NCBI GenBank assembly: GCA_005888365.1
Contig: VAWZ01000001.1
Coordinates: 19,483 to 52,429, forward strand
DNA length: 32,947 nt
Source: Actinomycetota bacterium
GTDB lineage: Bacteria; Actinomycetota; Thermoleophilia; Gaiellales; Gaiellaceae
Direction of reading: 5' to 3'
The translations under genes were made by a program, and so were the position numbers. The notes beneath the pieces were generated by a model, which did not search any database, was not told the DNA's origin, and saw only the letters and a program-made list of their open reading frames with translations. Of this stretch, positions 1 to 32,947 are shown piece by piece (position 1 is the stretch's first letter; each line of letters starts with the position of its first letter).

Positions 1-139
1 TCGAGAGCTGGTCGAGAAGGCTTCCGATCGGGACGCGGGCGAAGATCGCGACAACGGGGAGCAGAAAGAAGACGAGGACCATAGTCGTCGCCGTCCAGAG
101 CACGGCACCGAACGCGCGTCCCCTCACGGCACGCCACAC
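1..139 (-). CDS. modB: ABC transporter permease N-terminus, probably molybdate ModB (partial)
   Basis: This minus-strand reading frame runs off the left edge of the window. It encodes about 46 residues with one hydrophobic helix followed by the segment ARVPIGSLLDQLS, which resembles the N-terminus of ModB-type molybdate permeases (membrane helix, then a short R-x-P-x-G-x-LL stretch). The neighbouring upstream gene encodes a HTH protein with a molybdopterin-type TOBE domain, which supports molybdate or tungstate as substrate. I chose a GTG at 139; another in-frame GTG lies at 127 and the frame stays open further upstream to the regulator. No binding-protein gene (modA) fits between regulator and permease, so it would have to lie elsewhere. 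The substrate is inferred from context; the permease call rests on a short stretch. Confidence 0.5.
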   Translation of the reverse strand, partial: MWRAVRGRAFGAVLWTATTMVLVFFLLPVVAIFARVPIGSLLDQLS

Positions 140-245
140 GAAGTCGCCGTAAGCGGCCCGCGATCCGGGTGCGAGAGGAGTGAGATGCCGGGCGCCCGGG
201 AACGGCCGCGATGCCGAGCATGCCGACCTTGGCAGCGGAACGACG

Positions 246-623
246 TCAACGCTCGACCATGACGCTCGTCGCCTTCACGACCGCGGCCGCACTCGCGCCC
301 GGCTTGAGCGCCAGCTCCTCCGCAGACTCGCGCGTGATGATCGCCACTACTCGGGCAGGCTCAGTCACGTCGATCTCGACCTTCGCGAGAAGACCGTCCG
401 TCTCGACCGAGCGTACGACGCCTCGAAAATGATTCCTCGCCGAGATCGTGTCGGAGCCCTCCGCCCCGCGCACGCGCGCTATCTCTGCAGCCGTCACGAC
501 CCGCCGGTTCGCCGAGTCGCGACGCACCTTGATCTTCCCGGCGCGGTCCCAGCGCCGGAGGGTGTCGAGCGAGATGCCGAGAGCACGCGCAGCCTCGGCT
601 GCCGTATACGTTTGCTTAGGCAC
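246..623 (-). CDS. MerR/excisionase-type HTH plus TOBE (Mop) domain regulator
   Basis: The 125-residue protein has an N-terminal helix-turn-helix of the MerR/excisionase type (TYTAAEAARALGISLDTLRRW, about residues 5-25, with a basic wing to about 45). From about residue 62 a single TOBE/Mop domain follows (NHFRGVVRSVETDGLLAKVEIDV and the later S-A-E-E-L-x-L-x-P-G motif), the fold that binds molybdate or tungstate in ModE, ModC and Mop proteins. The expected role is a cytoplasmic oxyanion-responsive regulator of the permease genes that follow on the same strand. The start is GTG at 623. It differs from E. coli ModE, which uses a winged-helix N-domain and two TOBE repeats. The start sits beside a dyad shared with the divergent GNAT gene. 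The domain calls are firm; the ligand is inferred. Confidence 0.8.
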   Translation of the reverse strand: MPKQTYTAAEAARALGISLDTLRRWDRAGKIKVRRDSANRRVVTAAEIARVRGAEGSDTISARNHFRGVVRSVETDGLLAKVEIDVTEPARVVAIITRESAEELALKPGASAAAVVKATSVMVER

Positions 624-631
624 TTCCTATG

Positions 632-665
632 CGATCGTACCATGGCGCCTTGAGCCGTACGATCG
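632..665. promoter_or_regulatory. Inverted repeat carrying divergent -10-like elements
   Basis: CGATCGTAC (632-640) and GTACGATCG (657-665) are perfect inverted repeats separated by 16 bases. Each arm contains TACGAT reading outward. On the plus strand TACGAT (658-663) ends exactly six bases before the TTG start of the GNAT gene. On the minus strand the same hexamer ends ten bases before the GTG start of the HTH-TOBE gene. The site could be two back-to-back promoters, an operator for the HTH-TOBE regulator, or both. Confidence 0.5.
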
Positions 666-669
666 AGGC

Positions 670-1530
670 TTGCACGTTAGGCGACTCGGCGACCCCTCGG
701 ACTTCCTTGCGGAGACCGCCCCGCTCCTGCTTGCCGACGAGGCTCGCCACAACCTGATGCTCGGGATCGCCGGGATGCTCGACCGTCGGCCGGGCGTCTA
801 TCGCGAGCATCACTTCTGGATTGCAGAGGAGGCGGGGAAACCGGTCGCCGCCGCGCTGCAGACCCCTCCGTTCAATCTCATCGTCTCCCAGCCACAGTTC
901 GAAGGCGCTCTTGCCGCCCTCGCCGACTCGCTCGCGACGGACGGGACGTCGCTCCCCGGCGTCACAGGGTCGATCCCGGAGGTAGAGGACTTCGCCCTCG
1001 CCTGGGAGGCGAGAACCGGAAGCGCACGCAGCATTCGCATGCGGCAACGGATCTACCGGGCAACGAAGATAGGGCCGGTCGCCGAGGTCCCTGGCCGGGC
1101 CCGAGCCGCGACGGCCGTGGACCGCGCGCTCCTCGTTTCCTGGGTGCGTGCGTTCGTAGAGGAGACGCTCGGGGAGCCGTCGGTGCGCAGCCCGGAGGAG
1201 ACGGTGGACGCACGACTGGACGACACGCTCAGCGGCTTCGTTCTCTGGGAAGACGCGGAGCCCGTGTCGCTCGCTGGCTGGGGAGGCCTTACTCCGAGCG
1301 GCGTTCGGATCGGGCCCGTCTACACACCGCCCGAAAGACGCCGGCGGGGCTACGCGAGCGCACTCACGGCAGCCGTCTCGGCAGAGCAACTTGGCAGGGG
1401 ACGTCGCTTCTGCTTCCTCTACACGGATCTCGAGAACCCGACCTCGAACCGCATCTACACCGCAGTCGGATACGAGCCCGTGTGCGATTCGATCGACTAC
1501 GCGTTCGAGCCGGCTCGCGGCCGGGCGTAG
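670..1530 (+). CDS. GNAT-family N-acetyltransferase, two-domain type
   Basis: The 286-residue protein belongs to a class of actinobacterial GNAT proteins with a divergent N-terminal half (V-R-R-L-x-D-P-x-x-F ... LLLADEARHNLMLGI) and a canonical C-terminal GNAT fold. The acetyl-CoA motif A is visible as IGPVYTPPERRRRGYASALTA, followed by FLYTDLENPTSNRIYTAVGYEPV, the motif B region. The target amine cannot be told from sequence. The start is TTG at 670: the frame is open upstream, but family resemblance begins here and a TACGAT element lies exactly six bases upstream, as expected for a leaderless transcript. The gene is divergent from the HTH-TOBE regulator with a 46-bp gap, and its stop nearly touches the TPR pseudogene. 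Confidence 0.8.
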   Translation: MHVRRLGDPSDFLAETAPLLLADEARHNLMLGIAGMLDRRPGVYREHHFWIAEEAGKPVAAALQTPPFNLIVSQPQFEGALAALADSLATDGTSLPGVTGSIPEVEDFALAWEARTGSARSIRMRQRIYRATKIGPVAEVPGRARAATAVDRALLVSWVRAFVEETLGEPSVRSPEETVDARLDDTLSGFVLWEDAEPVSLAGWGGLTPSGVRIGPVYTPPERRRRGYASALTAAVSAEQLGRGRRFCFLYTDLENPTSNRIYTAVGYEPVCDSIDYAFEPARGRA

Positions 1531-1541
1531 ATTGGCTCTCG

Positions 1542-2412
1542 GTGCTCGATCGCCTGCGTCCGCTCTGGAACTTCGACGACCTCGACGAGTCGAGGCGCGC
1601 CTCGGAGCACAACTCGCAGAAGAGGGCTCGCCCGGCGGCCGTGCGGAGGTGCTGACACAGCTCGCACGCGTCGAGGGCTGCGCGGCAGTTTCGAGAAGGG
1701 GCGAGCGCATCATCGACGAGGCGGAGACGCTCGCGGCCTCCAGCGAGATCGCCCGCGCCCGGATCGACCTCGAGCGCGGACGCCTCCGCCGAACGGGCGG
1801 GAACACGGCGGCTGCGCTTCCGTTCGCGTCGCCGCGTTGGCTCTCGCGCTCGAGGCCGACACGCTGTACGTCGCCGTCGAAGCCGCTCACATGGCGGAGC
1901 TTGCAGCTCCCGACCAGCAAGGCTTCCTCGACTGGACGGATCACGGGGTTGTCCTCGCCGAGCGCGGCGATCCCGACGTTCGCTATTGGCTCGGCCCGCT
2001 GCTCAACAACCTCGGCTCGCACCACTACGAAGCCGGCGACCACGAAGGAGCACTTGCTGCGTTTCGGCGCGCGCTCGGCGACCGGGAGCAGAATCCCGAG
2101 AACCGGGCGGCGATCGAGATCGCGCTCTACGCGGTCGCGAAGACGCTGCGTACGCTCGGCCGCCCGGACGAGGGAGCGCCCTTGCTCGAGCGCGCAGTTG
2201 TCTCAGCCGACGGCGACGGGCGCCCGGACGGCTGGATCTGCGAAGAGCTCGCCGAGACCTATGCGGCACTCGGCCGCGCCGAGAGCGCCCGCGACAACGC
2301 GCGCCGCGCTCTCCTTCTGCTCCCCGAGGCGGATCCCGAGTTCGGGCCGGACGGCGAGCGCGCGATGCGGCTCCGTGAACTCGCAGGCGACGAGGACGCC
2401 GAGGAGGACTAG
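1542..2412 (+). pseudogene. TPR-repeat protein, broken by several frameshifts
   Basis: A TPR-type alpha-solenoid protein can be followed across three frames. It begins at GTG 1542 (VLDRLRPLWNFDDLDES) with a TAGATT element eight bases upstream. It shifts frame near 1590-1605 into ARLGAQLAEEG and RAEVLTQLARVEG. A compensated pair of one-base changes near 1680-1700 garbles what should read like LRGSFEKGERIIDEAETL. A further one-base loss near 1820-1830 leads into the long C-terminal frame (ALALEADTLYVAVEAAHMAELA to the stop at 2412). That last part holds the clearest TPR units, such as LGSHHYEAGDHEGALAAFRRAL and ELAETYAALGRAESARDNARRALLL. Function unknown. Because nearby core genes are intact, real decay is as likely as sequencing error. 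An internal ATG at 1837 could still express the C-terminal half. Confidence 0.7.
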
Positions 2413-2472
2413 GCGAAGCTGGCTCTGTGCCGCGGTGGAGCGCTGGATCGCCGCGATACTGTGCCCTCGGTC

Positions 2473-2498
2473 GCCCCGACACCCATGAGTGTCGGGGC
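2473..2498. terminator. Bidirectional hairpin terminator candidate
   Basis: GCCCCGACAC and GTGTCGGGGC form a perfect 10-bp stem with the six-base loop CCATGA. It lies between the convergent ends of the TPR gene (stop 2412) and the carboxyltransferase gene (stop 2562). There is no clear T-tract on either side, as is common in GC-rich actinobacteria. Confidence 0.65.
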
Positions 2499-2561
2499 TC
2501 CCTGCGTCCTTGACCGGGCGACGATCTGCGGTCGCGCTGGCAACGAGGACCGTCCCGCGTC

Positions 2562-4127
2562 CTAGAGCGGGATGTTCCCGTGCTTGCGCTTTGGCTTCGG
2601 CTCGCGCTTGGTGAGGGAGGTCTCGAGCGCCGCGACGAGCATCGGCCGCGTCCGCCGCGGCTCGATCACATCGTCGACGTAGCCCCGTTCCGCAGCCGTG
2701 TAGGGGTTCGCAAACCGTTCCTTGTAGTCGGCGATCAGCTCGGCGCGCCGCCCGTCCGGGTCCTCGACCTCCTCGAGCTCGCGCCGAAAGATGATGTTGA
2801 CCGCGCCCTCGGGGCCCATGACCGCGACCTCGGCGGTGGGCCAGGCGAGGTTGAAGTCCGCCCGGATGTGCTTCGAGGACATGACGTCGTAGGCGCCGCC
2901 GTACGCCTTTCGCGTGATCACGGTGAGCTTCGGCACGGTCGCCTCGGCGTAGGCGTAGAGGAGCTTGGCGCCGTGTCGGATGATCCCGCCCCACTCCTGC
3001 GCCGTCCCGGGCAGGAACCCGGGCACGTCCACGAAGGTCACGAGCGGGATGTTGAAGGCGTCACACGTCCGCACGAAGCGCGCGCCCTTCACGGAAGCGT
3101 CGATGTCGAGGACGCCCGCGAGAGCACCCGGCTGGTTTCCGACGACCCCGACCGCATGCCCGCCGAGCCGCGCGAAGCCGCAGACCAGGTTGTCGGCCCA
3201 GTGGGCGTGCACCTCGAGAAAGTCCCCATCGTCGACGACGCGCTCGATCACCTGCTTGATGTCGTAGGGCTTGTTCGGGCTGTCCGGGACGATCGTGTCC
3301 AGAGCCGCGTCCTCCCGGTCGACGGGATCGGAGGGAGGCGCATAGGTAGGCGGGTCGAGGTTGTTCTGCGGCAGGAAGGAGAGGAGATAGCGCGCCTCTT
3401 CGAGACACGTCTCTTCGTCCGGAGCGGTGAAGTGGGCGACGCCCGACCGCGTCGCGTGCGTCGCCGCACCGCCCAGCTCCTCGAACGTCACGTCCTCTCC
3501 GGTCACCGTCTTCACCACGTCGGGGCCGGTGATGAACATGTAGGAGGTTCCCTCGACCATGAGCACGAAGTCGGTGATCGCCGGCGAGTACACCGCTCCC
3601 CCGGCGCACGGGCCCATGACGAGCGAGATCTGGGGCACGACTCCTGACGCCTGCACGTTGCGCCAGAAGATCTCGGCGTAGCCGGCCAGTGAGACCACGC
3701 CCTCCTGAATCCGGGCGCCTCCCGAGTCGTTGATCCCGATCACCGGGCAGCCGTAGGTCACTGCCAGGTCCATCACCTTGCAGACCTTCTCGGCGAAGAC
3801 CTCGGAGAGCGAGCCGCCGAAGATAGTGAAGTCCTGCGAGAAGACAAAGACCCTGCGGCCGAGAATCGTTCCGTGCCCGGTGACGACGGCGTCGCCCCAC
3901 GGGCGGTCCTCCTGCATGCCGAACTCGACCTCACGGTGCCGTACGTAGCGGTCGAGCTCGACGAACGAGCCGGGATCGAGGAGCTTCTCGATCCGCTCCC
4001 GCGCGAGCAGCTTGCCGCGCTCGCGCTGCCTGGTGACCTGTGGCTCGCTCGCCGCGCGCGACGACTCCTCCCGGAGCTCCGCGAGCCAGCGGAGCTTCGC
4101 TTCCGTCGTGTCGTGCGTCTCGGCCAC
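2562..4127 (-). CDS. pccB: Acyl-CoA (propionyl-CoA-type) carboxylase, beta subunit
   Basis: The 521-residue protein is a full-length biotin-dependent carboxyltransferase subunit. It transfers the carboxyl group from carboxybiotin to an acyl-CoA, feeding malonyl- or methylmalonyl-CoA pools in the cytoplasm. Both crotonase-fold halves are present. The N-half has [14 protein letters not shown] and [14 protein letters not shown]; the C-half has [20 protein letters not shown] and [17 protein letters not shown]. The Asp in GGAYDVM is at the position that, in characterised actinobacterial PccB, goes with propionyl-CoA preference, so propionyl-CoA is the likelier substrate. No biotin-carrier alpha subunit lies in the window. 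Start GTG at 4127; a TAGGCT element sits eight bases upstream, and the gene is divergent from the PLP enzyme. Family call very firm, substrate inferred. Confidence 0.93.
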
Positions 4128-4135
4128 CGTCGCGG

Positions 4136-4165
4136 AGCCTAACCTCGAATCTCCGCTGATAGCTT
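4136..4165. promoter_or_regulatory. Divergent -10-like elements between pccB and the PLP enzyme
   Basis: The 44-bp gap holds two outward -10-like hexamers: TAGGCT on the minus strand (4136-4141), eight bases before the pccB GTG, and TAGCTT on the plus strand (4160-4165), exactly six bases before the GTG of the PLP gene. Neither has an obvious -35. The spacing suggests leaderless transcripts on both sides. Confidence 0.4.
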
Positions 4166-4171
4166 CGCTCC

Positions 4172-5137
4172 GTGCCGACCCCGCTCGACCGCTCGACCAC
4201 CTGGCCCTACGAGAACGGCGAGCTCGGAGCCTTCTCGTACTCTCGTTTCTCGAGCCCGACGGTGGCCGAGGCCGAGCGCGCGTTGGGGGACCTCGACGGC
4301 GGCGAGGCGCTGCTCTTCGCGTCCGGGACGGCTGCAGCGCTCACCGTCGCGCTCGCGTTGCTCGGCCCGGGAGAGACGGTCGCCCTCGCGGAGGGCGCCT
4401 ACTACGGGACCGGTGTGCTCCTTCGCGAGCTCTCGCGCTGGGGCCTCCGGCACGTCGAGTTCGACCAGACCGGCAAGGCGCCCCGAGACGCCGATCTCGT
4501 CTGGCTGGAGGCGCCGTCGAATCCGTTCCTCACGATGCCGGACTTCGAGGCGGCCGCGAGTCACCCCGCGCCGGTTCTCTGCGACGCGACAGCCGCGACG
4601 CCGGTTCACCTTCGGCCGCTCGAGCGCGGCTGCGACCTCGTCCTGCACAGTGCGACGAAGTTCCTCGCGGGTCACGAGGACGTGCTGCTCGGCGCCGTCG
4701 TCTGCAGAGAGGCCGCCACGGCCGAGCGGTTGCGCGAGCTCCGCGGACGGACGGGAGCGGTCGCGGCCCCGGACGTCGCGTGGCTTCTGCTCCGCAGCCT
4801 GCCGACACTCGAGCTTCGGGTCGCGCGACAAACGGAGAGCGCCCGGATCATCGCGGAGCGGCTCCGAGGCCATCCGAAGGTCACCGTCGTCCGCTATCCC
4901 GGATTCGGAGGGCTCCTCTCGTTCGACGTCTCCGACGCAGACGCTGCTCGTCGGGTCGAGACCGGAACGCGGCTCGTCGCCAACATGACGAGCCTCGGCG
5001 GAGTCGTGACGCGGATCGAGGCCCGGTCGCGCTGGGAAGGCGACCGCGTGCCGCCCGGGCTTCTCCGCCTCTCGGTCGGCCTCGAGGATCCGGAGGACCT
5101 CTGGGCCGATCTGACCACGGCCCTCGAGGCCGCTTAG
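4172..5137 (+). CDS. PLP-dependent Cys/Met-metabolism enzyme (CGS/MGL family), short form
   Basis: The protein (321 residues) belongs to the trans-sulfuration family (cystathionine gamma-synthase, beta/gamma-lyase, methionine gamma-lyase). Visible features are [17 protein letters not shown] near residue 22, the phosphate-binding SGTAA (51-55), D138 in LCDAT for the pyridine nitrogen, and the Schiff-base K163 in [17 protein letters not shown]. The C-terminal RLSVGLED carries the substrate-carboxylate Arg. Family members are usually 380-400 residues, so this is compact, with shortened N-terminus and central loops. The start is GTG at 4172 with TAGCTT six bases upstream. Whether it acts in synthesis or breakdown of sulfur amino acids cannot be told. 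Confidence 0.85.
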
Positions 5138-5335
5138 GAGGGCTTAGCGGAGCGGGCCTCGGCGCTGCGGTCCGCACCGCGGGGCAACGACGCAGGGAGC
5201 TCCAATAGTCGACGAGTACTGGAGGGACGAGGACGCAGCATCGCGACGGTCCAGCGCTCCCCCGGCGGACAGATCCTATTTCGCGAGGTCCTCATAATCG
5301 CGCGGCTACTCGGCCGAAGCGGGAGAATCCGGCCC

Positions 5336-5698
5336 ATGGGGTTCTTCGATCGCTTCCGGCAGACGAACCCGTTCAGGGATCCCGCCGAGCTCGACAAGCT
5401 GAGCCTGAATCACCTCGAAAAGCTCGGCGCGGATCTCTCGCTCCCTCGCCACGTCATCCATTTCGTCTACTTCGACGCCGAAGACGACGCGCTACGCGCA
5501 CGCGACGAGATACCGAGGGCCGGCTGGGAGACGACCGTCGTCGCGCCCAGCGAGTCGACCTCCCAGTGGCTCGTCCGAGCCGAGGCGACGCGCGTGGTCG
5601 ACACCCGGACCATCACGTCCTATCGAGCGTGGTTCGAGCAGATGGCGGCTTCGTGCAACGGCGAGTACGACGGCTGGGAGGCCGCCGCCAAGCCTTGA
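5336..5698 (+). CDS. RraB-like (RNase E inhibitor B domain) protein
   Basis: The 120-residue protein matches the RraB fold: HVIHFVYFDAEDDALRARDEIPRAGWETTVV (about residues 41-71) followed by SQWLVRAEATRVVD and a final helix-rich segment ending YDGWEAAAKP. In E. coli RraB binds RNase E and reduces its activity; in actinobacteria the role is untested and the domain may only share the fold. Start ATG with a GGGAG-like ribosome site about ten bases upstream. The 198 bases before it contain a CATAAT near 5291-5296 but no convincing -35 and nothing else I recognise. The next gene starts 15 bases after the stop, so they probably form an operon. Confidence 0.7.
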   Translation: MGFFDRFRQTNPFRDPAELDKLSLNHLEKLGADLSLPRHVIHFVYFDAEDDALRARDEIPRAGWETTVVAPSESTSQWLVRAEATRVVDTRTITSYRAWFEQMAASCNGEYDGWEAAAKP

Positions 5699-5713
5699 CG
5701 TGCGAGCGCTGAC

Positions 5714-6566
5714 GTGTCTCTCGTGGTCCGGCAGAGCCGCTTCCTGCACTACAACGCGGGCGCCTTCGTCTCGAACGGCGAGACGTGCCTCGTCGACCCG
5801 GGGATCCTCGCCGAGGAGATCAAAGCGCTCCGGCACGACGTCGGAGCCGTCGCGCTCGTCTTCGTCGTCCTCACGCACGCCGACTGGGACCACGTTCTCG
5901 GCCCCGAGAGCCTGCCGCAGGCGACGACAGTGGCACACGAGTCGTACGCACGCGACCTCGATCCGGACGGGATCCGAGCCGTGCTTGCCAGGTTCGAGGA
6001 GCAAGCCGGCGTCAGACGCGACGCTCCGTTCGACCCTCCGCTTCCCGCCCTGACCTTCGCGAAGAGCACCGAGCTCGAGCTAGGCGACCTCGAGCTCCAC
6101 CTCGAGCATGCCCCGGGGCCACGCGGCGAGCATGCTCACGATCTACGAGCCTCGAGGTGCGGACCTCTGGGCGTCGGACGTCATGAGCGACGTCGAGATT
6201 CCGTCGATCGTGGACGACCTCGAGAGCTACGAGCGCACGCTCGGGCGGATTGCGACGCTCGAGATCGGCACCCTCGTTCCCGCGCATGGCACCCCGACGT
6301 CCAATCGCACCGAGATTCGGCGGCGACTGGACGAGGACCGCAGTTACCTGGAGCAGCTTCGTGCGGCGGTCGAGAGCGCCGTGTCGGTCGGGTCGCCGCT
6401 CCAAGAGACGCTCGGCCGCTGCGAAGCCGTCGCGCTTCGGCGCTCGGAGGACGACGCGATCACGCACCGGCTGAACGTCGAGAAGGTGTACGCCGACCTG
6501 GGCGGAGACGCCAACCCGGACGAGGTCGGTTTCGTACGCGCCTGGAAGGAAGCAGTACGGGGCTGA
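5714..6566 (+). pseudogene. Metallo-beta-lactamase-fold hydrolase with a one-base frameshift
   Basis: The first part (GTG 5714 to about 6115) encodes a metallo-beta-lactamase fold with the zinc motif HADWDH in VVLTHADWDHVLGPESL. Near 6115-6120 the frame breaks: removing one G from the GGGG run after GAGCATGCCCC would join LELHLEHAPG directly to HAASMLTIYEPRGADLWASD, in the frame that continues to the stop at 6566 (EVGFVRAWKEAVRG). The joined product would be about 284 residues, with a second ligand motif in LVPAHGTPT, so the gene looks complete except for this base. An artefact in the homopolymer and a recent null mutation are both possible. It follows the RraB-like gene by 15 bases. The substrate is unknown. 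Confidence 0.75.
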
Positions 6567-6567
6567 A

Positions 6568-6637
6568 GACGATCGCCGCTCGAGCCTCGGCGGCCCGGTG
6601 TCGACGACCGCCGCTCGAGCCTCGGCGGCCCGGTGTC
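6568..6637. repeat. Tandem pair of 35-bp repeats
   Basis: Two adjacent 35-bp copies (6568-6602 and 6603-6637) differ at one position. Each contains GCCGCTCGAGCCTCGGCGGC, itself an imperfect hairpin, and each ends CCCGGTGTC. The second copy runs directly into the palindrome at 6631-6645. The pair lies just after the metallo-beta-lactamase gene. Confidence 0.85.
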
Positions 6638-6689
6638 TGACACCGAGCCCTCGAAAACGGCTTGCTTAGGTCGGATGGTGTCAGACACC
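6631..6689. repeat. Pair of GGTGTC-N-GACACC palindromes upstream of msrA
   Basis: CGGTGTCTGACACCG (6631-6645) and GGTGTCAGACACC (6677-6689) are perfect palindromes around a single central base. The same two forms recur at 18570-18582 and 18699-18713. Similarity extends past the palindrome: the T-centred copies read GACACCGAG outward, the A-centred copies read TGGTGTCAGACACCGT. They may be a dispersed small repeat or binding sites for a dimeric regulator. Confidence 0.75.
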
Positions 6690-6724
6690 GTCTCCGACGA
6701 ACCCGGACGCCGGCTGCGCTCGGG

Positions 6725-6730
6725 TACCGT
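6725..6730 (+). promoter_or_regulatory. -10-like element of msrA
   Basis: TACCGT ends exactly six bases before the GTG at 6737, the layout expected for a leaderless transcript. This helps pick that GTG over the ATG at 6806. Confidence 0.4.
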
Positions 6731-6736
6731 ACGGAG

Positions 6737-7405
6737 GTGCTCTTCACGAGGCACAAGACGGAGCTCCCGGCGGCCGAGTCTGCACCTCCGGGCCGCGACG
6801 AGCCGATGTCCGGCCTCGAGCCCCATCTCGTGCTCGGGACGCCGATCGTTCCCCCGTTCCCGGAAGGCTTCGGGACGATCGTCGTCGGCATGGGCTGCTT
6901 CTGGGGAGCCGAGCGACTCTTCTGGCAGGCGCCGGGCGTGTACACGACCGCGGCCGGCTACTCCGGGGGATTTACGAGGAATCCGACATACGAAGAGGTC
7001 TGCTCGGGCCGTACCGGGCACGCCGAGGTCGTGCTGGCGGTGTTCGACCCCGCGCAGACGAGCTATGACGAGATGCTCCGAATCTTCTGGGAGGGACACG
7101 ACCCGACCCAGGGCATGCGTCAGGGGAACGACGTCGGGACCCAGTACCGCTCGGCCGTCTACTGGTCGGACTCAGCCGAGCGCGACGCCGTTCTTGCCTC
7201 ACGCGAGGTGTTCCAGAAAGAGCTCGCGAAGGCTCGCTACGGCGAGATCACGACCGAGATCGCCGAGGCGGGCACGTTCTACTACGCCGAGGGCTACCAC
7301 CAGCAGTACCTCGCCAGGAATCCGAACGGCTACTGCGGCCTCGGGGGCACGGGCGTCTCGTGCCCGATCGGACTCGCCGTGGGCGCGAACTCACCACCTT
7401 CCTGA
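6737..7405 (+). CDS. msrA: Peptide methionine-S-sulfoxide reductase
   Basis: MsrA reduces the S epimer of methionine sulfoxide in proteins, using a cysteine sulfenic acid intermediate. The catalytic motif GMGCFWGAE puts the active Cys at about residue 54, followed by GYSGG, the substrate-pocket GHAEVV and [21 protein letters not shown]. Two C-terminal cysteines (about 200 and 209, in [12 protein letters not shown]) can recycle the enzyme through thioredoxin. The length, 222 residues, is typical. I chose GTG 6737 because the family conserves the N-terminal LFxxxKTELPxxE segment and a -10-like hexamer sits six bases upstream. The last 76 bases overlap the convergent GNAT gene. Confidence 0.93.
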
Positions 7406-8199
7406 GGTTGCGCAAACTTCGCGTGGTCGGGCGCCGGCTGGCTGAAGGTGACGTAGCGGACGATCGTGCGAAAGCCCATCGCTTCGTACATCGGGAGCGC
7501 CATCTCGCTCGACTGCAGGACGATCGAGTCGTATCCCCACGCCCGGCCCGCGTCGACCGCTGCCCAGGTCATCGCAGTTCCAACGCCTCGCCGACGAGCA
7601 TCGGCGAGGGTGCCGACGGCGTACACGCCGCTCGCCTCGCGGCTGCGGATGGCCAGCGAGGAAGCGACCGGGCGGGCATCCAGCCGACCGACGAAGAGGC
7701 AAACGTCGCCGTCGGTGGCGAGCGACGGTGGATACATCTGGCTCGCCAGCTCCGGAGCAAGCCCGCTTTCGACCGCGACGTGGTGAAGCGAGCCGAGATC
7801 CTGTGCGTCGACTGACTCCACCGTCACGCCGACCGCCGGCGGCGGCGGCTCGGGCACGGGATGCAGGACCATGCCCGGAAACGACGCAGGGTCGCGACCG
7901 AGCCCGTAGGCAGTCGGAACCGCCTCGAGCTTCTGCGCGGCCTGCTCGGCAAGCCACACACGATGCGGGACGCCGTGGGCAGTCACCCACGCGAGCGCCT
8001 CTTCGAGCTCCGGCGGAGCTGCCCGCTCGACGACCACACAGCCGTTGAACAGCGCGAACGGGAATCCCGTGACGAAGGCGAAGACTCCGCCCACCTGGTT
8101 CACCTCACCTTCAGGGCTGTGCTCGACGAGCTTGCGGTAGGAAGCGACGAAGTTCTCGTTCGCGACCGAGAGGAGCTTCGAGGCCGAGATGGTGCTCAC
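7330..8199 (-). CDS. GNAT-family acetyltransferase, last gene of the pot operon
   Basis: This 289-residue protein resembles the GNAT gene at 670-1530 in layout: a divergent N-terminal half ([35 protein letters not shown]) and a C-terminal GNAT domain with [48 protein letters not shown], which holds the acetyl-CoA loop and the conserved Y of motif B. The start is GTG at 8199, overlapping the stop of the upstream binding-protein gene by four bases, so translation is probably coupled. As the last gene of a polyamine-type uptake operon it could acetylate the imported amine, but that is inference from position. Its 3' end overlaps msrA by 76 bp tail to tail. Confidence 0.8.
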
Positions 8200-9398
8200 T
8201 CCGGGCGCCCTGTCCTGAGGGCGACCCAGGCCTTGCGCCAGTCGTCGTACGACTTGCACACGTCGCCGCGCGCGGCGCCGCAGTTCTTCTGAGGCACGGT
8301 CCACAGGTGGACGTCCTTCCACCACTCCTCGTCCTGCGCGTGAACGGCGTCGCAGTAGCCCGCGTCCGTCGTGAACTCGCAGGCCCTCGTGTTCGAGGGC
8401 GCCTCGCGGAAGAGCTCGGCCACCCTCGCGTTCGCCTCGGGCGAGACGACGTAGTCGAGCCATAGGTAGGTGCAGTTCGGATGCTTGGCCTTGGAGGAGA
8501 TCATCCAGGCGTCCGCCCAGCCCGTCGCTCCCTCGCTCGGCTTGACCGCTGTCACGGCCACGGGCGGCTGCTCCGCCTCGAGCAACGCGACCTGGCGCGG
8601 CCACGTCGTCCCGACGAGAGACTGCCCGGAGGCGAACGAGGCGACCTGCTCCTTGATCGTGGCCGTGTTCCAGTACTCACCGATGATCTGCCGCTGGCGC
8701 CGGAGCAGCCGAATCGCCACGGCGAACTGCTTCCCGTCGAGCTCGTACGGATTCGTGATTCGCAGACTCGGCCGGGTCGTCTCGAGATACAGCGCTGCGT
8801 CGGCGATGAAGATCGGATCGTCGTAGATCGAGATCCGGCCTTTGAGCGAAGGGCTCCAGATCGGCGCCCAGCTCGAGGTGTCGGAGGGCAGGTAATCGGT
8901 GCGGAACAGCTCGAGGTTCGCGGCGCGCCCCTGGGGTACGGCGTATCCGGTCCCTTCCACAGTGTCGAAGAGCCGCCCCTTGAGAGCCTCGACAACGTCT
9001 CTGTAGCCCGGCACCAGGTCGAAGTTGACGGGCGCGACCATCCCCTTGTCGATGAGGCGGAGCATCGCGTCACCGGCGACGAGGACTCCGTCGGACCCTT
9101 TCGTCGCCTTCGAGTCGACGAGGTCGACGGAAGTCGCAGTTCTCGTCGTCACCTCGCACCCGGTCTGCCTGGTGAACGCGGCGACGGGCAGATTCGTCGG
9201 GAAGCCGGGACGGACGACGAGGTCGAGCTTCCCCTCGCTGCGGGCGCGATGCTGGATCTGGGTGAGCGTCGTACCGAGGCCTCCGACCTGCCAGTCCTTC
9301 ACCCTCCCGCCGCCGCAACCCGCGGCGAGGAGCGCGAGCGAGCCGAGGAGAAGGGCAAGGGCACCCCCCGCGGGGGCGCTTGCCGCGATTCTCCTCAC
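8196..9398 (-). CDS. Spermidine/putrescine-type ABC binding lipoprotein
   Basis: The 400-residue protein is a type of solute-binding protein found with PotABC systems. It has a lipoprotein signal (LALLAAGC, lipidated Cys about residue 28) and core motifs KDWQVGGLGTTLTQ, LVPGYRDVVEALKG, WAPIWSPSLKGRISIYDDP, IADAALYL and GATGWADAWMISSKAKHPNCTYLWLDYV. The C-terminus carries four extra cysteines (ACEF, YCDAV, NCGA, VCKSY) that look like two disulfides. It starts with GTG at 9398, 72 bases after potC. It shares the operon with a second, clearly homologous binding protein (11216-12367) lacking a lipobox. The ligand is unknown; a polyamine or amino-butyrate compound fits the operon. Confidence 0.88.
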   Translation of the reverse strand: MRRIAASAPAGGALALLLGSLALLAAGCGGGRVKDWQVGGLGTTLTQIQHRARSEGKLDLVVRPGFPTNLPVAAFTRQTGCEVTTRTATSVDLVDSKATKGSDGVLVAGDAMLRLIDKGMVAPVNFDLVPGYRDVVEALKGRLFDTVEGTGYAVPQGRAANLELFRTDYLPSDTSSWAPIWSPSLKGRISIYDDPIFIADAALYLETTRPSLRITNPYELDGKQFAVAIRLLRRQRQIIGEYWNTATIKEQVASFASGQSLVGTTWPRQVALLEAEQPPVAVTAVKPSEGATGWADAWMISSKAKHPNCTYLWLDYVVSPEANARVAELFREAPSNTRACEFTTDAGYCDAVHAQDEEWWKDVHLWTVPQKNCGAARGDVCKSYDDWRKAWVALRTGRPE

Positions 9399-9470
9399 TG
9401 CCCCGCTCCGGCTTCTTCGTTCGCGATCATCCCGGTAGCGACCAGGGTAGGCGGAGGGAGAGACGGCGTC

Positions 9471-10298
9471 CTATTCGGTCTGCGTAGCGACAGCGGTGAC
9501 GCGTCCGCCCGCTGCGGTTTCTCCTCCTACCGTGAGCCTCTGCGATACCCAGACCGGAATCACCGTGAAGAGGATGATCGCGAACGCGACGACGTTCACC
9601 ACCGGGAGCTGCTGCCCCTGGCGCAGGTTGTCGAGGATGAAGATCGGCAGCGTCGTTTGGGCGCCGGCTGTGAAGGTCGTGACGATCACCTCGTCGAACG
9701 AAAGGGCGAATGCGAGCAGCCCACCCGCGACGAGCGCGGTCGAGAGCGTCGGCCAGGTCACGTAGCGAAAGGTCTGCCAACCGTCGGCCCCGAGGTCCAT
9801 CGAGGCCTCGACGAGCGAGGGCGACGTCCGCCGCAGCCTGGCGAGCACGTTGTTGTAGACGACGACGACGCAGAACGTCGCGTGCCCGATGACGATCGTC
9901 CAGATCGAGAACGCGACGCCCGCGAACGAGAAGAACGAGTTGAGCGCCATCCCGGTGATGATCCCCGGCAGCGCGATCGGCAGCAGCAGGAGAAACGAGA
10001 TCGAGTCTCTCCCGAAGAATGCGAAGCGCTGGATTGCGAACGACGCCATCGTCCCGAGCACCAGCGCGATCGCCGTCGCAGCGAGTCCCACCTCGATCGA
10101 CAGGCGGAGCGACGAGCGCAGGAAGTCGTCGTGCCAGGCGACGCCGAACCACTTCGTCGACCAGCTGGTGATCGGCCAGCTCTGGATCGGCGACGCGTTG
10201 AACGCGTACAGGGCGATGATGACGAGCGGGATCCAGAGAAAGGCGACGACGAGCGCCGTCCACACGCCCAGCCCGATCTTGGTCGCGTGAGACTCCAT
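9471..10298 (-). CDS. potC: Polyamine-type ABC permease (PotC-like)
   Basis: The 275-residue inner-membrane permease has about six hydrophobic helices, starting MESHATKIGLGVWTALVVAFLW. The EAA loop that contacts the ATPase is LVEASMDLGADGWQTFRYVTWPTL. It belongs to the PotC half of PotABC-type importers. The start ATG at 10298 shares its A with the stop of potB (TGATG), so the two permeases are translationally coupled. The longer same-frame extension to 11132 overlaps potB and is not coding. Substrate inferred from operon. Confidence 0.9.
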   Translation of the reverse strand: MESHATKIGLGVWTALVVAFLWIPLVIIALYAFNASPIQSWPITSWSTKWFGVAWHDDFLRSSLRLSIEVGLAATAIALVLGTMASFAIQRFAFFGRDSISFLLLLPIALPGIITGMALNSFFSFAGVAFSIWTIVIGHATFCVVVVYNNVLARLRRTSPSLVEASMDLGADGWQTFRYVTWPTLSTALVAGGLLAFALSFDEVIVTTFTAGAQTTLPIFILDNLRQGQQLPVVNVVAFAIILFTVIPVWVSQRLTVGGETAAGGRVTAVATQTE

Positions 10299-11212
10299 CA
10301 GAGTGCCTCGAACGCGCCAAGGCGGCGCGCGAGCGCGATGTACAGGGCCATGACTCCCACCGGAACCATCGCGTAGGCCGCTGCGAAGGTGAGATTCGAC
10401 GCGCTCTGCTCGGAGACGATGTTGCCGATCAAGCTCGAGCCCGGCCCGCCGACGAGGAGCGGCGTGATGTAGTCGCCGAGCGTGAGCGAGAACGTGAAGA
10501 TCGACCCGGCGACGACGCCGGGGAAGGCGAGCGGGAGGATCACGCTGCGGAACGTTCGAGAGCCACGCGCACCGAGATCGCGCGAGGCTTCGAGCAAGCT
10601 GCCTGGTATGCGCTCGAGCGCCGCGTAGATCGGCAGGATCATGAACGGCAGCCACACGTACGAGAAGACGATCCACATTGCCTTGTTCGTGAACTGGAGC
10701 TGCGCGTCCGGCAGGCCGAGGCCGTTCAGGAACCAGTTGAGCGGGCCGCTCTTGGACAAGATCGTCGTCCAGGAGTAGATGCGGACGAGGTAGCTCGACC
10801 AGAGAGGGAGCAAGACCATCACGAACAGGAGCGAGCGCGTGCGCCGCCCTGCGATCTTCGCCATGAAGAACGCAAGCGGGAAGGCGAGGATCGCGTCGGT
10901 GACAGTGACTGCGGCTGCCATCCCGATCGTCCGGCCCGCGATCCGGAGGTACGTCGGGTCGCTCAGGCTGAAGATCGCCCGGTACTGGTCGAGCGTCCAC
11001 GTGTGGACGATCGCCGCCGTGAACGAGTCGCTCGTCCAGAAGGACGACACGAGCATCGCGCCCAGCGAAGCCGCGTAGACGGCGACGAACGCTGCGACAG
11101 GAGGAACGAGGAGCACGACCAGCTTGAGCCACGGTCGCCGCCAGAGAACGGACGAGAGACGAAGGCGGGCCCCCCGGAAGGAGCCCGCCTCACGTGCTGC
11201 GTCGACTGCCAA
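10298..11212 (-). CDS. potB: Polyamine-type ABC permease (PotB-like)
   Basis: The 304-residue permease has a cytoplasmic N-terminus, a first helix LKLVVLLVPPVAAFVAVYAASLGAML, about five more helices, and the EAA loop LLEASRDLGARGSRTFRSVILPLAFPG. LPLWSSYLVRIYSWTTIL and TLGDYITPLLVGG are typical of PotB proteins. The chosen start is TTG at 11212, three bases after the stop of the binding-protein gene; no better in-frame start with a ribosome site is near, so the N-terminus is uncertain by some residues. It pairs with PotC in the membrane. Confidence 0.9.
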   Translation of the reverse strand: MAVDAAREAGSFRGARLRLSSVLWRRPWLKLVVLLVPPVAAFVAVYAASLGAMLVSSFWTSDSFTAAIVHTWTLDQYRAIFSLSDPTYLRIAGRTIGMAAAVTVTDAILAFPLAFFMAKIAGRRTRSLLFVMVLLPLWSSYLVRIYSWTTILSKSGPLNWFLNGLGLPDAQLQFTNKAMWIVFSYVWLPFMILPIYAALERIPGSLLEASRDLGARGSRTFRSVILPLAFPGVVAGSIFTFSLTLGDYITPLLVGGPGSSLIGNIVSEQSASNLTFAAAYAMVPVGVMALYIALARRLGAFEAL

Positions 11213-11215
11213 CAG

Positions 11216-12367
11216 CTATCCGGTGATCGAGGCCCAGGCGTTGTTCCAGGCCTGCTGATCCTTGCAGTCCGTTCGCCCGCCCCAGCCGCAGGTCTTGACC
11301 GGGGTCTTCCAGAAGCGGATCGACTTCGCATACGCCGCCGGTGCGCTCAGGTGGTATCCGGCGCAGGAGCCTTTCTGGATCTTGTTCATGTAGGGACAGG
11401 CCTTCGGGTTGACCGGCGTCTCACCGAAGACGAGCGCCTGCTTCGCCTGCACCTGCGGTGTGGCCGCATACGCCATCCACCTGTACGCGCAGTTCGGATG
11501 CGGGGCGTTCTTGGTCAGCATCCAGGTGTCGGCCCAGCCGGTGACCCCCTCTTTCGGGATGATCTCCTTGACGGGGACCTTCGAGGCCTGGAGCGTCAGC
11601 GTCTGCAGCGGCCACGTCGCCCCGATGAAAGCGTCCCCTGTCTTGAAGTCCTTCTCGTCGTCCGCCGGATAGAGCCAGTACCGCAGGAGCAGCGGCTTTT
11701 GCTTCTTGAGCAGCGTCACGGCCGCATCGAACTGAGGCTTCGTCAGCTCGTACGGGTCCTTAATCCCGAGCGACGGCTTCGTCTTCTGCAGGTAGAGCGC
11801 CGCGTCGGCGATCTGGATCGGGTTGTTCGGGACCGAGATCTTGCCCTTGTACTTCGGGCTGTAGATCGCGCTCCAGCTCGTCGGGGCCGGCTTCACCTTC
11901 TTCGTGTTGTAGATGAGGGTGTTCGGGCCCCATTGCAACGACACTCCGTAATGCACGCCCTTGATCGTGTTGTGCGGCGGCGACTTGAATGCCGGCAGGA
12001 AGTCCTTCCAGGACGGAATGAGGTTCACGTTGACGGGGACAACGTCGCCCGCATAGATGAAGCGGAGGCTCGCGTCACCAGACGCGGACACGAGGTCGTA
12101 TCCGTTGCCGCCGCCGTGGATGATGTTGAACATCTCGTTCGACGAGCCAGCATCCTTCCGCTGGATCTTGCAGCCCGTCTGCTGCTCGAACTTCTTCGCG
12201 AAGCTCGGGTCGGTGTACTGCCCCCACTCCATGACTTTGAGAGCACCCTCGCCGGGTCCGATCTTCGTCGGCAGCGCGCTCGTCTTTGAGACGCCCGCCG
12301 CCGGCACGGCGAGCATCGCGACCAGCCCGGCGAGCACGACGTGCCACGAGCGAATTCGCTTCCTCAC
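11216..12367 (-). CDS. potD: Spermidine/putrescine-type ABC binding protein, secreted form
   Basis: The 383-residue protein has a Sec-type signal (VRKRIRSWHVVLAGLVAMLAVPAAG) but no lipobox cysteine, unlike its paralogue at 8196-9398. The core has LKVMEWGQYTDPSFAKKFEQQTGCKI, LVSASGDASLRFI, QWGPNTLIYNTKKVKPAPTSW, IADAALYLQKTKPSLGI and GVTGWADTWMLTKNAPHPNCAYRWMAY. Four C-terminal cysteines (ACPY, SCAGY, TCGWG, DCKDQ) align with those of the paralogue. The start is GTG at 12367, preceded by GGAGGGAAC and overlapping the potA stop by four bases (GTGA). It belongs to the gabT-pot operon. How a protein without lipid anchor stays near the membrane is not clear. Confidence 0.88.
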   Translation of the reverse strand: MRKRIRSWHVVLAGLVAMLAVPAAGVSKTSALPTKIGPGEGALKVMEWGQYTDPSFAKKFEQQTGCKIQRKDAGSSNEMFNIIHGGGNGYDLVSASGDASLRFIYAGDVVPVNVNLIPSWKDFLPAFKSPPHNTIKGVHYGVSLQWGPNTLIYNTKKVKPAPTSWSAIYSPKYKGKISVPNNPIQIADAALYLQKTKPSLGIKDPYELTKPQFDAAVTLLKKQKPLLLRYWLYPADDEKDFKTGDAFIGATWPLQTLTLQASKVPVKEIIPKEGVTGWADTWMLTKNAPHPNCAYRWMAYAATPQVQAKQALVFGETPVNPKACPYMNKIQKGSCAGYHLSAPAAYAKSIRFWKTPVKTCGWGGRTDCKDQQAWNNAWASITG

Positions 12368-13377
12368 GTTCCCTCCTTGATCGCGAACTCTACGTCCGGC
12401 CTCCATGCGAGACGGACGCGTTTTCCCTCCATTGCGTGGACATCCGACGACGAGACCTCGAGATTCTGCTGCAGCGCGACGAGCTCTCCGCCTCCCTCGA
12501 GCTCGACGAGGTAGCGAGTCACCGCGCCGAGATAGACGGCCGCCCGAACGACGCCCGGCTCACCCTCGCCCGCATCGGCGGGTAGGACGCGGATCTTCTC
12601 CGGCCGGACCGTGAACGTCCTGCCGTTCCGCACGAGCACGTTCGACGTGCCGATGAAGCCGGCGACGAACTCCGTTCGGGGATGCTCGTACATCTCTGCC
12701 GGAGCTCCGACCTGCTCGACCCTCCCCTCGTTGAAGACCGCGATGCGATCGGACATCGTCAACGCCTCCTCCTGATCGTGCGTGACGTAGACGAACGTCA
12801 TGCCGAGCTCCTTCTGGATCTGCTTGAGCTCGATCTGCAGCTGCTGCCTGAGCTTCAGGTCGAGGGCGCCGAGCGGCTCGTCCAGGAGGAGCGCCCTCGG
12901 CTGGTTGACGATCGCCCGCGCCAGAGCGACTCGCTGGCGCTGACCTCCGGAGAGCTGGGACGGCTTGCGCTGGGCGAGCCCGCCGAGTCTCACCATCTCG
13001 AGCGCGGCGTGCGCCCGTCGGCGGCGGTCGTCTTTCCGCACCCTTCTCACCAGCAGCCCGTACTCGACGTTCTCGAGCACCGTCATGTGCGGGAAGAGCG
13101 CGTAGTCCTGGAAGACCGTGTTCACGTTTCGGGCGTACGGCGGTTCACGCGACACGTCGTTCCCGGCAAGCTCGACCCGTCCTTCGTCCGGCCGCTCGAA
13201 CCCCGCAATCAGTCGCAGCGTCGTCGTCTTGCCGGAGCCCGACGGCCCGAGCATGGTGAAGAACTCCCCGCGACGGACCTCGAGGTCGACGCTGTCGACC
13301 GCCAAGACTTCTCCGAAGCGCTTCGTGAGACCGACGCAGCGTACGTCTGCGTCAGTCTGCAGAACCTGCTGCGACAA
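12364..13377 (-). CDS. potA: Polyamine-type ABC transporter ATPase
   Basis: The 337-residue protein is the ATPase of the importer. It shows Walker A GPSGSGKTTT, Q-loop VFQDYALFPHMTV, signature LSGGQRQRVALARA, Walker B ALLLDEPLGALD and the switch His in YVTHDQEEALTMSDR. A C-terminal TOBE domain (about 240-337, from FIGTSNVLVRNGRTFTVRPEKIRVL) is usual for PotA/MalK-type subunits. I chose the TTG at 13377 because GGAGGAGGCGC lies directly upstream and the conserved strand VRCVGLTKRFG follows at once; the frame is open 42 bases further. This start lies 26 bp inside the end of gabT. Confidence 0.93.
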   Translation of the reverse strand: MSQQVLQTDADVRCVGLTKRFGEVLAVDSVDLEVRRGEFFTMLGPSGSGKTTTLRLIAGFERPDEGRVELAGNDVSREPPYARNVNTVFQDYALFPHMTVLENVEYGLLVRRVRKDDRRRRAHAALEMVRLGGLAQRKPSQLSGGQRQRVALARAIVNQPRALLLDEPLGALDLKLRQQLQIELKQIQKELGMTFVYVTHDQEEALTMSDRIAVFNEGRVEQVGAPAEMYEHPRTEFVAGFIGTSNVLVRNGRTFTVRPEKIRVLPADAGEGEPGVVRAAVYLGAVTRYLVELEGGGELVALQQNLEVSSSDVHAMEGKRVRLAWRPDVEFAIKEGT

Positions 13378-14638
13378 GCGCCTCCTCCAGGATCGAGAGA
13401 CCTTCGTCGGCCTCTGCATCCGTCAGCGTCAGCGGCGGCAGCAGCCGAATCACGTTGCCGTAGAGACCGCACGAAAGAAGCACGAGTCCTCGCTCGAACG
13501 CCGCGGAGAGGACCGCCTTGGCCCGGCTGGGCTCGCGCGCGACGAACTCGAGAGCAAGCATCGGCCCGAGCCCGCGCACCTCGCCGATCCCCTCGTGGTT
13601 CTTGGCCATGCCCTCGAGTCGCGAGCGGAGGTTCTCGCCCAGCTCGCGTGCGCGAGCGAGGAAATCGCGGTCCGCGACGACGTCCAGCACTGCGATCGCG
13701 GCGGCGCAGGAGAGCGGGTTGCCCCCGAACGTGCCTCCCAGCCCGCCGCTCGGGACTGCGTCCATGAGCTCTGCCCGGCCTGTGACGGCTGCCAGCGGCA
13801 GGCCTCCTCCGAGCGACTTTCCGGAGACGAGCAGGTCGGGCTCGACGCCGTCGTAGTGCTCGATCGCCCACATCTGCCCGGTGCGACCGACCCCCGACTG
13901 CACCTCGTCGTCGACGTACACGATCCCGTGCTTGCGGCAGATCTCCTGCAGGCGCGCCGGATAGTCGGGCGGCATGACGATGAAGCCGCCCTCTCCCTGG
14001 ACCGGCTCGAGCACGACGCAGGCGACGGTCGCCGGGTCGACGTCCGCCTTGAAGAGATGCTCGAGCGCCGCGATCGCGTCATCCGACGTCGCGCCGCGGT
14101 AGGGATAGGGAGCTGGCACCCGGTACACCTCGGGAGCGAAAGGCCCGAACCCCCGCTTGTAGGGCACGACCTTGCTCGTCATCGTCATCGCCAGGAGCGT
14201 CCGCCCGTGAAAGGCGTAGTCGAAGACGACGACCGCCGGCCGGCCGGTCGCGACGCGCGCGATCTTGACGGCGTTCTCGACCGCTTCGGCGCCGGCGTTG
14301 ACGAGCAACGAGCGCTGCTCACGGCCGCTACAGGCCGAGAGGTCCGCGAGTCGCTTGCACACCTCGACGTACGGCTCGTACATCCCGACGAAGAAGCCCT
14401 GATGAAGGTAGCGGTCGGCCTGCTCCTTGATCGCCTCGACGACGGCAGGGTGGCGGTGACCGGTGTTCTGGCAGCCGATGCCGCCCGCGAAGTCGATGTA
14501 CGAACGCCCGTCGACGTCCGTGATGCGCGCCCCCTCGGCCTGCGCGACGACGAGCTCGGGCGTCACGACTCCCGGCGCGACGTAACGCGCGCGGCCCTCG
14601 GCGACGTGTTCCGAGGCGGTTCCTTGCTCGAGTGGCAT
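13352..14638 (-). CDS. gabT: Class III aminotransferase, 4-aminobutyrate transaminase-like
   Basis: The 428-residue PLP enzyme shows all class III features: INDVDG-like entry ITDVDGRSYIDFAGGIG, LLVNAGAEAVENAVKIAR (phosphate site), FDYAFHGRTLLAMTMT, VLEPVQGEGG, the pyridine-binding Asp in IVYVDDEVQSGVGRTG, the Schiff-base Lys in LLVSGKSLGGGLPL, and GTFGGNPLSCAAA. The EPVQGEGG and GRTG motifs fit GABA transaminase, converting GABA and 2-oxoglutarate to succinate semialdehyde and glutamate. As first gene of a polyamine-type uptake operon, it may deaminate the imported compound, and putrescine or a related diamine is also possible. ATG at 14638; a strong candidate promoter ends six bases upstream. 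Confidence 0.9.
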   Translation of the reverse strand: MPLEQGTASEHVAEGRARYVAPGVVTPELVVAQAEGARITDVDGRSYIDFAGGIGCQNTGHRHPAVVEAIKEQADRYLHQGFFVGMYEPYVEVCKRLADLSACSGREQRSLLVNAGAEAVENAVKIARVATGRPAVVVFDYAFHGRTLLAMTMTSKVVPYKRGFGPFAPEVYRVPAPYPYRGATSDDAIAALEHLFKADVDPATVACVVLEPVQGEGGFIVMPPDYPARLQEICRKHGIVYVDDEVQSGVGRTGQMWAIEHYDGVEPDLLVSGKSLGGGLPLAAVTGRAELMDAVPSGGLGGTFGGNPLSCAAAIAVLDVVADRDFLARARELGENLRSRLEGMAKNHEGIGEVRGLGPMLALEFVAREPSRAKAVLSAAFERGLVLLSCGLYGNVIRLLPPLTLTDAEADEGLSILEEALVAAGSAD

Positions 14639-14644
14639 CGCGCG

Positions 14645-14673
14645 ATTATCGAGATTGCGCGGATTCCCGGCAA
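14645..14673 (-). promoter_or_regulatory. Promoter of the gabT-pot operon, leaderless layout
   Basis: On the minus strand TTGCCG (14668-14673) and GATAAT (14645-14650) are separated by 17 bases, close to a sigma-70/SigA consensus. GATAAT ends six bases before the gabT ATG, so transcription would start at or next to the A of ATG. This is the best promoter in the window. Confidence 0.6.
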
Positions 14674-14713
14674 CTCGGACCGAAGCGGCGCGACCGCGTA
14701 CTCTGTGCCGAGC

Positions 14714-14786
14714 GCCGGAGTAGCTCAGCTGGTAGAGCAAGCGCCTTGTAAGCGCTAGGCCGTGGGTTCGAGTCCCGCCTCCGGCT
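14714..14786 (+). tRNA. tRNA-Thr (anticodon TGT)
   Basis: A full cloverleaf can be drawn: acceptor GCCGGAG pairs with CTCCGGC, D-arm GCTC...GAGC, anticodon stem AGCGC/GCGCT with the loop CTTGTAA giving anticodon TGT, T-arm GTGGG/CCCGC with loop TTCGAGT, and discriminator T at 14786. CCA is not encoded. It lies divergent from gabT. It is intact and has no intron. The broken PD-(D/E)XK gene starts 41 bases downstream. Confidence 0.95.
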
Positions 14787-14827
14787 CTTGACGGTTGTCC
14801 ATCCGGTCAACGGGATACGCTGACCAA

Positions 14828-15289
14828 GTGGAACATCCGAAGGTCGTGGGCGATCGCACCGCATTGGCTGCGATGCAGCTCTTCAAGAATCCGGCTATGC
14901 AGTGTCCGTGCCCTTCGGCGAGAACACACGTTACGACCTCGTCATTGACGACGGGTGCCGGCTTGCGCGCGTGCAGTGCAAGACCGGACGCCTGCGCGAG
15001 GGCGCGATTCGGTTCGCGACTTGCAGTTCGACGCGCACCACGCGCGTCCCTCGCATGGAAGGCGTGACTATCTCGGGCAGGTCGACTACTTCGCCATCTA
15101 CGCCCCGAAACGAACGGCATATATCTCGTCCCCATCGAGGAGATGACCGCCCGCGCGAAAGGTTCATTGCGCGTGACACCCGCCCAAGACGGTCAGCGGT
15201 GGAGGGTTCGACTCGCGGACGATTACGAGGTCTGGCGCGTCTATATAGAAGCTACGCGAGCACCTCGCGGGACCTCTGGTGCGAGATGA
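14828..15289 (+). pseudogene. Group I intron-associated PD-(D/E)XK endonuclease-like gene, three frameshifts
   Basis: A protein of about 153 residues can be pieced together over three frames. It starts VEHPKVVGDRTALAAMQLF at GTG 14828, with TACGCT six bases upstream. It shifts near 14890 into GYAVSVPFGENTRYDLVIDD and CRLARVQCKTGRLREG, near 15035 into HHARPSHGRRDYLGQVDYFAIYAP, and near 15105 into ETNGIYLVPIEEMTARAKGSL, ending at TGA 15287-15289. The Asp in RYDLVIDD and the Q-C-K tripeptide fit the PD-(D/E)XK core of proteins described with group I introns (Pfam PDDEXK_5 by recall). No intron is visible in the adjacent tRNA. The 3' end overlaps sigH by 38 bp. Likely a dead freestanding homing-type endonuclease. 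Confidence 0.7.
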
Positions 15290-15917
15290 TCTTCCGCTTG
15301 ACGCGCTGCAGCGCGTTGTCGATGGTCTTCGTGTCACAGGCCAGCTCGTCCGCCATCTCCTCGTACGAGTTGCCCTCCAGGTACAGCCGCAGCGCGTCCG
15401 CCTCGAGTCGTGAGAGGCCGCTGCCGAGCGAGAAGACGAGACTCTGCAGCTCCTCGGTCGAGATGACGCACAGCGAAGGGTCGTGGACCGCAGGCCCCGG
15501 AAGCGCGTCGCCGAGCGTGTAGTCGCCGTCGGACTCCTGCCCTGCCGGCGTGTGGCTGAACGAGACGTAGGTGTTGAGCGGCGCGTGCTTGAAGCGGGTC
15601 GCCGTCTTGATCGCGGTGATGATCTGCCGGGTCACGCAGAGCTCGGCGAAGCTGCGGAACGAGGTCTCCTTGTCGGAGCGAAAGTCGCGGACGGCCTTGA
15701 AGAGACCGATCATCCCCTCCTGGACAAGGTCGTCTCCGTCGCCGCCGGCGAGGAAGTACGAGCTCGCCTTGAGCCGGACGAATCCTGCGTACCTGCGCAT
15801 GAGCCCGTCGAGCGCCTCTTGGCTGCCGTTGCGCGCCTTGAGGACGAGCTGCAGGTCCTCAAGCTCTCGTTGAGCCTTCTGCGGGCTTCTTGGTGCGGGA
15901 GCGGTGCGAGCGGACAT
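15252..15917 (-). CDS. sigH: RNA polymerase sigma factor, SigH/Spo0H family
   Basis: The 221-residue sigma-70-family protein has region 2 in EALDGLMRRYAGFVRLKASSYF ... GDDLVQEGMIGLFKAVRDFRSDKETSFRSFAELCVTRQIITAIKTATR and a region 4 HTH in LSRLEADALRLYLEGNSYEEMADELACDTKTIDNALQRVKRKI. Region 3 is short, as in Spo0H. In Bacillus SigH governs the transition to stationary phase, competence and sporulation; the role here is unknown and nothing in the window shows that this organism sporulates. The gene follows rlmB and yacP/rae1 as in Bacillus, but with its own 190-bp upstream region. ATG at 15917 after GGGGGTTACCC. Confidence 0.88.
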   Translation of the reverse strand: MSARTAPAPRSPQKAQRELEDLQLVLKARNGSQEALDGLMRRYAGFVRLKASSYFLAGGDGDDLVQEGMIGLFKAVRDFRSDKETSFRSFAELCVTRQIITAIKTATRFKHAPLNTYVSFSHTPAGQESDGDYTLGDALPGPAVHDPSLCVISTEELQSLVFSLGSGLSRLEADALRLYLEGNSYEEMADELACDTKTIDNALQRVKRKIISHQRSREVLA

Positions 15918-16007
15918 GGGTAACCCCCGTGTGCGGCGTGGTTGAGCGCTTTACGAGCTCGAGGCGCAAGGCCCGATTCGCAAAGACTCAGGCTGAAGTT
16001 GAAGAAG

Positions 16008-16036
16008 AAGCTAGCACGATCTTCCACGCGTTACAA
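16008..16036 (-). promoter_or_regulatory. Candidate sigH promoter
   Basis: TTGTAA (minus strand, 16031-16036) and TAGCTT (16008-16013) are 17 bases apart, a fair vegetative-type promoter. It lies about 90 bases before the sigH ATG, leaving a leader of roughly 80 bases in which I see no clear riboswitch. Confidence 0.4.
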
Positions 16037-16064
16037 GGTCTTTGCGCATCATGCAGTTTGCTAA

Positions 16065-16076
16065 GAACATATGTTC
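16065..16076. promoter_or_regulatory. LexA/SOS-box-like palindrome upstream of sigH
   Basis: GAACATATGTTC is a perfect 12-bp palindrome. With its flank it reads CGAACATATGTTC on the minus strand, which fits the Gram-positive SOS consensus CGAACNNNNGTTCG at all but one base. It lies 28 bases upstream of the -35 of the candidate sigH promoter. Confidence 0.5.
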
Positions 16077-16110
16077 GCCCGCTCGGATGTCGTCAGACTC
16101 GACGCCGGCC

Positions 16111-16554
16111 TCATTCCCCGCGCCGCAGGCGCTCCAGCCGGGCTCGCGTCTCGTCGTCGAGTCGATCGCCGACGCGGCTTCCGGCGCCCTTCTGCTCGTG
16201 GTCTCGGTGCAGCGCGGGCTCGAGCTCGGCGAGGAAGAGACGCGAGGAGAGCGTCCTCACCTCCTGACCGGAAACACGGCGGATCACCGCGTCCGAGGAG
16301 ACGAGGCACACCGACTCCTCGGCCCGGTGTGCGGCCGCCAGCCGTTCGAGCAGATCGTCCGCGTGCGGTGCAAAGCGGACCGAGAGCGGCCCGATCTCGC
16401 GCTCCTCCCCGCTGCCGTCGAACACGACGACTCCCCGGGCGCCGCGTCCCGCGACGAAGCTCGCGAGCGTGTCGACGAGCTCGTCCTGTGCCGCGAACGG
16501 ACCGGCGTGCAGCAGGTTGTGCCCGTCGAAGAGGTACAGGGTCGGGTCAGGCAT
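16111..16554 (-). CDS. rae1: NYN-domain endoribonuclease, YacP/Rae1 family
   Basis: The 147-residue protein is a PIN-like NYN ribonuclease. The opening strand LYLFDGHNLLHAGPF carries the first metal-binding Asp. RGVVVFDGSG, FAPHADDLLERLAA and VCLVSSDAVIRRVSGQEVRTLSS give the further acidic and Asp-containing motifs of the family. In Bacillus Rae1 cuts mRNA in the ribosomal A site; that role here is by homology. The ATG at 16554 lies inside the end of rlmB (8-bp overlap), so the two are translated together, the same order as in Bacillus. Confidence 0.82.
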   Translation of the reverse strand: MPDPTLYLFDGHNLLHAGPFAAQDELVDTLASFVAGRGARGVVVFDGSGEEREIGPLSVRFAPHADDLLERLAAAHRAEESVCLVSSDAVIRRVSGQEVRTLSSRLFLAELEPALHRDHEQKGAGSRVGDRLDDETRARLERLRRGE

Positions 16555-17278
16555 CAGCTGCGGTCGCGTCTCGGACCGCGAGACGCTGACGCCGGGCCTC
16601 GTACAGGAGGACGGCCGCGGCGACGCTCACGTTCAGGGAGGCGACGTCACCCTCCAGCGGGATCGAGATCGACGCGTCGCACGTCCTGCGGACGAGGGGT
16701 CGTACGCCGCGCCCTTCAGCGCCCAGCACGAGCGCGACTCCGCTCGAGAGGTCGGTCTTCCACAGCAAGCTCTCGCCGTCGGCCGCGGCCGCGTAGGCCC
16801 AGAGTGCCGGCCCCTTGATTTCCCCCAGGTACCGGGCCAGGTTCGCAACCACCGCAACGGGCAAGTGCTCGACAGCACCCGCCGAGGCCTTGCAAACGGC
16901 GGGCGTCACGCGCACCGATCCGTGTGCGGGCACGACGACTCCGGTCGCGCCCGCTCCCTCTGCGCTGCGAATGACTGCGCCGAGGTTGCGCGGATCTGTC
17001 ACCTGGTCGAGGCAGACGAGGAGCGGGACGTCTCGCCCGGCGAGCTCGCGAGCGTCCGCGTAGCGAAAGGGCTCGCACCACGCGACGAGCCCCTGATGGT
17101 CGCGGGTTTCCGCGGCCTCGCTCAGCAGTCGCTCCCGCTTGATTTGCGGCCGCGGCCCCTCTTCGAGCCACGGGCTATGCGAGGCCGCTCGCTCCGTTGC
17201 CCAGACCTCGAGGACCTCACGCGGCCCGCGGTAGAGCTCGCGGACGGCGTTCCGCCCGTAGACGAGCTCGCGAGTCAT
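16547..17278 (-). CDS. rlmB: 23S rRNA/tRNA 2'-O-methyltransferase, RlmB/SpoU family
   Basis: The 243-residue protein has an N-terminal substrate-binding domain (LVYGRNAVRELYRGPREVLEVWATE) and a C-terminal SPOUT fold with the three SpoU motifs: NLGAVIRSAEGAGATGVV, ALVLGAEGRGVRPL and ISIPLEGDVASLNVSVAAAVLLYEA, which form the knotted SAM site. Expected function is 2'-O-methylation of a G in 23S rRNA; a tRNA target cannot be excluded. ATG at 17278 overlaps the cysS stop (ATGA). The longer same-frame opening towards 18283 is antisense noise over cysS. Confidence 0.88.
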   Translation of the reverse strand: MTRELVYGRNAVRELYRGPREVLEVWATERAASHSPWLEEGPRPQIKRERLLSEAAETRDHQGLVAWCEPFRYADARELAGRDVPLLVCLDQVTDPRNLGAVIRSAEGAGATGVVVPAHGSVRVTPAVCKASAGAVEHLPVAVVANLARYLGEIKGPALWAYAAAADGESLLWKTDLSSGVALVLGAEGRGVRPLVRRTCDASISIPLEGDVASLNVSVAAAVLLYEARRQRLAVRDATAADA

Positions 17279-18549
17279 TCGCCGATGCGGACGAGCCTGA
17301 AGCCGTCGCGCTCGTCGCGCGCCTCCCAGCCCGCGCGTTCGAGCTCCTCGCGAAGCCGGTCCGCTTCCGCGAACTCGCGGGTGGCGCGCGCCGCCTGACG
17401 CCGCTCGGCGAGCTCGAGGATGTCCGCAGGCGGTTTCTCCGCGGCCGCGAGCGACTCGAGCCCGAAGATCGCGAGCGCGCGCCGCAGCACGTCGTGGTCT
17501 CGACATTCGTGCATGACCGCGAGCGCGGCGGGCGTGTTGAAGTCGTCGTCGAGCGCGGCGGAGAACCGTGACCAGGTCTCTTCGGGGCCGGGGACGTGTG
17601 GGTTGCGGAAGACCTCGCGGAAGCCGTCGGCTCTGGCTCTCGCCGCCGACATCGCCTCGTCCGAGAAGTCGAGCGGGCCGTGCCAGTGGCCCGTGAGGAA
17701 GAAGACGAGTGTCGCCTCCCGCCCCCACGTGTCGAGCACGTTGCGGAGGGAGACGTCGTTTCCGAGCGACTTGTGCATCTCGGCGCCGCCGAGCTCGAGC
17801 ATGCCGTTGTGCATCCAGATCCGGGCAAACGGGCGTCCGACAGCGCGGGACTGTGCAATCTCGTTCTCGTGGTGCGGGAACACGAGATCGAGCCCACCAC
17901 CGTGGATCAAGAACTCGGGCCCGAGTGTCTTCTCGGCCATGGCCGAGCACTCGATGTGCCACCCAGGGCGCCCGCGACCCCATGGTGAGTCCCACCACGT
18001 GTCCTCGTCCGGCTTGTTCGCCTTCCAGAGGGCGAAGTCGCGCGGGTCTTCTTTCAGCAGGTTCGGCTCCTGCTCCTCCACCTGGTCCGGCCGCTGACCA
18101 GACAGGCATCCGTACTCCGGAAAGCTGGAGACGCGGAAGTAGACGTCTCCCTCGACGGCGTAGGCGTTGCCCAGGTCGACGAGCTCCTCGATCAGCGCGA
18201 CGATCTCGGGGATCGTCTCGGTGGCGAGCGGCATCTCGTCCGGCATGCCGAGGCCGAGATCGCCGGTGTCGTGCAGGTACCAAGCGGTTGCCTCGCGTGC
18301 GAGCTCGTGACTACGGCCGGGAGCCGCCTCGTAGATCTTGTCGTTCACGTCCGTGACGTTGTGGACGAAGGTCACGTCGTATCCACGCCCACGCAGCCAG
18401 TTGCGGAGCCAGGAGAAGACGACGAATGGCCTCGCGTTCCCGATGTGCGCGCGCTGGTAAACGGTCGGGCCGCAGACGTACATCCCGACCGGCCCAGGCG
18501 CCGGCGGGAGCTCGACGAGCGAGCGCGTGAGGCTGTCGTAGACGCGCAC
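17275..18549 (-). CDS. cysS: Cysteinyl-tRNA synthetase
   Basis: The 424-residue class I synthetase charges tRNA-Cys. The N-terminal CGPTVYQRAHIGNARPF holds the zinc-binding C26 and the HIGH motif as HIGN (35-38). GRPGWHIECSAMAEKTLG and VFPHHENEIAQS supply the other zinc ligands. MHKSLGNDVSLRN is the KMSKS loop. The C-terminal anticodon-binding part is a little shorter than in the usual 460-residue enzymes. Start is GTG at 18549; the minus-strand hexamer TACGAT ends seven bases upstream, suggesting a leaderless transcript. A GGTGTC-A-GACACC palindrome lies just beyond it. No T-box leader is present. rlmB follows with a 4-bp overlap. Confidence 0.95.
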   Translation of the reverse strand: MRVYDSLTRSLVELPPAPGPVGMYVCGPTVYQRAHIGNARPFVVFSWLRNWLRGRGYDVTFVHNVTDVNDKIYEAAPGRSHELAREATAWYLHDTGDLGLGMPDEMPLATETIPEIVALIEELVDLGNAYAVEGDVYFRVSSFPEYGCLSGQRPDQVEEQEPNLLKEDPRDFALWKANKPDEDTWWDSPWGRGRPGWHIECSAMAEKTLGPEFLIHGGGLDLVFPHHENEIAQSRAVGRPFARIWMHNGMLELGGAEMHKSLGNDVSLRNVLDTWGREATLVFFLTGHWHGPLDFSDEAMSAARARADGFREVFRNPHVPGPEETWSRFSAALDDDFNTPAALAVMHECRDHDVLRRALAIFGLESLAAAEKPPADILELAERRQAARATREFAEADRLREELERAGWEARDERDGFRLVRIGE

Positions 18550-18556
18550 GGCGGCG

Positions 18557-18562
18557 ATCGTA
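18557..18562 (-). promoter_or_regulatory. -10-like element of cysS
   Basis: TACGAT on the minus strand ends seven bases before the cysS GTG. The palindrome at 18570-18582 starts seven bases upstream of it, so a protein bound there would cover the -10/-35 spacer. Confidence 0.35.
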
Positions 18563-18569
18563 TCCGGGT

Positions 18570-18713
18570 GGTGTCAGACACCGTTTTCCGTCAAGAGATA
18601 AGTGCGCCAATCAAGCGCCGATCGATCCACACGCGAAACCCAGTCGCGAACAAGAGCTGAACGTCGTCAGCTGGGCGAACTGGACAATCAGCCGAACTCG
18701 GTGTCTGACACCG
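18570..18713. repeat. Palindrome pair between gltX and cysS
   Basis: GGTGTCAGACACC (18570-18582) and CGGTGTCTGACACCG (18699-18713) are the same two palindromes found upstream of msrA. The second lies inside the 3' end of gltX and encodes the residues VSDT near the C-terminus. The 116 bases between them hold the gltX stop and no gene I can support. Confidence 0.75.
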
Positions 18714-19773
18714 CCTTCAACGCGTGTGCGGCCCGGGAGAGCGTCTCCCCTCGCGAGAGCGCCACCAGGATCGCCCACAGCTCGGGCCCCTTCGAGGCAC
18801 CCGTCAGCGCGATTCGGACGCCGCGCAGGTCACCCCGGACGGCCTTCAGCTCGCGCAGGAGCGCCCGCGCTTCATCTGCGCTCAGCCGCTCCGGCCCACC
18901 CGTGCGGAGCTCCACGAAGCGCTCGAGCGTCGGCGCAGAGCCTGCCGGAGGCTCGGTCGCCCCCGGCTCGAGGACGAGGCTCGCGTACTCGCGCGCCTCG
19001 GCGAGCGTCCGCGCGCCGCGCAGCGCGGGCACCACCTCGACTGGCGCAGCGACGGCGGCCGCGAGCTCGTCGTCCGACATCGCGGCGATGGCATCGACTG
19101 CGAGGCGCCCCAGACGGGCGAGATCCAGCGTCACGTCGTGCTCCGGCAGGTCGAGCTCGTCGAGATAGGCGCGCACCGCAGCGGCCGGGAAGCCCTCCTC
19201 GCGTAGATCGCCGATCGACGCGTGCCCTTGTCGCTTCGAGAGCTTCTTCCCGTCGGAGCCGAGTACGAGTCCGTGGTGAACGACCTCCGGCAGCTCACCC
19301 CCGAGCGCCCGCGCGATCTGCTGCTGGACGGTGAGGTTCGGCCGGTGGTCCGAGCCGCGGACGATGTGCGTGATCCCGAGCTCGACGTCGTCGACGACGG
19401 ATGCGAGTTGGTACGTGGCGGACCCGTCGGGGCGAAGCAGCGTCGTCCCGCCGACAGCGAGCCGGACCGAGCCGTCCGCGTCGCGCTCGGCGGCGCCCGA
19501 CGCAAGTGCATGCTCCACCGCCTCGACGTAGAGGTCATGACGCTCGCTCTGCCGGATCGGCCCCTCCTCGTACCGTACCCCGAGCCACTCGAGGTCGCGA
19601 AGAATCTCCTCCTCCCCGCCCGCGACCGTACGGGAGGGATCGGTGTCGTCGATCCGGAGGACGAGAACGCCGTCACGCTCGTCGGCGAACCGGCGGTTGG
19701 CGACAGCGGTCAGCGCATTCCCGAGATGCAGCGATCCCGTCGGGCTCGGCGCGAAGCGGACGCGCACAGTCAT
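18688..19773 (-). CDS. gltX: Glutamyl-tRNA synthetase, compact form
   Basis: The 361-residue class I synthetase has FAPSPTGSLHLGNALTA with the HIGH motif as HLGN (16-19), LRIDDTDPSRT, VDDVELGITHIVRGSDHRPN and the KMSKS loop GSDGKKLSKRQGHASI. The C-terminal part is about 120 residues shorter than in ordinary 480-residue bacterial GluRS, so the anticodon-binding helical domains are reduced. It lacks the zinc motif expected of the tRNA-modifying GluQ-RS. The last residues (AVSDTEFG) are encoded by the repeated palindrome. ATG at 19773 shares its A with the stop of the GST gene. Whether it charges tRNA-Glu, tRNA-Gln or both is open. Confidence 0.88.
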   Translation of the reverse strand: MTVRVRFAPSPTGSLHLGNALTAVANRRFADERDGVLVLRIDDTDPSRTVAGGEEEILRDLEWLGVRYEEGPIRQSERHDLYVEAVEHALASGAAERDADGSVRLAVGGTTLLRPDGSATYQLASVVDDVELGITHIVRGSDHRPNLTVQQQIARALGGELPEVVHHGLVLGSDGKKLSKRQGHASIGDLREEGFPAAAVRAYLDELDLPEHDVTLDLARLGRLAVDAIAAMSDDELAAAVAAPVEVVPALRGARTLAEAREYASLVLEPGATEPPAGSAPTLERFVELRTGGPERLSADEARALLRELKAVRGDLRGVRIALTGASKGPELWAILVALSRGETLSRAAHALKAVSDTEFG

Positions 19774-20372
19774 CACGCGTCGATCGGCACGTGCCCGGGC
19801 TGCGCGGCCACACGTTCGAGCCACGCGCGGATCGCCGGGTACGCCTCGAGCTCGAAGCCGCCTTCGTGCGCGACGTGCGTGTACGCGTAGAGCGAGACGT
19901 CCGCGATCGAGTACCCGCCGCCGACGAGAAACTCGCGCGTGGCGAGATGCTTCTCCACTGCGTCCAGGGCCGCATAGCCGGCTTTCATCCTCGCCGGCAC
20001 CTGGTCTTCGAAGCGTTCGGGCGTTCCCGAGTACGCGAGCCAGAAGCGCACGACCGCGATGTGCGGCTCGTGGCTGTACTGCTCGAAGAACATCCACTGC
20101 AGCACCTGCGCACGCTCGTACAGGTCTTCGGGTACATACCGCGTCCCGTCGCCGAAGTACCAGAGGATCGCGTTCGACTCCGCGAGCGGTCGACCGTCGT
20201 CGAGCACGAGCGTCGGCACCCGAAGCGCCGGGTTGAGCCCCCCGAGCACCTCCTCGCGGTTCGAGCGGTCGACGACGCTGACGTCCACCTTCTCGTACTC
20301 GAGCTCGAGCTGCGCGAGAAGGAGGCGCACCTTGTAGCAGTTGCCCGAAACGGCCGAGTTGTAGAGAAGCAC
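19773..20372 (-). CDS. Glutathione S-transferase-fold protein
   Basis: The 199-residue protein has a thioredoxin-fold N-domain (VLLYNSAVSGNCYKVRLLLAQLELEYEKVDV ... NPALRVPTLVLDDGRPLAESNAILWYF, with the cis-Pro in RVPTL and the E-S-N-A-I motif) and an all-helical C-domain (EFLVGGGYSIADVSLYAYTHVAHEGGF, with the N-capping motif around S-I-A-D). Actinobacteria rarely make glutathione, so another thiol or a non-enzymatic role is possible. Start GTG at 20372, five bases after the flavodoxin gene; gltX follows by a one-base overlap. Confidence 0.85.
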   Translation of the reverse strand: MLLYNSAVSGNCYKVRLLLAQLELEYEKVDVSVVDRSNREEVLGGLNPALRVPTLVLDDGRPLAESNAILWYFGDGTRYVPEDLYERAQVLQWMFFEQYSHEPHIAVVRFWLAYSGTPERFEDQVPARMKAGYAALDAVEKHLATREFLVGGGYSIADVSLYAYTHVAHEGGFELEAYPAIRAWLERVAAQPGHVPIDA

Positions 20373-20377
20373 GGCCG

Positions 20378-21124
20378 CTAACGGTAGTCGGGGTTCGCGA
20401 AGTCGAATTTGCAGCCCGCGTCCCAGAGCGAGCGCTGGTTCCCATGTGCGGGGACACCTCCCGCGTCCTTCAGCAGCCGCGCGAGGTGGAGCAGGTTCCA
20501 CGTCATGAATGTCGTGTTCCGGTTCGTGAAGTCGTTCTGCGGCCCGCCCGAACCCTCGTCGAGATACGACGGCCCCGGCCCCGCCTCACCGATCCAGCCG
20601 GCGTCCGCCTGCGGCGGGATCGTGTACCCGAGGTGCTGGAACGAATAGAGGATGTTCATCGAGCAGTGCTTGATCCCGTCCTCGTTCCCGGTGATCAGAC
20701 AGCCGCCGACCTTCCCGTAGTACGCGTACTGGCCGTGCTCGTTCAGGAGGTGCGAGCACGCGTAGAGACGCTCGACGACCCGCGTGCACACGGACGACTT
20801 CTCACCGAGCCAGATCGGCGAGCCGAGGACCAGGATCTCCGCAGCCTGGACCAGCTCGTACAGCTTGGGCCACTCGTCACGCTCGGCGCCGTGCTCACGC
20901 ATGTCCGGCCACACTCCCGGCGCGAGCTCGTGGTCGACCGCCCGCACGTAGTCGACGGCTACGCCGTTCGACTCCATGATCGCCATCGAGAGCCGCATGA
21001 GCCCTTCCGTGTGCGACTGCTCCGGCGATGGCTTCAGCGTGCAGTTGACGTACAGCGCTCGTAAGTCGGAGAGGTCCCACCTGCTCGCTTCGGAAAGCTC
21101 CTGCTGCTGATCGGTGAGACTCAC
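20378..21124 (-). CDS. Flavodoxin-fold NAD(P)H:FMN oxidoreductase-like protein
   Basis: The 248-residue protein resembles the flavodoxin-like NAD(P)H-dependent reductase family: first strand and FMN-phosphate loop LRALYVNCTLKPSPEQSHTEGLM, then AAEILVLGSPIWLGEKSSVCTRVVERL and GKVGGCLITGNEDGIKHCSMNILYSFQHLGYTIPP. The C-terminal part (TFMTWNLLHLARLLKDAGGVP) is usual for the longer members. Start GTG at 21124 is supported by GAGGAGG six bases upstream. The substrate is unknown. Divergent from the hydrolase gene; the GST gene follows five bases downstream. Confidence 0.8.
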   Translation of the reverse strand: MSLTDQQQELSEASRWDLSDLRALYVNCTLKPSPEQSHTEGLMRLSMAIMESNGVAVDYVRAVDHELAPGVWPDMREHGAERDEWPKLYELVQAAEILVLGSPIWLGEKSSVCTRVVERLYACSHLLNEHGQYAYYGKVGGCLITGNEDGIKHCSMNILYSFQHLGYTIPPQADAGWIGEAGPGPSYLDEGSGGPQNDFTNRNTTFMTWNLLHLARLLKDAGGVPAHGNQRSLWDAGCKFDFANPDYR

Positions 21125-21181
21125 GGCGAACCTCCTCTGAACGGTTTGCGCGAGAGCCAACGTATAACGTCGGCTTCCACG

Positions 21182-21901
21182 ATGGCGCGATGGCGTATGC
21201 GGCGAACGCTGGTGGCAGGTCTCGTGCTTCTCGTCGCATTGCTCGGAGGTACCGCATCGAGCGCGCAGCCGGGCAGAGACGGGAGTGGAGCCTGCAGTCC
21301 GGGCGTGCACGTGCTGCAGGTGGGAAGCGGACGCCGTGCGCTCATGCGCATCTCGCCCGGCGCCGAGGGCGGAAAGATGGCCCTCGTTCTCGTCCTGCAC
21401 GCGGCGGGTGGCTCACCGGAAGACGGACTGCGTGCGCTTCGCGGCGGCTGGAACGCGCCAGGACTCGTACTCGTCGCACCGGCCGCGCGCGGCTCTGCCT
21501 GGAGCTTCGGCCTCGGACGAGGAGACGATCTTCCGACCGTCGACCATGCGCTCACACAGGCGTTCTCACACTGCTCGATCGACCGCTCGCGCGTCGGCAT
21601 CGGCGGCTTCTCCGACGGCGCGACGAACGCGCTCTCGCTCGGGGTGCGGAATGGCCGCCTCTTCCGCGCGATCATCGCCCTCTCCCCGGGTGGGATCGAA
21701 GCAGGAACGCGCCTCGGGAAGCCCCGGATCTTCGTCGCGCACGGGACGCGGGACGGCGTGCATCCTTTCGCCGGCACGCGCGACGCGCTCGTGCCGAAAC
21801 TGCGGAGGGAAGGCTACGCCGTGACCTTTCGAGCGTTCGTCGGCGGCCACGTGGTGCCCGCGCCGGTCTCGCGCGCGGCGGTGAGCTGGTTCCTGGGCTG
21901 A
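21182..21901 (+). CDS. Secreted alpha/beta hydrolase (phospholipase/carboxylesterase type)
   Basis: The 239-residue protein starts with a Sec signal peptide (MARWRMRRTLVAGLVLLVALLGGTASSAQ). The hydrolase core has LVLVLHAAGGSPEDG (oxyanion region), the nucleophile S144 in GIGGFSDGATNA, D191 in VAHGTRDGVHPF and H223 in GGHVVPAP, a complete triad. The layout fits small esterases of the carboxylesterase/PHB-depolymerase-like group; the substrate is unknown. A TATAAC element at 21163-21168 is 13 bases before the ATG. An upstream in-frame ATG at 21146 is less likely because it spoils the signal peptide. Confidence 0.8.
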   Translation: MARWRMRRTLVAGLVLLVALLGGTASSAQPGRDGSGACSPGVHVLQVGSGRRALMRISPGAEGGKMALVLVLHAAGGSPEDGLRALRGGWNAPGLVLVAPAARGSAWSFGLGRGDDLPTVDHALTQAFSHCSIDRSRVGIGGFSDGATNALSLGVRNGRLFRAIIALSPGGIEAGTRLGKPRIFVAHGTRDGVHPFAGTRDALVPKLRREGYAVTFRAFVGGHVVPAPVSRAAVSWFLG

Positions 21902-21924
21902 CGGCCACGGAGCCACCTTCCGAC

Positions 21925-22641
21925 ATGGAGTCGCTTCTCAGCTCGTGGTACGCGACCGAAGGACGCGATCTTCCGTGGCGTCGCACGAACGACCCGTACG
22001 CGATCCTCGTGTCCGAGCTGATGCTGCAGCAGACGCAGGTCGAGCGCGTCGTCCCCCGCTACATCGCGTGGCTCGAGCGGTGGCCGACCGCAGAGGCGCT
22101 CGCCGCCGCTCCCCCGGGCGATGCGATTCGCGAGTGGCAGGGGCTCGGGTACAACCGCCGCGCCCTGAACCTCCACCGCGCGGCACGCGAGGTAGCCGAT
22201 GCCGGATGGCCGGAGGACCTGACCGAGCTCCCCGGAGTCGGCCCTTACACCGCGGCCGCGATTCGGTGCTTCGCGTACGGCGAGAACGTGCTCCCGGTCG
22301 ACGTCAACGTCGCACGCGTGCTCCGCCGAACCGGACACTCATTCTCGGCGACGTCGGCCCAGGCCTTGATGGATCTGGGAGCCACGTTCTGCGTCGCGCG
22401 AACGCCTCGTTGCGAGCGTTGTCCGCTGGCCAGCCTGTGTCCTTCGCGTGGCGTGCGAGAGCATCCAGTGCGGAAGCAGGGACCGTTCGAGGGCTCGTTT
22501 CGGCAACGCCGCGCAGAGACGCTTCGACTCGTCTCAGGGTCGTCGCACGCTCTCGCCGCCCTCGACGAAGAGGCCGTTCGCTCGCTCGAGCGAGACGGGC
22601 TCGTCGCCGTACGCGCCGGCGTCGTCGCCCTGCCGGACTAG
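21925..22641 (+). CDS. mutY: A/G-specific adenine DNA glycosylase, short form
   Basis: MutY removes adenine paired with 8-oxoguanine. The 238-residue protein has the catalytic Glu in SELMLQQTQVERV (E31), a helix-hairpin-helix ELPGVGPYTAAAI, the catalytic D126 in LPVDVNVARVL, and an iron-sulfur cluster loop C156-x6-C163-x2-C166-x5-C172. It lacks the C-terminal NUDIX-like domain that recognises 8-oxoG in E. coli MutY (350 residues); only about 65 residues follow the cluster. Short forms occur in actinobacteria. ATG at 21925, 23 bases after the hydrolase stop, so probably co-transcribed. Two hairpins follow the stop. Confidence 0.9.
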   Translation: MESLLSSWYATEGRDLPWRRTNDPYAILVSELMLQQTQVERVVPRYIAWLERWPTAEALAAAPPGDAIREWQGLGYNRRALNLHRAAREVADAGWPEDLTELPGVGPYTAAAIRCFAYGENVLPVDVNVARVLRRTGHSFSATSAQALMDLGATFCVARTPRCERCPLASLCPSRGVREHPVRKQGPFEGSFRQRRAETLRLVSGSSHALAALDEEAVRSLERDGLVAVRAGVVALPD

Positions 22642-22643
22642 TA

Positions 22644-22683
22644 CGCCCGATCGGAATCCGCTAGCGCAGATTCCGATCGGGCG
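22644..22683. terminator. Strong terminator hairpin after mutY
   Basis: CGCCCGATCGGAATC and GATTCCGATCGGGCG form a perfect 15-bp stem around a 10-base loop that itself contains the palindrome CGCTAGCG. On the plus strand AAAATCC follows. It starts three bases after the mutY stop. Confidence 0.8.
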
Positions 22684-22695
22684 AAAATCCATGAG

Positions 22696-22717
22696 CCGCG
22701 GCCGCGAGCGGCCGCGG
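22696..22717. terminator. Second GC-only hairpin between convergent genes
   Basis: CCGCGGCCGC and GCGGCCGCGG are perfect complements around GA (a 9-bp stem with a four-base loop). It lies 30 bases before the stop of the convergent secreted-protein gene, for which it can serve as terminator. Confidence 0.65.
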
Positions 22718-22747
22718 TGTCTCTGGTTTCGCTCAACCCCTCCGGGA

Positions 22748-23161
22748 CTACAGAATCGGACAGTTGACGACGACGGGAGCGGCTTTCACCGTGACCTGGC
22801 CCGCCCTCTGCGCCGAGCGGACGGCGGCCGCGGAGCGAAGGACACGAGCGTTGGCGCCGGATTTCCACGTCACCATGTGCACGGCCCAGAGCGGCGTGTA
22901 GCCCGCTCGGCCTGGCACGGTGTCGACGATGTTTCGCTGGCCCTCGGAGCCGTTCGCCACGACCCAGATAGGCGCGACCTTGTTGCCCGAGGCGAGCTTC
23001 ACCGGGCCGAAGTCGAGATACGAGATCAGCTCCCCTCGGTAGAAGCCGAGGGTCACATGCTGCGAGTACGTCTGCACCGGCCCGTCGGCAGCCGCGGCCG
23101 GGAGCGCAGACGCGCTCGCCGCGCAGGCGGCCAGCGCGAGCACCACGAGGATCTTCCTCAT
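22748..23161 (-). CDS. Small secreted protein of unknown function
   Basis: The 137-residue protein has a clear Sec signal (MRKILVVLALAACAASASALPAAA) and a mature part of about 110 residues: VQTYSQHVTLGFYRGELISYLDFGPVKL, IWVVANGSEGQRNIVDTVPG, YTPLWAVHMVTW and a C-terminal VNCPIL with a single Cys. It reminds me of secreted domains of unknown function in actinobacteria (possibly DUF7482), but I cannot place it firmly. Start ATG at 23161 has the strong ribosome site GGAAGGAGAG. It is divergent from the two-component operon across a nested dyad, so it may be a target or an accessory factor of that system. Confidence 0.75.
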   Translation of the reverse strand: MRKILVVLALAACAASASALPAAAADGPVQTYSQHVTLGFYRGELISYLDFGPVKLASGNKVAPIWVVANGSEGQRNIVDTVPGRAGYTPLWAVHMVTWKSGANARVLRSAAAVRSAQRAGQVTVKAAPVVVNCPIL

Positions 23162-23203
23162 CGGTCTCTCCTTCCGTCGATCTTCCGACCGTAGGGTGCA
23201 GCT

Positions 23204-23257
23204 CTTACGCAAGGGTGACAGCGACCTGAACGGTCGCTGAATTCACTTCTGCGTAAG
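23204..23257. promoter_or_regulatory. Nested dyad in the divergent promoter region
   Basis: An outer inverted repeat, CTTACGCA (23204-23211) and TGCGTAAG (23250-23257), encloses an inner one, CAGCGACC (23219-23226) and GGTCGCTG (23232-23239), almost on the same centre. CTGAA also occurs twice with an 11-base period (from 23226), the spacing of OmpR-type direct repeats. It is the likely operator of the response regulator. CACAAT at 23269-23274 lies six bases before the regulator GTG. Confidence 0.55.
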
Positions 23258-23280
23258 CCGCCTGCGAGCACAATGGGCAC

Positions 23281-23958
23281 GTGGCCACCGTTCTCGTCGT
23301 GGACGACGAACCGATCGTGCGCGAGGTCGTCGTCCGTTATCTGACGCGCGAGGGACATCGCACCCTCGAAGCTGCCGACGGCCTCGCAGCCCGCGCGGCG
23401 ATCGAGCGGTCGAACCCGGACCTCGTCGTCCTCGACGTGATGCTGCCCGGCACCGACGGCCTCGATCTGTGCCGCTGGATTCGCTCGACGTCGGAGCTTC
23501 CGGTGATCATGCTGACGGCCCGCAGCGATGAGGCGGACCGGATCGTCGGGCTCGAGCTGGGCGCCGACGACTACATAACGAAGCCGTTCTCGCCGCGCGA
23601 GCTCGCCGCGCGCGTACGGGGAGTCCTGCGACGCACGGCTCCGGCAGGCGTGCCTCTCGAGCGCATCGCGTTCGGCGACGTCTCGCTCGAGCGCGCAACC
23701 CGCGAGCTGCGCAAGAACGGGCTCGAGGTGAAGCTCACCGCCAAGGAGTTCGATCTCCTCTGGTTCCTCGCGAGCCACCCACGGAGGGTGTTCTCCCGCG
23801 ACCAGCTGATGTCGAGCGTCTGGGGCTACGCGGCGGCACTCGACACCGGCACGGTCACCGTCCACATACGACGGCTGCGAGAGAAGGTCGAGGGCGACCC
23901 CTCGGTGCCCGAGCACCTGCAGACCGTTTGGGGCGTCGGCTACAGGCTCGTCCCGTGA
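23281..23958 (+). CDS. OmpR/PhoB-family response regulator
   Basis: The 225-residue protein has a receiver domain (1-120) with acidic pair VVDDE, phospho-acceptor D52 in LVVLDVMLPG, T79 in VIMLTAR and K101 in YITKPFSP. A winged-helix DNA-binding domain follows (130-225): LTAKEFDLLWFLASHPRRVFSRDQLMSSVWGYAAALDTGTVTVHIRRLREKV ... VWGVGYRLVP. The start is GTG at 23281, with a -10-like CACAAT exactly six bases upstream. The histidine kinase gene overlaps its stop by four bases. Likely targets are its own promoter and the divergent secreted-protein gene, both flanking the nested dyad. The signal is unknown. Confidence 0.93.
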   Translation: MATVLVVDDEPIVREVVVRYLTREGHRTLEAADGLAARAAIERSNPDLVVLDVMLPGTDGLDLCRWIRSTSELPVIMLTARSDEADRIVGLELGADDYITKPFSPRELAARVRGVLRRTAPAGVPLERIAFGDVSLERATRELRKNGLEVKLTAKEFDLLWFLASHPRRVFSRDQLMSSVWGYAAALDTGTVTVHIRRLREKVEGDPSVPEHLQTVWGVGYRLVP

Positions 23959-25019
23959 TCGCCACCGCGGCGATCGTCGCCTGCTCGACGCTCGCGGTCG
24001 GCCTCGCCCTGGCGTTCGTGCTGCGACTGTTGCCGACCGTGCGGCTCCAGCTCGCCGGCCTCGCGTTCCTCGCGGTGCTCGTTCCGCTCGGAGCTGTGCT
24101 CCTCTCCGGCTGGGTCATGTTCCACATGGGCGACGACGTGAAGATCCTCGCCGTCGCGGCCGCGTCGGCCCTCACCGCCATCGTCGCGGCGCTGGTCGTC
24201 GCGAGGTCGATCGCCGACTCGATCGATCGCGTGCGCAGGGCTTCACTCGAGCTCGCGCGCGGAGATCTCGCCGCACGCGCGCCCGAGGGCGGCCCCACCG
24301 AGGTCGCCGACCTCGCGACGACGTTCAACGAGATGGGGGACAACCTGCAGCGGCTCTTCGACACCCGGCGCGAGCTGGTCGCGTGGGCGAGTCACGACCT
24401 GAGGACACCGCTCGCGAACATGCAGGCGATGCTGGAGGCACTCGAGGACGGTTTGGGTGCCCCCGAGGAGTACGTGCCTGCGCTCCGCGAGCAAGTCCGC
24501 GTCCTCTCCCACCTCGTCGACGACCTCTTCGAGCTCGCGCGCATCGACTCGGACGCGCTCACCCTCGAGCTCCAGCGGCTGCCCGTCGCTCCGATCGTCT
24601 CGAGCAGCCTGCGCGGAGTCGAGGCCGAGGCACGTCTGCGTCAGGTGCGGCTCGCGGCGGACGTCGGCGTTGACGTGGAAGCGAGATTCGCGCCGGAGAA
24701 GGTCGAGCGAGTGCTCATGAACCTGCTCACGAACGCCCTCCGCCACACGCCGAGCGACGGCTCCGTCGCGGTGCGCGTCGAGGCGTTTCCGGAGGAGGTA
24801 CGGGTTGCTGTCGAGGACACCGGTGACGGACTCGATCCCGAAGCGAAGACGCGAATGTTCGAGAGGTTCTGGCGGGCCGATCGGTCGCGCTCGTCGCGCG
24901 GCGCCGGGCTCGGTCTCGCAATCGCGCGCGGACTCGTCGAGGCGCAGGGCGGGCGCATCTGGGCGGAAGATCGGGAAGGCGGCGGCGCCAGGGTCTGCTT
25001 CACGCTTCCCGCGTCGTAG
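23955..25019 (+). CDS. Sensor histidine kinase with three N-terminal helices
   Basis: The 354-residue kinase has three membrane helices (about 3-24, 31-55, 63-83) with very short loops, so there is no extracellular sensor domain and the signal is probably sensed in or at the membrane. A HAMP-like linker (84-136) leads to the H-box WASHDLRTPL (H147). The ATPase domain has N-box LTNALRHTP, G1 DTGDGLD, F-box MFERFWRAD and G2 GAGLGLAIARGL. GTG at 23955 overlaps the regulator stop (GTGA), and this start puts the first helix at the N-terminus. It is the partner of the adjacent OmpR-type regulator. Confidence 0.92.
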   Translation: MIATAAIVACSTLAVGLALAFVLRLLPTVRLQLAGLAFLAVLVPLGAVLLSGWVMFHMGDDVKILAVAAASALTAIVAALVVARSIADSIDRVRRASLELARGDLAARAPEGGPTEVADLATTFNEMGDNLQRLFDTRRELVAWASHDLRTPLANMQAMLEALEDGLGAPEEYVPALREQVRVLSHLVDDLFELARIDSDALTLELQRLPVAPIVSSSLRGVEAEARLRQVRLAADVGVDVEARFAPEKVERVLMNLLTNALRHTPSDGSVAVRVEAFPEEVRVAVEDTGDGLDPEAKTRMFERFWRADRSRSSRGAGLGLAIARGLVEAQGGRIWAEDREGGGARVCFTLPAS

Positions 25020-25023
25020 TCGT

Positions 25024-25761
25024 CTAGAGCCTGTGGCGCATCCAGACGTTCGGCTCGACATATAGGCCCTGGTCCGCCTCCCGGTCGATCTCGACCGGCT
25101 CGAGGGCGCCCGGGACGACGTACGAGCCCGTCTCCGGGAAGACCATCTCCGCCCAGTCCTCCCACTCGGCGATCGTGCCGGGAATCGTCATCGACCTCGG
25201 CGCGATCTTCAGAATCTCACCGCCGAAGCGCTCGTGTGTGCGAAGCCAGGGGTCGAGGTGCGTCCCATCGCCTCGTCGCCAGTCGACGTAACGGTCGATG
25301 GGCGCGAGCGGGTACTGGTTCTTCAGGCTCGGCCGGACGGGGGCGATCAATAACTCGTATCCCTGCAGCCCGCCCAGCTCCGCCATGCGCGAGATGAGCC
25401 GGATGCTGAGGCCACGCCCCTGATATTCGGAGGAGATGACGATCTGCAGCGCGCAGAGCACGTTCGGCACCGGTGCGCTCTCCGAGAGGGAGTCTTCCAG
25501 AATCGCGTCGAGCCCCTCTTCGGGCAGCGTGCCAGGCTTGCCGTCCCAGACCGTCGGGACGGCGTTCGCTTCGGCGACGACCTCGTCTCGCTCGTCGTCC
25601 CAGGCGAAGAACTGGAGGTGCGGGAGCTCGTCCCGAACGCGACCGAAGTAAGCGTTGCAGACCGGGTCGTGGTGCATGAACTGCGGCCACATGGAGATCA
25701 GGTCGCGCGCCCGCGAACGGAGGTCCGGGCGCTCTGCCATCGTCGGAAAGGAGATCGCCAT
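25024..25761 (-). CDS. GNAT-like acyltransferase, last gene of the isp operon
   Basis: The 245-residue protein has a GNAT-like core: RDELPHLQFFAWDDERDEVVAEANAVPTVWDG, then VLCALQIVISSEYQGRGLSIRLISRMAELGGLQGYELLIAPVRPSLKNQYPL, in which YQGRGLS is the acyl-CoA loop. The tail (RYVDWRRGDGTHLDPWLRTHERFGGEILKIAPRSMTIPGTIAEWEDW) is typical of a GNAT subgroup common in actinobacteria. ATG at 25761 shares its A with the ispF stop (TGATG), so it is the last gene of the carD-isp operon. The substrate is unknown. It converges with the kinase gene, with four bases between stops. Confidence 0.78.
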   Translation of the reverse strand: MAISFPTMAERPDLRSRARDLISMWPQFMHHDPVCNAYFGRVRDELPHLQFFAWDDERDEVVAEANAVPTVWDGKPGTLPEEGLDAILEDSLSESAPVPNVLCALQIVISSEYQGRGLSIRLISRMAELGGLQGYELLIAPVRPSLKNQYPLAPIDRYVDWRRGDGTHLDPWLRTHERFGGEILKIAPRSMTIPGTIAEWEDWAEMVFPETGSYVVPGALEPVEIDREADQGLYVEPNVWMRHRL

Positions 25762-26243
25762 CAGCCGGAGCGAGTCAGCAGCGCGACCGCCTGCGCCGCG
25801 AGCCCCTCGCGGCGCCCGCTGAAGCCGAGCCCGTCGGTCGTCGTCGCCCGCACCGTCACGCGCCCCTTCTCGACCCCGAGCGCCTGGGCCAGGCGCTCGC
25901 ACATCTCGTCGCGGAGCCCGGCGATGCGCGGCTCCTCTCCGACGAGGACGCAATCCGCGTTCACGAGCTCGAAGCCCACCCCGCGCACCTTCTCGTAGGC
26001 CTGCCGTAGAAGGTCGAGCGAAGACGCGTCTCTATACCGCTCGTCGCCGGATTGAAAGAGCGTGCCGATGTCGCCGAGCCCCGCCGCCCCGAGCAGCGCG
26101 TCGATCAGAGCGTGCGCAATCACGTCCCCGTCCGAATGGCCCGCGAGCCCACGTGGATGCTCGATCGCGACGCCGCCGATGACGAGTTGAACGCCCTCGA
26201 CGAAGGCGTGGGCGTCGACGCCTAGCCCGACTCGCAGGTCCAT
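25761..26243 (-). CDS. ispF: 2-C-methyl-D-erythritol 2,4-cyclodiphosphate synthase
   Basis: IspF closes the cyclic diphosphate in the MEP pathway of isoprenoid synthesis. The 160-residue protein has the zinc site in VGLGVDAHAF and LAGHSDGDVIAHALIDALLGAAGLGDIG, the latter including the second His. DADCVLV-like NADCVLV, VTVRATTTDGLGFSGRREG and AQAVALL complete the family pattern. It is a trimer in known cases. ATG at 26243 touches the stop of the PHP gene. The neighbouring ispD makes an earlier pathway step. Deviations such as TLFQ in place of the common THFP occur elsewhere in the family. Confidence 0.94.
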   Translation of the reverse strand: MDLRVGLGVDAHAFVEGVQLVIGGVAIEHPRGLAGHSDGDVIAHALIDALLGAAGLGDIGTLFQSGDERYRDASSLDLLRQAYEKVRGVGFELVNADCVLVGEEPRIAGLRDEMCERLAQALGVEKGRVTVRATTTDGLGFSGRREGLAAQAVALLTRSG

Positions 26244-27058
26244 CAGCCGAGAGCCTCCAGGCGAGCGCTGCGAGCGTCGAACACAGCCACAGTCTCACAA
26301 CCGGCAGCGCGAGCGGCCGCCAGAGCGAGCTCGAAATCCACCCCTACGAGCTCAGGCTCGTGGGCATCGGAGGCGATCGTGACGCCGACCCCGCGGCTGA
26401 CGCACTGGGCGAGGAAGTCCGGATCCGGGTAGAGCTCGCCGACCGGCTTCCGCAGGCCGGCCGTGGAGATCTCGACGCAGACGCCGGTCTTCGCGATCTC
26501 CTGCGCAACATCTCTGTGGAGCCGTGCGAGGACGTCGGGCTCCGGTCGGCGACCGAAGATCTTTGCGAGATCGGGATGTGCGAGCACGTCCACGGCGGAG
26601 CTCGACGCGAGCTCGACGAGCGCGCCGAAGTAACGCTGCCAGACGTCCTCGGTCGTCGCGTGCGCCCAGAGGCCGGGCTGCTGGTCGATCGCCTCTCCCT
26701 CGAGCCAGTGCACCGATCCGAGGAGGAAGTCCCAGGGATAAGGGGCAAGGAGCTCGGACAGGCGATCTTGACGGTCTCCGACGTAGTCCACCTCGAGGCC
26801 CAGCTTGACGGGGAGACCACGGCCTTTAGCCTCGAGCACGGCTTCGCAGTACGGATCGAGCTCGAAGCGGCAGCGCTCGCTCAGGTAGGGGATGTCCCAG
26901 AGCTCACGTGTCTCTCGAAAGTAGTAGACGTGCTCGGTGAAGCCGAGCTCGTCGACGCCACGTGCGGCGGCGACCTCGACGAAGCGCTCGACGGCCTTCA
27001 CCGAGTGGTCGATGGCGCCCGCGCCGTCACGGAGGTGCAGGTGGTAGTCGACGATCAC
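26243..27058 (-). CDS. PHP-domain phosphoesterase, histidinol-phosphatase (HisK) type
   Basis: The 271-residue protein is a PHP-domain metal hydrolase. The metal ligands are visible in order: VDYHLHLRD, GFTEHVYYF, GLEVDYV, LLGSVHWLEG, VLAHPDLAKIFG, CVEISTAGLRKPVGELYPD and IASDAHEPELVG. This is the pattern of the Bacillus-type histidinol phosphatase, so histidinol phosphate is the best-supported guess. It lies between ispD and ispF with overlaps on both sides, although no his gene is in the window, so a different phosphate ester is possible. ATG at 27058 overlaps the ispD stop. Confidence 0.82.
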   Translation of the reverse strand: MIVDYHLHLRDGAGAIDHSVKAVERFVEVAAARGVDELGFTEHVYYFRETRELWDIPYLSERCRFELDPYCEAVLEAKGRGLPVKLGLEVDYVGDRQDRLSELLAPYPWDFLLGSVHWLEGEAIDQQPGLWAHATTEDVWQRYFGALVELASSSAVDVLAHPDLAKIFGRRPEPDVLARLHRDVAQEIAKTGVCVEISTAGLRKPVGELYPDPDFLAQCVSRGVGVTIASDAHEPELVGVDFELALAAARAAGCETVAVFDARSARLEALG

Positions 27059-27780
27059 CCGGGCGTCGTGAGCAGAGACTCGACGAGAGCGAGATCTGCG
27101 GGCGTCGTGACCTTCAGCAGTCGCGGATCGCCCTCGACGACGACGACGCGGCCACCGCCCTGCTCGACGAGCGAGGCGCAGTCCGTCGGGTCTGTGAGGT
27201 CTCCCGCGAACGCCCGCCGAAGCGCGGACGCGAGGAACCCCTGCGGCGTCTGCACCGAGACGAGACCGTCTCGCGACACCGTCTCGAGCACGCGGTCGCC
27301 CTCGACGCGCTTGAGGGTGTCCGGCACGGAGAGCGCAGGAACGACGCCGTCATAGCCTTCCGCGAGCGGCGCCAGGACACGCTCGACGACGTCATCCGAC
27401 AAGAGCGGGCGTGCCGCGTCGTGGACGAGGACGACGAGGGCCTCGTCGCCCACGTCGGCGAGGGCGTTCCGCACCGACTCGGCACGCGTCGTCCCGCCCG
27501 TCACACACGAGACGACCTTGCCCGCGGCGAGCTCCTCGCTGAGGAGGATCGCGGGCTCTTCCCAGCCGGGTGGCGCAGCGACGACGATTGCGTCCACCCA
27601 GGGGCAGCGGTCGAGCCGGTCGAGGCTCTCCGCCAGCAGCGGGCGCCCGCGGAGAGCCGCGAACGCCTTGGGCCGGTCGATGCCGAGGCGCTCACCGGCA
27701 CCGGCGGCGACGAGCACTGCCCAGGTCGAGTCGGTCGTGCTTTCTTCGAGTGGGGTCGAGGCGGAAGTGCCCTCAGGCAC
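27055..27780 (-). CDS. ispD: 2-C-methyl-D-erythritol 4-phosphate cytidylyltransferase
   Basis: IspD joins CTP and MEP in the MEP pathway. The 241-residue protein begins with an unusual 20-residue leader (MPEGTSASTPLEESTTDSTW) before the nucleotide-binding AVLVAAGAGERLGIDRPKAFAALRG. Later motifs are VVAAPPGW, GGTTRAESVRNAL, VLVHDAARPLLSDDVV, GVVPALSVPDTLKRVEG and VSVQTPQGFLASALRRAF, all typical. The leader overlaps the end of the carD copy by eight bases (GTG 27780, stop 27773), as the truncated first copy overlaps true carD. The start could be internal, but the conserved overlap favours GTG 27780. Confidence 0.92.
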   Translation of the reverse strand: MPEGTSASTPLEESTTDSTWAVLVAAGAGERLGIDRPKAFAALRGRPLLAESLDRLDRCPWVDAIVVAAPPGWEEPAILLSEELAAGKVVSCVTGGTTRAESVRNALADVGDEALVVLVHDAARPLLSDDVVERVLAPLAEGYDGVVPALSVPDTLKRVEGDRVLETVSRDGLVSVQTPQGFLASALRRAFAGDLTDPTDCASLVEQGGGRVVVVEGDPRLLKVTTPADLALVESLLTTPG

Positions 27781-27959
27781 TCGCCGCGGCGGCCTTCGGC
27801 TTCGCTCTCGACTTTGGCTTCGTCTGCCCGGCGCGCGAGAGGACGTCGTCGAGCCAGTCGGCTGCCTCCTCCTCGTCCATGCCCTTCGCGTACATGAGCT
27901 CCGAGGCGAGGATCTTCTTCGCCTTCACGAACATCTGCTTCTCGCCGGTCGAGAGTCCC
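27773..27959 (-). pseudogene. Duplicated C-terminal fragment of carD
   Basis: This is an exact copy of the carD 3' end, from GLSTGEKQMFVKAKKILASEL to the final KAAAASA and stop. It is joined in front to the truncated ispD copy, out of frame with it. It has no start of its own that I would trust, though an open frame from 28030 exists. It keeps the overlap with the intact ispD that follows. Confidence 0.85.
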
Positions 27960-28109
27960 CGCCAGAAGTGGACGCCCGCGGAGAGCCGCGAACGCCTTGG
28001 GCCGGTCGATGCCGAGGCGCTCACCGGCACCGGCGGCGACGAGCACCGCCCAGGTCGAGTCGGTCGTGCTTTCTTCGAGTGGGGTCGAGGCGGAAGTGCC
28101 CTCAGGCAC
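27960..28109 (-). pseudogene. Truncated 5' copy of ispD
   Basis: This is a copy of the first about 50 codons of ispD (GTG 28109, MPEGTSASTPLEES to FAALRGRPLLA), overlapping the stop of true carD by eight bases. At the end it joins carD-derived DNA. The final R-G-R-P-L-L-A uses three codons different from those of the intact ispD without changing the protein. The frame continues to 27501 as a meaningless 202-residue chain. Confidence 0.85.
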
Positions 28110-28638
28110 TCGCCGCGGCGGCCTTCGGCTTCGCTCTCGACTTTGGCTTCGTCTGCCCGGCGCGCGAGAGGACGTCGTCGAGCCAGTCGGCTGCCTCCTC
28201 CTCGTCCATGCCCTTCGCGTACATGAGCTCCGAGGCGAGGATCTTCTTCGCCTTCACGAACATCTGCTTCTCGCCGGTCGAGAGTCCCTTCTCGTTGTTG
28301 CGCACGGCGAGGTTGCGGACGACCTCGGCGAGCTCGAAGATGTTCCCGGTCTTCATCTTGTCGCGGTTGTGCTTGAAGCGGCGGTTCCAGTTCTTCGGCA
28401 TCTCCGTGGAGCCGCCGGAAAGTGTCCTGACTACCATCGTGACCGTTCGCTGGTCGATGACCTGACGGAGTCCGACGAGCTCAGCGTTCTCGCACGGCAC
28501 GTTGACCGTCATGTCGTTGTGAAGGATCTGGATCGTGAGGTATTCGCGGGTCTCGCCGAGCACTTCCCGCTTCTCCTTCCTCACGACGGTCCCCGCACCG
28601 TGGTGCGGATAGACCACCTTGTCGCCTATGTCGAACAA
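28102..28638 (-). CDS. carD: CarD-family transcriptional regulator
   Basis: CarD binds the RNA polymerase beta subunit and stabilises open complexes at promoters, including rRNA promoters in mycobacteria. The 178-residue protein has the N-terminal RNAP-interaction domain (FDIGDKVVYPHHGAGTVVRKEKREVLGETREYLTIQI, about 1-60) and the helical DNA-binding part with the conserved Trp in KNWNRRFKHNRDKMKTGNIFELAEVVRNL. A basic Lys/Ala-rich tail (TKPKSRAKPKAAAASA) follows. Start is TTG at 28638, supported by GGGGAGG five bases upstream and by the conserved first residues FDIGD. It heads the isp operon; a terminator hairpin separates it from radA. Confidence 0.93.
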   Translation of the reverse strand: MFDIGDKVVYPHHGAGTVVRKEKREVLGETREYLTIQILHNDMTVNVPCENAELVGLRQVIDQRTVTMVVRTLSGGSTEMPKNWNRRFKHNRDKMKTGNIFELAEVVRNLAVRNNEKGLSTGEKQMFVKAKKILASELMYAKGMDEEEAADWLDDVLSRAGQTKPKSRAKPKAAAASA

Positions 28639-28669
28639 GCCGGCCTCCCCGGGAATCAGTCCAATGACG

Positions 28670-28700
28670 AAAAAGTGCCGGCAGTCATTTCCCTGCCGGC
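28670..28700 (-). terminator. Rho-independent terminator after radA
   Basis: On the minus strand GCCGGCAG (28693-28700) and CTGCCGGC (28677-28684) form an 8-bp stem with an eight-base loop, followed by ACTTTTT. It lies about 80 bases after the radA stop and 32 bases before the carD start, so it may end radA transcripts or attenuate carD read-through. Confidence 0.8.
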
Positions 28701-28782
28701 CACGGGTTCATGATAGCGGGTTTGTCACGAGCGCTTAACAGAACCGCAACGAGGTGCGCGAACCCCTGCGAGTGACTGCGGG

Positions 28783-30180
28783 CTACGCGGTCGCGGCCAG
28801 CTCTCGCGGCTCTGCGGCCAACCCCTCCGCCTGCTTCGCTCCCCGCGCGAGTCCCGCCAGGAGGGCCTCGCGCAGTGTCTCGGCGCTCCTGAGCTCGAGG
28901 CCCTCGCGCGCGGGGGTGCCCACGGGCGCGAGCAGCGTCGCAATGCCGAGCTTCCGGCACTCCTCGACCCGCCGCTCGGCCTGGGTCGCCGGACGCAGGC
29001 GGCCCGTCAGCCCGATCTCGCCGAAGGCTGCGGCGCCCTCGACCAGAGCGACGCCCTTGGCTGCGGACGCGATCGCGAGCGCCACCGCCACGTCCGCTCC
29101 GGGCTCCTCGATCCGCACTCCGCCGGCAACGTTCACGAAGACGTCGGCCGCACCGAGCGCGAGACCGGCGTGACGGCCGAGCACCGCGACGATCATCGCC
29201 AACCGCTTGGGATCTACCCCGGTACCGACACGTCGCGGCAGCGCGAGATCGCTCGGGGCGACGAGCGCCTGTACCTCGAGCAGTAGAGGTCGCGTTCCCT
29301 CGAGCACGCACCCGACCGCGGCGCCGACCTCGCCCGCCCGGGTCGTGCCGAAGAGAGCGGACGGGTCCGGGACGCCCACGAGCCCTCCGCCCGTCATCTC
29401 GAAGACGCCGAGCTCGTTCGTCGACCCGAACCGGTTCTTCGTCGCCCGGAGGACGCGGTGCGCGTGGTAGCGGTCGCCCTCGAACTGGAGCACGCAGTCG
29501 ACGAGGTGCTCGAGCACGCGCGGGCCCGCGACGGCTCCGTCCTTCGTCACGTGCCCGACCAGAATGGTCGCGATCCCGGCTCCCTTCGCCACGCGCAGGA
29601 GACGACCCGCCGCCTCCCGGACCTGCGCCACCGAGCCCGGCGCGGAGCCGACCTCGGAGGCATGAAGCGTCTGCACGGAGTCGATGACGCAGACGGCCGG
29701 ACGCTCCTGCTCGAGCGTGGCACACACCGTGTCGAGCTCCGTCTCGGCGAGGATCCGCACCTCCTCGGCTCCCCCGAGGCGCGCCGCCCGAAGCGAGACC
29801 TGGGCCGTCGACTCCTCGCCCGTGACGAGCAGGGCGGGAAGCCCGGCGCGAGCGATCGCGCCGAGCGCGCTCAGGAGCAGCGTCGACTTGCCCACGCCCG
29901 GCTCGCCGCCGACGAGCACGAGCGAGCCGGGGACGATCCCGCCTCCGAGAACGCGGTCGAGCTCGGCGATCCCCGTCGAGATCCGCTCGGCCTCGCTCGT
30001 CACCACCTGCCCGAGCGGCACTGGAGCCCTCGCCGACGCCGGACCGGTGCCGGTGTCGGACCTGCCGCGCGACTCCTCGAGGAGGGTCCCGAAAGCGCCG
30101 CAACCAGGACATTTGCCGAGCCAGCGCGGAGTCGCGGTGCCGCACTCGCTGCATACGAACTGAACCGCGCTCCGGGCCAT
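28783..30180 (-). CDS. radA: DNA repair protein RadA (Sms)
   Basis: The 465-residue protein is a RecA-like helicase-type factor that helps branch migration in recombination. It has an N-terminal zinc finger (CSECGTATPRWLGKCPGCG), Walker A in GGEPGVGKSTLLL, the RadA-specific KNRFG motif in ATKNRFGSTNELGVFEM, and a C-terminal Lon-protease-like domain from about residue 280 (LLLEVQALVAP ... GGVRIEEPGADVAVALAIASA ... FGEIGLTGRLRP) without an active Ser. ATG at 30180 has no ribosome site but TAGACT six bases upstream, suggesting a leaderless mRNA. In many relatives disA follows; here carD does. Confidence 0.96.
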   Translation of the reverse strand: MARSAVQFVCSECGTATPRWLGKCPGCGAFGTLLEESRGRSDTGTGPASARAPVPLGQVVTSEAERISTGIAELDRVLGGGIVPGSLVLVGGEPGVGKSTLLLSALGAIARAGLPALLVTGEESTAQVSLRAARLGGAEEVRILAETELDTVCATLEQERPAVCVIDSVQTLHASEVGSAPGSVAQVREAAGRLLRVAKGAGIATILVGHVTKDGAVAGPRVLEHLVDCVLQFEGDRYHAHRVLRATKNRFGSTNELGVFEMTGGGLVGVPDPSALFGTTRAGEVGAAVGCVLEGTRPLLLEVQALVAPSDLALPRRVGTGVDPKRLAMIVAVLGRHAGLALGAADVFVNVAGGVRIEEPGADVAVALAIASAAKGVALVEGAAAFGEIGLTGRLRPATQAERRVEECRKLGIATLLAPVGTPAREGLELRSAETLREALLAGLARGAKQAEGLAAEPRELAATA

Positions 30181-30186
30181 CGAGCC

Positions 30187-30192
30187 AGTCTA
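30187..30192 (-). promoter_or_regulatory. -10-like element of radA
   Basis: TAGACT on the minus strand ends exactly six bases before the radA ATG. There is no Shine-Dalgarno sequence, and no clear -35 at 17 bases. Confidence 0.4.
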
Positions 30193-30308
30193 GGAAGAGG
30201 ATCCGACGCCTCGATCACAAAAGTGTCGGAAACGGCTTGAAACTCAGGCGCAAGCGCATCAGAGTGCCGGGTTAGAGAACGACCGCCGAAACCGAAAGGA
30301 CGGGCCGC

Positions 30309-30902
30309 ATGGACAGATTCAACGCACTCGGACGCGGGCTACAGCTCATGCTCGTGGGCTCGGTGCTGCTTCTTATCGACACCTTCCTCAACTGGCAGAG
30401 CATCGACACTCCGATCGGATCGTTCGGACGGAGCGCCTGGCACGGGCTCGGCGGCGTCCTGCTCGGGCTGCTCGTGATCGTGCTTCTCGCCTGGCTCTTC
30501 GTCCGGCTGGCGGCGGTCGACATCCAGCTTCCCGTTTCCGCGTCGCTGATCGCGGCGTTCCTCGCGTTCCTGATCTTCATCATTGCGGTGCTCAAGAACC
30601 TCGTCGACGACTACTCGTCGTTCTGGAGCTACGTCGGCATCGTCCTCGCCGCGCTGATCGCAGTCGGGGCCTGGATGCAGGTACAGGCGACAGGCGGCAT
30701 GGAGTCGCTAAAGACGGATGCGACGTCGATGATGCCCGCGTCCTCCGGGCCCGCTCAGACTCCACCTCCGCCGGCGGAACCCTCAGCACCACCCCCACCG
30801 CCCGCGGCCGAGCCTCCTCCGGCTGCACCGCCTCCACCGCCCCCGGAGTCGTCCGAGCCGACCCCGCCCTCCGGCACGGAGTCGAGCGAAGAACCGAGCT
30901 AA
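30309..30902 (+). CDS. Four-helix membrane protein with Pro-rich C-terminal tail
   Basis: The 197-residue protein has four predicted membrane helices (about 10-27, 45-67, 76-97 and 103-124: LQLMLVGSVLLLIDTFLNW, LGGVLLGLLVIVLLAWLFV, SASLIAAFLAFLIFIIAVL, WSYVGIVLAALIAVGAWM). The last 60 residues are low-complexity Pro/Ala/Ser/Glu-rich, with runs of four to six prolines, probably a flexible tail. I do not recognise the family beyond a generic actinobacterial membrane protein. Start ATG with AAAGGA nine bases upstream. It is divergent from radA with 128 bp between. Proline runs would need EF-P for efficient translation. Confidence 0.8.
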   Translation: MDRFNALGRGLQLMLVGSVLLLIDTFLNWQSIDTPIGSFGRSAWHGLGGVLLGLLVIVLLAWLFVRLAAVDIQLPVSASLIAAFLAFLIFIIAVLKNLVDDYSSFWSYVGIVLAALIAVGAWMQVQATGGMESLKTDATSMMPASSGPAQTPPPPAEPSAPPPPPAAEPPPAAPPPPPPESSEPTPPSGTESSEEPS

Positions 30903-30906
30903 CCGT

Positions 30907-30936
30907 CTGGGGTCAGACCTCCGAGTCTGACCCCAG
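30907..30936. terminator. 12-bp hairpin between convergent genes
   Basis: CTGGGGTCAGAC and GTCTGACCCCAG form a perfect 12-bp stem with loop CTCCGA. It starts five bases after the stop of the membrane-protein gene and contains the last codons and stop of the convergent GNAT gene. Its TCAGAC/GTCTGA core resembles the GGTGTC-N-GACACC palindromes. Confidence 0.7.
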
Positions 30937-31377
30937 CCGCTTCACGAGGAGCACGCGGTCCTCGCCCGGCCCGTCGTAGTCTTTCGCGACGCGCTCGACC
31001 TCGAACCCGAGCGCGTCGTGGAACGCGACGGACTCCTCGTTCGCCGGTGACGTCACACACCGGACGAGGGAGCGATCCTGCTTGCCGACCTCCGCGAAGA
31101 AACGCTCGTACAGCGAGCGGCCGATGCCCTCCCCGCGCTGCTCGGGCGAGACACCGACGAAGTGGATGTATGCCTCGTGCGGGCTCGTCTGCGAGACGAA
31201 GCCGCACAGAAACCCGGCGAGCTCGCCCTCCGCGTCCTCGGCGACGAAGCTCGTCCCGTCGAAATGGAGGAAGAAGAGCCGCGGAAGCACGGGCGCCATG
31301 TCGCGCCCGCCCCACCACACGTTGACGCGGCCGATGACCCGTCCGTAATCCGACGGCCGCGCATGCCGGATCGTCAC
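30913..31377 (-). CDS. Single-domain GNAT N-acetyltransferase
   Basis: The 154-residue protein is a compact GNAT enzyme: TIRHARPSDYGRVIGRVNVWWGGRDM at the N-terminus, SFVAEDAEGELAGFLCGFVSQT (beta4), YIHFVGVSPEQRGEGIGRSLYERFF (motif A with the Q-R-G-E-G-I-G acetyl-CoA loop) and VRCVTSPANEESVAFHDALGFEVE (motif B). The layout fits family members similar to RimI-like enzymes, but the target is unknown. Start GTG at 31377, the first start before the conserved TIRHARPSD. The last six codons lie inside a terminator-like hairpin. Confidence 0.88.
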   Translation of the reverse strand: MTIRHARPSDYGRVIGRVNVWWGGRDMAPVLPRLFFLHFDGTSFVAEDAEGELAGFLCGFVSQTSPHEAYIHFVGVSPEQRGEGIGRSLYERFFAEVGKQDRSLVRCVTSPANEESVAFHDALGFEVERVAKDYDGPGEDRVLLVKRLGSDSEV

Positions 31378-31495
31378 CCCACGCTCTCAACCCTACCCTC
31401 CTCGGGACGCCCGACCACCGCCAGCAAGGCGGTCGCGTTACGCTGCTTCGTTAGGCTGGCCGCGTGAGCACGCTCGCCTCCGGATCGCGTTCACG

Positions 31496-31660
31496 GGGGA
31501 AACCATGTTTCCCCACGCATTTCCGCGACCGGGATTCGCGCGAGCGAATTCCGGTCTTGCGCAAACTAGGTGCGTCCCCCTTCTTCTCAAGATCGTGGGG
31601 AACCTCCCGGTTCCCCACGCCCCTCCTCGCTCATGGGTCGACGCAGGTTGACCCATGAGC
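31496..31660. repeat. Array of four strong hairpins upstream of the FGE gene
   Basis: Four inverted repeats follow one another: GGGGAAAC/GTTTCCCC (31496-31514), a 12-bp arm GACCGGGATTCG with CGAATTCCGGTC (31527-31556, one G-T pair), CGTGGGGAACC/GGTTCCCCACG (31594-31619) and a 14-bp stem GCTCATGGGTCGAC with GTTGACCCATGAGC (31629-31660, one G-T pair, loop GCAG). A TTGCGCAA palindrome lies at 31557-31564. TTCCCCACGC occurs in the first and third. The last arm contains the ATG of the next gene. The 277 bases from 31378 to 31654 hold no gene I can support. Confidence 0.85.
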
Positions 31661-32590
31661 ACCGGGGCACCGTGCTGTGGGCCGTCGCGCGGCGGGCTCG
31701 GGGAGGCCACACGCGTCGCGCCCGGGACGAGAGCCGGTGCGGACGACGGCATGATGCCCATCCCGCTCGGAACCTTCTGGATGGGCTCCGAGGATCGGCT
31801 CGCCTACCCGGAGGACGGTGAGGGACCTCTTCGCGAGGTGGAGATCAGCGCCTTCCTCATCGACGCCTGCGCCGTGACGAACGCACAGTTCGGCGCGTTC
31901 GTCGACGAAGCGGGCTATCTGACGGAAGCCGAGCGGTTCGGGTGGTCCTTCGTCTTCGCCGGCCTGCTCCCCGACGACTTTCCCCCCACGCAGGCGGTCG
32001 CCGAGGCACCGTGGTGGCGGAAGGTCGAGGGCGCCGACTGGTTCCATCCGGAGGGGCCGCAGTCCTCGCTCGACGGCCGCTTCGACCACCCTGTCGTGCA
32101 CGTCTCGTGGAACGACGCCCACGCGTACTGCACGTGGGCCGGCAAGCGCCTGCCGACGGAGGCGGAGTGGGAGCGCGCGGCGCGCGGCGGCCTCGCCCGC
32201 AAGGTGTTTCCCTGGGGAGACGAGCGCGAGCCCGGCGGCGAGCACCGCATGAACGTCTGGCAGGGGAGCTTCCCCGCGAAGAACACGCTCGACGACGGGT
32301 TCCTCGGGCTCGCCCCGGCTGACTCCTTCCCGCCCAACGACTTCGGCCTCCACAACACGACCGGAAACGTCTGGGAATGGACGGCGGACTGGTTCCACCC
32401 GACGTTCCGCCAGCGCGACCGCCGCCGCGACCCGAAGGGAGCGCGACGCGGTACGAACAGGGTGCAGAAGGGCGGGTCCTACCTCTGCCACGACTCGTAC
32501 TGCCGCCGCTACCGGGTGGCGGCCCGGCAGGGATCGACGCCGGACTCGTCGACGGGCAACGTCGGTTTCCGCTGCGTGCGGGAAGCGTAG
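31655..32590 (+). CDS. Formylglycine-generating enzyme (SUMF1/FGE family)
   Basis: The 311-residue protein oxidises a Cys in a C-x-P-x-R motif of sulfatases to formylglycine. Unlike many FGE-sulfatase relatives it keeps the copper-binding cysteine pair: C278 and C283 in GGSYLCHDSYCRRYRVAARQGSTPDSSTGNVGFRC. Other family marks are the N-terminal CCGPSRGG, PLGTFWMGSEDRLAYPEDGEGP, DACAVTNAQFGAFV, VVHVSWNDAHAYCTWAGKRLPTEAEWERAARGG and TGNVWEWTADWF. This supports a true FGE. No sulfatase gene is in the window. ATG at 31655 is fixed by the conserved CCxPSR; it lies inside a hairpin arm, with no ribosome site visible. Confidence 0.92.
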   Translation: MSTGAPCCGPSRGGLGEATRVAPGTRAGADDGMMPIPLGTFWMGSEDRLAYPEDGEGPLREVEISAFLIDACAVTNAQFGAFVDEAGYLTEAERFGWSFVFAGLLPDDFPPTQAVAEAPWWRKVEGADWFHPEGPQSSLDGRFDHPVVHVSWNDAHAYCTWAGKRLPTEAEWERAARGGLARKVFPWGDEREPGGEHRMNVWQGSFPAKNTLDDGFLGLAPADSFPPNDFGLHNTTGNVWEWTADWFHPTFRQRDRRRDPKGARRGTNRVQKGGSYLCHDSYCRRYRVAARQGSTPDSSTGNVGFRCVREA

Positions 32591-32623
32591 CCGGCCGTCC
32601 TCGGTCGCAGTAGGGTCCCGCGC

Positions 32624-32947
32624 ATGCGCGAGTCGGAGGCGTCGGCGTACGTGCGCACGCTCGCGGCGCTGCTGGGAGCTCCCGTCGCCTTCGCCGCCGT
32701 GCTCTTCGAGACGGCCATCCACGACGTCATCCATCTCGTCTGGGACGAGGTTCCAGACGCGCTCGGCTGGAGCGAGCCCGCGTGGTGGTACGTCGTCCTC
32801 GTTCCCGCCCTCGCCGGAGTCCTCGTCGCCGCCGCGATTCGGCTTCCCGGCCACGGCGGTCATGTGCCCCTCGTCAGGAGCACCGCGTTCCCAGACGTCT
32901 TGTCGGCCGCTTCCTCGATGAGGTCGAACGCGACGGCGCTGATGAGC
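32624..32947 (+). CDS. ClC-type chloride channel/transporter, N-terminus (partial, end disturbed)
   Basis: The frame starts at ATG 32624, with TAGGGT seven bases upstream, and runs off the right edge. Residues 1 to about 80 resemble the start of actinobacterial ClC proteins: YVRTLAALLGAPVAFAAVLFETAIHDVIHLVWDEVPDALGW, WWYVVLVPALAGVLVAAAIRLPGHGGHVPL, giving two helices and the conserved GHGGH. After that the sequence stops looking like ClC and reads better on the other strand as a ZIP transporter. So the gene is probably truncated or misjoined near 32865-32880. The family call rests on the first 80 residues. Confidence 0.6.
   Translation, partial: MRESEASAYVRTLAALLGAPVAFAAVLFETAIHDVIHLVWDEVPDALGWSEPAWWYVVLVPALAGVLVAAAIRLPGHGGHVPLVRSTAFPDVLSAASSMRSNATALMS
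32860..32947 (-). pseudogene. Possible inverted ZIP-type metal transporter fragment
   Basis: On the minus strand, entering from the right edge, the last bases read LISAVAFDLIEEAADKTSGNAV, which resembles the first helix region of bacterial ZIP-family transporters (LISAVAFELVEEA-type motif). The match ends after V and a stop follows at 32860-32862. This opposes the ClC frame over the same bases; one of the two must be broken here. The stretch is short, so confidence is low. Confidence 0.4.

Follow-up and report, generated by a model that had tools for sequence, protein, structure and literature searches.

A predicted divergent double promoter between a two-component operon and a seemingly exchangeable secreted-protein gene in Gaiellaceae

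What is the role of the short, repeat-filled gap that separates a two-component operon from a divergent gene for a small secreted protein in a genome of Gaiellaceae (2.66 Mb, 171 contigs)? In the window, that is, the whole stretch of 32,947 nt analysed here, the secreted-protein gene (minus strand, ATG at 23161) and the regulator gene (plus strand, GTG at 23281) leave 119 nt between them (Table 1). A sequence-only reading of this DNA had described two inverted repeats with a nearly common centre and an 11-bp CTGAA direct repeat, flanked by the response-regulator gene and the small secreted gene, and had taken the nested dyad as the element shared by both. The repeats are indeed present and the gene coordinates agree, and the functional unit appears to be a different one. 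We consider it very likely that the gap works as a divergent double promoter, at which the phosphorylated regulator would activate its own operon together with a dedicated, exchangeable secreted output.

The two genes on the plus side form a two-component pair of the OmpR/PhoB family: the regulator combines a receiver with a winged-helix (Trans_reg_C) domain, the kinase carries HisKA/HATPase, and the genes are adjacent, the start of the kinase gene overlapping the end of the regulator gene by 4 nt. Among solved structures the closest to the regulator is 2gwr, named response regulator mtrA (E 2e-60). The secreted protein matches DUF7482 (PF24298) with 50 bits against a gathering cut-off of 27.5, over profile positions 42-110 of 257 only. 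Its structure model (mean pLDDT 78.7, alignment of 17 sequences) gave no Foldseek match in the PDB at 0.001, the lowest E-value being 1.2, and a PDB sequence search with the protein returned three matches, to antibody chains (E 0.039 and 0.67) and a chlorophyll-binding protein (1.2). The predicted fold is thus one without a convincing PDB counterpart. On its other side the secreted-protein gene is bounded by a plus-strand gene whose product we take to be MutY-like.

Table 1. Positions of the genes, repeats and predicted promoter elements in the window
Feature	Position	Strand	Remark
MutY-like gene, other boundary of the exchangeable slot	21925..22641	+	name by sequence
Small secreted protein, 137 aa, Pfam DUF7482 (PF24298)	22748..23161	-	signal-peptide-like N-terminus, C-terminal NCPIL
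Predicted promoter/operator of the secreted gene, 54 nt, TTCAG-n6-TTCAG-n6-GTCAC-n6-GTAAG-n10-TACGGT	23188..23241	-	profile score 37.8
-10 element TACGGT of the secreted gene	23188..23193	-	start codon 32 nt after its first base
Half-site 4 GTAAG, 10 nt before the -10 element	23204..23208	-	sequence
Half-site 3 GTCAC	23215..23219	-	sequence
Half-site 2 TTCAG	23226..23230	-	sequence
Half-site 1 TTCAG	23237..23241	-	sequence
Outer inverted repeat, arms 23204-23218 / 23243-23257	23204..23257		12/15 positions pair
Inner inverted repeat, arms 23219-23226 / 23232-23239	23219..23239		8/8 pair; mostly spacer; not conserved
Predicted operator of the regulator operon, TTCAC-n6-GTAAG	23242..23257	+	two-box pattern
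-10 element CACAAT, 11 nt after GTAAG	23269..23274	+	start codon 6 nt on
OmpR/PhoB-family response regulator, 225 aa, GTG start	23281..23958	+	profile scans
Histidine kinase, HAMP + HisKA + HATPase	23955..25019	+	profile scan

To gauge what chance would produce, the 119-nt gap was subjected to 500 dinucleotide shuffles. Inner stems of at least 8 bp arose in 4 of the 500 and outer arms with at least 12 of 15 pairs in 15; four KTNAS half-sites in an 11-bp register arose in none, the KTNAS pattern having been defined after inspection of the window and its relatives. The scarcity of such a perfect 8-bp inner stem and of such outer arms, with centres 1.5 bp apart, would suit a model in which the nested dyad is itself the operator and a palindrome-binding repressor, or a DNA or RNA hairpin, controls both genes. 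Conservation argues against it. Five relatives keep the divergent gene pair (L003-L006, L009), a point that the earlier reading had named as a check, and do not keep the inner dyad: their best inner stems are 5-6 bp and their best outer arms pair at 10-12 of 15 positions, while the direct repeats are mostly kept (strict KTNAS counts of 4, 3, 4, 2 and 3). The inner stem lies mostly in spacers, which diverge to 25-50% identity across the five nearest orthologous promoters (window, L061, L113, L064, L066), where the box and -10 columns are 65-96% identical. Moreover, two loci in which the secreted gene points in the same direction as the system (L018, L019) carry four direct repeats before it, TTCAG-n6-TTCAG-n6-GTAAC-n6-GTAAG-n10-TAGAAC, which is the design of the window despite the reversed gene. 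On these grounds the dyad was rejected as the operator, a role that we regard as very improbable. The outer dyad arises because both divergent promoters end in the same half-sites on opposite strands, and the CTGAA repeat (23226-23230 and 23237-23241, spaced by 11 bp) is the complement of half-sites 1 and 2 of the minus strand. What is conserved is a set of tandem direct repeats with an 11-bp period on each strand.

Activators of the OmpR/PhoB family bind as phosphorylated dimers to tandem boxes, head-to-tail half-sites with a 10-11-bp period, that end about 10 nt before the -10 element, and contact RNA polymerase at the -35 position. The elements of the gap have the same layout, with head-to-tail half-sites at an 11-bp period and a location at -35, and represent a predicted tandem operator of this type; a ribosome-binding site lies between TACGGT and the start of the secreted gene. 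From this layout we infer a simple course of events. A triggered kinase would phosphorylate the regulator, which would then bind the head-to-tail half-sites at their 11-bp period. In front of the secreted gene four boxes, presumably occupied by two dimers, would take the place of a -35 element, ending 10 nt before the -10; the operon of the regulator itself has two boxes ending 11 nt before its own -10 element. CACAAT lies only 6 nt before the GTG, so the regulator transcript is probably leaderless; the predicted start sites are this GTG and, for the secreted gene, a position a few nt past TACGGT. The position of the boxes suggests activation rather than repression, both of the DUF7482 gene and of the operon.

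The two-box design recurs at other regulator genes. Of 51 loci, 22, among them the window, have the pattern TTMA-n7-GTAA no more than 110 nt from the start of the regulator gene, against a mean of 0.03 and a maximum of 1 in 200 rounds of shuffling. In 16 of these 22 it stands between -38 and -40 and is accompanied by a -10-like element. Since the pattern was not found upstream of the regulator in the other 29 of the 51 loci, the autoregulation that it suggests would not be universal.

Is the four-box element specific to this system? A first pattern, (KTNAS-n6)x3-GTAAG-n10-TANNNT with at most one mismatch, matched 13 times in 13 of 103 family genomes, once in each, with no match of the reversed control. 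Eight of the matches are promoters of DUF7482 genes adjoining the two-component system, and the remaining five stand before different genes whose starts resemble signal peptides; three of these five sites share a contig with the system. A second pattern, run on 399 genomes of the class, gave 18 matches in 17 genomes (control 0). Fifteen of them, in 14 genomes, belong to the family and each precedes a signal-peptide-like start as judged by eye, the gene at L124 being frame-broken further on; outside the family, two stand at genes that look Pst-type by eye and one (L226) has no clear gene. Of the two Pst-type loci, both from another family of the class, L221 (G118) shows a PstS-like gene and L222 (G185) a permease-like gene about 250 nt on, as if PHO boxes there used the same four-box design. 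In the genome of the window the second pattern occurs once, even at three mismatches, and the two-box pattern at six places (reversed control, 2); the secreted DUF7482 gene would be the main, perhaps the only, four-box target there. All 16 family genomes with a match to the first or second pattern hold the two-component system, scored by the kinase or, in G039, by the regulator, which is cut by a contig end; a kinase at E 1e-60 or better is found in 49 of the 103.

A profile built from 11 sites other than that of the window extends these results. The window site, scored with a profile trained without it, reaches 37.8, and leave-one-out scores of the 11 training sites run from 24.0 to 42.9, with a shuffle maximum of 13.6 (560 locus-strands). 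At a threshold of 17, which was chosen after the scores were known, and with overlapping registers of one site (matches 11 bp apart) counted once, the element is present, beside orthologues of the two-component system, in 27 of 55 fetched family loci, or in 18 of 46 once the nine training-site loci are removed, and absent in 28 of the 55. Four of the 55 (L103, L106, L107, L110) have no regulator match, and L110 scores 19.3 yet lacks a plausible gene. The spacing is strict: at periods of 9, 10, 12 and 13 no family locus out of 55 reached the threshold at any gap tried (8-12), and with the period set to 11, a spacing of 10 nt between the last box and the -10 performed best, with 27 loci versus 14-16 at other gaps. 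Loci of other regulators or receiver domains in the genome of the window (n=11) score 13.6 at best, which is also the shuffle maximum. Twelve DUF7482 loci show no such system in their fetched stretch; eleven of them score 3.7 or less, and the twelfth, L024, scores 35.4, the system of its genome (G072) lying on another contig.

Beyond these, 32 further loci from titled records were scored, those repeating fetched family sequence being skipped, and nine reach 17 (L160, L165, L177, L184, L192, L195 and the Herpetosiphon loci L201-L203). All nine are among the 18 nearest kinases and none among the 14 remoter ones, of which the best scores 16.5 (L213). Two of the 32, L186 and L199, are other contigs of family genomes without a regulator and stand outside the 17/13 split of the remainder; because this split was made post hoc, nine of 32 is the safer figure. 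The three Herpetosiphon loci are near copies of each other, and orthology of their kinases is less sure because these align over residues 93-351 only, at 44-45%.

The arrangement of genes around the element bears on whether the neighbourhood is meaningful at all. The secreted protein of the window has matches in 22 of 103 family genomes, its own among them. Other genomes contribute 22 loci (L003-L024, with two in G072), ten of which adjoin the two-component system: five are divergent, four lie upstream in the same direction (L018-L021) and one lies downstream (L022, seen whole as L096). The element and a gene are found between the MutY-like gene and the regulator in 10 loci (L061, L064, L066, L070, L073, L077, L082, L092, L113, L115). 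In six others (L062, L065, L069, L095, L098, L099) the MutY-like gene abuts the regulator and the slot is empty; L062 and L099, of the same genus, thus have the two-component system and lack a secreted gene in the slot. In L063 and L100 the MutY-like gene is more distant and the search detected no element, and the other loci that do have one, including those of CHRD-like and propeller genes, have no MutY-like match in the fetched stretch.

The empty slots would be expected if co-location were incidental and the promoter of the secreted gene unregulated, a view that is scarcely credible given the exact 11-bp period and 10-nt gap kept across many genomes. Against it stand also elements in trans, at secreted genes of six genomes that hold the system (G047, G058, G072, G092, G101, G102); in G101 and G102, two of the six empty-slot genomes, the element lies elsewhere, before DUF7482-like genes. 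Starts resembling signal peptides follow the element in 24 of 28 cases, versus 35 of 375 background ORFs by the same crude rule; the four counted as not signal-like are L070 and L073 (starts probably mispredicted), L078 (broken frame) and L110. These results support the earlier proposal that the gap is a regulatory region common to the operon and the secreted gene, and the latter does look like a regulated output. Some genomes hold more than one copy of these components: G006 has two copies of the two-component system, one with a DUF7482-like gene (L086) and one with a propeller gene (L085); G047 has a second element in trans (L227, contig C158) at a spondin-domain gene, besides its own DUF7482 gene; and G092 has one (L224, contig C179) at a DUF7482-like gene, besides its own CHRD-like gene.

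The genes behind the element encode proteins of several kinds. DUF7482 proteins are found in the window and in L061, L064, L066, L068, L073, L113, L115 and L165, by Pfam in the window, L068 and L165 and by the search profile in the others. DUF7482-like small proteins with PGxxxY follow the element in L067, L077-L079, L082 and L086; a Pfam scan of L067, L077, L082 and L086 gave a sole match, in L086, below the cut-off. Spondin-domain proteins are encoded in L092, L160, L184 and L227, and in L070 as judged by eye; L092 and L227 pass the Pfam cut-off, L160 and L184 miss it, and L092 matches NF038123 with 110 bits (cut-off 40). The CHRD-like label of L071, L072, L074, L076, L083 and L112 is weak: the match of L071 (E 0.013) is below the cut-off and L076 has no CHRD match in the profile scan. 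Lactonase-type beta-propellers follow the element in L081, L085, L096, L101, L177 and L192, the label coming from Pfam for L085, L177 and L192, and Met-rich small proteins in L111 and L195, for which an MxKDx (pentapeptide) label was dropped as it had no NCBIfam support. The Herpetosiphon output is a Met-rich DM13 lipoprotein (DM13 51 bits, cut-off 25, in L203, the copy scanned).

On a quick regulator and kinase tree of 33 rows (L110, L113, L201 and L202 excluded; 9 of 30 inner branches weak, L203 and L195 long), the output labels need 13 changes, the minimum being 5, and are clustered compared with the shuffled mean of 21.2. As the tree is drawn, the labels are not of single origin. The same regulator and operator design thus seem to serve unrelated secreted proteins, some of which are encoded in one and the same slot, bounded by the MutY-like gene on one side and the regulator on the other, and the output gene appears to be exchangeable.

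Could a paralogous regulator of the MtrA, GlnR or PhoB type bind the boxes instead, the neighbouring system being merely near? In the pho boxes of PhoB/PhoP, tandem direct repeats follow one another every 11 bp and stop about 10 nt short of the -10, and the window operator likewise consists of tandem 11-bp repeats 10 nt before its -10. The window regulator scores 238.3 of 296.2 bits, below the PhoB cut-off, and the two phoU genes of its genome, on contig C79, are some 2 kb away from a different regulator (38% identity); assignment to the phosphate (PhoB/PhoR) system was rejected on both counts. Streptomyces MtrA boxes are given as G/T-T-G/A-A-C-C-n5-G-T-G/T-A-C (PMC5650626), with the half-site type and period of the window operator. 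The best NCBIfam model of the regulator is likewise MtrAB_MtrA. Membership in MtrAB was nevertheless rejected, the regulator scoring 249.1 of 300 bits and the kinase 162.5 of 450, both below the curated cut-offs; the window secreted gene also has four boxes, and the outputs differ. GlnR boxes follow an a-b-a-b order, gTnAc-n6-GaAAc-n6-GtnAC-n6-GAAAc (PMC10704036), and share with the window four half-sites at an 11-bp period. The box letters differ, however, and the window regulator shares its operon with a kinase. With the N-terminal Pfam model of GlnR it scores 20.2 of 27 bits, below the cut-off, and this membership was rejected as well.

Because half-site type and period match these Streptomyces MtrA and GlnR sites, the operator is of a known kind; for the same reason another regulator could also bind, and the two class-level matches at Pst-type genes point the same way. 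We nevertheless regard a paralogous regulator as unlikely. The element accompanies the two-component system in many genomes, without exception in the 16 pattern-positive family genomes, and is found in the system's own promoter as well, while the phoU genes stand near a different regulator. Control by the adjacent system remains the preferred reading. The name DUF7482 was not found in open-licence papers, nor, among the matches listed, were this two-component system, its pairing with DUF7482 or the exchange of outputs.

The kinase, in agreement with the earlier claim that it has no extracellular domain, exposes only a short outer loop, SGWVMFHMGDDVKI, of about a dozen residues; it has three membrane helices, loop and helices being read by eye. 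Intramembrane-sensing kinases lack an outer sensor domain and have a loop of under about 25 residues. The very short outer loop between helices of the window kinase is similar; its three helices and the conserved M, F and D of the loop are points of difference. S51, G52, M55, F56 and D61 are invariant in 21 aligned kinases, and loops of the MFxSxHDL type are kept by many remoter kinases, though not by L185, L188 and L213, which deviate at the positions of D or H. Among the five full-length kinases of CHRD-like loci, four have HMGAD in the loop and one has HMGTD; HMHDD occurs in the propeller loci L081 and L085 and in the element-less L075, other propeller loci being different. Such correspondence between loop type and output may reflect shared ancestry only.

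As the kinase has almost no outer part, the secreted protein might be its sensor partner and not only an output. In the Streptomyces HbpS-SenS-SenR system a secreted protein is reported to form a signalling pathway with a membrane kinase (PMC4991794); the likeness to the window concerns layout alone, a secreted-protein gene adjoining genes for a membrane kinase and a regulator. We hold this role to be rather doubtful, though less so than the other alternatives. The secreted proteins belong to several unrelated families while the kinases of the relatives stay alike, and in G101 and G102 the secreted gene lies elsewhere with the slot empty; an output therefore fits better than a fixed receptor partner.

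Some weak clues bear on the signal that such a kinase would sense. In Streptomyces sp. MUM 203J (L215, 2496-4004) a redoxin lipoprotein gene (by Pfam) and a CcdA-like membrane gene (by eye) are divergent from a remote homologue of the two-component system, and redoxin or Met-rich thioredoxin lipoproteins lie near other remote homologues (L216, L217); the profile search found no four-box element at these remote redoxin loci. Together with the Met-rich and DM13 outputs and the loop, these neighbours allow a guess at an extracytoplasmic redox or metal signal, and a guess it is because the secreted protein of the window is not Met-rich. More broadly, and as a tentative possibility to which we give slightly more weight than to a sensor partner, the system might be a widespread sensor 'socket' across Actinomycetota and some Chloroflexota, in which an intramembrane kinase and its regulator, with a fixed promoter architecture, are fitted with repeatedly exchanged secreted outputs. 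The common task of these outputs would be to protect against an extracytoplasmic oxidant or metal, or to repair its damage, and the conserved outer loop with its Met, His and Asp would sense that agent.

For a two-component system of little-cultured Actinomycetota, the locus offers an exactly defined operator that can be tested, along with a predicted target, and it places DUF7482 in a regulatory context. A fixed regulator and operator with rotating, unrelated secreted genes would clearly exemplify the exchange of outputs. The Herpetosiphon version, with its predicted target promoter at 2924-2977 of L203, comes from a named strain whose genome is complete (Herpetosiphon aurantiacus DSM 785), and a bench test might therefore be possible. 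Elsewhere in the window, a tRNA (14714-14786, plus strand) is the sole Rfam match at gathering scores. A tandem direct duplication (27615-28243) extends across the start of a gene that is IspD-like by eye, with two 300-nt copies that are 98% identical and 329 nt apart from start to start, possibly an assembly artefact.
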